Below, in pieces: positions 1 to 64,000 of a stretch of 64,000 nt of DNA (position 1 is the first letter of the stretch; every line of letters begins with the position of its first letter). Origin of the DNA: Protonemura montana (Eukaryota > Arthropoda > Insecta > Plecoptera > Nemouridae). The translations under genes and the position numbers were made by a program. The DNA lies in NCBI GenBank assembly GCA_947568835.1, contig OX387602.1, positions 29,870,133-29,934,132 on the forward strand, written 5' to 3'. The notes under the pieces were generated by a model, which worked only from the letters and a program-made list of their open reading frames with translations, had not been told where the DNA came from and made no database searches.

Positions 1-232
1 GGGATGGCTAATTTACTATTTCTACCTCCAAAACGTTGCTCGAAACTGTACTACCTAATCTACTGTTCTCCTATTTGACAGTTTTCGGATCCGATTTTTT
101 TCATAAATGTCCACGAAAAGAAACATTTCATTTCAAGTAAATAATGTTCGGACCAAAAAGGCCTATCGACTTGAAGAGTTGAGTTGAGTGAGTGGCATTC
201 AAAGTCAGGGATAGAAACATTTTCCAATCCGC

Positions 233-1789
233 TCACGCCGGAGTGCTCGAGATAGCAAGCACAGTCATGACAAGAGCGTGCCCCATCAGGAGGCCGATGA
301 GGACGCTCGACGGGGCGAGGGAGGCGGCAGCGTCCTTGTTGCATCCGCTGTGCTTGCAGCAGAAGATGCAGAAGTATTCGGGCTTGCTCCTGTCACAACC
401 CTGGAGTCCCAGACCGCGGTTCACCATCTCATCCTCGAAGCCGCAAGGGCCCAGACCGCATTCCCGTTTCAGCACGAAACCGTTGGTGGCTGCAACGTGA
501 CGGAGATGAGGTGGTCATAACGCGTTTCTGTTGCTTGGGCTCGTTCTTGAATATATCAGTTTAGGTACATCAATTTAGGTAAGTATGCGGGCCCCTAAAA
601 TCAATCCATTTCTGAGGCAAAAAGGCCCGTGGCAACCATAGAGAAAGGGGATAAAAATAGCAGTGCGCTAAAGCGATTCATACATCTACCTTAGAGCTTC
701 TACTTTGAACCATTGAACAGAAGTCACATAAAGTTGAAAGGGCCGATTGGACTGTCGAAGTCGAAGTCGGTACCACGGTCTCAAAGACACACATTAATGT
801 TATGTCTTTCCATTAGGTTTATAACTAAACAAAACCTATAAAAGCAGTGTATTGCGTCTGCAATTGTCGCAACGCTTGTATTGTTTTGCTATTAATAATG
901 GTGCAAGAAGTCATTCGCTCTTATTATGAACATAAAAGCTGAATGGAAATGTGTGTACCTTATCTTACAGTGTCGATAGTTTAGCGGAAAGAAAAGACAA
1001 AACACCGCTTGGCTCCGAACCCATTTAAAGACTTACATAGCCACATGGTAACATCGTAAGTGGCAATGCAAATGTAACAAAGATTGTTTATCGTGCAACC
1101 AATAATCAGAGAAGACAAAATAGACTGAATTGCTTAGTCAATGTCACTAGCACAGCTTGCAATCATTACTAATTCGCACAGTTGGCACAATAAAGTGGCA
1201 TCAATTACCAAGGCAGCGCTACTATGTGCCCAGTCGTGTGTGCATCCACATTCACAGTGCTGATGTCAACACGGGGCAACTTTTGAAATATGTCCATCGG
1301 TTTTGGCAGTGTGCCCTTCACCCGAAGTCCTTGGTTCGGCTACTGGTCTTGGCAACTTTGCCGTTCAGGGGTAGTTTGAAGAAGTAGGCACTTAATGAGG
1401 TGTCAGTAACAACATCTTTTGTGTTTCCTGTGAAGCGTTCTGCTGAGGCGTGCAAGATTGGATGAACGATGAACATGATTATATCATCGCTACTACGTTA
1501 CGCTACGCTACAACGCTACTAGGGACGTCGCTTCATGGATAGCAAATTGAGGTGCCTCCAGACTTGTACCCAGAGTATCCCAAGTCCTACACTCTCCTGA
1601 AATACCGGAGAGGTCCCAATTGCAGACATGTTCCTATGGTCAACGCACGGTCTTTGCTGATGTGCGTGACGCAGCGGTCCTTGGACGAGGGACAGGGTAG
1701 CAGGCTGGCTGGTCCGCACTCTTCGTTGGTGCTCCGCTCGCACTGGTAGCACGTCAGGTTCGTCGGGATCGCGGAGGCCGCTGAGGCTC
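233..1789 (-). CDS. Ly6/uPAR-like (three-finger) GPI-anchored protein, exons 2 and 3
   Basis: Coding exons at 1649-1789 and 233-489 on the minus strand join in phase 1 (donor GTGCGT, acceptor TTGCAG). The first begins after TGTTACAG and carries LTCYQCE, then Cys residues spaced as in an LU (Ly6/uPAR) domain. The second adds more cysteines and ends the domain with the family hallmark CCxxxxCN (FCCKHSGCN). After that come a small-residue stretch (DAAASLAPSS) and a hydrophobic C terminus of about 20 residues ending at a TGA, as expected for a GPI-attachment signal. Known for the family: short secreted or GPI-linked disulfide-rich proteins at the cell surface; roles vary widely, so no specific function is assigned. 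The start and signal peptide are not in these exons; see 10175-10256. The domain is well supported, the gene identity is not. Confidence 0.72.
490..1648 (-). other. Intron of the Ly6-like gene
   Basis: AT-rich non-coding sequence between the two LU-domain exons. No open frame with coding character, known repeat or RNA gene was recognised. Confidence 0.5.
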
Positions 1790-3438
1790 CTGTAACATTC
1801 GAGAACACACCGTTCTTGTCAACGAGGTCACAAGGCGGTGGGGCGGCCTTCGAGAGTATCAAGTTGGGTTGGAAGATGTCTTGACTATAACGTCACTAAC
1901 CTCCGCATCGAAGATAATGTGTGTGAATGGCTCCATAGCAACGCTTGCTATGTATTAAGAAAATTTCCCTAGCTCAACATTTGAACTTTTCCAAAGTGCT
2001 AATACTGTAACGAGATAAATGGGTAAAACGGGGTCGTCTTATGACAGACAATGAAGGCGATTGCATGATCATGAAGTGCCCCTCCACGAAAGCAAGCGTC
2101 TGAAAAGCGCGCTACATTATTTTCCCTCTCACGAACGTCGACCGCAGAAATTTACCAGCATCCCTCGAGACGAAACTCTCGCCGTCCAATTTTCTACTTG
2201 CCTCCTTTTTATACACACGTATCCCACAGGGAGGGAGAGATGAATGTTACCACTCGGCATCGTTCATCGCCAGCTGGCTGAGTCCACCAGCTCGCATCGA
2301 CCTACCCGGCCAGTCGAGTATACCCACGACGGCTGATTAATATTCAGCGTCGAGCTTCGGCAACGGCGCGGGAACAGAGCAGGCAATGCACCACCCTGGG
2401 GCTGAGACACTCACAGACCACCGTGATCATTTTCTACTGCTTTTCACATTCTTTTTGGAAGAATGCTTGGTGACCAAATCAGGCAATCTCATTGAAGACA
2501 AGATCAATTGCATAATTTTAAAGAGAAGTCAAAGGAAACTCATTGTTTGTCTTAAGCGGAATGAGACCGTTAGGCGGCCAAGTCATCCGCCATGACCTTA
2601 AGCCGCACTACGCTCCACCATGCATTTGAAATCCTACGGATACGTGTCTGAATATCGATGCCGTAAAATGTTCGCTCTAGAAAATAGGCTTTCGCCCTGT
2701 CGAGTCTGGAACATGGAAAGCCTTTTCCTCACTCCCTGATTCGGCCGACCTCGGCAGTCGTCGGTCAAAATTATCAACTGTAATGCATTATTCAAAACGA
2801 GTCGATTGAAAACGAGTCGATTGAAAACGGCTTGCTGTACGATGAAAGAGTCTTGAACGCGTTCATTTCCGCCGCCTTGACGGAAAGCGGCGCTCAAGAG
2901 CTCGATCGCTCGCGGATCACGTTCACATTTGGATAACGCATCCCTGCTTTTGATCAGGAATCAAGTAACCAATTTCATTCCCGGCGCTGCGATCGGTCGC
3001 TCCCCGACCGAAACGTTCCACAACTGCGCGCTTAGCGTGTTTTTCATTATTCGCAACGGACACATCACGAGCTTCACGACCTATAAAACCCAAAGTTGTC
3101 TTTGATACATTTTAGAAAGTACAGGCAAGCGGGTGGGGTACTTTGTTTTAATCATAGAGTCTCGCGTTGCCAGTTAAGGAAATTTCATCACGATTACGAT
3201 GGTCCTTTTCAAATGCTGGCTGACGGTCTATGGGCCTCAGGTCTGTGTATGCTACATGCGCTGTGAATTAATTATCCCAGCGTTGGCTGTGATCCGCTAA
3301 TTACAAGCAGCTTTAGAAAGTCGCGGCGAGGACGAAGTACATACAAAGTTACAAGGGTAGGAGGGGGCACGTACCAACCAACCTGTCCCGTTCACCCCCC
3401 CCCCCCCCCACCCTCTTTTCCTCGACGAACGTGCTAGT

Positions 3439-3837
3439 GATTGGTTGATTTGATTTGCTGAGTTTAACGACGCACTGTTTTGACAACGAGCACTGGTATA
3501 ATGGCGTCAGTTTTAGATTAGACGAGAATGATAATAAAATTACCGAGTCTAGAAGAGAGGAGAGAAAACCAGGTGCCGGCACGTAGTTTGCTCCTATCCA
3601 AGAGCACTAAGAAGATAACCCGCTTCGAAAGAATGTACAACGCGAACAACAGGATTGCTACACAAATCCATGCTGTCGAGGGGTTGATAAGTAAGTTGAA
3701 TGACGTTCAATATCTCTCCCGGACAGAACTGGACGTGTATGGTGGTCACCGATCCAATACCTTACACAATGCAGTGTTGCTTAACTTCAAAGATCTCACA
3801 GAAACCAGTGTTTCAACACGCCCATTGGCCAAAACAT
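3439..3837 (-). mobile_element. 5S-derived SINE, copy 1
   Basis: Reading from the minus strand, the copy runs from a diverged 5S-like head (near 3720-3836, GTGACC / GGTATTGGAT) to the tail motif GTGCGTCGTTAAA (complement near 3460-3480). It matches the other copies in the window in order but is truncated and diverged. A C-rich homopolymer flanks the tail side. Confidence 0.6.
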
Positions 3838-5856
3838 AACTGATAAGGTTGCAAGTTTTGGAGCTAGAACAAGAGAAAATTAAGCTGTAAAATAAAGCCA
3901 TAAAACTGAATTATTTTTCCTCCCCACGCACGCACTCCGAGCTGTCCAACAAAGTTGTTTTATTTAGCGTTTTGTTAAAACGACACCGGACTCGTGCTTG
4001 TCAGGTTTACAGCGTGGCGTCGGCGTCGGCGTCGGCGTCGGTGTGACAGCTGCGCTGATCCCAAAAAGCGCTCGGTGTGGTTTTCGTTGCGTGCCCGAGT
4101 TTATTTGCTGGCCTCTTCATTGTATTACCTCTCCGCGTGACTCCACGAATCCGCTCGAGGAATACAAGTCTCACTAATGGAAACCGAGACACATTCTTTG
4201 CTGAACAAGAGCAACTTCTTCGCGCGGGGTAGCCGATACTTTTGTTTCAGTGGGTTCGGGGGGAGGGGGGGGGGGGGGTACATTTCGTGTATGCAAACAT
4301 GGCGTGGTATCGATCGCTCCGAAGGTCAGCTCTGCTCGGCAAATCCTGAATTGTGGAATCCTTATTTATCACGCTTCAACGTGGAACGATCTTCACGGGC
4401 ATGGCCTCCCTAAGGAATGCTGACATGGATTCGTGGATCTTGTGACATCCTAATCACTAACGCGCAAGAACAAGATTGACCATAGCATTCCCGCTGACAC
4501 TTGCTAAATGATTCACCAACAATTATGCTTTGTTAGTCAATTTAAACCATTTCTCAATGCATTTCTTATTAAATTCTTGAACCGATCTCTGGACTTTGGT
4601 AGACTTATGTTCAGAAGTTCGATGCATGTTCAATGTTTTGAGGGTTCATAATGTACCTACTCCGTAACACTGGCTATATTACGGGCATGTCTAAAACATC
4701 TTTTCCCGATTGCTCGGTTTTGTATCTGTTGTCAGAAGCATCCCGTGGCTTTGCCCCTCGTCACGTCGCTCGCAGGCGCGGCCTCTTTCTTGTCTCCAAC
4801 TTGTCAACCGTTCTGCGGGAACTTTCCTTGCTAGAACTCTACCGTTAAGATGTCTTTTGCAAAGTTTCCTCTGAGCTCGTGCCAATTTGCCAGAACGTTT
4901 CATGTAGTCGAAAAATGTTGGGAATAATCACATCAAAAGGATTTTCATCTGAATAGCAAACACTTGTACCTATTCTTGTCGCAATATGTAAACCAGAATA
5001 CAATCATGGCAATCCTAGCAAAGCTTTCGTTCCCAAAGAAAAGGGGAAGGTAAAATAAGCGTTTAGCTAAAAGCAAGTCGTTGCTATGTCCAAAGAACGA
5101 TGCTGCCTGCAAGCTGTGTGTGCCGTTATTTCTTAGCCATATTACAGTTTTCCTCCACGTATCGTATCCGGCCTGGCAAGGCACCGGCAGGGCTGAACCA
5201 GTGACATCGTGTGGGGGTAACAAGACTCCTTGGCGCATACAAATTCGCCCTCGTTCCCGAGCATAGGAAACCAAGGTGCCGTTCCACGTTGAACCACCTC
5301 CATCCTCTGCAAGATCGCTCATCGTTTAATTGCTTAGCAGCGAGGTGTGTTTGGATCCTATTTCTGTCCCTAGAGCGAAACAAGAGGTTAGTTTTGTTAC
5401 AATTAGCGATTGTTATGAATATTTCACCCTCGTCGACATGAAACAAGTCTAGGCCGGTGTAAGCTTATCTCTTGACCCTCACTTGTGTTTCAATTTTTCA
5501 ACTCTGACGGTCCACTCTGAGATAAAATCGTGAATTGAACATGTTATGTGCGGGAAAGAGGTACAGTGTGAGAACGAGCTCAGCCTCCGTCATTGAATTC
5601 CATTCGCACATAAGGTTTCTCTGCGATACAAACAAAATAACCGACAAACAAATGGCTTTAGCAACAACAACAAAAATCATTTTCACTTAATTTTTTCCTG
5701 GACTCGCTATAACCACGTCCGCGTGCCGAACCGGAACTAGATTAGGACTCGGAAAAAGCGATCGCGCTCACTTCCGGCGATTCGCGTTCAACAAGTCGGC
5801 GCCTGTAAATGCAATTTCACGGCGAGATTGCATCGCACCCCATACGCCAACGCGAG

Positions 5857-5864
5857 TGACGTCA
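5857..5864. promoter_or_regulatory. Perfect CRE palindrome TGACGTCA
   Basis: TGACGTCA, the consensus CREB/ATF site, lies in a CpG-rich patch (about 5700-6070). A second perfect copy is at 11031-11038. Function is not shown by the sequence; an 8-mer can occur by chance. Confidence 0.25.
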
Positions 5865-7818
5865 TGCTAAGCTAGTAGAGCTCATCAACAGGGCTGATCT
5901 AGTTCCGTTGCTTAGCGCCAGGAGCGCGTCAAGGCTGACATGAGCCCCGTGGGTTATTATTAGATTGCTGTAGGTCACAGTTTGCTTCCAATTACGTCAT
6001 TATTTGGAGTTTGTGCATCGCTGGCGGAAAAGCGGAGTGGAAAATACGCCCCCGCGAAGAAAACTCGAGTTAAGTGGTTCAAGCGAGAACGCCAACGTGT
6101 TAACAGTTTATGCTTTCAGAGGTGGCTGGATACTGGGAGTGGGATTTATAACTGGTAGTTAGAGATGATTGAATCAATGCCGGTCTGAACTTTCATACGA
6201 TTGAATTGTAAGTGGTTAGCTATAACGCAGCAAATGGTGTTGCTCTTTTCGAATTTACTCCCGTGGAACTCTCGGTTCACTCTCCGCGATGGGTGAGAGG
6301 CTGGTAAAGAAAGAAGCTAGAAAAAAAACGTAGAATATGATTGGAAGCTGCGCAGGGACCAGAAAAACGGAAGTCACTTCACCAGTACGTGTGTCATTCA
6401 ACAAGTTCCTGCTTGAACAACAATCGTTTTGCGAGACCTGTTGTTATAAAGGTAACTCCGTGCACTGAGCCGTACATGAGAAAGCCTGCACGATTTATGT
6501 CCAGACTTTCTCAGGTCCTCGAGAACTTCCTTGAGATGTCTATTTGCTAACGCGTTAAGGATTTTTCCGGTTAACTCTCAGAGCGAGTTTTACGAAGCTA
6601 ATCTTTTATTGCCATCGCAATTTCACTCTGCCAGACACTTTTTCACTGATCGCCTTCCACTCGCTCACCGAGTCGGGTCGGGTTAACCAATTACTCTTGC
6701 AGCAGCTTGTCAGGACTCGGGACACCTGACTATCATTGATGGGGTGCTGCGACACGGAAACCTTGTTCTTATGTGGGTTTGCCATTACGAGCAAAGGTAA
6801 CGAGGGTTGTAAAAATTGATGAACATCACTCTCCTCTGCCTTTATGTAAGCTTGTTTCACACTGGATCTTTCAATAGTAAAGTATAGAGGAAAAATTAAA
6901 CTTCTTTCCCAGCTGAAATCGTTCAATCACATATTCGTTCGACGAAGACGTAACATGGCACAAAATATAGATCTGCATGAAAGTCGTTATTCATAATAGC
7001 GCTTTGACAAGTCTAACGTATGACGATGTATGATGACGATGTTCCTTGCCAGTCGTCAAAGAGATGACAAAAAAGCGGCAGTTGGGGTTGGCCGGGTTCC
7101 CGTCATCGGACAGATTAGCATGCATCGAGCGCCGCCGTGGTTATACCCGCCCGGGCGTCGATCACGGGACCGATCGACGCTGAACGAGTTAGAGAAGCGT
7201 CGGTCTCGACAGGCAGTTGGTCGACGCCTATTAAAATTCCAAGCTATTTTTTAAGCACGGGACACGTCACTAATTTTGCTGTTGATGTACCAGCAATTGT
7301 TGTGGAGCTAATATTTATTTATTTTGAATACTTCCATAAACAAAGTCGGACCCTTTAAAAATCAACAGAATTATGAGGCTTAGGCTAGGTGTGTCCAAAA
7401 ATTAAATCTCAGTTCTAATCACTTATGAGTTGGGTACATTTTTAAGAGTATAAAAGGGAGTTTTTAACAAAATGATTTGAGGATACAAACAAAAAGTGCA
7501 AAATTGTCTTAAATTTATGTCTGCCAATTGAAAATAATTGTGTATTTTTTTGCAAAGGTTAATGAGTCTATTTGCATATAAACATTGTGTGTGACTTTAG
7601 TAGTGGCTTTAATAATAGCAATAAAATTCTGACCGAGCTTAAAACAATGAAACAGATCTCGGATATGGATTTGATGTTTTTTTTACCTCTTGGCTGTCAC
7701 TTATCGCAAAGGTAGCTAAATTCGTTTGTTGATGTCACACGTTCTTTGACATTCTGTCAATAATACCGATACATCGGAGGCTGGTGAGGCGGTGGGTGGG
7801 CCAGTGGGCGGAACGTGA

Positions 7819-8157
7819 GGGGGTAGCCAGCAACATAAAGACACTCGCAAAGCTCGTACGCACCGCAGTACGCACTGTAGCAGCAACGGACGCGGCTATC
7901 GGAATGCGAGATGGGCCGGATCAATATGCCGCCGTGCGGACGCCGCCGACGCCGACGACGCCGACCTCGTGCTTTTTACCAAACACGGGAAACTGTACGC
8001 GTACATCGGGGGACGGAGGGTGATTTCCTGCCCCGGCGACATCGCCCCGGGCCGGCCGGTGCGCCGACTAAACGCCCCGGTACACTCGGCGGGAGAAGAC
8101 TCATTTGATGTAGTAGCATCATCTCGGCTCCAGTTGTCACTCGCTACGCATCTTTGA
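7819..8157 (+). other. GC-rich open frame, possibly an exon or old coding remnant
   Basis: A stop-free frame of about 113 codons lies in an island much richer in GC than its surroundings. It includes an Asp/Ala tract made by a CCGCCGACG simple repeat, then LVLFTKHGKLYAYIGG and further mixed residues. No clear start, acceptor or donor was found and no family recognised. It may simply be open because GC-rich DNA has few stops. Confidence 0.2.
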
Positions 8158-9669
8158 AATTAATTTCTCTTTTGAATATGAATCTTTTTTACGCTTGCAA
8201 AGTTGTTGATTTTGATTTCATGAAAATTAGTTGTAAAGCTTGGCTCAACCGGTTCATATCAAAACGCTTTTCGATAAGAACTTGTTTTTACTATCGCTTT
8301 CGTTTTGAAGGAACATCTTATTGTTTAGTCAGGCAGCAATGGTTCAACGACAGAGAGCCTCTTAGATCACGAATAAGCCGGGGCTATATGACTTCAAACT
8401 TGCATCGATGCTCTAATTTTATTGGCTGATTACCTTCCAATATGCTTGGAATTCGCATGCATAACCAAAACTGTATTTCTTTTCTTCATGGTATTTTCCC
8501 TTCAAGTTCGTCCATGAAAGCCAGCAACCTCGCGCTTGGCATCGCGCTTGCAGAATACTTCACTCTATCTGAACCATTTATAAGAACCCACGTGACTAAA
8601 GCTGTATCGTTAACAGGGAGACAGACGTCACTTGCAGCTGTTTAGCAATTAGCGAGTTGACAGCGAAAGTGTGAACACATTTCACGCCGGTTTCCTCGAC
8701 TCTCCTCGCCTGTGAATGTCCTCCGTTTAGCACTCGGTGCAATGCAGTGCCACGGATCTAGAAGACGAGGTATCCAACCACCTTAACATTGCTTATGATT
8801 AGCAGCTACGGCAGAGAGCGCCTAGCACCGGCAGGCATTGTATTTATAACGTTTGCATACTATAGCTAGAGCATACAAATTCATTCGCTGAGTGCTATTC
8901 AGCATCACAGCTCGGGGTAATATCTTGCGAGATGCTGTTAATTTGGTGTGGTGAAAACAATGGAAGTCAAAGCGTTATCTCGGTAAGAGCGTTATTGTTT
9001 CGTTGGTAGTTTAGTATCACCGTGCCTAGCGACGATATTAGCTGTCTGCCACCACCTCTTTATTGGTGCAGTTGGTATCAAACTGGGGGAGCACAGGGGA
9101 GGTTTCAGAGTGGATTTCGGTAACAGTAATTGCTCTCTCATGGAAACGCTAACTGAGTCTGGGATTGCATTGACCGCTCACAGTTCAGTTGAACTAAATT
9201 GGGTGGTAAAGTAGCAGGTATTAGTTATGATAAACTTAGGAACAATATTATTTCGGCGAGGGTGAGTTCTCTCTTCTCTATAGAACTCAGAGAAAAATGA
9301 CATCGTTATAAAAAAAAAGCTTACAAGCAACCGTACGGTCATGCCTTGCCCGTTTTCATTGTTTATTTTACATGTTTATCGTTCAAGCTTGTTAAATGTT
9401 TCAACTTTAAATACGGCGATTACAATAAATTTAACGATAACTGCTCTTAAAAGCAGTTTCTGGTAAAAGTGCAGTTAGAGCACAACTTAACTTCGATATG
9501 CGTTCCTTGCTAACAATAAAGAATTGGCTATCGGAACAACATCAGGGACATGGATTGTTGTAGTTTATTTGCACCTTGTTCTGGGCGCAGTTTGATTGCT
9601 TGCCATGTCAGATGAACGGCAGAGGGGGAAATCGCCGAGTTGTCGAGAAGGAAAGAAACAGTTAATTAT

Positions 9670-9697
9670 GGGGGGGGGGGGGGGGGGGGGGGGGGGA
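9670..9697. repeat. Poly-G tract of about 28 bases
   Basis: An uninterrupted G run. Similar runs occur at 4258-4278, 27380-27405, 27453-27466 and 27733-27746. Potential quadruplex-forming DNA and a place where assembly length is unreliable. Confidence 0.9.
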
Positions 9698-10174
9698 TTA
9701 AAATCCATCTGAGGCTCTCTTGGTCCTTTGCTGATTGCCCATGTAAGTTGTTTTTAAGGGATGAATGTTCAGTAGTCAGTTTGAGGAGTAAAGCTAAATT
9801 CACGAAGCAAAAAAAAAGAGCTGATTTGCGGGTTTTGGGTAGCTAAATTGCTTAGTCTTTGGTTTTTATAATTAGAAATTCTCTGACTGAAAACATCCTT
9901 CAACTACCTTCAAACTGGACTGATACCGCATCCGTTGGTCAATCATTCCAACTTCACACACCCTGACGTGTCAGCAATTTCCAGTAAGCACCCAAGCATT
10001 CCAATCTTCCTGTTTCCATAACTATCAACACCTATCAGAAGATTTTTTTTTTTTAATCTTGCTTATTTTAAGAGACTGCAAAAAATGCGCAATTTACTAC
10101 CGTGGACTTACAACCGCCTGTCTATGCCATGTCACAAGGGCATGACGAGAGACCTGCCAGCCCCTAACGCCTAC

Positions 10175-10256
10175 CTCTCAGGGTGCACAGCGCGACGACA
10201 AGAATCCACGCAGCCAGCACCACACGTCCTGGCGTCGTCATCACGCCGTTCTTCAT
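10175..10256 (-). CDS. Predicted signal-peptide exon of the Ly6-like gene
   Basis: On the minus strand an ATG at 10256 opens MKNGVMTTPGR followed by a hydrophobic core (VVLAAWILVVALCTL). A donor AGAG|GTAGGC follows, and the exon leaves one base (phase 1). The Ly6 exon at 1789 needs exactly one incoming base, and the join gives TLR-G-ASAASAIP, a plausible signal-peptidase site just before the LU domain. The combined product would be about 159 residues. The join is inferred from phase and signal-peptide logic only, across an intron of about 8.4 kb. This exon could instead belong to another, undetected gene. The surrounding 10.16-10.47 kb is GC-rich, unlike the flanks. Confidence 0.5.
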
Positions 10257-10746
10257 CGCCGGAGCTCGAACCCTAGACGTCACGACGGGGCTAGCGCCGT
10301 CCGAAGACTGCGTCCCGCCGAAATGCTTGTATACAAACACAACGCTCGACCGTCGGGGCGCACGCGCCCTGCCCTGCCGCCCTTGCACAGAGCGTTCGCA
10401 GTCAGGGAGCGGATGACTCCTTGCTCGGGCGACGAGGGTGCAGGCTGATCAGCGTAGGATCGCAATCAAAGGGGATTTACTCGGATTTGTTTATTACTGA
10501 TTTCGCCCAGGCTTACTCAGGGCAATGTGGTCGAAGGAACGGCCAGTCACACTCAAGGGCTGCTTTCTGGTGAAATACCTCTCGTTCTTTCGAGAAGATC
10601 AAGGTAGCATTGTAAAATCAAACAAGATAGACTGATCCTAAACAAGGTCAAATCACAGATTTTTTTTCTGGTATAAGGCACCTCATAAGCTAGGGAAATT
10701 AATCGCGCCTTCCGATACTGCATTAACAGAGGAGGGGGATGGTGTA

Positions 10747-11032
10747 ATGGCAGAAAACCTTTTTGCCGACCTGGGGTTGCTGAAATGCATTCCCCGTGAG
10801 GTTGGAGACCTGCAGTTGCTTCAAGGGGATGGCCGCTCTTTCAGCACCAAGGCCCTCTGGCCGAAGTTTTCGACCCACTTGGCATCCGCGAGATGGCCGT
10901 AAATCGCCCGAAGGCATCGGCGCCGAGACGCGTCCAAGAAGTGATTGATGGACTCGCCCACAATTACGGCCTAAGGCGATTAGCAAAGACAAATTGCCTG
11001 AGACCCTTCAAGTTGTGTTTTTGGGGCGGTTG
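10747..11032 (+). pseudogene. Decayed coding fragment of unknown family
   Basis: An ATG at 10747 opens a 51-codon frame beginning MAENLFADLGLLKC. In the overlapping +1 frame from about 10841, a second frame reads EVFDPLGIREMAVNRP and continues to a TGA at 11030-11032. Both have mixed, protein-like composition in a GC-rich patch. A single base change in frame near 10860 would join them, which suggests one old coding sequence (a retroposed gene or transposon ORF) broken by a frameshift. An alternative is an isolated exon starting after CTCTTTCAG (10827-10840 region). I do not recognise the protein. Confidence 0.3.
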
Positions 11033-11427
11033 ACGTCATGCGGTGGTCAGTCATCGGGGACGTGATTGGGATCTGGAGTCAGTAAGAAGGCGTTGCTTTT
11101 AAATATATCTTAACTCAAAGTTACGACCAAATTAAACGCGCTCTTGTTTTTATTGTGCTCTTACATTGGGAAGCTCTTAACTCCCAGAAACAGCTGACTT
11201 TCACTGCCTGTGATTGGTTGTTGCCATATATGGCAATGAATTTAACTCCCAAATTGTTTAGGAGTTGAATTGAGTCTAAGAAAATTGTAATTCTGGAGCT
11301 TGTTGTCGTTATTTGCGCTCTTGCTACTCGTAGCAAGAGCCTTGATACCACAACTCTGAAAAACACACAATTGCGGAGGAGGAAAATTGAGCGAAGATGG
11401 GATCAAAAACATGTCATTTAGACCTTT

Positions 11428-11872
11428 TGATTGATTGATTGATTTTTAGTTTTTAACGACGCAATATTTCAAAAATGGGTCCTGTGGCGCTGGTTTAATG
11501 GCGTTGATAAATTAGTAGATTTTGATGAACATGCATGAAAAACCCAACCTAGCCTAAAAGGGAGTTGATTAATCCGGTCCCGGTGCTAAGCCTTTTCGTA
11601 TCGAAGAGCACCAAGGTGACCACCGGCTTTACGTCCCTTCCAAAGGACGGTACAACGCAAACAGCAGGATTCCTCCACAAATCCATGCTGTCGCGAGGTT
11701 GATAAGCAAGGCGAGTGAAGTTGCTGTACTAACTTTCATCCCTCCAACCTCTCTCCCGAACAGAACTGGTCATGTGTATGATGGTCACCCATCCAATACC
11801 TGACTCAGCGCAGTGTTGCTTAACTCGGTGATCTCTTGAGAACCGGTGATTCAACACGCCAAACCGATCAAA
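11428..11872 (-). mobile_element. 5S-derived SINE, copy 2
   Basis: Near full-length on the minus strand. The 5S-like head, complement of CACCCATCCAATACCTGACT, lies at about 11785-11870, followed by the body with the CCTTGGTGCTCTTCGA motif. The tail complement, AACGACGCAATATTT, is near 11455. Confidence 0.75.
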
Positions 11873-13563
11873 TTATTTGGGCAGTTATTATGGACTATGG
11901 GACTATTGTACTATTTGGACTGGACTGAACTATCCACCCTTGCTGATAGTTATTTTATCAAAGATTTTCTGCTATAAATGCACGGTTTTTAAGCACAATT
12001 GTCACCTAGCGAGCTCATAACTATGCTCTATGTTCTAATAACGAGCTAAAACTTTCAGTTAAGTTGGTACCTACTTGAATGTACCTGAATTTTATATTTG
12101 GCACTACGCAAGTTTTTGAAAAAAAAAAATCCACTGTTCGCCAATGTATTCAATTGTGAACTTATTGCATCGCAATCCAGATTTACAATCACGCCACATG
12201 GTGCAGTAAACCTCTTGTACATTGACTTGCTCGTGAAAGAAAATTGTCAAAAAATAATGCCGTTGTTTACTTCTTTCATACGTGTGCAAAAATAATTAAA
12301 TTCAGTATATTATTATGCGTAAATCTGCAACTTCATTTAATTCTGTATAATGATTGATGTCAAAGCCGTACTTTTAACAAACAGTTCATATTCGATGTGA
12401 AAATATATCAAACATATCTTTGCACGCTGGACGTCCCGAGATCCAAATTAAACCATTACCGGGATGCGATGCTAGAAAGCAGATCTGGCACTATCTCTGA
12501 AGAATCTTCTTCCCCAGCAAAGCATTTATGCAAAAACAAATCGAAATTTAAGAAGCTCCTGTGGCTACGTGAAGAGGATCTGTGGTCCTTGTATCGAGGA
12601 TGCTGCGATCGAATCGTGTTTTTATTATTCCTTTTTATTTCTTTATATATGTAATTTTGAGCTATCTAAATTGACATCTTTTTATTTATATAGGTATCAT
12701 TTTCCATTTAAGAATGGAAAAAATTGGTAACTGTGTCTTGAATATAAGCTGATACTTCTCATCTCTGTAGGGTTTGTTTGGGCGTCGCACATCATCATAG
12801 GCCGGTTTCCGGCGATAGCAGCGCGAACTACCTACAACAGCTGTAGTTAGGTGCACGGGTTACCGACCGATGGCCGTGGTTTATCGACATTTTAATTGAT
12901 CAAGAACATTTGATATCCAACAGAGTTCGTGAGCTATAACCGACCTATCCCTACCTGACTTAGCTCGACTGCGCGTTCGAATACTCTTAGCATAAGACCT
13001 GGACCCCAGAGACTCACGATAGGGCAACGGGGCTCGACTGGCGTTCCTCCAGACGGACTCTAATGTTTGCATTTTCGCGTTAGATCGTGGCAAGTGGTGA
13101 GAGCCCACAATTTTGGAGTGGCTGAGTGTCACTGCACCGCTTGGTGCAGTGACCGGGTCCAGACTTTACAACTCTGTAGAGTCGAATCCTTCTGTCTCTA
13201 TTTGCCCGTAGTGTGTGTTTTTGGTGATATCTTCTGTGTGGTGTGTGGGTCTGTGTATAGTTTTCTGTTATATAAAAATCTATATGTATGTAATGATTGT
13301 GTCGTTTGTTTTGTTTGTCGGGATTTCCTGTATTATGTCGCTGTAATGTAAACCCATTTATAATTTACATATTTATTTACATTGTATATACTCACTATCC
13401 ATCATTATGAATCATGGCTGTTATTGATGTATGCTTGATTTATATTCCTTATACATGTGCTGTCAATTTTATGTATGGTCTGTGCCTGAGAATTGTATGT
13501 ATGTCTAGAATTTTTGCGATACGATATCAATCGTTTCCTTTTAGACATATTGTTTATGGGGGA

Positions 13564-13707
13564 AAAACTCATTCACCGACTCCATTAGACCGGTGCTGCA
13601 TGGCCAGATGTCAAAACGGTGCGTCGTTAAACACCACAAATAAATAATATTATGGTCACCCATCCAATACCTGACTCAGCGCAATGTTTCTTAACTTCGG
13701 TGATACA
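13564..13707. mobile_element. Two abutting 5S-derived SINE fragments in opposite orientation
   Basis: 13564-13645 is a plus-strand SINE tail (TTCACCGACTCCATTAGACC through GTCGTTAAACACCACAAAT). Immediately after, 13649-13707 is a minus-strand 5S-like head (GGTCACCCATCCAATACCTG). The body between head and tail is absent. Confidence 0.65.
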
Positions 13708-14143
13708 CCATACCAACGAGGGACAACTAGGATAAAACTGGTCATCATTATGAACGTCCATGAAGGTTCAGCTTTGGTGCATCATCTTTCTGTTCAGAGA
13801 GAATTGAGGTGTATTTTCCGAATGTCTGTGGTATTTTCCGACACTCTCCATCTCCTCGAACATATCTCCTTGGCTTGACACATCTTCGTACTTCCGCATT
13901 GCAAATATCCAGGGCTATGAGATGGTGGTCTCAAAGTGGTCATCAGACCTGAAATTCGAGGTATCAACAAGTTTGTTCAATCTTTAAAACAGTCCTAAAA
14001 TCGCTAGTCTCTTGTCTTTGAAGATAATTTCAGAATTTTAGAGCAACACCTTCTAATAGACACACTTGTTTGCCTAAATGGAAGTAGATTTGTTCACAAT
14101 CACAATTATAAACGAATGCGATACCTTTAAGTTTCGTCAAACA

Positions 14144-17100
14144 TTATCTTAGGTCCATTCGGTGGTTCGGTTGCCGGGGGAAGCACCATCGGTTGGTGCG
14201 CTTGGCAAACAAGGTAACGAGAGCCGCGATTATCAAAACTGCAGAGACGACGGAAACTATGACGACGCCTATCATCCACCCCGGCCAAGACGTACCTGAA
14301 AACAATGCGCATGATATAAAGTGACGTAACAAACCAAATTTTATAAGCAGTTAATTTCCTCTTTATAAAAAAAAAACTGAGCTCCACTTTTATGTGAAAT
14401 TGCAAACTCTTGCAATGCGCGGGGTATTTTACTGTTAGGTACAATAATACCCTCTCAAAAATTGATGCCCAAACGGGGACTCGAACCCCGATCTCCACCT
14501 ATCGTTTGGGCATACATTTTTGAGAGGATGGTAGCGTTTCTAAATTCTAATATTAAAAAAATGCTTGAATGTTGTTAAACGGTGTTGTACGCAGATGCAA
14601 TGTGTACGGGTGTACCCTCTCATTATTTTCTATCTCAATCCTAAGCCGTGTAATTCGTGGTTTTTTTTGTGAAATAAACAATGCAGAGGGTAACGGAAAT
14701 AATTCCCATGAACAGCCCTTGGCTCAGAATGACTTAATTGCGGTTTCACAACTTAGAGTAAAGTGTTGAGTATGTTAGTTCAGACATCGAAAAACGTCAA
14801 AAACCTATGATAAACTGCGTATATGTCAGTGAGATTTTGCTTAAAATTATTTTTGAATAATTCCTATTCTGCAAATGCTGTTAACTTTCAGATTTCAGAT
14901 TTCAGAAGGTGTACAAAAAGGTCCAGTTTTTTTTTTTTAGTAAAATTGCTCGCATGCATTCTTCAAACTAAAACAAATCTCAAGCTATGCCTTTGTGTTA
15001 CACTGGTAGACAGAGAGGAAAGTGGAAAATTACGAAAGGGTCTTCTGTCTCCTAATAAATTGCATCTGGGTACAACACCGTTAAGACAAAATACACTGCT
15101 TGACAAGTTTAACACGAAACCCCATCTTTACTAACTTCAGTGCTGCAATATCCTTCGTATTTATACAAAGACACCTTGTTAACTAATTGCTTCTATCTCC
15201 TTGCCTGGCGATAGGATCTCAATGCTCTCAGAGTTCTTGAAAGCCGCGTGCTCGACGACGCACTCGACAGTCTGCCCTTGGATTTCCTCCACATAGTCCA
15301 TTCTGAGGACCTGTGTGGTGGTCTCCATGTCGCTCCGCCAACGCCACTTGTCAACGGGTTCCTCGGAGACGTTGCCACCCGTGACTAGCGTGCCGTTCAG
15401 GTACCACAAGATGGCGGCAGGGGGGCGGCACGACGGAGCGACGCAACGAAGTTCCACAGCCTTCTCTGTGCCATTGCCAGGGGTGGTGAAAGACATCTTT
15501 AGGCTCATCGGGTCACTCGAGCAGCCTGAAACCGCGTAGAAAATTAGGAAACCTGTGTCGTGAACCTGTCACACGGACAGTGGGTTGGATAATATCACGG
15601 CTTATGGTGCTATATGTGCGACCTTTTACTAGCACTGGGGGTAGCATCGTTTTCAAAACGTGCATCAATGTCTGTTGTCCGGAGTGAACCGCCAGTCGTC
15701 AACAAATCAACAGGAAATATACAACATTGAAATGAACATGAACATGATTGACAGAATGAGTGCAATCATGTTCACTGTGTGGAAAGGTGTTTTTCGGCTA
15801 AAAGGATGCCGATAAGTGTGAATCTGGCTCTAGTTTTAAATCAAATTTTAAATAGATAGACATGTCGGTACTTGTTTTAGTGGAAAGCCGTCACGAGTCT
15901 GGGTGTTCACAGAGTCTCTTATCTTTCCAAACCAGAGGAAATCCGACCGATTGCGGCCAAGTGTTAAGGGGCATGAAAGCGTCGCTTACACATAGGACAG
16001 GCATATTTGCGAGGATATGAATGTGGTCAGTGTTCAAAATATCACTGTGACGTATGGTACGTACGGGCGATAGTAATTCGCACATCCCTGGTCGGAATCT
16101 TCCGCCAGTTTATGTACGTCTCACACGTGATCACGTCTTCGGTGTCGCTCACAACCTGGCTGATGTTAGGGACGAAGATGCCGCACTGGCCTTTGTCCAA
16201 ACCGTCACCGACGTACTGGAAGCCTTCGTTCGATTGCATCGGAGCTAGATCGAATTTTTCTGTTCTCGGAAGCTTGAACGAGCAACTTTCGAGACTGTCG
16301 TTGTTGGCGGAATCGCAGCGTAATGTAAGGTTGGACCCAGGAAGAAGAAAAGTGTCCTTGGGTTCGGTGCGGAGAGAGATTTCTTTTGGAAGACACACTA
16401 AGGAACAAGAACCAAAGCTTAAAGAAAAACTATTTCAACTGGGTTTTGAATGCTAAGCAAAGGGCTACTAAATTTCCCAACGTTTCGTGACATATACTAG
16501 TTACTTCTTGAAGGGTAAGAGCAGTCTTACTGCTCACAAGACTGCTCTTAAGACTGCTTACAGTCTTACTGCTCTTACCCTTGAAGAAGTAACTAGTTTA
16601 TGTTGCGAAACGTCGGGAAATTTAGTAGCCCTTTACTTAGCATTCATAACCCAGTTCAAATAGTTTTTCTTAAAACTAGTGCTAAGGATAAATCAAGTAG
16701 ACAAGTGTCTAAAAACCATCATAAAGAACCAAAGCTGATTTGAGATACATTTCGATTAAAATTAGCATATAATTTGATGTGTTAAATTCAGTGTGTTAGA
16801 TCCAAATGCTTTCAGATCCTGAACAATAGTCATATCCAACATCAAGAAGCATTCTAAATCTCCATATGAGTACTGATACAGCATATAAACGAAGTCAATC
16901 ACTTGGCACAAATCCCGAAAGGGAGTTCATAAAACCCATACAAGTTTCAAAGCAAACCCGTGACTAAGATTCGATGAGCGAGTAGTAAGAGAAGAAACAT
17001 ATCACCAGAGATTTAGCAAAAAAAAAATTTTAGTTTTTAGTATTTTTAGTAGGACATCAAATAGTGATTTAAAACCAACGCAGTTACGCGATGATCACCA

Positions 17101-19485
17101 GGTTACTACCGACAAAGATCTGAGATGATGAGATCAGCAGCATCGCCATCAATTTAAAAATACCTTCATAGGTATTAGGGTCGGTTGGTTGGTTGGTTAT
17201 TGGGTTGGTTGGGAAATAATCCTGTATGCGTGGTTCTATTGACACACAATCGCTGGACTAATATTCTCACATGTGTCGACGATGGACGTGTACCCGTACA
17301 CCCAGCCGCCCCCTTCGGTGCGCACTCTGCACCCCACCGAAAAACTCTCCTCCTTGTACTGCGTGGACGCCAACAGCTCCAGCCGACAAAGTCCCTCGGA
17401 CAAGCTCTTGCCGTCGTAATTGACTGTAAGATTCCAGTACTCCGCGCTCGGTCTCTTGGTTTCCACGAATAGCGGTTCACTGGGCGTCAGAGGAGCGATT
17501 TGGAAGGCGCATTCCACTAGCGCTTGCGGCGGCTGGGTTTGGCAAAAGATGGACATGCTTCCGTCGTGGGAGATCGTCGTAACTTCCGGTGGGGATATTG
17601 CCAGGCGCCATTGGTTGCCGTCTGTAACAATACATGCGGAGCTGGACTTAAACGCAGCAATTCTGAAATCCTCGGTCGTTATTTAGATGATTGATGAATT
17701 GTGGTGTTTAACGACGCACTGTTTTGACATCTGGCCATGCGGCACTGGTCTAATGGCGTCGGTGAATGAGTGGATGGTGATGAGGATGATGATGAACATA
17801 ACCTAGCCTAGAAGGGAGGAGGGGAAACCCGGTGCCGGCACGTAGCCTACTCCTGTCGACGAGCACCAAGGGGACCACCGGCTTAACGTCCCTTCCGAAG
17901 GACGGTACAACGCGAACAGCAGGATTCCTCCACAAATCCATGCCGTCGAGAGGTTGATAAGCAAGGCGAGTGAAGTTGCTGTACTAACTTTCATCCCTCC
18001 AACCTCTCTCCCAAACAGAACTGGTCATGTGTATGATGGTCATCCATCCAATACCTGACTCAGCGCAGTGTTGCTTAACTTCGGTGATCTAACGAGAACC
18101 GGTGTTTCCAGCACGCCAAACCGTTCGGTTCCACATTCAGGCAAAAGCCAGATCTGAAATGTCCGCGGAGATCCAGTGCGGATCGTAAAGGTATCCAATT
18201 GGCACCTGATATCTAAATAACTTCATGGAAACGTGTGCGTCTTATGCGTAGCTAGAATGTGGTTAGTATTTCCTCAGAAATCAATAAGTAAACCCACTGT
18301 CCGTTGTCTTATCGTAGCGGGAAACTCGGTCATGCCTACGTGATTACACGCAGATATAGCTAAGGTTCAACACATATTGTAAGCACTTCAAATATTTCAA
18401 TAAACTCCGAAATATCTTCGTCTTTAGTAAACGCTTTGTGTGCGCTGTCGAGTGTTAGACCGCCTGGACGAGCTCTGCTAGAATATTTACTGGGTAAACA
18501 AGTGCCGCCCATTCTAAGTATTTTCCGGACATCAAAACTTCCGAGTGAAAATAGTCGATGGTCTCTCTAGGCGCTGCCTTGTGGCGTGGTGTTAGTCTAG
18601 TTTTCAGGAAACTCAAATTGGTTGACTTGATCATTTAAAAAAATATACATATTGCTAAAAATATAACATTTAAGTGATTTAAGCAAACAAAAGTGTATGC
18701 TTACAGAGAGCAGTAAAAAGTGTCTGCCTATAGCAACTTTGACCCTGAGGGTGGAAATCTAACAAATAGATTGGACATGTTTTCGGATTGACGTTAAATA
18801 TTTTATTATTTTATTATTTTATTATTTATTTCAAATCCAGGACAATTACATAGTAAATGCATAGGTTGCGTCAGTTGTCGCTCCATAGGTAAAACAGGAT
18901 ATTTTAGATTACAGTAAAGACAACAGTAATGTTTGCATAAGATGTAGATACATATATTTGATGGTCGTGGTTAGGAAATGAGAGAATAATTATATAAATA
19001 GTGAGGTAAGTACGTTGCCTCTCCAGCAGATGATAGCATCAAGTAACTACATCAAAGATGATAGGTGATAGGTGAGAGGTGATAGGTGCCGGTGAGAGGT
19101 TATTTACTTATCGCACAGAATTGAAAATGGTTCAAAACGATTTCAATTCAAACCAAATTAAAAGGAATATGTATGCAATTTATAGCGTGCCACATTAGAG
19201 TTTTTCCACGCAGGGCATCGGCCCCCTGTCCACTGCATCCGAAGATTACTTTTGTCGCCAGTATAACCCTGTGATTCTGAACTTACTAATATTGTTAGCT
19301 GCATCCTCATCTCAGGCCTGCACTCAGCGACTTAGACCGCTGGCGGTCTGGTTTAAAATGATTATCTTTAGATTTTTAGAATGTAGGTAAGTAATTTGTA
19401 ATAAGTAACGAGTCCTAAACTACTTACGTGTAGACGACAGGAGTATGACAGCAGAAAGCAACAATATTGAAGGACAGGTGTTCAT
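14144..19485 (-). CDS. Type I membrane protein with three Ig-like domains
   Basis: Five exons on the minus strand: 19428-19485 (ATG; signal peptide MNTCPSILLLSAVILLSST), 17271-17621, 16065-16397, 15205-15525 and 14144-14295 (TGA). They total 1,215 nt, or 404 residues. Every intron is phase 1, the classic arrangement for shuffled Ig domains. Ig1 (about residues 20-137) and Ig2 (137-248) each carry four cysteines and are divergent. Ig3 (248-355) has LRC...WYLNGT...VECVVEH, like CD80/nectin-type C2 sets. The last exon has a transmembrane helix (WMIGVVIVSVVSAVLIIAAL) and a short basic tail. N-glycosylation sequons (NLT, NGT, NVS) are present. A cell-surface receptor or adhesion role is inferred from architecture; no ligand or orthologue is recognised. 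The 15205 donor appears to be GC (CCAG|GCAAGG); a weaker GTTAAC donor 21 nt later keeps the same phase. Confidence 0.78.
14395..14550 (-). mobile_element. tRNA-derived palindromic element, copy 1
   Basis: Terminal inverted sequences CCTCTCAAAAATTGATG and its near-complement CATTTTTGAGAGG flank a core. On the minus strand the core reads as the 3' half of a tRNA: a T-arm with GGGGTTCGAGTCCCC and an acceptor strand TTTGGGCA. The left flank contains CTTGCAATGCGCGGGGTATTTTA, shared with copies at 35596, 36800 and 62868. Not an intact tRNA gene, because the D-arm half is missing here. Confidence 0.6.
16420..16723 (+). mobile_element. Palindromic retroposon-like element (CGAAACGTCGGG family), copy 1
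   Basis: The element is about 304 bp, flanked by 13-bp direct repeats AAGAACCAAAGCT at 16407-16419 and 16724-16736. The first 240 bp are a long inverted repeat (ACTATTTCAACTGGG... CCCAGTTCAAATAGT) around repeats of GCAGTCTTACTGCTC. A non-palindromic 3' tail ends ACCATCATAAAG. It sits about 20 bp upstream of the acceptor of Ig exon 16065-16397. The long, variable TSDs argue for target-primed retroposition rather than a DNA transposase. Confidence 0.7.
17697..18122 (-). mobile_element. 5S-derived SINE, copy 3 (full length)
   Basis: Head at about 18025-18120 (complement of GAAGTTAAGCAACACTGCGC), then the body with CTGGCGACATGTGTC-like sequence, AGCCGGTGGTCCCCTTGG and CGGGTTTCCCCTCC. The tail is AGTGCGTCGTTAAACACCAC, ending near 17697. 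It lies in an intron of the Ig-receptor gene. Confidence 0.8.
18788..19095. repeat. AT-rich simple repeat and degenerate GATAGGTGA tandem
   Basis: TTATTTTATTATTTTATTATT at 18795-18830 precedes an AAATCCAGGACAATTACATAG segment resembling the one near 44740, so it may be a LINE 3' tail. At 19058-19100 a GATAGGTGAGAGGT motif is repeated imperfectly four times. Confidence 0.4.
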
Positions 19486-21308
19486 TGCCAATTGAAAAGA
19501 TTAGATGAGTTCAAGTTCAACTATTTCATGTCTGCAAGGTCAACGGATAAGATTATTCAAGAGTACAAATTTAAAATAAAGTTGCCGCTGTGCACTGGAC
19601 TCTTCACTAGACGAGTACTGTTCAGCAGAAATCGCAAAAAGTGGTGGACAGGATGCTTTCGACGGTTTGTAAACTGGGAGTGAAGTACCACATCCTTCGC
19701 CTAGCGGCGGCGAACTCAAGCTCACGCTCATCCACCCCTCCCCACCGAGCCTTGACGTGTAGTTTCAAAGCAAACAAATGATAACACATATGTATAATAT
19801 ATTAATATATATATATATAAATCAATTAGCTTCAATTCGAAATGTTATGACAGGTTTAGTTTTACGTGGTTTTACTTATTGTAATCAAATCTGTAGAATA
19901 AACAATCTTACATTTCCTAATTTTACTCAAAAGACATACGAATCACATATTTACTTTGAAGTCTCGAGGCTCTGATGTGTACTTTTACGCAAGGAACAAT
20001 TACACGCAACGCGCAACATGCAACACGCAGTCGAAAACAGACCGCTCGATGGTCTAACTAAAGAACCAGTGAAAGATATTAGATGATAACAGACGAGGAA
20101 GTTATCTGTCAGTAAATCTGTTATCGACCCGGATCGAATTGTGCATTGATAACTCGTAAACAGAGCGAACTAAACCCAACTAATAGACAACACCAACCAA
20201 CCAACCTAGCAACCAACCAACCAACCAACCAACCAACCAACCAACCAACCAACCAACCAACCAACCAACCAACCATCCAACCAACCAACCAACCAACCAA
20301 CCAACCAACCAACCAACCAACCAACCAACCAACCAACCAACCAACCAACCAACCAACCAACCAACCAACCAACCAACCAACCAACCAACCAACCAACCAA
20401 CCAACCAACCAACCAACCAACCAACCAACCAACCAACCAACCAACCAACCAACCAACCAACCAACCAACCAACCAACCAACCAACCAACCAACCAACCAA
20501 CCAACCAACCAACCAACCAACCAACCAACCAACCAACCAACCAACCAACCAACCAACCAACCAACCAACCAACCAACCAACCAACCAACCAACCAACCAA
20601 CCAACCAACCAACCAACCAACCAACCAACCAACCAACCAACCAACCAACCAACCAACCTAGCAAGCAACCAACCTAGCAAGCAACCAACCAAGCAACCAA
20701 CCAACCAACCGAGTAACTAACGATTTGAGCAGAGATCCTCATTGTGGTCTCCAGTGCCTTCATTCGGCCGGTCTATTTTCCTTCGGTTCTATCAAAGGTT
20801 CTACGGTACCGCCTAATTATTACTCTGCACAAATCTTGCTCAGATCAGTTACTGCTTCAGTTAGAGTTAAAAAGTTTGCTCTGATTATGAGTTGGTCATG
20901 TAATTCCACCAAGTCCTAGACTCACTTCCCCTTTTCTAATCTGACATTTATCTTGTTGAGGATTGAAGCATCAAGACGAAAATGTAATCGAAAATACTCT
21001 AATTACACAGAAATAGTACACCCCAGCTTCTCACAAGATTTATTTATTAAACTTCAGATAGGTATTGTACAAGGCAGCAAATATTTTTCTCGCAATTCGA
21101 AATTCCTATGTCTAAATCCAATGGATGACTCCATGAATGGTGCCCTCTGAAACATGACCGGACACCTTACATAGCTCAAATAAAAGACTTTAGACTAGTT
21201 CCTGGACTGAAATGTGCAAGAACGTATGCTCATTTTGTCAGAGTTCTCTTGCGCCATGCAGCAACGGTAACTTGGAGCAGCCGATTGTGGCCTAGCTTCA
21301 ACCACAAG
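19486..21308. other. Intergenic region between the Ig-receptor and lectin genes
   Basis: Contains the CCAA microsatellite. TTTATT repeats at 21039-21048 could serve as minus-strand AATAAA polyadenylation signals for the lectin, about 265 bp past its stop. No other gene seen. Confidence 0.4.
20191..20713. repeat. (CCAA)n microsatellite of about 520 bp
   Basis: More than 110 tetranucleotide units, with rare interruptions (CCATCCAA at 20272; CCTAGCAAGCAACC near 20656-20690). All frames are stop-free across it, producing artefactual Thr-Asn-Gln-Pro or Gly-Trp-Leu-Val repeat frames that are not genes. A short GGTT tract at 17181-17212 is the same motif on the other strand. Confidence 0.97.
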
Positions 21309-22086
21309 TTAGGCCTCGCAGAAGAAGGGGAAGGTCTTCGAGCAGTTCTCGTCATTAAAACCACCGTCGCGATGGAAGGTGACGCAGTGTTCGTTGCCGC
21401 CGGCGTTGTTGGGCTCGCCGGCGTGCCACCGGGTGTAGCCGGCAATCGGCAGCGGGTAGCCTGGATTGGACATCGAGAGCGCGGCCGGTTCAGACATGGG
21501 CAATGACAGGCACAGCGCAAATATCCTCTAGCGGTTTACAAAGGGACCGCCAAGCAGACCGACGACGTGGTTCATTTAGGTGTTTAAAATAAGTTTGTGA
21601 GTGTGCAATTCTAAGGTAATAAAAAAACCTTCATTACTGACACCAGAGTAATACATTTGTAGGTAGTGTTTATAATTGTAGTCATTCATTTAGAATCTAA
21701 AAATCAAAAATTGCCATCCGAATGTTTGCAACATTCTGTCATGACACGAGCTATGTCATAGCTGAGAACCAGAACGTGTGCGTTTGCTTACCAAGAACTG
21801 TGGCCCAGTCGTTCTCAAAGAACATATCGTGTATGCCGATCCAAGCGCCATTCCGCTCTCTCGGGTTGGCGGCGTACAGTGCCTTAATGGCATTCGCCTC
21901 GCGTTGCGAGTTGATGACGGCGAGGTTCGAACCCTCGTCCTTGCACGCCTTCCACGCGGCACCGAACGTCTTGGGGGTCGTGTAGAGTTTATAGTGGCCT
22001 ACACCGCGATATTGCGTGTATCCGGGGGGGATGGCGGACGACGTTAGCGACGCCAACGCGACGACGAGCAATGCTTTCACCAACAT
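21309..22086 (-). CDS. Secreted single-domain C-type lectin
   Basis: Two coding exons, 21792-22086 and 21309-21460, join in phase 1 (donor CTTG|GTAAGC, acceptor AATCCAG|GC), giving 148 residues. Residues 1-19 (MLVKALLVVALASLTSSA) are a signal peptide. The CTL domain fills the rest: YKLYTTPKTFGAAWKAC, GSNLAVINS, AWIGIHD, then EPNN (an EPN motif, usually mannose-type), a conserved HCV, FND in place of WND, and ENC with a terminal FFCEA. The four expected domain cysteines are visible. The order and the GHYKLYTT opening resemble arthropod hemolymph lipopolysaccharide-binding lectins, so sugar or microbe recognition in body fluid is a reasonable inference. The start at 22086 was chosen over an upstream TTG because it begins a clean signal peptide. 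A 5' UTR intron (22099-22314) is likely. Confidence 0.85.
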
Positions 22087-22390
22087 GGCCGTGTGCAGCT
22101 GCAAGGAAAGGAAGTTGACTTGGCGTAGAACTCGACATTAGCAGTTAGAATTCCAGCCGGAATGAAAGAAAATGTGATAAAAATACGCGGAAAGGATGGC
22201 AAACAAACAAGTTTGATTCAACTTCTGGTCAATGTGACAAATTCTAGATGTTTTCTATCTGGTAAGTGTACGAAAGTAAAAATGTCATTGCGGAAACACC
22301 AGGGGCTGACTTACCTCGAGTAAAACAGTGAGTTGTCCGTCCTGCCGTGCTGATGGTTGATTCTGTGAATTGCTACGCACCACTTGTGGC

Positions 22391-22398
22391 TATTTAAA
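22391..22398 (-). promoter_or_regulatory. TATA-like element upstream of the lectin
   Basis: TTTAAATA on the minus strand lies about 75 bp upstream of a 5' UTR exon ending at a GAG|GTAAGT donor (22313-22315). The paired acceptor TTGCAG is at 22099-22104, directly before the lectin ATG exon. Spacing fits a core promoter, but AT-rich matches are common. Confidence 0.35.
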
Positions 22399-23440
22399 CC
22401 AGAAACGCGGTAAATGATCTTTGAGTCGTAAACTAATCCTTTATGTTGGTCCAATATTTGAGTGCCAGGGATTGCATTGACTTATATTTGCAAAGATTAA
22501 CACATTTTAGAATAAGGTAAAAAAATAATGGTTTCTAGACTCATGTCTACTTGATTTATCCTTAGCACTAGTTTTAACAAAAACTATTTGAAGAAGTAAA
22601 TAGTACATGTTACGAAACGTCGGTAAATTTAGTTGTCCTTTACTTAGCATTAAAAACCCATTTCAAATAGTTTTTGTTAAGGTAAGAACTTTAACTAATA
22701 ACTTTGTTGACGCTTGGATAATTTGCACTTGCTTCAAAAAATCTGCAAATTATTTTCCGCCTTTGCTTACGACATGTAGCTTTGCGTTAAGCTTTTTTGT
22801 GAAACTTAAAATATGATTTCCTTACAGCCCAACGAATTTTACTTAAATATTTGGTTTTCGAGATCCTTTGTTTCGTTCATTGGGGTTCCATATGAAATAC
22901 AAGTATAAGTGTGCCATACAAGAGTACAAATACAGACTTTTATTACTTAACCTACAGCTTTAGCCAGACACATCTCCAAACAGCTTTCACACTTCAAATA
23001 TAGGTATCCCGCTAATTCGTCAAATAGTACAAATCATTGACGTAGAAATTGCGGCTTAATTTTATGGTTGCGGAACAAAATTAGATTGGGTTCACAAAAG
23101 AGAGAGACAACCTGCGGGGGGTTTTGCAGGCAAGACAGTGCGTTTAAAAGCCCGGGACACGAGTCAGAACGAGGGTTTGTTACAAGCAACTCGCCTCCAG
23201 CTTGCAGTGGTTCTTAGCGGTAAGAACTCGTTCCTGAGGGACTTTTATTTTTATCTCCGGTCACACCTGAATGCCAATTGCAATGGATTCACCCACGAGA
23301 GTTTCACGGGGGCTGAAATCAGCTCAATTATAAATATTTTTTAAAATCTGGATACTAGATCTTCGAGAAAACTCTTTAGTAGCATGGAAAATTACTAAAG
23401 CAGACCAGGGTTTTGCTCTGTTAAGATTGACTTGCGGTCC
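22399..23440. other. Shared upstream region of the lectin and astacin genes
   Basis: The lectin (minus) and astacin (plus) are transcribed divergently from this stretch of about 1 kb. Apart from the palindromic element at 22530-22690, nothing was recognised. Confidence 0.4.
22530..22690 (-). mobile_element. Palindromic CGAAACGTCGG family, copy 2 (short)
   Basis: Here the tail (complement of ACTAGTGCTAAGGATAAATC) is on the left and the ACTATTTGAA / TTCAAATAGT arms follow, with TACGAAACGTCGGTAAATTTAG in the body. One arm is internally deleted. It lies between the divergent lectin and astacin genes. Confidence 0.55.
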
Positions 23441-23447
23441 TATAAAG
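23441..23447 (+). promoter_or_regulatory. TATA box of the astacin gene
   Basis: TATAAAG at 23441-23447, 79 bp upstream of the ATG at 23526, predicts a start of transcription near 23470 and a short unspliced leader. Confidence 0.55.
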
Positions 23448-23525
23448 GACCTAAAAAGTCGACGTTTCATCGGCGGGCGCCGATGATCTCAGGACTCATC
23501 ATCATGCATTTGACCAACAGACAAA

Positions 23526-26229
23526 ATGAAGTTCTTCGCGGCTTGTATCGCTGCTACGGTCATGGCCACGACCTTGGCCCTACCTCTTCAGGACGCCGAC
23601 AGCAAATTAGATAACTCCACCATCACGACCTTCTCGTCTCTTGAGGACGACGGCATCGAATTTGGTAACTTTAACACCGCGACCTTAGCTGTCTCTTTTG
23701 GTATTAACTCTATGCCAACATGGGCAATCCTCTCGTTTCTTCTATGATCTAAGTGTTCTACTGTTCTGTCTTCCAGAATACAAGGTCGTCGGTGACATGA
23801 GGTTCCCAGTAGGCCTAGAGCCTAGGGGGGCGGTGATCGACCGAAAATGGCCCAACGGAGTCGTCCCATACGTCATCGGCAACTACCGTAGGTTCCGATC
23901 CGATTTAAAACTCCGCTTGCTTGATTATTCTTTACAATTGACTTAAACCTCTTCTTGTGATGGCAAAGGAAGATGAACGTTTAATAGCTCAGCATATTGA
24001 AGCTTTGAATTGAGTGCAGCAATTGCTTACCTTGCTAAAATAGGTAACTCTCTTTATTGTCTTTTTATTCATTTAATCGCATTAATATTTACAGATACAC
24101 AAATTTGCAAGCGTTTTGGATTACCTTAGGCATTTACTTTCTTTGTAAAATGTAAATCATAATTTAATTGCTGATTGAGCCGACAACTGCAAAAGCTTGT
24201 AAAGCGACTTTCGTCTGCTCGCGTTCGCAATCACACACCTCGAAAGCCCTCTTTACCACTCCCTGGGCCCGAGAGGCATCGAGGTCGCACTGAGTGTTTC
24301 CATTTGCGCAGCCGCCCACGAGCGCGCGATCATCCAGAACCTCTTGAACGAGATCTCGAATCGCACTTGCGTGCGGTTCGTGCCGCGCACCAACCAGAAG
24401 ACGTTCCTCGACATCTTCAACGGCGACGGCTGCTGGTCGTATGTCGGATACGTCTCATACATGAGTAAGTATAAATCTTGCGAATCAATCAATTCTTCCC
24501 GGACTGCACGTGAAGCTTCACTCGGCAAACTGTGCTACACTCAGTAAAGGTCAAGCTAAGCATAAAACGGCCACCATATTCTTCCTCCCAATCGTCATCT
24601 CCACAATACCACCATTTTACAAAAACATGACTGGTGCCCCGATCCACAGCCAACCAGAAACTGTCGCTGAAGAGTCCTGGCTGCGTGACGCGGCCCGTCA
24701 CCTTCCACGAGGTTCTGCACGCACTCGGCTTCGTCCACGAACAGAACCGCGAGGACCGCGACTACTTCCTGGCCATACATCTCGACAACGCCAAGCCTGA
24801 CGGTAAGTCCTGACGAGGCTACAGCTTACAACGCAGCCAGAGCACTGCACCATTGAGAGCCGAACGTTTAAATGGAACATTCTTTTCAAGTCTTGTGGAG
24901 CAGCAACATTCAGATTCACATTTCCTTCACATGACGTTGTCCTATGTCCACAGAGGATGGACTGATGAAATCCTCCGACACGTCTTCCGTCGGCATCCCC
25001 TTCAACGTGGCGAGTGCCATGCACTACAGCCCCATGGACTTCAGTACCAACGGCAAGAGAGTGATGGTGTCGACGGTGAGTGAGACGCCGTGGGAGATGA
25101 GGATTGGCTAGAAGTCTGGTATAAATGCGTTCACTTATAAATTTAAATATAAATATAAGTATATATAATGAGTGGAAAGAGCTCAGTATTGATTGGACGC
25201 GCCTGCAGGGGTTTCAGACGGTCCCGGCCCAGTTCTAACAAGTCATTTCTGAGGGGTAACGGAAGAAGCCAAGAATTGATAAGGCATTCAATTAGCTTGA
25301 GAACCCATATAAACTCATATGAGAACCAAATTACAAGCAGTATAGTTGGACAACTCGGAAAATGCTTAATCAATGGCATTATTTAGATCTACTTCAGCAC
25401 TAGTTAATAATGATGATTTGTGGTGTTTAACGACGCACTGTTTTAACATCTGGCCATGCGGCACTGGTCTACTGGCGTCAGTGAATGCGTGGATGATGAT
25501 GAGGATGATGTGGAATCTAACCTAGCCTAGCGTAGAAGGTAGGATGGGAAACCCGGTGTCGGGACTTAGCCTACTCCTGTCGAAGAGCACCACTTCCAAG
25601 GAGACCACCGGCTTAACGTCCCTTCCGAAGGATGGTACAACGCGATTAACAGTATTCCTCCACAAATCCATGCTGTCGAGAGGTTGATAAGCAATCGGCG
25701 AGTGAAATTGCTGTACTAACTTTCATCCCACCAACCTCTCTCCCGAACAGAACTGGTCATGTGTATGATGGTCACCCATCCAATACCTGACTCAGCGCAA
25801 TGTTGCTTAACTTTCATCCCTCCAACCTCTCTTCTAAACAGAACGGGTCATGTGTATGATAGTCACCCATCCAATACCTGACTCAGCGCAATGTTGCTTA
25901 ACTTCGGTGATCTCACGAGAACCGGTGTTTCCAACACGCCAAACCGTTTGGTTATTAATGAAAACACATATGCACTTGTTCAGTCACGTTTTTTAAAATC
26001 AGATAATTGAGATTTTGATGGAGCAGTTTGATGGAGCAGACTAGAGGCCGTGATGAACCTCTAAAACAAAACAAAGTTTACTAAATTATTTTCCTCTGTT
26101 TTCTGTCACCAGAGACCGCACCATCCTGTCGGCAACACTGGCATTGCATGGTCAGACTGGCGTAGAGTGAATCGCCTCTACAACTGCCCCGCCTCGTACG
26201 AGCAAGCAATAGACAAGCTCGAGTTTTAG
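23526..26229 (+). CDS. Astacin-family (M12A) zinc metalloprotease
   Basis: Six exons: 23526-23664, 23777-23887, 24312-24464, 24650-24802, 24954-25075 and 26113-26229, totalling 795 nt or 264 residues, with all junction phases consistent. Signal peptide MKFFAACIAATVMATTLA is followed by a short propeptide with YKVVGDM, matching the FxGD aspartate switch that holds the zinc before activation. The mature domain starts near RKWPNGVVPYVI. It carries RTCVRFVPRT-like sequence, the catalytic HEVLHALGFVHEQNREDRD (three zinc His and the Glu base) and the Met-turn SAMHY. It ends YNCPASYEQAIDKLEF with no CUB, EGF or ShK extension, so this is a minimal secreted astacin, as in digestive or hatching enzymes. 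All catalytic residues are intact, so it is probably active. AATAAA at 26553-26558 is a candidate polyadenylation signal. Confidence 0.92.
25413..25949 (-). mobile_element. 5S-derived SINE, copy 4, with duplicated head
   Basis: Minus-strand SINE in the last astacin intron. The head occurs twice (about 25735-25812 and 25815-25930), the copies meeting at GTTGCTTAACTTTCATCCCTC. The tail complement, TTTAACGACGCACTG, is at 25426-25440. Confidence 0.8.
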
Positions 26230-28288
26230 AAGACAGAACTACTAATAATTCTCACAATTGCTTAAATGTACAACTGGACTTTTAGAAATGTCACCTACCT
26301 TGTTTAACCTGACCTAGTTTGCATCATAACTCTGCGAATGTTTACAGTTTCTTCCAATCGACCGAATTAACATGTTTCTGAATCCTGAAAAGCTTCCAAC
26401 TCACATTGTAACAATTACCAAATTAATTTTTCCGCCCAGAAAACCAGAAACACAGGGCAGAAATAACTGGTTCTTATTTTTCGTAACTTATTGACGTTTA
26501 CGGTACTTACAACTATGAACACCCCCCCCAAAGTCATACATGGCGTTTCCACAATAAAAGTCAAGTCCAGGTAATGAAATCCCAAGTCTATGCTCATAAC
26601 TCCGTCCCACCTTTCATGATATCCGAGTCTTGTTTCGATCCAGCTGAGGCAGGTTACTTGATCAGCCTAACTTCGTCCTACTGCGACAATATTAGATTGC
26701 CAAAATATTTCCTCTGCGGTGCCGCACCAGAAAGAAGACAAAAAGTATAAATTTAATGTGAAAATCAACATTCATGGGCATTTTCAGTTTCACATAAACA
26801 TCTCAAAACATCGGCTCATCCCCCTTCCAGGCAGCAGATACAAAAAATGAATGTCAACGGTCATCTTTTACTTCCAGCCATGCAACTCGCAAGTGCAATT
26901 TCTCCATCAATAAAAGATAATGTGGTCTCAGAAATATTACATGCTCGAACTGTCTCAATTCTGACCTAACGGCAAGACTAATTTTACCAAAGATCTCCTG
27001 AGAGACAAAGCAAACAAATGGCAACTAAGCAAACAAAAAATCTACCGAGTAAACAAAGAAATTGTCAGACATTTTAGAACAATAGTGGATGTCACGTGTC
27101 CACCTAAGTGCATTGTACAAGTATCTATGAGATGATTAGATTAAATGGTGTCAAGTACATAGTTCTTTCAATCTCCATGATTAGATTTCCGCGCTCCTTT
27201 TCATAGTTTTCCTGGAATCCATCAGCGGTTATCCATACGATTAGCATTCCGATAAGCAACTCAATCTAGCTTAGCCAGTGCGATCTAGACGCAATATGTC
27301 GTACTCGTACCTCTCCATTGTCGAAGACCTACGCCTGGTTACAATGATCTGACAGGTGTGGTATCCCGAAGAACCATTACGGGGGGGGGGGGGGGGGGGG
27401 GGGGGAAGCGTGGAAAATAGGTGCACTGTGATTTTCTGCCAACCGATGGTGGAGGGGGGGGGGGGGTCGAATTGATGAAATTTTCAAAATTTTCACAGCA
27501 ATATTTAACTCTTTTAAGATTCAGCAATTCCAAATTGGCAGCTTGATCTTCATCTTCTATTCCTGGTTTCATCAACCAGGTAAAATATAAAATTGGTAAA
27601 ATTTGCAAAATGTGATTAATAATCGCACAATATCGGTAGCGTTCCTCTATGTTCTAGAAGTAAGACCGGTCAGTCTAAATAAATAGTGGATGGAATGCGT
27701 CCACCCGTGTGTATAGACCAGTAAATAAAACAGGGGGGGGGGGGGGTCAGAGGCCCAAGTGGCTTGTTCAATTGGTCAAAAGTGGCCCCGCCTATATCTT
27801 CTTTCCAACGCATGCAATTTTAATCACAAGTCAAGTTTGAAATTAGCACATTGGAGGTGTGAGTGAAGTAGGTCTTACTGTTTCGCTGCGCAGTGCTCCT
27901 AGCGGTCAATTCGTGACTACTAGCGGCCGCACTTGTTGCCAGCCAGCGGCCGGCATATTGCGTCATTCAAAGTGGTGCACCGAACGGGGATTCCCTCGAC
28001 TCGAAGGTCCTAAGTTCTAGGCCCAGTCTGGTCGATAATGTGCATTATGTTGTGTCCGAGTCGCTCGGGAAGTCGGTGTCAATAAGAGTGTTTGTATTTT
28101 GCGATTGTGATCTGTTCAAAAGTCGTGCTTCTCGCGTTGTTATCGTAGGTTACGCTTGCCAAAAGCAGTGACTAAACTTGTGCCAACACGAAAGTGCCGC
28201 GGATAATTTGACTTCCTATCGGCAAGGTAATCATCGGCGTACTGCACTATTTAGTTGGATTTTGTTGCATAGGTGAGGACCGCCGCAG
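26230..28288. other. Intergenic region downstream of astacin
   Basis: Mostly AT-rich. Long G runs at 27380-27405, 27453-27466 and 27733-27746. A GC-richer segment at 27890-28090 contains GCACCGAACGGGGATT and CTAAGTTCTAGGCCC, which could be an old tRNA-derived or LTR-like remnant; I could not assign it. No gene seen. Confidence 0.35.
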
Positions 28289-29436
28289 TGGTAGCCTGAC
28301 TGCTGTCAACTCGCCGCGACATTGTCCAACCCAGTGCATGCAGAACAGACATTGCTCTTGCATTGCGTGCTTGCTTTCCGATACAGTCTCGTCGAGAAGC
28401 GAGAGCACATGCACCAGCTGGTCTCCCATATACTCTCCGTACCTAGCTCAGATCGGAATAGATTATCCACCGAGCGTTATCTTGGGGTCCATTATGCTAT
28501 CAAAAAACCATCATCTCAGTGAAATAATTATTGTTGGATTGTCTCTCTGTCTCTCTCTCTAGTTAACATGTTTAAACTCTTGGTTCTGCGCCATTCGTTA
28601 CGTTGCGTGGGTTTTGTTTCGCATTTTTTCTTATTTGCACACTGCATACTTGCATTCCGCATTTTTCTGATCCAAACTTACGGATAGTGTTTTTGTTAAG
28701 TCTTTCCCATTTCCGTCACCCCCATTGTGACTTTGGCTTTCTGAATCCTGAGTTTCTGGATTGATTTTAGAACTTAATTGACGTCGTTCATGTTTTGCAT
28801 CATTTCAATGCCCTTGGTCAGCAATGCGTGTGTTCAGTGGAATATAACTACTCGGCGGTGTCGATAGGTAGTGCATGACTGTATGTACTTATAAACTGAA
28901 TGGTTAGTGTATCCAAATCTATGGTAGCGTTAGTACTGGTTAGTACTAAGCCTACCACAATCCCCAAGCATTAGAGTGGGTGAGTGGAAAAAATAATAAA
29001 ATTAATTAACAGGACAGATAAAAATAAAGATAATCAATGTGATAGTGGAATTGTTGAAAGCAAGCGATATTTAATCGTCACACACACACACCGATGCTCT
29101 TATGTCAGCATGTCTGGATTTGTTTATTTTCTTAAGATATTTGGCGCTCGCAGTTCCTACGAAATTATCAGTGAGTAAAAACTTGTAAATACTAAATGGA
29201 GCGATAAAATAAACTCAGCAAAAAGTGAACCGCTTGCAAAATGGAAATCAATTTAAAGTAGTGATTGACACACAAGAGATAATTGCGGATAGCCTGTACC
29301 TGACAGCTGTCAATACCTGTGTTACCCACCTCCCTTCGAGGCTAGGTCCAACAACACCATCTTCATCGAAACATTCGCCGGTGACATTGGACCGGAGCAT
29401 TTAGACAGGATCCTTCAACGAATCAACGCGCCGTGA
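28289..29436 (+). CDS. Candidate 3' exons of an unknown Cys-rich protein
   Basis: Two frames look coding and join in phase. 28289-28438 follows CCGCAG and ends before GTACCT, with HCPTQCMQNRHCSCIAC and later STCTSW. 29307-29436 follows CTGACAG and reads CQYLCYPPPFEAR, then FIETFAGDIGPEHLDRIL, ending at TGA 29434-29436. The cysteine spacing of the first exon is loosely like PAN/apple domains, but this is weak. No upstream exon or start was found between astacin and here, so the gene is incomplete in my model or decayed. An alternative is chance open frames with fortuitous splice motifs. Confidence 0.3.
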
Positions 29437-30157
29437 CACCACCAGACAAAATCTCCTCGCAACTGTTCTTAACTGGGAGACGGGAGACCATCAGAAAAAA
29501 AAACAGTCCGAATGGATTAACAATATTCGTAGTTTATGTTCATGCTGTCGTGTATGTAAGGGGCATTTATCGAAATCTGCGACGAACGATTGTTTCATTT
29601 TTTCACTTATCGAAAGCACCGAAGTTTCTGTGTGATGTTGTACTAGATTATTTTCAAACAGTTGCCTCGGCTACGAGCGAGAAAAATACGAAATAAATCC
29701 TAAATGTATTTTATTTACTTCTTTGTCTTACATAAAGTTTGATGAAGTGGGTTTTTCTAGTATAGGGGTTAAATATAGGGGTTGATTTGATGTATAGTTC
29801 GATGCCATACAAATGGGCAGTGAGTTTGATATATACTTATCGCTCCCACTACGCTTTGCAGTATAAGGCTCAAGTTGAAACAGTTGCAACGCTGCTGATA
29901 AGTGATGTCATCACTCGTCAACAATGCCTGGATTTGCAAGCTCAGGACAAACACGTCCCAAAAGATATTATAAAGTTACAGGCCTTGTCTTCTTTCCTCC
30001 GATCCTGGCTAAGTCATGTAGCTTACTTCTTGAATATCTACTAAACTGATGTTCAGGTCTGGACACAATAATTGTAGCAGCGAGATAACACAAGCTGGCT
30101 AAGACCAAAGATTTGCTATGTTTCATTGCTATGAAATTATGTTCCTAAAAATAAATG

Positions 30158-30206
30158 TACCCCATATATATATATTATCCAATATATACCCTATATATGG
30201 GGTATA
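30158..30206. promoter_or_regulatory. AT-rich inverted repeat with TATAAAG upstream of ZNFX1
   Basis: TACCCCATATATA and its complement TATATATGGGGTA form a hairpin-capable inverted repeat, with TATAAAG at 30203-30209. The ATG of ZNFX1 is about 235 bp downstream. It could be the core promoter, although a spliced 5' UTR starting further away cannot be excluded. Confidence 0.3.
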
Positions 30207-30442
30207 AAGATGTCTTTATTTATTTTTAATTAGCTATAAAACTCAAATCTCTTGGCAAACAGCTAATAGTCAATTTATTATTTCCAGCCTGCAGCATTTT
30301 CAATACATCCTGATGGGCAGATTCAACCTGACTGCTTGAGACAGTCTGCCACCAAACTCCGATTGTTTTGCCGGAAGCCATAGGATTGGCTGCGAAAGCA
30401 CAAAGTGTTGGTGGCTGAAACATCGCCAAAGAATCACTAGGG

Positions 30443-33400
30443 ATGTTTCCTGCTGGTGGTCCGCAAAGAGGTGGAGGCAACCATCGAGCCAGAGGAGCAG
30501 CTCACAGAGGACAAGGTAGAGGAGGAGCTAATAGAAGACAAGCTCCCAATAGAAGACAAGCTCCCAATAGAGGGCCAGAAAGGCAACCCAACGGTCTTCC
30601 CAACGAGCCCAGGATTATTGGTGACCAGGTTGCTCCTGGCAATCGGAATGAAAACCGGGGTGGTGGCGGTCGTAGGAATGAAGGTGCCGGGGGTCGAAAC
30701 TGGCGCCGCAACGAAGAAGGCGCTGGTCAGAGGGACGGAGTCCAAGGGGGACGTGATGTCAACGGAGGTCAGGGAGCGGAACAGGGAGGCAGAGGCAGAG
30801 AACAACGGGGGCGAGACGATGCCTACGTGCCACAACCTCCAGGCTTCCGCCGCCTCGAGGAATGGCTCAAGCTGGACGCCGACAACGTCGTCAACGTCCT
30901 GGCCAACGCACGCAATGGCTTTGCGCTGCTGCTCGAGACGGAGATGCGGCCGAACGTAATGCGGCTCGTGATCTCGCTGCTCGCCAAGGCGTGCGAGTCT
31001 GACTTTCAGGTAACGGGAACTGGAAAAGGGAAAAAATGTTTTGTTAGGGCAGTAGGGAACATAAAAAAATGTCCTGGCTTTTACAAGCATGTGTTACTAA
31101 AAGAAGAACCCGGCTCTATACTCCACAAATATGATTAGCATAATCGAAGCCCGGAGATAGATGACAGTCATTGCCAGCATTGTATTCTATGATTCTCAAA
31201 CATTTTTGGACTTCCTTTTTCACCCTGGCAATTCAACCATGGATTTTCACCCATGTGTAGCTTGTCTTACGGTGAACCTTATCTTCACGGCAAACTCACG
31301 GAGCCTTTAACGGAGTGTTTCAAACCAAGCAACCTTTGATTGCCTGGGCCAATCTCCTGCTCTCAGAACAAAAGATTACTAGGTGCCAATATAATCCTTC
31401 ATCGTTGCTTCAATTAACAAACACAGAAGGTCTTATAGAATTGAACGTTATTAATCCACAAGGAGCAATAATGAGATGACTCTAAAAAACCAGCGCGACA
31501 GAGTAACATTGCTTTCATTGACAATTCATCGTGACACATTCGCCTCTCTCAGGTGATCAAGACCACATTGCTGGCTGGTGCATGTTCTGCCGGCTTCCAA
31601 GGCCGCCTGGCAGTGCACTTGAGCACGCTACATATAAACGAGCCAGCGCGCCAGCGTGACGACTTTGCCAAGCTGTTTGCGGAGCTGCTGCTCTTCTGCG
31701 AGACCGTGATCGGTCTGCTGCCAGTCACTGCCGCTGAACAACTCAGTGGAACGATCACCTTCGTCGACGTAGCCATGACCAACATCACCAACTTCCATGA
31801 CCTCAACTTGCCGCAAGTTCTGCGCAACCGGATGAACACATTGAAGGACAGTCTCAAGGTTGGCTTATTATGAACAGTTATTGTCTAGAGAGACTTAACC
31901 CATCAGACCTAAAGAATCTCTAACTTCTGGTATATGAATAGGATTTTTAATAATTAGGCTGAATTTGTATTGCACTTTACACCATACAGAGCCTCCCTGA
32001 AAGACGGTAAAAAGCACAACAAGATTCCTCCATACATTGATGATATTTTGTAGTTGATAAGCAAGACGAGTGAAGTTTTTGTACTTACTTTCATCCCTCC
32101 AGACTCTCTTCCAAATATAACTGGTAACACGTTTGTTGGTCACCCATCCAATACCTGACCCAATGCAGTATTGCTTAACTTCGGTGATCTCTCAAGAACA
32201 CGCCAAAACGCCCTTGTCTTGCAAATTACAATTGTGGCACCCAAAAAAAAAAATCATTCGGTGATGTTGGATTAGAATTATTTGAAGAAAATTGTATATG
32301 TAACGGTGATAATTAGGTCAGAAAGAGATTGTGAATTTGTATTCGGCAGGCTGTGATGGTCGTGCGGCGCGAAACTGAGGTTAAGCTGCGTGAGACAGCT
32401 CGCGGAGAGCAGCAGCGAGTGCTGCCACCGCCAGACGATTTCCGCCAACTGCCCGTTTTCCCGAACGGGGACGAATTGACATTGCAGCATCAACCGTTCC
32501 TACGGCCGCACATCATTGCCGGCGCATACCAGAGCGCAGAACACTATCTTGATGTGCAGGTAAAATGAGAGATGTGCTGTTGCTGTATTCTTTGCTGGGG
32601 ATTGAAGAGCACGCAAGAGAATATGGTTTAGTGTAAATATGGCAAAGAATATTGTAGTGTCTAGAAGTGTTTTTCACCTTTGGTCTGTTAAGAAGAAATT
32701 AGCTTTGAGTGGGTTTACTGTAGCAACAAGGTATCTAGTACCATAGCACAGACTCATTGAATGGCATTGTGCAAGGAACCTAAAGTGAAAAGTGCAAGAA
32801 TAAAATTGTTTTTTAATCAAACTGCAATTTACTCACTCGGCTTGTTTTCCACAGTTCCGACTTCTGCGTGAGGATTTTGTCGGGCCTCTCCGTGATGGGA
32901 TCTGTGCGCTGGCTGCTGGTGACCGGCGTGGTGGCGGAAACGTGCGTGTTTACCGCAACGTTTATTTCACCGGTCGAGCTCTTGGCTTAGATCGAGTCGG
33001 TTTCACTGTCAAGGTACGTGAACTTGGCCTCGTAAGGCATTTCATTCTTGCGATGAGTAGAAGATTTTAGTCTCTATACATTGTTTGGCAAGAAAACATA
33101 CTTTTCTGACAGGCACCACTGGTCGTTTTAAAGTGAATGTGGCCTAAATCATTTTTTTAAACCAGTACAATTCATCTAAACTAATGTTTTCCTTTTCCTG
33201 TGAAGCTTTTTTTGTGCCAAGAAAAATATTTTTTGACTTTATGAATTTTTCTACCGATTTTAACAATCTTGGGAACTCTTTTGCAGATGTAACTTGTATT
33301 TAAAAATCCTGCCACTGAATTCTCAACTGAAATTGGTTTCTTTTAGCTGGTGTTTCTCTTGCGTGTCAGATTCTAGGTACTTTTTTCTCGAGTATCCAGA

Positions 33401-34167
33401 TGCAATTAAAATAGAACCGTTGAGTGTAGGTTATAGGTAGAGAAACAACGTCAATGTTACAGTCTCTGCGTGAAGATGGCCGTTAAATGACTACCTTGCC
33501 GACAAAAATGCAGAGTACCGGAACATCACGTTAAGTGGAGCCACTGTCGTATGAATTTTAATTTCTATATTTATCATAAGTTACTCGCTTTTTAATATCG
33601 TTACGTGTATATCAATCGTTGAGGTAAACATTGATGGAGATTTTTTAAGCATGAAAAGTCTCAAAAGTGAGTTAACCTACGAGAAATATTGAAATTAAAA
33701 TTCAGACGACAGTGGCTCCACTTAACGTGATGTTCCGGTACTCTGCATTTTTATCGGTAAGGTGGTCGTTTGGCGGCCATCTTTCACGCAGAGACTTTAA
33801 CATTGACGTTGTTTCTCTACCTATAACCTACACTCAACGATAGAACCAAGCCACATTTCCCTACAAGCCTTAGTTGTAGGGAATTCAAGCTAAAAAATAA
33901 GTTGGTTTGCAGTTCCCGCCGGTGCCGAAACTTAATTGGGATCACTCGAAGCGACTGATGTTTGGAGCTCTGCTCTGTTTTTCCCGAGACAACTTTGCCA
34001 CGCTCCTGTTTGGCACGGTGCTAGATCGCAAGGTGGAGCATCTGAAGAACGGCGAGGTGTCTGTCGAAATGTCCACGTCAGTTCCAGACGAGATCCTTGA
34101 AGACCAGCTGGACTACACCATGGTCGAGGCCGAGGTGTTTTTTGCACCCTACAACCACGTGCTTCAG
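30443..34167 (+). CDS. ZNFX1: ZNFX1 N-terminal region (exons 1-5)
   Basis: The ATG at 30443 begins MFPAGGPQRGGGNHRARG. About the first 125 residues are rich in Arg, Gly, Asn and Gln with a repeated NRRQAP unit, the kind of disordered RNA-binding tail found on many granule proteins. From GFRRLEEWLKLDADNVVNVL onward it becomes ordered and helical (exons 1-3), corresponding to the armadillo-like N-terminal region of ZNFX1. Exons 4-5 (VRVYRNVYFTG, FGALLCFSRDNFATLLFGTV) are the beta-rich segment before the helicase. All five introns after these exons are phase 0. Exon 5 is preceded by a long intron holding a MITE (33419-33839). Confidence 0.85.
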
Positions 34168-37100
34168 GTACGGCATTTGGTGAAAGCTAACGTTAAATGT
34201 AGCTGGGTTTGTGTGTTGTCTAGGGAAATCATCTTAAGTAACTAACACTGCTTTCAATGTCATAGGCCCTGAAAGCCATAGGTACGGAATCGTTCCCGAT
34301 GAGCCGCTACATAGTGGAGGTGGCTCCGCAAGTTGCGGCCCCGCAGTACTTGCGCTTGCAGCCGAATCACAGATACCACATTAAGGACGGCAGAGGCTCG
34401 ATCTCGTTTCGAGTGCTGCCCCTCATTGAAGCCAGCTGGCCGATTGCGATGAGTCTGGACCCGTCACAGTATCAGGCGTTCAAGCTTGCCTTGACCAGGG
34501 AGTTTGTCGTGATCCAGGGACCGCCTGGCACCGGGAAGACTCATGTGGGACTCATGATCGCTCGAAATCTTCTAAAAAATGTGCCGGTTCCTGTGAGACA
34601 AGTACAGGAGCCGGAGCCGGAGGCCAACGGCTACAACTGGTTTGACTTGCGTGAGTTGGTATGAATGTGGCCGTTGTATGAAGACGAGGTTAAGTTTTCA
34701 TTGAGAAACCTTTATTTTATATTATCACGGTATTTTTTTTTCATTAGCAGATATTTTTCAAGTAGCAAAAAGCAAAAATAAATTGCTAGTTGGTGGATGT
34801 CAAAAGTTTCTCATAGTTTATCAAAGATGGGCTATTTTTACAAAGATGACATCATTATCAGTCTCCCATTTGCCTGCTTGTTCTTCTGATCTTTACTCTC
34901 CTAATTCTTATATTTGGTGAATGAATTCCTTTCCATAGACAAATGAAAAGGCAGTCTTGATTGTGTTAATATTTGGGTTGATATTTATTGTATTCCTTAA
35001 TATTTTCTTATTTTGTTGCCTGTGCATTATTTACTGCTTGCTACTGGTGACAGACATAACTTGATGTTATTACTAATCGATTCAACTCTGTCCTGTCTTC
35101 TGTGTCAACAGGGGTTGCCCAGGCTCAGGCTGCACAAGCACAAGCCAACAATCATGACAACGCCTCCCGTATGTTTCTTCTTTTAAATACAAACTTTATT
35201 TTAAAAGCATTTAAAGCTTCTATTTATTGTCAACTATTTCAATAAAAGTAACAGTTGCACATATCTTCCAATTGCACTTGCTAGAACATTGATATTAAAA
35301 GTACATTTAAAGGACGAACTGAAAGACCAGCAAGTTGACTATTTGCTTGCAAGTAATTTCTGTCTAAGCAATCGAGAAATGCCTGATCATCAACATATTT
35401 TTATGTTATTATTTAAATACTTGTATGAACATGTTATTTCCTACACATTGTCTTAGAGGTTCTCTTAAATAAATTGAAACCAACAAGGTAATTTAAACAA
35501 TTAGTCCACACTCCTAAAATAGCAATGCCGAATAATATTTATTAGTAATTAATCTTCTAGAAACAAAGCAAAGAAACTAACTAATTTGTATTATTAAGAA
35601 CACTATTAATCTCTCAAAAATTGATGTCCAAATGTAGACTGGAATCACCGATCTCGACCCGCGATAGGTGGAGATCGGGGTTTGAATCCCCGTTTGGGCA
35701 TCAATTTTTGAGAGAATAATAGTGTTCCTTATAATAAAATACCCCGCGCATTGCAAGCGTTAGAAATTTAAATCAGATTTCACATAATGTAACAAAATGT
35801 ACACTTGAAGGCCACTCTGTTGCATGTTCCACCTTTCTGAGCTCAACTGTGATGGGGCTGTGGCCGAGTGCAGCCAATGAATACTGACATCAATTTCTGG
35901 CAGGAAATCCACCCATGCTGGTGGTATGCTACACCAACCATGCTCTGGACCAGTTCCTCGAGGGGCTTCTGGACACCACCACTGAGATCGTCCGAGTGGG
36001 CGGGCAGTCCAAGAGTTCAGTCCTATCCAAGTATAACCTCAGGGAACTACGACAGACCAAGAGGCAAGCGTCGACAGTTTTATACTCAAATTCTTTATTA
36101 GCTCTGGACATGCTCTAACTCTACTCTAATCAACTACAGTTATACAGTAACAGTAACCGCTAAGAGAATATGGAATTGTTAAAAAAAGAGCCAAGAGGCT
36201 GGATATTTGTCGTGGTGAAGAAGGAAAGAGAGAGGTAGGAAAACTTACAGGAGAAGAAAATTGGGATTGCTGAGAATTTCTCGGAAATACAAGAAATTTT
36301 TTGAAAAGTGCACCACGCATCCTCAATTTTCTGTTCCAGTAAGTTTCGCTTCCTCTCTCTTCTCTTCTGCACCGCAATCCACATGGAATTGTATATGTGT
36401 AGTAACGCAAGATACTTGATTTGTGTAGAAGCAACGACCTACCTTTAGCGGCGCACGCTAAACTGGGCAGGACTATCCGCTCCGAGATGTCCGTATTGTT
36501 GGGGAAAATGCGTGCGATTCAGCGGCAGCTGACAGACCTGAGCTCACGCTGCGGCATCGTTTCGGTTCGATTGTTGGACACCGTCTGCAACAATGACAGC
36601 CTTGCCATCTTTCGTAACGACTACGGAGGCATAGGTGGGCTTACTTTTGAAAACAGTAACAAATATTTTCTGTATTTCTAATACATCAACAGGCAAAACT
36701 GATCAGAGTTAAAAGTTTTATTTTGCTAATAAATGCCCACTTGTAAAAAGTATATGTTCAAGAGAAAAATATAATACATTTATTTGAAATCTCGTTTAAA
36801 TTGCAATTTCTTGCAATGCGCGGGGTCTTTTATTATTATGAACTCTACTACCGTTTAAAAAATTGATGCCCTAACAGGGACGTTTAGAAATTTAAACATT
36901 TCAACATTTAGACTGACTTATCTGAGAAATGTGTTCACTCTTAAAAATAAAGTTTGGTTCCACCTTTGGTTCGAATGAAAAAGTGAAGTGCACACAAACC
37001 TCTAACGTTTTTTTATTGATTTGTGGCCTCATAAACTTTCCAATCTAAATGCACTATGATTACAGAATTCAACTGTCCCCACAACTCCTGCTTTACAGAC

Positions 37101-40100
37101 GATGATTATTTCGTGGCCTGGCTGCTCTCGGGGCAAGGGATTGCTGGAGTGGCTCTCCCACCAGCCCCAGACAACGCAGTTCAAGTGCCGGTCCCTGAGC
37201 CGGTCGGTGCGGATCAAGATACTGAGGACAGTGATACGGATGATGAGGAACGTCGCGACGGAGAAGGAGAGAATCTCTTTGATCTTGACGAGGTTGTCAT
37301 AACCGATGGTGACATCAAATATGCTGTCACGCTCAAGCTTGTGGAGAGAGAGCTGGAAGAACTGCAGAAAAGAATTGAAATAATGGTTGCAAATGCTAAT
37401 GACAACAAGTATGGAAAATATCTGTTAATTATAGCGGAGTGCATGATGCATATAGTACCTGACTGTTACCAATTTCATCAAACAAACACCTCGCTTTAAT
37501 GTTAGGTCACGGCCACAAAATGTGTAGCGACAAACAATGGGGTTTTCCTCCTGATGATTTAAGATGTCATAACTTGAGTAAAAAATTCAATGCAATGGTT
37601 AATGTAAGAGTTCATCGGTAAATACCCATGATCACTTCAGCAATTTTTCTCCATGTTTCTACGCAGTTCCCTTTTTCAGATAATTATAAAAGCATGAATA
37701 ACAGTGATGGCTACAATATCATGTGAAGCTTTCCATAAGAAAGTTTACTACATAATGCATACTCTTCCTTTGACATGACTGTTGACTTACTCAAGCTGCT
37801 AAGCTGTTACTTGAAAAGTGTTTGCCAATTTCTGCAAGTCATGTACAGCTGCGCAAGATTGGTTAACGTTGTTCTAGCCGAGGAAATCAAGGAAGACCAC
37901 AAGCGCAAATCAGGGAGTTGAGGAACCAGCGTGCGGCGCTGAATGAACAACATCGTTTGTTATCAGCGTGGCAAAATGCACCGCGACCACTGGCAGCTGA
38001 AATTGACAGGATGGAGCTGCTCCTGGAAAACCCTGGTATGTTTCCTGTGTGTACAGGCTAGGTAAACAAATTCTTCACTCCTCATTTCATCCTTGAGCAG
38101 CAGAGTTTCTATTGGCACAGAGAGTTATCACTATGGTTGTTTATGACAAAAACTATTTGAACTGGGTTTTGAATGCAAAGTTTCCTTATTTTAAACTAAA
38201 CTAATCTAAAGTTGTTCTTTACTTAGCATTTAAAACCCAGTTCAAATAGTTTTTTGTCAAAACTAGTGCTAAGGTTACATCAAGTAGACATGAGTCTAAA
38301 AACAATCACGGTTGTTTATATTTTTCTTTGATGTCGTTCAAGACTTTGCTAGTGGCAGGTGGCACTCAATTCTTAATCTATATGTTTTAATGCTTTGTTC
38401 AAGGGAAAATTTGAACTAGCTAAGCAACATGCGTTGTGTACAAGAGTTTAATAAGGGCTGAGCTTTGATTAAAAAAGCTGAATCAATTAGCAATATGGTT
38501 TTTGAAGGTCAAAACATATAAAATTGTTTATCATGTTTTCTTATAATTGTTTATAAATAACAATATTTATTGGCAGAAAAATGAAAATACCAGTTCAGTC
38601 AAATTCAACATTTTGTTCGTAAGGGTCATTCCATGTGAAATAGGACCACTTTAAATGAGTTTTGACCTTGACCGACTCAGAATTTCATGAAATTCGGCAC
38701 ACTTGTTCAGAATGTTGGTTTGAGTAAAAGTATTTTTTTGTTTGTTTTTTACTCGAAGAGTTCAAAAGTTACAGGGGGTTGAAGTTCGGGTGTTTTCACC
38801 CCCCGCGCGCGTATCACCGTCACATTATATACTTTATCTCGGGTTGTATGACAGCTACAGAGTTCCAGGAGAGCTCATCTGAAAGCTAATTAAATTCTCT
38901 ACTTGAATATATAATAATATGTTCCACTTGGTGGACAGCTAATTTACCTTGATTTTCTACATCTGCATTTTCAAAGAACGCCACTGGAAAAAACCCTCCC
39001 CTTTCATTTACCTAAAAAAAATGTATTAACGTTGCCAATATATGAATGAATATTTGTGCCAAAATTCAGAGTTGGCCCTTCACAGGTTTTCAAGAAAAAA
39101 AATATCTTGTGTAAAAAAGTTTTTTATCAGGCAGTTCCAGAGCATAGATCCTATACCCACAATACATAACAGCTCAGGCTTTTATCAACATGGTGAGTAA
39201 TGCTCATTTTACATTTGATTGTGTTTGTTCCACTTTTCAATACACGTTTATTCTTGAAAGCACACTTTCATCAAGTGACATGTTGAAACTAGAAATGTGT
39301 GCAGAAGTCAAAAACGTATAATTTCTTGTCTGAACCTCATACTTGATAACCTGCATTAGTTTCTCTTCACATCTTGAAGAGTGTGGTAGTGAATTTATTG
39401 TCCACACCCTTAACATTTGTTGTATTTGTATATTTAAACAGTGTGTTTAGTTGGACAGCTCTTGAAAGAAGAGTGTGAAGAACATATGCACATTATTGGC
39501 AACTTGGAAAGTGACAATCAGATTTTATTAGCATTGCGTTCAAAATGTGAAAATATTACATCAGTGTGCAGTTACATGAAAATACATTAAAATCCCCAAC
39601 TTTGTTACTGCTTTCTTGGAAAAATCTTCATGCGAGTCATATTCGTCACCGAGGACACAAGTTTCAGCCGCTTCTTGAAACTCTTGGTTGCATCACGGCG
39701 TTTTCTTTTTAAATATAATTTAGATTTACCTTTTAGTCTTTTCCTGTTGAGTGGAGATACACCAAATGCAGCTTAAGACTGGTTAACTAGTTTTAACGCA
39801 GAATCTGTTTCCACGAAAGGTTAGTCAGGTTCAGCAGATTTCGTTGGTGTCTAAATGGAAATGGTATTTTATTCTTTTTGCTTTTGTGGTAGTAGTTTCC
39901 GACAGGCCGAGCATAATTTCTTCCCAGGAATAAGTTCCACAATCTGCAGATATTTATTTCTGTATGTTAAATTAATTGATGTCAACCTTTTACCTTTACT
40001 AGTTAACCAGTCTTAAGCTGCATTTGGTGTATCTCCACTCAACAGGAAAAGACTAAAAGGTAAATCTAAATTATATTTAAAAAGAAAACGCCGTGATGCA

Positions 40101-43100
40101 ACCAAGAGTTTCAAGAAGCGGCTGAAACTTGTGTCCTCGGTGACGAATATGACTCGCATGAAGATTTTTCCAAGAAAGCAGTAACAAAGTTGGGGATTTT
40201 AATGTATTTTCATGTAACTGCACACTGATGTAATATTTTCACATTTTGAACGCAATGCTAATAAAATCTGATTGTCACTTTCCAAGTTGCCAATAATGTG
40301 CATATGTTCTTCACACTCTTCTTTCAAGAGCTGTCCAACTAAACACACTGTTTAAATATACAAATACAACAAATGTTAAGGGTGTGGACAATAAATTCAC
40401 TACCACACTCTTCAAGATGTGAAGAGAAACTAATGCAGGTTATCAAGTATGAGGTTCAGACAAGAAATTATAAGTTTTTGACTTCTGCACACATTTCTAG
40501 TTTCAACATGTCACTTGATGAAAGTGTGCTTTCAAGAATAAACGTGTATTGAAAAGTGGAACAAACACAATCAAATGTAAAATGAGCATTACTCACCATG
40601 TTGATAAAAGCCTGAGCTGTTATGTATTGTGGGTATAGGATCTATGCTCTGGAACTGCCTGATAAAAAACTTTTTTACACAAGATATTTTTTTTCTTGAA
40701 AACCTGTGAAGGGCCAACTCTGAATTTTGGCACAAATATTCATTCATATATTGGCAACGTTAATACATTTTTTTTAGGTAAATGAAAGGGGAGGGTTTTT
40801 TCCAGTGGCGTTTTTTGAAAATGCAGATGTAGAAAATCAAGGTAAATTAGCTGTCCACCAAGTGGAACATATTATTATATATTCAAGTAGAGAATTTAAT
40901 TAGCTTTCAGATGAGCTCTCCTGGAACTCTGTAGCTGTCATACAACCCGAGATAAAGTATATAATGTGACGGTGATACGCGCGCGGGGGGTGAAAACACC
41001 CGAACTTCAACCCCCTGTAACTTTTGAACTCTTCGAGTAAAAAACAAACAAAAAAATACTTTTACTCAAACCAACATTCTGAACAAGTGTGCCGAATTTC
41101 ATGAAATTCCGAGTCGGTCAAGGTCAAGGGTGGTCCTATTTGACATGGAATGACCCGTAAGCTAAAAAAAAACAAAAAAAAAACGTAAATCTCGACCATA
41201 CTTAACTTTGCTGGAGGTATTGTATTGTATTTGTGAAACAGTGAAACAGTAGTATTAATAGGGTGAAATAGTAGTAGTAGTAACATTCTTTTTTTAGCAA
41301 ATTTGCTATTTGGTATATACATTAACACATTTTAAAGGTAACACAGTAATAACTAATAATTATTTATATAATAACTATTATATTAACTATTATATTTTAC
41401 ATAATTATTTATACTTATAGGCAATAATGATCAGTATTCAATCAGTAAAGGTCAAGAACCTCAATTTAAACAGTTTAAAAAATAAAACCCACTAATTCAA
41501 GGAGTTGAGATCCTCTCTCTTAGAGCTGATACATTTGGTTCCATACAAATCCCTCCTGACAAGTTAGAATCCAGGTTTATGATCCCGCAACAATTACATG
41601 CTATGCCGACAGTGGCGCTGTGGGATCTGAACGCTCCCCAGCGCCGGGCCTGCTACGAGTACTGGCTGCGTTTGCTGCGCCGCTCTCTAAACACTCCATT
41701 GGATGAGTTGGAGGTGAACTATCGACTCAAAGCTCGCGAGCTGGAGGAGACTCGGCAGATGGCAGACCTGGAGATCCTCTCGAAGGCTCACGTTGTCGGC
41801 ATGACAACTACCATGGCTGCCAAGCTGCAGCCGCTGTTGATTGCGTTACGGGCACGAATCGGTGAGCATTGAGAACACATCGGCTTGAGAAAGTTCGGGC
41901 AGTCTTTGCTGTCAAGTTTGATTTGATTTATTTTTTATTGTTTTTACAAAGTACATTGTTTGACAATTTATTTAATATATCTAATAACTTAATACAAGTA
42001 TAACTAATCCTAGTTAACATCCACTCTTTCTTTGTTATAAATGAGAAGATTTCTGATATTTCCAACTCGTTACAGACATACTTATTTTTAATGCATTAAA
42101 ATATTAAGTCAAAATATATCACGTCGTTAATTTAAGTGGGTTATTATATTTAATGAGGGCCGATTTAAATTCATCGCAAGAATAAAATTCTCTTTCAATG
42201 AGAAATGATTTAATTGATAGTTTAAAGGTGTTGAAGTTTGATGTTTTTAAATTATTTGGTAGCAAGTTAAAAAGCATAAAGCCAGAGAGTTTAGTTTGTC
42301 GTTTAATTTGTGTTAATGACATAGAATCTCTTTGATCTTCGAAGCCACCCCTGCTTTGCGTATGATGGTTGTGATTACTTGTAGAAAAAAAGTTAGCGTT
42401 AAGTTTAATAAAAATTAAAACTTTATAAGGCTGATTTCTGTGTTAATCTTTGGCCATAGCTATCTTTTCCCACAAGCCGTAATTTGAAAGACCAGAAATA
42501 ATTTTGAGTTCGATCACATCTGGAACGTAGATACCCGACGTGAAGCCAGGCACAGCTATGCCCCGATGTATCAAGTTGACTTCCGTCTAAAAATAGATTG
42601 CATTTTTTTGTGCGTAAACCAACAATTTTTTATATTAAAGATAATTTATCATCTTTGGACCATTTATGAAATCATTAAAATACGCTTTCAGCTTGCAACT
42701 GATTATTATACCAAATTATAACCCAAAATAAAACCATGAATTAGATTGACACTCACATGCGATCGTTATGAAGAAATGGCTCGACAAAAGAATCACGTCT
42801 TGTTCTCGAGCAACCTAGTATTACAAACGAGAAGAGAGAGAAGGCTTTGACAATTTAACAAAGAGCACTTAGATAAAATTGCAAATAACAGCATCTATCG
42901 TAACAGATCCAAATCTTGTAAGCTAACAATCTTGCAGCCGAGTGAAATGGCATACCACAAGGCTCCCTAACCTCAAAATTTGGCTTAGATATTTTACCCG
43001 GGATGGAATATCTTTCCGTGATAAATCCCTACGATATCCAAGGAGACTCCATTAATGGTCCTTTAAATGGTACTTATTTCATGCCCCCCTGTGAAACAGA

Positions 43101-46100
43101 TTAATGCTAGCTGGATTCTGGCTCCAGATTGCACCTAAAGGCAAGGGTTTTTGTGCTACAGTGATTGTCGAAGAAGCAGCTGAAGTTACCGAGTCCCACA
43201 TTATTGTGTCGCTCTCCCAGTACTGTGAACATCTTATCCTCATCGGTAAGTATTACTGTTGTGAATTATTGTACTGCGTTGCATGTGATTTTTGCTGGCA
43301 CTAAAGCCAAAGCTGACTAGGGTACCAATCAACTACATAACATTTTATTAGGAACACTAAAAAGACTGTACCCATTGCAATCATTCATAATTTAAATAAG
43401 ATGTCACAACCAATACACCACTGTTACCAATTCAAATGTCTTCGTCAGCAAATACCAATCTGAAGCAGAAATAAATCAAAATTGTACGTTTTATTGAAGA
43501 CTAGACTAGACATTATCTGTCAGATTCAAAAGATCCAGATACATTGCTACCTAAAACATTGTAGCTTAAACAAAAGTTGGCAACATAAATGTCTTCTTCA
43601 GCAATTATAACTGACAGAACAAATAAATCAAGATATTACTATTAGCCTAATTTTTAACTTTGAATTAAGAAGCTCTTGGACACATCTCGGAAAAATTTCT
43701 CTCGAAACGATTATTCCGTTTGCCACCAGGGGACCACCAGCAGCTGCGCCCGTCCACCGCCTCGTTCCGTATGGCGCGAGAGTTCCACCTGGATGTGTCG
43801 CTGTTTGAACGCATGGTGAGCAACGGAATGCACTGCGCGCAGCTGGGAGTGCAACATCGCATGCGCCCCGAGGTGGCAAGCCTTGTGTCTCCCTCGATCT
43901 ACCCCGACCTTGCCAACCACGAGTCAGTCACGCGGCTACCTCCAGTGCGAGGCGTACGCAACAGCGTCTTCTTCTTCACACACTCGCGAAGGGAGAAATC
44001 GGTAAAGATACGAACTGGGCGAGGCTAGGTGTCTTCCATTCAAAAGACCAAGTTGCAATAAAGTAATGAATCAAAGAAAACATTTGTGATGTAGTGACTG
44101 TTTTGCTCTGTTTGGATTGACTTGTGACCTTTAAAAGGTAATTTTTTAAAGTCTTATAGTTTGGAACCTCTTTTGGTCCTAGAAAAGTAATTTTTTAAGG
44201 TTCGATTTAGGAAAATTTGTCAATTCAAACACAAATCTGAATCACTTTACCATTCCAAGTTTAACATTAAAACATAAAACCTGTAACATTATAATACCTG
44301 TAAGTAGCAAAGTGGTTACTATAGCACCTCACGTGAAGTTCTTCCGTTTTTTGGAATTTTTTTTCAAAAATCAGTGAGTTGTCCAATATAAATTTCCTCC
44401 CGTTTTCTTGCAGGAGACGGAGACTAGCAGCAAGCGCAACCCGTTCGAGGGAGACTTGGTGCTGGCGTTCTGCCGATATCTGCTGCAGCAAGGCTACGAG
44501 CCTTCTCAAGTCACTGTCCTGGCCACTTATTCCGGCCAGCTGTTCTACCTGAAAGAGGTCAGACATTTGAAAACATCGTCTTTCTTATTTTTACTGATGC
44601 TAGAAAACATGATCAATCTGTGTACGTGTCCCATCCTATGCCACATTTCAAACGATACCTATTACCGATAAACGATTGTGAATTGTGATGATATCTCTTG
44701 TTCGAGTAAAGAATTTTTATTTATTTTATTTGATGCTGCATGCAATTACATAGTGTTTGTGTAAGCCTAAGTGCTAAGGAATATATGCCATAAAAATAAA
44801 AAATTAGGAACATGATTGTAACAATGATTTAGTAGTAGAGATTAAATATAATAATAATAATAATAAATTACAATGGTATTTATAGTAATTAATGATGGGT
44901 ATAAATGGTATGGGTTTAGGTAAGGCACGCTAGTCGTTTCATTCTACATTATATTTTATATATAAGTATTTTGAAATTCTTCTAGTGAGTAGTTGGGGTT
45001 CTGGATTAGGAAAGATTTGAGGGTTGCGTCAAAGATGGTGCGAGTTGGTGATGAATGTTGGGAGATGGTTGGGAGATAAATAAATAAAGCACCCGAGTCT
45101 TACAACCCCTATTAATCCTCCACGTTTTGTGCGTTTCAGAAACGTAAGGGATTCCCACACTGAAGGACGTCCACATGACCATTGTTGACAACTACCAAGG
45201 AGAGGAGAACGACATCATCCTGCTCTCGCTTGTGCGAAACAATGAAGATCAGAGTATCGGCTTCCTGAGCATCACCAACCGCGTCTGCGTGGCCCTTTCC
45301 CGTGCCAAGCAGGGCCTCTTCATCTTCGGTCAGTGTGAATATATCTTGGTCAGACTGTGTAGCAATCAGTTCCGAGTCAACAAAAGTTTTTGATGATAAA
45401 ACTATCACATAATTCAACACCTGAGTTTGGCAAATTGTAGACACCAGGTCTCATGAGATCACTGAACACTGCGCTGAGTCAGGTATTGGATGGGTGACCA
45501 TCATACACATGACCAGTTCTGTTCGAGAGAGAGGTTGGAGGGATGAAAGTTAAGCAACACTACGCTGAGTCAGGTATTGGATGGGTGACCATCATACACA
45601 TGACCAGTTCTGTTTGGGAGAGAGGTTGGAGGGATGAAAGTTAAGCAACACTGCACTGAGTCAGGTATTGGATGGGTGACCATCATACACATGACCAGTT
45701 CTGTTCGAGAGAAAGGTTGAAGGGATGAAAGTTAGTACAGCAACTTCACTTGCTTTGCTTATCAACCTCTCGACAGCATGGATTTGCAGAGGAATCCTGT
45801 TGTTCGCGTTGTACCGTCCTTCGGAAGGGACGTTAAGCCGGTGGTTCCCTTGGTGCTCTTCGACAGGAGTAGGCTATGTGCCGGCACCGGGTTTCCCCTC
45901 CTCCCTTCTAGGCTAGGTCAGGTTCATCATCATCCACTCATTCACCGACGCCATTAGACCAGTATCGCTAGGCCCGTTGTCAAAACAGTGCGTCGTTAAA
46001 CCACACCAATCAATCAACCTTAAACTGAACTAAACAGGGTCACCCTTGTCAAATAGGTTTCCAACATTTGTAAAGGACTAATCTTGTGCTTTTGTTCAAA

Positions 46101-49100
46101 TGTTTTCACAACTTTAAGCCTTTGGCATTTTAGATGGAGAATTCAGATGGATAATGGTAACAGTTTTTGACAAAGATGATGGGATTGTTAACAGGCAACA
46201 TGAAGAGTCTGGCAGCACGCAGCAAGATCTGGCCAAAGGTACGAGACGTACTTGTGGAGCAAGGAGCGCTGGGAGATCGACTGCCACTACGCTGCCAGGT
46301 GCACCCACATCAGATCACCGAGATCATTGAGCCCGCAGACTTCCGCAAGGTGACTTCCTCAATATAGATTTTCCCCACAAACAATAAGATGCCATGAACG
46401 TAGCCATGACGACCTTTAACTGCCGTTCCAAAGGTGGCTGGTTTTGCTCAAAAATCCTTCTTGGCCAGCTGCGCTTCTAAACTTCGGCAGCTCAGAGTTT
46501 CTGGGCGTGGTCGTTTCTTCCGATGAATGTAGGCTTGGCTTGGAAGTGGGTCTTGCCGCTGTCAGCTGGATGGTCTGAGATGATCTTGTGCAGACACTGC
46601 AGACTGGCTCTTGCAGGTCTGGAGCTCAGTAGCTCCCACTTGCAAGCCTTGGATAGTTTGACGTGGTCTGTTAAACTTGGCTGTTTATTGGTTGGTATTT
46701 GATCAGGTTTCTGAGGGCGGATGCCAGTTGCTGTGCAATACCGAACTGCTTTGCGGCCACCGGTGCTTTCGACAGTGTCATATTGACGACCGAGATCACT
46801 CTCAAATCCCTTGCTTAGCTCAGTGCATTCGGTAAGTCATGTCAAGCCATTGATAGCAGGCATTTTTCAGACAATTTTTTTTCAATTTTTATGATTCGTT
46901 TTCCAAACGATAGTATTCGTATTCTCTTTGAAATTTTACTTTTCGAGAAGACAAACACTTGATTGGTTCTTTACTGCCGTTGAGGTAACAGAACTTTGCA
47001 GGCACCACCAATCAGAGCTTAGTAATAAGCTATTTAAGCAATTTGAAGATAGCTGCCAGAAAGGCAGCAGAGGGGCATGGTTTAGGAATGTTCATGCCAA
47101 CTATTTAAGATGGATTATTGCACATTTTGGCAAATTATTTGCGCAAAACAAAGTATTGGATTTGTGAACCATATTTCAGTTTTTTTACAGTCCTATAACC
47201 ACAGACCATCATACACATGACCAGTTCTGTTCGGGAGAGTGGTTGGAGGGATGAAAGTTAGTACAGCAACTTCACTCGCCTTGCTTATCAACCTCTCAAC
47301 AGCATGGATTTGTGGAGGAATCCTGCTGTTCAAGCTGTACCGTCCTTCGGAAGGGATGTGAAGGCAATGGTCCCCTTGGTGCTCTTCGACAGGAGTAGGC
47401 TACGTGCCGACACCGGGTTTCCCCTCCTCCCTTCTAGGCTAGGCTAGGTTCATCATCAGCCTCATCACCATCCACTCATTCACCGACGCCATTAGACCAG
47501 TGCCGCATGGCCAGATGTCAAAACAGTGCGTCGCTAAACACCATAAATAATAATAATATAACCTCAGTGCTATAACTTTATATTTTATGCTAATTTTAAA
47601 TTTATTTTTCCTGTTATTCAACATTCTGTTTGTTTGTCAGCGTGCCCCCTAGATGCCTGTTGAATCACCCGTGCACCCGACTCTGCCGCGAGCCATGTGG
47701 GGATTGCGTGGTTCAAGTGAAGCGCACGCTGGCGTGCAGCCACGAGGCTACGATTGCGTGCCACGTAGACGTCGACAGGTACCGCTGTCAGCGCAAGGTA
47801 CCTGCCAAGGACCCACCGTGCGGCCACTTGTTCAAAACGTCCTGCTACAAGCCCCCGGAGCAACAGATCTGCCCGCATCAGTGCGACATACGACTCGACT
47901 GCGGGCACAGCTGTGATAACAAGTGTCACGTTCGTGTTGATCCCGATCATATTGAGGTGAGCAAAGGAATTTGAGTTTTAAGAAAAAATATTTGTACTGG
48001 GTTTTGAATGCTAAGTAAAGGGCTACTAAATTTCCCGACGTTTCGCAACATATACTAGTTACTTCTTCAGAGGTTTGAGCAGTCCTCTGAAGAAGTAACT
48101 AGTAGATGTTGTGAAACGTCGGGATATTTAGTAGCCCTTTACTTAGCATTCAAAACCCAGTTCAAATAGTTTTTCTTAAAACTAGTGCTAAGGATAAATC
48201 AAGTAGAAATGAGTTTAAAAACCATCATAAAGAATTTGAGTTAGTTGTTGATTGGTACTGACAGTTTCAAAGCTATGATCTCGTGGACTAACAAATGCAC
48301 TTGATATTCATCAGATAATACCTATATTGTATAACAGCTAATCAGTGTGCAAGACAAGGGAGTCTGAGCCTATCAACAGAACTGTCAATTGAAGTTTATT
48401 TTGAATAAAGTTAGGACTGCTGTCCAGGTGGAAACTTACAGATAAGAAAAGATCTCTTACACCTTTCTTCGGTCAAATGTTTTCCAAAGTCTTAGAAAAC
48501 TAATTCGAAATGTCCATTAAATGAAGGGTGTTCAAAAATTTAGGTATTCTACGTACATCTAGGTATTCTAGGTACATCTAGGTGTTCCTACATCTAACTA
48601 TCAGCGTTGAGTGTAGGTTATAGGTAGAGAAACAACGTCAATGTTACAGTCTCTGCGTGAATGATGGCCGCCAAATGACCACCTTACCGACAAAAATGCA
48701 GAGTACCAGAACATCACGTTAAGTGGAGCCACTGTCGTATGAAATTTAATTTCAATATTTATAGTAGGTTACTCGCTTTTTAATATCGTTACGTGTATAT
48801 AAATCGTTGAGGTAAACATTGATGGAGATTTTTTAACCATGAAAAGTCTCAAAAGCGAGTTAACCTACGAGAAATATCGAAATTAAAATTCATACGACAG
48901 TGGCTCCACTTAACGTGATGTTCCGGTACCCTGCATTTTTGTCGGTAAGGTGGTCATTTGGAGGCCATCTTTCACGCAGAGACTGTAACATTGACGTTGA
49001 AACTCTACCTATAACCTACACTCAACGCTATCAGCTTTCTGAAATCGATGTGTCATGTTGGGCAGTACTTGTGTGGGCATCCTTGCTCGCGGAACAATGT

Positions 49101-52100
49101 TGGCTGCGCTGAGCACCCGTGCCTGCGCAAATGCTACCAGGCTTGCGAGGAATGCAACGTACCTGTCGACAAGGTGCTTCCAGGGTGCCAACACACTGTC
49201 ACGGTGAGCATGCAGCACGCTTTTCACACATATCAAATTTATTTACCAGAATGAGGGTCGATTTCACTAACATCAGACTAAACTTGGTTTTATATCGACT
49301 TAAGCTCAAGACTTGACATTCTCTATTTCATAATAGAACGGATGATAAAAACTATGATCTTACATCTACTATTAATAAGAGCCCTATTAAAATGGGGTGT
49401 CTGTATTTTAAACAATTTACCATGTTATATTGAAGAATTGTCTAACGGTAAAGATTTTGCGAAAGAGCTTATAAAGTTCTTGTTACATCATTGTTTTTAC
49501 TCATTGACTGAATTTAATGATTCTTAAATGTAAAAATGTAAAACTAACCCTCCAATATTTCCAATAATGTAATCAAACTGGAATAAAACATTATTATTAT
49601 TATTATTATTATTATTATAGTGAATTTTGCAAATATCAGGCAATTAAATTTAGGAACCTTGATTGAGATGTTGAAAATATAGTTTTAGCAACAAATTTCA
49701 TTCAAAAGGGAATGTTTTGTGATAGAAACACGTGATGGTTTTGCCTGGCATTGCTTTCTTTGTCTCAAAAAGCAGTTTAAAATCATCCAACTTCATTGGT
49801 CTAGGTCCAAATTTGTATCAGAGATAAGCACAACAAAAGACCATTGACAGCTTAAAATTTTATTTTATTAATGTGACAGTACAGTGCCTTCTTGAACCAA
49901 TATTACATTTAAATGTAAATTTTCATCTTGTTTTGGTGTATTTATTTTCTTTTAAACCTATCCAATGTATAAAAAAAATCAGTAAAATTGAGTTTGACGT
50001 GTAAACAGAGTTTTTCTCCAGCTTAGCGTGATTTTGGTAAAACATTTTCAGTAACATCCGAGTAATTATTCCGCGTTTTCTTTTTGTTGCTGTAGGCTGA
50101 GTGCCGCATGCCACCTGAGAAGATCTCGTGCCCAAGGCCCTGTGAACGCATTCTGCCCTGTCGACATCGGTGCTCTCTCGACTGCGGCATGCAATGTGGC
50201 ACCTGTCATGTTCAGGTAGTTGTTGAAACAAAACAAGCGCTGATTCCCTCTTGCTGTTGAGTGTAGGTTCTAGGTAGAGAAACAACGTCAATGTTACAGT
50301 CTCTGCGTGAAAGATGGCCGCCAAATGACCACCTTACCGACAAAAACGCAGAGTACCGGTGCGTCACGTTAAGTGGAGCCACTGTTGTATGAAATTTAAT
50401 TTCGATGTTTTTCGTAGGTTACTCGCTTTTTAATATCGTTACGTGTATATCAATCGTTGAGGTAAACATTGATGGAGATTTTTTAAGCATGAAAAGTCTC
50501 AAAAGCGAGTTAACCTACGAGAAATATCGAAATTAAATTTCATACGACAGTGGTTCCACTTAACGTGACGCACCGGTACTCTGCATTTTTGTCGGTAAGG
50601 TAGTCATTTGGCGGCCATCTTTCACGCAGAGACTGTAACATTGACGTTGAAACTCTACCTATAACCTACACTCAACGCTCTTGCTGAACCCATACTACTT
50701 TTCTCTCAGGCTTCTAGCTAGCCTTGCCTCTCCTAAATAAAAGCTCACCCCCCGACAGCGAGGGTGTGCAAGAGGAGGGGTCAGTGACACTGCATTGAGT
50801 CTCTACTCCAATATCGGGTATCTAAGGGACGAAGGGGCTTTGCTGACTTGTGCGGAAATCCTAGCTCAGTACGTCAGCGGTGAGACCCTACCCAGATCAA
50901 GACGAAGTATCCCGGTCTTTTACGAATATCTATAGAACAGCTAGCCGCGCCATCAATAAATTAACCATTTTTCAACGATGGCAGCTCTCGTAGCGAAAAA
51001 GGGCTGATCTGAAATAATCAGATTCAACATAATTTCTTTGTGCCTAGCATGCTAGGCAATTTTTACTGTACCCTGCGCATAAATCTGTGGCAAGAAAATG
51101 ATGTAATTGCTTATGGTATATGAGTTAACTGATAAATCAACCTCAAAGTTTAACGGGAGTATTTCTTATGCCTCATCAAATTTTTTCTCCATGAACTGTC
51201 ATTAGACCACGCAGAAGCCACATGCAAGCCACGCAATGTTCACAGACCCAAGCAGACGCAAGTGAACTGTCCAATCGTCTTGCAGGTGGTGAAGGTGTTG
51301 CCCAGGTGTTTGCACAAGTTGACAGTAGAGTGTCACGTCACACCGCTACCAGCTGATTGCCAGTCTCGTTGCCAACGCAAGCTGGCGTGCGGTCATCGCT
51401 GTCGAAGCATTTGCCGACTTCCCTGCACCGACGTCAAGGACTGCGACTCTCCCGTGGAGGAGGCCATCACGCTTGTTTGCGGTCACAAACTGACTTTGCC
51501 TTGTAACATGCGGGCTCTTGGTGAGTTTTTGTCTGTAGCCTCAGACAACCTCCGAAAAGAGCCTCTAGTGTTGGCACATATAAGGTTTTACAAAATGAAT
51601 TGCAACTTGAAGGGTAAAAGTCTGCTTCTGGAACATGTGGGGTCATAAAAAAAAAACAGTGATTAGCAATGCCGTGTTTTTTTTTTTTTAAATAGCAAGG
51701 TTTCGGAAACACCTTCTATTGCCGCTTTGAAGGACGAGCGTTAAAGAGCGATAATGAGAAACACCACTTGAAAAATGTGAATAACTCTGAGCTACAAAAA
51801 CTTGTGGATCTGTTATTTTTAGGCATAATATATATCAGTGCAATCAGTGTTTTTGCAAATTTTCATTATGATTGTGTAAGTGTTTTGGCATTTATTATGT
51901 TTTGAAACTTTGCAAAAAAATCTAAATTTATTGTAAAAATGTAATATATATCTGGCTAAATATTTTCAAAAACATATCAGGTCTCAATATTAAAGGTCTC
52001 CTGAAAATTTAATTCAAATCGGGCCAGCCATTTGGTCAGTAACGTATTATTACAAACACACAAGAAAAGAACATGTCAAATTTTCTTTCCGGGTAGTTTT

Positions 52101-55100
52101 ATTTCCTACGCTCACCCAACAATTTGTTTGTATAAATGTGAATGCGAGGCTCACTCCCAACTCCCGCGTACGTCAGTAAGTTATTATTATTATTATTTGT
52201 GGTGTTTAACGACGCACTGTTTTGACATCTGGTCATGCGGCACTGGTCTAATGGCGTCGGTGAATGAGTGGATGATGATGAGGATGATGATGAACCTAAC
52301 CTAGCCTAGAAGGGAGGAGGGGAAACCCGGTGTCGGCAGGTAGCCTACTCCTGTCGAAGAGCACCAAGGAGACCACCGGCTTAACGTCCCTTCCGAAGGA
52401 CGGTAAAACGCGAACAGCAGGATTCCTCCACAAATCCATGCTGTCAAGAGGTTGATAAGCAAGGCGAATGAAGTTGCTGTACTAACTTTCATCCCTCCAA
52501 CCTCTCTCCCAAACAGACCTGGTCAGTAAGAAGTGTGTATGTAATTCCAGGCCTATCGGTGGACTCTGAGGTGCTGCTAGCTCGGTGCACTGCGCCGTGC
52601 GCCGGCGTTCTATCTTGCGGCCATCCCTGCGCGGGGACGTGCGGAGAATGCCTCCAAGGTCGCGTGCACGTCAGATGTAAGGAGGCGTGCGGCAGGGAGC
52701 AAGTCTGCGGCCACGTGTGAGTATTCAACAGACGAGACGCTCTCAACGCCAGGAAACAATGTCGTGCATGCTTCGCTGAACAAATCTCTGCTACAAAATC
52801 GTTTTATGTTCTGTTTTATAATTGGTTGTTTGTGTGGTTTTTATTTAGCTTTTTAGCTATTAAAAAAAGAACAATGTTACATTTTATTCTTCTCTTCGTT
52901 CTCTTTAAGTTTATCATATAATTTAATCTTAAATTTGCTTACAGTTTTTATATTCTTCATTTTCTTTGATAATTTATTATAATCACTAGTTCCTTTAGTT
53001 AATGCTGGGTTTAATTTACAAGACTTAACAAATTTATTTTTCCTATTCCAAGTATTATGATTATGAATGCTATCTACTAACTTAATCTTCTCATTTAAAT
53101 AATGAGGTGCTAGCCCTCATTAACGAACATATTTTCCAGTCTAGCTTCCTTTCCAAAAACATTCAACTCTATTTTTATTAAAATATCTACAAAATTTAAC
53201 TTCTTTTGCATCTCTTTAATAGATGCCATTCTTTTTTCTTTTAGTATAATCTGCATCGCTCTCTTGAGAAGTTTTTGTAGCCTCCTTGTATCATTATTAT
53301 TGTTGTTATAGAAAATGGTGTTACAATTTAAAAAATGAGGTTCCACTATGGTTATGTATATCAACTTCCTTGTCCACATAGTCAAACAATTCCCTGATTC
53401 TTGATAGATAGCCTAATTTCTTACTTATCTTTTTACAAACATAATCTAGATTATGCAGAAAACTTAAGCCATTGACATTGTCACTAATTACACCTAAATA
53501 CTTTACATCCATTACATTATCAATCTCTGTACCATTAATAGTTAATTTATTCTTATTTACAATGTTGGCATTTGCATCTCAATTGTTTTAACTGGTTTCA
53601 CAATCATTCATTTAGATTTATTAACACTTAAATCACAGATAGACATACACAGATTGTCCACTCCTATGCTATTGGGAGCTACGCGAAAGCTTTTGCCCCG
53701 CAAGATTCGCCCCAATCCCCTCACCAACAAGCTAAAATAGTTTGCCCTCTGGACACGGGATGGCGCTACGTTCGCTCCCTCTCAAGTTTACTATCTGTTC
53801 CAAGCTTGCTCGGTCATCGGTCTAAAGTCCTTTCGCTCACATTCGCTCCCTCTCAAGTTTACTATCTGTTCCAAGCTTGCTCGGTCATCGGTCTAAAGTC
53901 CTTTCGCTCACATTCGCTCCCTCTCAAGTTTACTATCTGTTCCAAGCTTGCTCGGTCATCGGTCTAAAGTCCTTTCGCTCACATTCGCTCCCTCTCAAGT
54001 TTACTATCTGTTCCAAGCTTGCTCGGTCATCGGTCTAAAGTCCTTTCGCTCACATTCGCTCTCAGCGCTGCCGCTATCCTACTGTATCCAGGCGATAACT
54101 GCAGCGGAATTCGAGCAAGTCCAGCATTGAAGAAAAATGTAAACATCCCAGAAAATAATTATAATGATGCTCTGGTGCCATAGTTGGGGAAGATCGTTTT
54201 GAAAGCGATCTTTTAAAAAGATCAAGATCGTCGTCAAAAAACAATCGCGATCGAAGATCGAAGTTCGCGATCGTTTTTTTTAGATCAAATTCAAATTCGT
54301 TTCAATAAAATATCAAGTTGAATAAACATATCAAATATCAAATATCTGCGTGGTTCAATAAGAAATCAATAAGAAATAGGATTAAGTACATAAAGGGTGA
54401 TTTCTTGTTCCCTGCTTTGTTGTATCTATATTTTCATTATTAGTTACACCGTTAATTAGTTCAATTTATTGCACCGAGAAGTTCAGTTCGGTACAGAAAG
54501 AATATTGTCTCAATGCACCTCAGAGCGATGTCATGAACGAGTTTTCTTAGCTATAAATCGTATACGAGATATGTCAAATCTAGTCGGCTGCTTATTTCGG
54601 CAAGTAAAATGCTTGCTACTGAACTAAATTGTGATACCATATTGCAGCCCGTTAGACTCGGTGGATATTGCTTATATAAACACGCTTGGAAGTCGCTGTG
54701 AGCCTCTCATTGCATAAATTCACGATCATGACCAAGTCATATTGAAATTGTTGGGTGAGAACTTATGTCAAATCGCTAAATCTGGGGCTAGGATGTCGAT
54801 CAAAAAAGATTTCCGCATAGAAAATTTCGGAAAGTAATGTGGATTGTTTCAAATTTCGAAAATCTATTAAATGATAGGTACTTTGACTTGGCGGGTGCTT
54901 ATCTCAATGTTGATTTTCTTGGAATTCCCGCATTGCTGGGTTTTATAATAATATCGCCAGGCGATTACGATGTTTTGGCGAGACTGAGCAGGTGGTCCAG
55001 TAACCTTGCTGGTTGATCACGGTAAATTGATGCTAGAGAGGGTAGTTTCAACATTAGAACAAAAATTTAAACTGATTTGAAATCAGGTTTCGAAGCCGAA

Positions 55101-58100
55101 TGTAATGGTGCTTTAAAAAATTTCGAAATTCAATTATTAGCATAAGATGGTTTTGTGAGTTAAATGGCTCTGGTATTAGCGATTCTCGGAACATTTTTAT
55201 CGCAAATCGGCTTAGATATTCCGTAGTGTTTTGTTCCAAATCAAATCTAGACGCATAGCTAGACACCCACGTGATACACTCCCCTTGTGCCACGGTAGAA
55301 AATGTGTGGAAAGGGAAAATGCACACTCCCCCGGATACGTTTAACACTGCCCTATTAAAGGAAATCAACAAATAATTCACAGCTGTTACAAATCCTTAAT
55401 ATATTAGTAAATCTGAAACTGCAAACTGACCAAAACGTGATTTGTGCCCCTTTAATGACATCATTGCTGGTCGTTCTTGTTACGAAAGGATCGGTCATGT
55501 ACTGAGAGTGGAAACTACAAAAATAGGGGTATTCGCATTGCTTTGTCGGCGCTGTCTTACAAAGGGTATGCGGTGCGCTGACCTTGGCCAAGCTTATAGT
55601 TTCGCGATCGCGTAGTCAATATTATCATGAGCGAGTATAGCTGTTGTCATATATTTTTCAGAATGATTTTGTAAGATTCTTTGTACCATCTTACTTACGG
55701 CATCTCATGCCATACGGATGGCTTTTACTTTTTAGCCCTGGAATGTTGACAGCTATTGATGAGTTACGGAAAAATATCTCGTATCGAAAGATTTGAGAAT
55801 ATCTAAAGAGTTTTCGAGGGTTGCTCGAGCTCTCGGGCCCACACGTAGTCGGCGCCCCTGGTATTGGGACTTGCTTTGTATTTTCATTTGATCTCTTTAG
55901 ATGAGACTGACTTTTTGTTCTAGTTTCTTCAAATTGAAACCTGAAATATAACAATATATTGCTGTTAATGTATTTTTATTTCCCCACCCATTATGCATTT
56001 GTAATAGAAACAAAATAGGTACTGTCAGCTTGCAGTGCCTTCAGAAGGAAACACACATATGTCCCTGCTTGCGATTAAAATATAGTTTCAATATGATAAT
56101 GTACTCGCCTTTCTTTTTATTCAGCTGCAGTGTACCGACGTTTGCACCTAAACCCTTTTCCAATGACAGGTACTTCGCCAACTCCAGTACCCATTTTTTA
56201 GTTCAGCAAGCTGTACTCTCGCCCCACCACTCGGTCAAACCGATTACCCCGCACTCTGGTGGCCCAATATTCAACTGATGCTACTATACATCGCGATGCC
56301 AGCGCCCCTCAGTGCTCGCTTAACAAGTATTTTTTGCCGTAGCGTGCCGTAGCCAAAGCTGGGTAAGGTGATATATCTGTGTATGTCAATCTGTGCTTAA
56401 ATTGAATCTATTTAAATTTGTCCATTCACAAATCCGATCCAAGTCTCCGTTCATTTCTTCTATTCCCTTTTCGGTACTTATGTTAACATTGTACAATAAG
56501 TAATAACATGTCATCTGCAAGGAGATGTATAGCTGATTTACTTACTCTAGCTACAACATCATTTATGAAAAGAAAAAATAATAAGGGACCCAACACCGAT
56601 CTTTGAGGAATAATAATAATAACTCCATTCCTTGTCACCCTGACTGTAGATAAATGTATCCCATATTTGGTACTCTGTGACCTACCACTCAGATACGACA
56701 TACACCAATTTAGTATAGTAAGTTTAATGCCATAACAACCATTAAGCTTCTCTATTAGAATTTCTCTGTCTACTACTTCAAAAGCTCGTATTTTTGCGCC
56801 ACTCTTCTAGCACACACTGTATAGCAGTCTCACAAGAGTATTTTTTCCTAAATCCCGATTGACTATTTCTAATTAATTTGTTTTCGTCTAAGTACTCTAA
56901 TAATCTCTTATGTGTTGTACATAAGAGATTATTAGAGTACTTAGACGAAAACAAATTAATTAGAAATAGATTTCTAAAATTTTCTCTAGCACGGGCAACA
57001 TATTTATTGGTCGATGCTCTTCTGCTTTAACTGATCCACTGATTTTTGGTATTGGAACCGTTATGGATTTTTTGTTTCATAGGGTTTTGTCCACATTCCT
57101 TACAGTGAAACGGTTAAATCATGGTTACCTAGATTCAAAGAATTTTTGAGCTTAGATAGTTATCTTTTTTTAGTCATGTTTGACCTGAAAACTACAATTT
57201 TTGCAGCTGAGAATCGATGGAATATTGGAACCCAATCCCATTATTATTATAGTGTACTTCATATAACATTATCTATCTGTGTATTACGTTAAATTAAGGC
57301 CCATACAAATTACGATGTACTTGATTGTAGCTAAATAAATAAATACGGTTTAGGTAGTTGCTCAAGATTGATAAGAATATTGCTCGATCACGTCGGAACG
57401 GACCTTAGTTCTTTAAAAGCAATGTTTTTGTTTTTCTTGCGACTGGTAGTCTAGCTAACTCATTCACCGTAGCCACTCAGTACTCGCTAAAAACAAAATT
57501 ATTTCACGGATTCAGTTCCTCGTTCCCTGCAAGGCTTTGACCTGACACCTGTTGGTGGTGTTACAGATGCAAGTCAGGATGTGCGGAAACTTGCCCGCCA
57601 TGCACCAGTCCCTGTGCAATGCAGTGCCCGCACTCGCGCTGCGGCAAGCGTTGCGGCGTGCCGTGTTTGCCGTGCAAGGTCAGTTGCATGAACCTTTTGG
57701 TACCCCTACGCTTCCGTCGTTTTTCCGTTATAAATTGTGTTCAGCAGCAGAGTGAATGGGTACTCCAGGAATTGCACTCAGACTTTTTACTCTGCATTTT
57801 TAAAAAATGGTGAGATAAAACGTACACGCATGTGAGCGTGGGGAATAAATTCTTTAAGACAACTCGAGCATTAAAAACGATATTGTCGATAACGATCAGT
57901 CTTAATATTTCACAGACGTTATGTACAACTTGGCATATTGCTGTAGGCAATATACTGATACTCTTGCATATAAATAGATAGTTCGTTTGTTTGCCATGCT
58001 ATCTCTTGCCTGTGCAGTCCTGCTTTAGTCTCATTTCTGCTTCCTTCCGCTCTGCCACATGGATAGCCTGCACCTACATCAGTTTCACCTTGTCCATTCC

Positions 58101-61100
58101 CCTCAAATGCATGTAACGTATTCAAACAAAAGGCTGCGTTGACAACTAGTGAGATCTCTACAAGCAATGCTACTTTTTTCAGCAACTTTATTTGCACAAA
58201 GGTTTTCTTTGTCAGCTTTGAGTTATAAATAAATTTACTAATGGTTGTAAAATAAGGCCCCTTGTCGCATGATTCAACAGATGCCATGCACGCGACGATG
58301 CCCACACAACGCGTGCAGTCGTCGCTGCGACGAATTATGTGACGTGGAACCGTGCACAGAGCCGTGCGCCAAGCGCCTGCCCTGCGGCCACGCCTGCATG
58401 GGATTCTGTGGCGAGCCGTGTCCCCCACTCTGCAGGGTGTGTCGCCCAGACGAAGCAGCCGAGATACTCTTTGGCGATGAAGACGAGCCAGATGCCAGGT
58501 CAGCAACCGAGGGGATTTTACCACAAGGCTTAGAAGCAAAGCATTCAGATCATGGTGAATCCCCCAGTCACTATTTGATTGATTGATAAGTAGGATTTAA
58601 CGACGCACTGTTTTGACAACGGGCCCCAGTTGAAGGACGGTACAACGCGAACAACAGGATTCCTCCACAAATCCATATCTTTGAGAGCAAACAAGGCAAA
58701 TTCAGTGTACAGGCTTTCATCCCTTCAACCACTCTCCCAAACAGAACTGGTAATGTTAATGATGTCACCCATACAATACCTGCCGCAGCACTGTGTTGCT
58801 CAATTTGGTCAGCTTCAATTTGACCACACTCTTTGCTACTAAAATTCTTCTAAAGGTGAAGTATGTCTGAAGTTAAAGCAATTAGAATAGACACTTTAAA
58901 CAGCAAACACAGACTGGCTTGAAAGGTTCCAAAAATCAGCTCTTTTTAGATCGTATGTGTGAAAAAACGGATTTATTTTTACAGGTTTCTATGATGATAT
59001 CATTAACTCCACATTGTCATTAGTCGATGATTATCTGATGCCTAGAGACGAGGGCCCAGACATAATGCTCAATTTATTTCACCGAGGGAACCGATCGTCT
59101 CTCTGTTTCAGGTTTGTGCGGTTGATGGACTGCGGTCATAGTATCGAGTCCGGCGGCATGGAGCGTTGGCTGCGAGAGGGCAGCACTGAGGTGCAGGTGC
59201 CACGCTGTCCGCGATGCAAACGTGACATCGTCTCCACTCAACGCTTCAAGGGGCTAGTACGAACATCACTCATCGATATCATGGTCAGTAGTGGTCTGCC
59301 CAAGGCTCAGGAATTGCCCAGGAATTCCATCGAGATTTGGTTCTCTTGTTTTTAAGCATAACACAAATTAAAAGTTGACATATTTGTTTTCATTACAATT
59401 CTTTATCTATAACAGTAATAACAAGTCCCACTCCTCTTTCTTTTTACTTTTCTGTGCGGTAGAAACAATACAAAAGGTTTGTCCAGTTTTCTCATAAATT
59501 CAAACAGATTTGACAAGATATCGATTGGTAAGCTTTGCTTTTGAAAGGCCTGCAAAGCACAGAACAAAATCATTTAAAAATTTTTTGTAGATAGGTATAG
59601 GTATATATTTTTTTTACCAATTCTTATTTTTTTTTCTCAGAACATAAAAGAACGGCTTTTTGGAGACACCAGAGGCAACGAAGAGACTCGAATAGCTTTG
59701 GTTGAGCAGTTGGCTGACCTAAAGTCTGCAAGTGGTAAGTTGTGGCATTGTCTGTGGGTCTGGTGGTCCACGTTAAGCATACAGGAACATCTGCGTCAGA
59801 GACACAATCCAAATGAGGCCAATGGTGAGTGGGCATCCAGACACTGTGATTACGCAATGCGATTGTTAGCATTGCAATGCCATTTTTATATACCTTAAAT
59901 TACTAATACAACTTTTAAATGGGAAAACTTCCTTACAGACCTGCTATCACTGATGAACGAGAAGGAGTTACTGCTTAATTGTCTTGTTGAGCAGCTGAAG
60001 ACCGTGCGTGAAATGCGCAAGGTGAACCACTCACGCTCAGACCTCGACAATATACGAATAAAAATAGAAATACTAGCCGATGTGAGTACCTAGACACTTC
60101 AGTTGGAAACATTGTCATCACTAAACCGATCGTTTTGGTATTGCATGAATTCAAAATATTTCTTTTTAACAAATCTACTTTAAAAGTTAATCTGTAGTAA
60201 GTACTCAATACCACCCTTTTTAAATTAATTAAGACATATCCATTCTTATTTAGATTCACTCTCTCGGCACAGTGCCCCCCATATAAGAAATTATTCGATA
60301 CCGGCTTTCAGCTATTTATAAGTTTTCATGGGAAGTACACTTGATCTCTTGGTATATATCTCTCCCACTTTTAACAACACTAGGCCACAAGACAAAGCAA
60401 GACTAGCCAATGGCCACGGCCATAACACAAGATATTTTTGGGAAATTATCAACCAACCAATGGACAGCCAGGACATTCCATTCCGCCCTGATTTTCCACA
60501 GATGCTGGAGTCATTAAAATCGCTGTTTTCGAGGGAGGGCGGGCGCTTGGCAGCACGATCTGCCAGCCTTCTTCGCTCCTTGCGCGATCGCGTACGACTC
60601 AGCAATGAGGAGGTCGACGCATTTAGCCTCCAACTGCGTCTGCTGCAGCGTCTCGTCCAGCTGTACAAGTTGACAGCCGCTGTCAGGTACGCTTGGCGTT
60701 CAATATGTGCTTGATTCGCTCGTTTTTCTTTCCCAACCTCAGAACCTAAAGAGCGCTACCAAGACTTGTATTATTCAAAGAAAAAAGTCCCAAAACAGTT
60801 TTTCTACCACTCTATACAACTCTACCATTATTACAATTTTACCACCTTTATTTACTTTATGTTATAAACAGTACAATATTACCATTTTACCTACATGTAA
60901 AAATCTTTACTAGAATAGGCCCATACAACTACAATGTAATTGTCAGTAGCCAATAAACAAATAAACGAATAAACAGTGTTGTATGAGGGTAACAATCCTA
61001 GTTCAATAGGAAAGAAGTAAAGTAAGATGCTCATAGCTGATCTTGCCATAGCAAATGAATTGTCTTTGTTACAACAAACAAGACATCTCTGTAAATATAT

Positions 61101-61559
61101 CTTACTAAGTTAGTAAATAACCCTATGTCTGTAATATTAAAATAATTGCTTCCGTGCCTGTTTAGGGGGGTGAATGCCAGAGCGGAGCTTGACTGCGCTA
61201 GGGCATGCACCGTGCTACTGTCTGTGCGCAGATACACTTCAGATGAAGACGCCCGACTTGGCCGGGAACTAAAAGCACTCTCAGAGAAATATCTAAACGA
61301 TGCAGCGATTCGCGACATGGTGAAGAAAGCGATGGGATTGTCCCGCGGCCATTGGTTTAAATGCCCCAATGGACATTTATACGCGATTGGCGAATGCGGA
61401 GGGGCAACAACGGAGGGTACCTGCCCGGAGTGTGGCGCCACCATTGGAGGCGCCCAGCACCGTCTGCGCGATGACAACACAGTTGCCACAGATATGGATG
61501 GCGCTACCATAAGTGCTTACGATCAGGACATTGCTGACAACAGGATGTTTCTAGGATGA
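30443..61559 (+). CDS. ZNFX1: NFX1-type zinc finger-containing protein 1 (SF1 RNA helicase)
   Basis: About 30 exons with consistent phases code for about 2,114 residues (the human protein is about 1,900). Exons: 30443-31009, 31553-31858, 32350-32559, 32855-33013, 33913-34167, 34266-34650, 35112-35168, 35904-36063, 36429-36634, 37099-37408, 37878-38035, 41526-41861, 43162-43245, 43730-44001, 44414-44557, 45166-45328, 46195-46349, 46707-46831, 47641-47956, 49066-49203, 50096-50215, 51286-51520, 52551-52716, 57567-57678, 58281-58498, 59112-59283, 59641-59734, 59939-60081, 60502-60686, 61166-61559. Order: basic low-complexity N terminus, helicase, zinc-finger array, helical region, RZ finger, as in ZNFX1. 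Known for the family: nematode ZNFX-1 acts in germ granules in small-RNA inheritance, and mammalian ZNFX1 is a dsRNA-binding antiviral factor. Role here is inferred by homology. Less certain: the acceptors of exons 12 and 16 and the untranslated ends. Confidence 0.93.
31980..32207 (-). mobile_element. 5S-derived SINE, copy 5 (5' part only)
   Basis: The head (complement of CACCCATCCAATACCTGAC, 32139-32200) plus part of the body are present in ZNFX1 intron 2; the tail is missing. Confidence 0.6.
33419..33839. mobile_element. 421-bp palindromic MITE, copy 1
   Basis: Ends are GTTGAGTGTAGGTTATAGG and CCTATAACCTACACTCAACG, and the two halves are near-perfect inverted repeats. Flanked by the 8-bp direct repeat ATAGAACC (33411-33418 and 33840-33847). 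It lies 73 bp before ZNFX1 exon 5. No ORF. The 8-bp TSD fits hAT-like or other 8-bp-TSD DNA transposons; the TIR does not let me pick one. Confidence 0.88.
34266..46349 (+). CDS. ZNFX1: ZNFX1 SF1 helicase region (exons 6-17)
   Basis: Exon 6 carries Walker A GPPGTGKT (about residues 584-591). Exon 8 has VCYTNHALDQFLEG (motif Ia). Exons 9-11 form a variable, partly acidic insert (DTEDSDTDDEERRDGEGEN). Exon 12 has VVGMTTTMAAK. Exon 13 has VIVEEAAE (motif II, about 1037-1044, EEAA rather than DEAA). Exon 14 has GDHQQLRP (motif III) and QHRMRP (motif IV region). Exon 16 has VDNYQGEENDII (motif V) and VALSRAK (motif VI). All catalytic motifs are intact, as expected for an active UPF1-like ATPase/helicase. 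The exon 8 donor is GC (AAGAG|GCAAGC), the only phase-consistent choice. Exon 12 was started at 41526 to keep phase after exon 11. Exon 16 may start at 45140 with a one-base frame break. Confidence 0.9.
35596..35775 (+). mobile_element. tRNA-derived palindromic element, copy 2
   Basis: AGAACACTATTAATCTCTC...GAGAGAATAATAGTGTTC inverted ends enclose GGTGGAGATCGGGGTTTGAA and CCCCGTTTGGGCA, a tRNA 3' half with B-box-like GGTTTGAATCC, next to a degenerate inverted partial copy. The right flank has ATACCCCGCGCATTGCAAG, shared by the family. Lies in ZNFX1 intron 7. Confidence 0.6.
36800..36900 (-). mobile_element. tRNA-derived palindromic element, copy 3 (fragment)
   Basis: CTTGCAATGCGCGGGGTCTTTT and AAAATTGATGCCCTAACAGGG match the flank and acceptor end of the other copies; the rest is deleted. 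Confidence 0.45.
38150..38310 (+). mobile_element. Palindromic CGAAACGTCGG family, copy 3 (internally deleted)
   Basis: Arms ACTATTTGAACTGGGTTTTG and CAAAACCCAGTTCAAATAGT-like sequence flank a shortened centre without the AAACGTCGG motif. The tail ACTAGTGCTAAGG...CAAGTAGACATGAGTC follows. Lies in ZNFX1 intron 11. Confidence 0.55.
38623..41156. mobile_element. 2.5-kb near-perfect palindromic (foldback) element
   Basis: The left arm 38623-39790 (1,168 bp) and right arm 39999-41156 (1,158 bp) are inverted copies with few differences, including one indel of about 10 bp, around a 208-bp spacer. Ends are GGGTCATTCCATGT and its complement. It is flanked by GTAA on both sides (38619-38622 and 41157-41160), a 4-bp target-site duplication. 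No transposase ORF is present, so it is non-autonomous. It occupies most of ZNFX1 intron 11 (38036-41525). Confidence 0.93.
41935..42400 (-). mobile_element. LINE 3' ORF2 fragment
   Basis: The minus-strand frame at 42119-42322 reads KRQTKLSGFMLFNLLPNNLK, then TFKLSIKSFLIEREFYSCDEF. This is the C-terminal end typical of invertebrate non-LTR retrotransposon ORF2 (NLLPN...FK...LK.FLI...FYS..EF). No RT domain here. ZNFX1 intron 12. Confidence 0.55.
45448..46018 (+). mobile_element. 5S-derived SINE, copy 6, with triplicated 5S head
   Basis: The plus-strand SINE begins GGTCTCATGAGATCACTGAA. The head ending GGTATTGGATGGGTGACCATC occurs three times (45480-45510, 45570-45592, 45664-45684), each new unit entered through GATGAAAGTTAAGCAACAC. 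The full body and tail (CAGTGCGTCGTTAAACCACAC) follow. ZNFX1 intron 16. Confidence 0.88.
46707..59283 (+). CDS. ZNFX1: ZNFX1 NFX1-type zinc-finger array (exons 18-26)
   Basis: Exon 18 opens VSEGGCQLLCNTELLCGHRC, and the following exons carry repeated C-x-H-x-C units: LDCGHSC, YLCGHPCSRN, LPCRHRCSLDC, LACGHRC, LVCGHKL, LSCGHPCAGTCGEC, VCGHV|CKSGC, LPCGHACMGFCGEPCPP. These are NF-X1-type fingers (about residues 1310-1786). The segment ends with the typical ZNFX1 sequence ILFGDEDEPDARFV and a CxxC cluster (RCPRCKRDI) in exon 26. Exons 20-22 contain one more finger-like unit than I recall in human ZNFX1. Introns here hold most of the transposons in the window. Exons 23 and 24 are separated by about 4.8 kb of LINE and tandem-repeat DNA. 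Confidence 0.9.
47203..47560 (+). mobile_element. 5S-derived SINE, copy 7 (headless)
   Basis: Starts inside the body (CATCATACACATGACCAGTT) and continues to the tail GTGCGTCGCTAAACACC. The 5S-like head is absent. ZNFX1 intron 18. Confidence 0.75.
47978..48231 (+). mobile_element. Palindromic CGAAACGTCGGG family, copy 4
   Basis: About 254 bp with 11-bp direct repeats GAATTTGAGTT at 47967-47977 and 48232-48242. Arms run GTACTGGGTTTTGAATGC to GCATTCAAAACCCAG around TTCAGAGGTTTGAGCAGTCC, with GAAACGTCGGGATATTTAG on the right and the same 3' tail as copy 1. It begins only 21 bp after the exon 19 donor. Confidence 0.75.
48606..49027. mobile_element. 422-bp palindromic MITE, copy 2
   Basis: Same family as 33419-33839. 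Flanked by 8-bp direct repeats CTATCAGC (48598-48605 and 49028-49035). Its right repeat ends 30 bp before ZNFX1 exon 20, so the acceptor and branch region are squeezed into that interval. Confidence 0.9.
49320..49620 (+). mobile_element. LINE 3' end with ATT tail
   Basis: The plus-strand frame reads WGVCILNNLPCYIEELSNGK, then FAKELIKFLLHHCFYSLTEF and a stop, the usual end of a non-LTR ORF2. AATAAAACATTATTATTATT simple-repeat tail follows at 49583-49618. Confidence 0.6.
50256..50677. mobile_element. 422-bp palindromic MITE, copy 3
   Basis: Flanked by the 8-bp direct repeat CTCTTGCT (50248-50255 and 50678-50685). It begins about 40 bp after the exon 21 donor of ZNFX1. Identity to copy 2 is high, suggesting recent activity. 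Confidence 0.9.
52190..52528 (-). mobile_element. 5S-derived SINE, copy 8 (headless)
   Basis: Tail complement TGGTGTTTAACGACGCACTG at 52201-52220, and a body running to AACCTCTCTCCCAAACAGACCTGG at 52498-52522. The 5S head is missing. It ends about 25 bp before the acceptor of ZNFX1 exon 23. Confidence 0.75.
53080..53600 (-). mobile_element. LINE ORF2 C-terminal fragment
   Basis: Minus-strand frames read MDVKYLGVISDNVNGLSF, LDYVCKKISKKLGYLSRI, then ITIVEPHFLNCNTIFYNNNN and RRLQKLLKRAMQIILKEKR. These are the thumb-side sequences that follow the reverse transcriptase in many invertebrate non-LTR elements (YLGV, PHF.YCNT, LQKLQNRAMRIIL). Frames are interrupted, so it is inactive. Confidence 0.75.
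53771..54060. repeat. 71-bp tandem repeat, four copies
   Basis: Units start at 53771, 53842, 53913 and 53984, each beginning TTCGCTCCCTCTCAAGTTTA and ending CCTTTCGCTCACA; a fifth breaks off at about 54062. The copies appear virtually identical. They lie between the two halves of a broken LINE in ZNFX1 intron 23. Confidence 0.93.
54180..54310. other. GATC/CGATCG-rich segment
   Basis: Many GATC and CGATC words (AGATCG, CGCGATCGAAGATCG) follow CATAGTTGGGGAAGATCG. This resembles degenerate ends of some hAT-type elements, but no matching partner end or TSD was found. Confidence 0.25.
56400..57090 (-). mobile_element. LINE reverse-transcriptase fragment
   Basis: Minus-strand pieces in order: PIPKISGSVKAEEHRPINML and PVLEKILE (near 57070-56975), QSGFRKKYSCETAIQCVLEE (56860-56800), EVVDREILIEKLNG (catalytic Asp of RT motif A), YLSGRSQSTKYG, PQRSVLGPLLFFLFINDV and LADDMLL (catalytic ADD). 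This is a non-LTR RT with frame breaks and a PQGS-to-PQRS change, so it is dead. It is probably the same element as 53080-53600, split by later insertions. Confidence 0.8.
56869..56975. repeat. Perfect 51-bp inverted repeat with 5-nt loop inside the LINE
   Basis: CTATTTCTAATTAATTTG...CTCTTATGT, then GTTGT, then ACATAAGAG...CAAATTAATTAGAAATAG. The right arm is an exact inverted copy of adjacent RT-coding DNA, so it is a local inverted duplication and not part of the ancestral LINE. Confidence 0.88.
57280..57350 (+). repeat. LINE/SINE 3' end (GGCCCATACAA...AATAAATAAATA)
   Basis: AAGGCCCATACAAATTACGA with TGTAGCTAAATAAATAAATA closely matches TAGGCCCATACAACTACAAT and AGCCAATAAACAAATAAA at 60917-60975. 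Two copies of one retroposon tail. Confidence 0.5.
58573..58808 (-). mobile_element. 5S-derived SINE, copy 9 (internally deleted)
   Basis: Tail complement TTTAACGACGCACTG (58596-58612), a shortened body, and a diverged head ending near 58808. ZNFX1 intron 25. Confidence 0.6.
59641..61559 (+). CDS. ZNFX1: ZNFX1 C-terminal region with RZ zinc finger (exons 27-30)
   Basis: Exons 27-29 encode helical, Leu/Glu/Arg-rich sequence (NIKERLFGDTRGNEETR, LLSLMNEKELLLNCLVEQL, MLESLKSLFSREGG) corresponding to the coiled region of ZNFX1. Exon 30 carries GHWFKCPNGHLYAIGECGG followed by GTCPECGATIGG, the RZ-type zinc finger shared by ZNFX1 and RNF213 (about residues 2044-2086). The protein ends FLG at TGA 61557-61559. 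AATAAA at 62049-62054 is a candidate polyadenylation signal about 490 nt past the stop. Confidence 0.92.
60740..60975 (+). repeat. Retroposon 3' tail in ZNFX1 intron 29
   Basis: An AT-rich stretch ends TAGGCCCATACAACTACAATG and AATAAACAAATAAACGAATAAAC, matching 57280-57350. Probably a LINE or SINE 3' end. Confidence 0.4.
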
Positions 61560-62744
61560 ACCCGGCAGAGACGAAATCCACTTGGTAGCTGCGGTGTAAT
61601 TCTCGCAGGGTGTATTTTAGCTATTCTTTTGGTTTTGGCAAGACACCCACTGACATGATTGGTTCTTTGCGGACCTATTGCTCGTGGTGTTGGTTTTCTG
61701 TTTCGACCGAGCCACATGTTCTGTGATCACTCTTTGTTGGTTAAGATCTCTTGAGATTAAGCTTACTTGGCAACTTCTTTGAATGAGATGGGTTGAGGTC
61801 CTCAAGTTTTTCAATGTTATTAGTGGATTTAATGTGGTTCAGAAAAATTAATCCCACGATGGGACATATTACTTAGTCAGTAGATGTATGTTAGTTGTTT
61901 TGTTTGAATTTTGCTCAATTGTTGGCATATATTGTTTTGCAATGATTACCAGGGCTTCGCGAATGCAATTTGAGTTACGTTGCAATTTGAGCAAAGAAAT
62001 ATTTTGGGGTAGTAAACTGTGGAGTCGATCTATTGTAATAGATTTGTGAATAAAAAGAGAAAGAGAAGGAATAAGGGCTCAAACTACTTGGTTTTGATGT
62101 GTTTCTTATCTTTGCAAAAGTTGGCGAAAAAATATCAAACGCTTTCGGCGATAACAACCCGCACAAAATCCAAAATTTTTTGTCAATTTTGAAGTGTGAA
62201 AGCAATTGACCGATTTTGTTGAAAACCGCAGGGGGTCTAAGTTGAGAAATCAATGCGCCCTGCAAACTTTGTTCAAATCGGAGCTCGCGTTTGGCTGCTA
62301 GAACGAACAAACACGCGAAGAAACAACTACAAAAAACACGCAAAAGGTTTTTTTGTTAGTAAAATAGAAGATTTTGCTGCGCTCATCAATGAGGTAGTGA
62401 ATGTTGGTGAAATAGATTAACAGAAAAATAAAATGGGTCTTTTCAAAAGAGTCAACTCCGTCAAAGTCACAGTTGGCATAGTTCTAAGTACCTACCACTA
62501 CAGCTTTGTTCATCGATGTGTAGAATCGGATGCACTACTGTAGCTTTAATATAAAATAGTTGGGAGAATTTTATTTCTGCAAATTTTGTATGCAAAATTG
62601 TTGTCGAATAAAGATCACGATTATGCATCGAAGCTGTTAAAGGAGATTGAACCCTCACTATCCGACTTGCAGAACAGCAGGGGCAAAGAACAACTAAAAT
62701 ACACAGTCTGTTCTCATGTCCCTTTTTTTCGGGTTTTCCTTCAG

Positions 62745-62775
62745 CCTGTGCTGATTGTTTCTCACACCCTCAAAG
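62745..62775 (+). other. Possible microexon downstream of ZNFX1
   Basis: GTTTTCCTTCAG precedes a 31-nt segment that ends CTCAAAG|GTAAGTA: two strong splice signals around a very short block. An open frame at 62586-62837 (SKLLKEIEPSLSDLQNSRGK) runs just before it. No gene model can be built. Confidence 0.2.
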
Positions 62776-62867
62776 GTAAGTACTGCCCCATCACGATTCC
62801 CTCCTCAACTCAACAATTCAAGTGCCTCGGAGCTTAATTAAACAGAACCACAATCTGTGCGAAATCT

Positions 62868-63050
62868 GGTTTAAATTGCAAACGCTTGCAATGCACCAGA
62901 TATTTTATTATTATGAACACTATAACCGTCCCAAAAATTGATGCCCAAACAGGATTCAAACCCCAATCTCCACCTGCTGCAGGTGTTGCTTTAACCAATT
63001 GAGCTATTTGGACACATCATTTTTTGAGAGGATTTTAGTGTATTTGATGA
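62868..63050 (-). mobile_element. tRNA-derived element, copy 4, with near-complete tRNA-like core
   Basis: The minus strand at 62941-63016 reads as a tRNA-like sequence: acceptor GTCCAAA pairing with TTTGGGC, an A box TAGCTCAATTGG, an anticodon-like stem ACC/GGT and a B box GGTTTGAATCC. The T-stem and loop position 33 are degenerate, so it is a tRNA pseudogene or SINE core and not a working tRNA. Flanks share AAAAATTGATG and TTTTTTGAGAGG with the other copies. Confidence 0.6.
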
Positions 63051-63097
63051 GTATGACGGATCTTCAAGGAGTAGAACCGTTGAGTGTCCCAATCACA

Positions 63098-63200
63098 ACT
63101 GGTCATGTGTATGATGGTCACCCATCCAATACCTGACCGCAGTGTTGCTTAACTTCGGTGATCTCACGAGAACCGGTGTTTTCAACACGCCAAACCGTTC
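63098..63200 (-). mobile_element. 5S-derived SINE, copy 10 (head only)
   Basis: Complement of CACCCATCCAATACCTGACC and TTAACTTCGGTGATCTCACG, the 5S-like head; body and tail absent. Confidence 0.6.
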
Positions 63201-63789
63201 CCCCGAAAAGTACATGGCCCTTGTCAATAAGGAACTGTTTCGTATGGGCACCAACGATGTCCGGGTAATGTTTGCGAGCAGTTGGATTATTCATTATTTC
63301 TGCGTGTCGGGAAATTTGAGCTGTCTCGACCCGGACATGACGAGAACGCAAATATTTCAGTCTCCGCGTTCCGTGACAGCTAAAAAAATAGCTTATGAAA
63401 CTCAATTAGCGGTGATATTCACAACATGGTTGACAATACGCGACATCGAATGCAGGTGGATAGCCAAGCCCTGTTTTGGATTTAGTTTCATTCAGCTAGC
63501 AGCATTTCAAGTAGCTAGCAGAAGAGCTTAGTTCAAGTACAAGTAACAACTCAGTTCAAGTCGGAAAATGCCCTGAAGTACGACATGGACCCTTTGACGA
63601 CCCTTTGACAAGGAAATATTTCTGGAAATGTTTCGTGACCGCAGATTGAGAACCCCATACTATTATTTATTTATATGGGAGGAAATAAAACTAGACACCT
63701 CGCGTCAAAGTTGATTGAGAATAACTGAAACTGGGATTATTAGTAATTTCCCCCGCATTTTTTAGTGTAACTTCTTGATGGGCCCTTCA

Positions 63790-63980
63790 CTGGGATCATC
63801 GAAGTTAAGCAACATTGTGCTGGCTCAGGTATTAGATGGGTGACCACTGAACGGGTTGTCCTATTGGAAACACCATCACCGAAGTTGAGCAACATTGCGC
63901 TAGGTCAGGTATAGGATGGGTGACCATCGAATGGTTTGACGAGTTGTAAACACCGGTCCTCGTGAGATCGCAGCCGGTAT
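63790..63980 (+). repeat. Two tandem diverged 5S-like heads
   Basis: GAAGTTAAGCAACATTGTGC...GGTATTAGATGGGTGACC and GAAGTTGAGCAACATTGCGC...GGTATAGGATGGGTGACC are spaced about 97 bp apart. Both keep the internal 5S promoter-like region, but the 5' part of a 5S rRNA gene is missing, so these are SINE heads. Confidence 0.6.
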
Positions 63981-64000
63981 AGTATCCAAAAACTCGTCTT

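Follow-up and report, generated by a model that had tools for sequence, protein, structure and literature searches.

A window of 64,000 nucleotides, the whole stretch of Protonemura montana DNA that we analysed, carries a long, near-perfect palindrome within what is predicted to be an intron of a ZNFX1-type helicase gene. Is this palindrome a source of double-stranded RNA that acts on its host gene, a product of faulty assembly, or a mobile element? In our reading (probability about 0.93) it is a non-autonomous cut-and-paste DNA transposon of the foldback (2-TIR) type, which is moved in trans, has mostly kept its arms alike and has inserted into the predicted ZNFX1 intron. The features, in window coordinates, are as follows:

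38036–41501, + strand: predicted ZNFX1 intron with the element inside (GT/AG sites between two coding frames, by eye)
38619–38622, + strand: left target site duplication, GTAA
38623–41156, no strand: foldback (palindromic) non-autonomous DNA transposon, 2534 bp (arm alignment and copies of the end motif)
38623–39790, + strand: arm 1, 1168 bp, with the G-type end TGTGAAAT (arm alignment)
38623–38636, + strand: terminal motif GGGTCATTCCATGT, matched exactly at the ends of L058, the element with the 860-aa transposase; its first 12 bases are those of the 702-codon element L061
38650–38660, + strand: 11-bp AT-rich insert that, in all 37 copies read, the G-type end has and the C-type end lacks
39608–39772, − strand: transposase N-terminal coding remnant (AAFGVSPLNRKRLKGKSK...), arm 1 copy
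39791–39998, no strand: spacer, the hairpin loop, 208 bp (arm alignment)
39872–40012, − strand: Cys-pair remnant (IPGKKLCSACRK), mostly in the spacer, like a stretch in the intact 860-aa frame (by eye)
39999–41156, − strand: arm 2, 1158 bp, with the C-type end TGTCAAAT (arm alignment)
40017–40181, + strand: transposase N-terminal coding remnant, inverted arm 2 copy
41143–41156, − strand: the same terminal motif GGGTCATTCCATGT at the opposite end
41157–41160, + strand: right target site duplication, GTAA

Our alignment reproduced the limits, arm and spacer lengths and GTAA flanks given in the preliminary description. The arms make up 2326 of the 2534 bp, so the element is nearly all inverted repeat; they differ at six bases and by one 10-nt gap, and between 38662–39791 and 39998–41127 only 3 of 1130 positions are unlike. 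Chance origin is ruled out. That the palindrome lies within an intron of a helicase gene also holds, with the intron limits predicted from GT/AG sites: since the frames upstream of the element match Pfam ZNFX1 (PF25396, E 5.6e-21) and AAA_11, and those downstream match AAA_12, we call the gene ZNFX1-type. After subtraction of the element and one GTAA, the predicted intron measures 928 bp.

The palindrome is far from alone. Its end motif occurs at 174 places in the 258-Mb assembly, and among the 100 of these places that were listed there are at least 42 element-sized pairs of exact ends. We read 37 two-ended copies, 29 from the 42 listed pairs and eight from outside that list. Equal 4-bp flanks, varying from site to site, border 35 of them, with A or T at position 2 in 32 and at position 3 in 33; the two copies that lack matching flanks count against our reading. 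Six copies (L036–L041) differ from one another at 0–1 of 2399 bases, and this near-identity indicates recent movement. At least three architectures occur, distinguished by the extent to which the arms run into the loop, and the longest frame in any of the 37 palindromes is 126 aa, that is, none holds an intact transposase. The fallback offered in the preliminary description, an inert foldback transposon, thus proved right as to the kind of element, given the dozens of closely similar copies with conserved ends and 4-bp target duplications. With inverted repeats over nearly the whole length, no intact transposase and dispersed copies flanked by target duplications, the window element is a further member of the foldback, or 2-TIR, elements, a kind already known.

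The two arms change together in most lineages, as judged by comparison of 14 representatives (91 pairs). Each arm carries at least 10 differences in 77 of the 91 pairs, and in 48 of these 77 both arms share at least half of the larger difference count; by chance, no more than about 1.3 shared positions would be expected. The exception, which counts against our reading, is the L014 group: none of the 24 pairs with L014 or L018 reaches the half-shared mark, as against only five of the other 53 pairs falling below it. In this group the C arm and the G arm are unlike at 32 positions, and the C arm groups apart. Though the arms otherwise mostly change together, the outer 40 bp comprise one G-type and one C-type end in 42 of the 42 listed pairs; this combination makes it directly testable whether the transposase needs unlike ends. 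Both ends of L061 are identical across the 120 bases compared, so unlike ends do not hold throughout the group, a further point against our reading.

The arms contain a piece of coding sequence, and it was this remnant that led to elements with long open frames. A search with the end motif had been proposed as the route to a transposase-bearing relative; it returned sister palindromes and decayed relatives, and the transposase elements were reached through the coding remnant, the same end being confirmed afterwards. Over 57 aa the N-terminal remnant shows 58% identity to a stretch present in 90 matches; in 87 of these it belongs to an open frame of 863 codons (among 150 scored candidates out of 232). 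L058, an element of this 860-aa family, is 4111 bp long, has ATGT on both sides and inverted repeats that include a 443-bp block at 98%, and begins with the same 14 bases as the window element. A second family has 702-codon frames in 47 of 51 equal-scoring matches (150 of 246 candidates scored); it shares its first 12 bases with the window element, and both copies that were read, L061 and L062, have 4-bp duplications. In the copies read, the two long-frame families have the terminal GGGTCATTCCAT in common with the palindromes; their proteins are 46% identical to each other and may be active transposases. Among the candidates scored we found no intact transposase frame more than 58% identical to the remnant, and L059 and L060, whose coding sequence is closer to it, are decayed. 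As the palindromes moved recently, the want of a closer intact frame counts against our reading.

Six frame pieces of the palindromes L014 and L026 had no Pfam match above the curated cut-off (best E 0.056), and the 860-aa protein gave nothing significant against Pfam (best E 0.051) or against PDB sequences (best E 0.76).

In our reading the palindrome is made of one end of a transposase-bearing element, the end next to the ORF, which takes in a piece of N-terminal transposase coding sequence and is joined to its own inverted copy. A transposase encoded elsewhere would act in trans on the conserved ends, and it would come from the 860-aa family, the 702-codon family or a lost, closer parent. 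Insertion duplicates a 4-bp AT-rich target, here within the predicted ZNFX1-type intron. In most lineages the arms would then be homogenised by inter-arm conversion or by template switching across the hairpin, either of which may also shift the boundary between arm and loop.

A refinement of this scheme, to which we give somewhat less than an even chance, has the palindromes moved not by the 860-aa family but by an active, unsampled parent transposase of their own. The decayed L059 speaks for it: its end is of the palindrome type, its N-terminal region resembles that of the palindromes, and a piece of its core is closer to the 702-codon than to the 860-aa family. However, when 12 one-ended or decayed relatives (L054–L057, L059, L060, L063–L068; stretches of 3.5–4.3 kb) were searched by tblastn with both proteins, six yielded fragments and six nothing. 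An intact parent could have been missed, because 150 of the 232 candidates were scored and L059 was read short of its other end.

A non-autonomous foldback transposon of this build has close parallels. The Galileo 2-TIR elements of Drosophila mojavensis are non-autonomous, average 1.7–2.2 kb and consist almost entirely of TIR, with the TIRs of one copy 98–100% identical; TIRs lengthen by absorbing internal sequence, and subfamilies and chimeras occur (PMC3573991). The palindromes resemble Galileo in all these respects: the non-autonomous build of nearly nothing but TIR, the near-identical arms, their inward extension and the subfamilies (PMC3573991). Galileo, however, is placed there in the P superfamily (PMC3573991), whereas the palindromes have target duplications of 4 bp, their arms contain transposase-related coding sequence and the 860-aa relative has no significant Pfam match; neither a P-element nor a THAP domain is among the two Pfam hits of that protein up to E = 1 (profile comparison). 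Sola2 has 4-bp AT-rich target duplications and, in Dictyostelium fasciculatum, an 888-aa transposase similar in length to ours, but its amoebozoan TIRs span 12–21 bp (PMC3627910) as against a 443-bp block in L058 or whole arms here; the element is Sola2-like by target site only. Tm1 of root-knot nematodes (PMC3169594) and Tetris of Drosophila virilis (PMC4079207) are foldback elements by title and are likened here by name only, Tm1 differing in its assignment to a Mutator/foldback family. In the literature excerpts covered, a text search for the terminal motif GGGTCATTCCATG returned no description of the element, and GGGTCA was not found in those on new transposon superfamilies.

By the Repbase rule, elements of one superfamily have TSDs of the same length and termini that align over positions 1–11 with at most one mismatch (PMC4455052); its wording covers two non-autonomous elements, and we apply it to autonomous ones as well. 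The TSD is 4 bp in 35 of 37 palindromes and in L058, L061 and L062, and the window element, L058 and L061 all have GGGTCATTCCA at positions 1–11. By the rule so extended, the palindromes would fall into one superfamily with the 860-aa and 702-codon elements. What began as a striking palindrome is a tractable case of foldback-transposon evolution: palindrome lineages whose copies are near-identical, relatives that have long open frames and the same ends, and a decayed element that may be the parent occur in a single genome.

Could the element nonetheless act through RNA? The proposed fold, a near-perfect duplex of more than 1.1 kb, follows from the sequence, and RNAfold pairs 95% of the bases of the window element. 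On this account, which we regard as improbable, transcription across the ZNFX1 intron would give dsRNA of 1.1 kb, and the siRNAs cut from it by Dicer would act on ZNFX1 or on dispersed copies. Besides the stem and its place on a predicted intron, it can draw on the 36 other palindrome copies, which share 60–95% of 21-mers with the window element, and on the inverted-repeat loci that produce esiRNAs in Drosophila (PMC5392987). Against it, the palindrome has no 16-mer in common with the rest of the 64-kb window, including the ZNFX1 exons therein, or with L058 or L061 (one intact element per transposase family), and paired sites such as this one number at least 42. The suggested siRNA feedback on ZNFX1 is therefore unsupported; siRNAs against other palindrome copies are possible on grounds of shared sequence, and the decayed L059 and L060 also match the palindrome by k-mer. 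More improbable still is a wider scheme in which long nuclear dsRNA comes from palindromes inserted into transcribed introns, the ZNFX1 copy being a self-tuning allele and the palindromes as a family being under siRNA control; if true, the transcript of a helicase presumed to bind dsRNA would itself carry a dsRNA substrate. With this site only one of at least 42, a special tie to the dsRNA helicase gene is unsupported: the transposon's presence there is probably an ordinary insertion by chance, involving no control circuit, and its location in ZNFX1 would be incidental.

Assemblies are known to go wrong at long, near-perfect inverted repeats, and the assembler or fold-back chimeric reads might have produced an inverted duplicate of one arm. 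Such a local error is very unlikely, because copies of the arms are spread over 11 contigs and the layout recurs in 37 two-ended elements, 35 of them with equal flanks that differ by site; moreover, differences between copies are subfamily-specific, and a mirrored read would not give the one G-type and one C-type end found in 42 of the 42 paired ends among the places listed. We also considered an origin in situ of the arm/loop form seen in the window, and rejected it: L011 and L012 carry the same form at other sites, 0.33–0.37% apart, and are without about 130 bp of arm 1.

The window element is a genuine foldback transposon of a kind already known, non-autonomous and recently mobile. It is an inverted repeat of 2534 bp (38623–41156) whose arms measure 1168 and 1158 bp, with a 208-bp spacer and GTAA on both flanks, all of which, as given in the preliminary description, are confirmed in the sequence. 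Compared base by base, the arms differ by six mismatches and one 10-nt gap, with three of the mismatches within the inner 1130 bp and the remainder confined to the outermost 40 bp. When the element is folded with RNAfold, 95% of its bases are paired. Among the ten reading frames scanned around the element, Pfam matches to ZNFX1 (E 5.6e-21) and AAA_11 lie upstream and AAA_12 downstream, and six frames had no Pfam match; two further downstream frames (47600–47971 and 46662–46832) had none at E 0.01. The element is predicted to lie within an intron of about 3466 bp (38036–41501), the limits being GT/AG sites placed between coding frames by eye.

Arm 1 has at least 85 matches in its own genome (40 of 665 candidates scored). 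The terminal pattern, allowing up to three mismatches, occurs at 174 places genome-wide, and the reversed control pattern at none; of the 100 places listed, all on contigs before C16, 84 form 42 element-sized pairs of 2368–3027 bp and 16 are unpaired. We read 37 two-ended elements, the window's included: 29 of the 42 listed pairs (the other 13 lie outside this set), five elements on C16 and three with one altered end (L013, L033 and L042); L029, a copy without one end, is excluded from all counts of 37. Equal 4-bp flanks were found in 35 of the 37, with A or T at position 2 of the duplication in 32 and at position 3 in 33. Two palindromes, L033 and L040, have no matching 4-bp flanks and are perhaps recombinant, or rearranged following insertion. 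Six copies (L036–L041) show 0–1 differences across 2399 bases, and the nine copies of the L014 group 0–11 across 2408. Given the equal flanks and these near-identical copies, the palindromes have therefore transposed as palindromes, and lately. The longest frame in any of the 37 is at most 126 aa. A foldback transposon, initially offered as the alternative to an siRNA source, is thus borne out by dispersed palindrome copies with 4-bp flanking duplications.

The palindromes keep a fragment of coding sequence, present in both arms of the window element. Searched against its own genome (150 of 232 candidates scored, making the counts lower bounds), the version in palindrome L014 matches the palindromes, two decayed elements (79–81%) and, after these, at least 90 further rows with 58% identity over 57 aa, at least 87 of which have an 863-codon open frame. 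With 40 scored copies (of 501 candidates) of the left end of L058 being 99–100% identical, this 863-codon family appears to be a very recent burst of a transposon with a putative transposase without a Pfam domain. A core fragment of the decayed relative L059 as query (150 of 246 candidates scored) yielded a second family, with at least 51 rows of one score, 47 of them in 702-codon frames; a further two rows, at 74%, have frames of 698 and 718 codons.

Elements of the 863-codon (L058) and 702-codon (L061, L062) families; coordinates are within each stretch.
L058, 200–4310 (4111 bp): flanked left and right by ATGT; inverted repeats with, among them, a 443-bp block at 98%; 860 aa from ATG
L061, 43–3822: 702-codon frame; TATG duplication
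L062, 126–3905: 718-codon frame; GTTG duplication

The 702-codon family has 4-bp duplications and two identical ends, and shares its terminal 12 bp with the palindromes and the 863-codon family; the termini of all three start GGGTCATTCCAT. The palindrome resembles L058 across the first ~100 bp, and the 860-aa protein, which has no recognised relative in Pfam or PDB sequences, is 46% identical to the 702-codon protein over 698 columns. The Repbase rule for placing elements in one superfamily (PMC4455052), extended here to autonomous elements, unites the three. Their AT-rich 4-bp duplications fit Sola2 (PMC3627910), a likeness by target site only.

Compared with L058, the left part of L014 matches the ORF-proximal end in forward orientation, and the right part matches that same end in reverse; both matches extend into N-terminal coding sequence. 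For the outer ~480 bp of the right part, the ORF-distal repeat is about as good a match. The palindrome is therefore either one end of a transposase element fused to an inverted copy of that end or a transposase element whose far repeat grew by extension from the near repeat. Diverged relatives L060 and L065 (about 85–88%) cross the arm/loop junction in the palindromes' order, and the layout is therefore not new. Besides the window type, with arms of 1168 bp, there are copies whose arms measure 966 or 1393 bp, and other forms have internal deletions or a partial duplication; the arm/loop boundary has shifted. The window element tracks palindrome L009 up to position 1373 (five differences) and then continues as an inverted copy from near 1168. 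Since L011 and L012 have the window-type form, less about 130 bp of arm 1, this form has itself spread. Within an arm of L059 lies an array of 13.8 copies of an 84-bp unit (2490–3652), with fewer units in L063 and L066; Galileo TIRs are described as growing in tandem in a similar way (PMC3573991).

The arms of one palindrome evolve jointly in most lineages. Relative to L043, the window element has 19 and 18 differences in its arms, 15 in common; relative to L022, 18 and 16, with 14 in common. Pairwise comparison of 14 representatives gives 91 pairs, of which 77 have ten or more differences in each arm. For 48 of the 77, half or more of the larger count is common to both arms, against no more than ~1.3 common positions expected if the arms changed independently; the mark is missed by all 24 pairs with the L014 group and by five of the other 53. 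In the arm tree, both arms cluster together in L010, L028, L042 and the L036–L041 and L043–L045 groups; the C arms of the L014 group are separate (32 intra-element differences), and the L009 arms are unpaired. Conversion between arms, or renewal via template switching, could maintain arm likeness in most lineages, and exchange between lineages could account for the L014 group; inter-lineage exchange and TIR growth are both proposed for Galileo (PMC3573991). Despite arm co-evolution, all 42 listed pairs, whose number as independent cases is lowered by shared ancestry, combine a G-type end with a C-type end. An 11-bp AT-rich insert is confined to the G end in 37 of 37 copies read; L058 has a comparable insert at just one end, and L061 has none. 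On one reading the unlike ends are kept since they are required, on another since conversion tracts seldom extend that far.

The preliminary description had suggested that the palindrome could be a source of hairpin siRNAs feeding back on ZNFX1 or on dispersed copies of the element. ZNFX1 family members are described as dsRNA receptors or as having roles in small-RNA inheritance (PMC12585102 and PMC9276528), and Drosophila has esiRNAs that come from hairpins (PMC5392987). Because there are at least 42 palindrome sites in 258 Mb, the location in ZNFX1 is weak evidence for such a role. Regulatory feedback on ZNFX1 lacks support: the window's ZNFX1 exons share no 16-mer with the hairpin. The element has no 16-, 19- or 21-mer in common with the remaining window, L058 or L061, and siRNAs, if made, would have no perfect-match action on those exons or on either element. 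They could target the palindrome family, with 60–95% of the 21-mers in each of 36 other palindromes being common to the window element; decayed L059 and L060 share some k-mers with it.

Elsewhere in the window, two short tandem arrays (25717–25904 and 45465–45734) have 91-bp units resembling each other, and look-alike frame fragments were seen by eye near 3.5k, 11.7k, 17.9k, 47.3k and 52.4k, which suggests a dispersed repeat. A weak reverse-transcriptase match (RVT_1, E 1.5e-4, under the curated cut-off) lies at 56486–56806 on the minus strand. Two further arrays are a 519-bp run of the 4-base unit ACCA at 20192–20710 (96% matches) and 4.2 copies of a 71-bp unit at 53764–54061 (99% matches).
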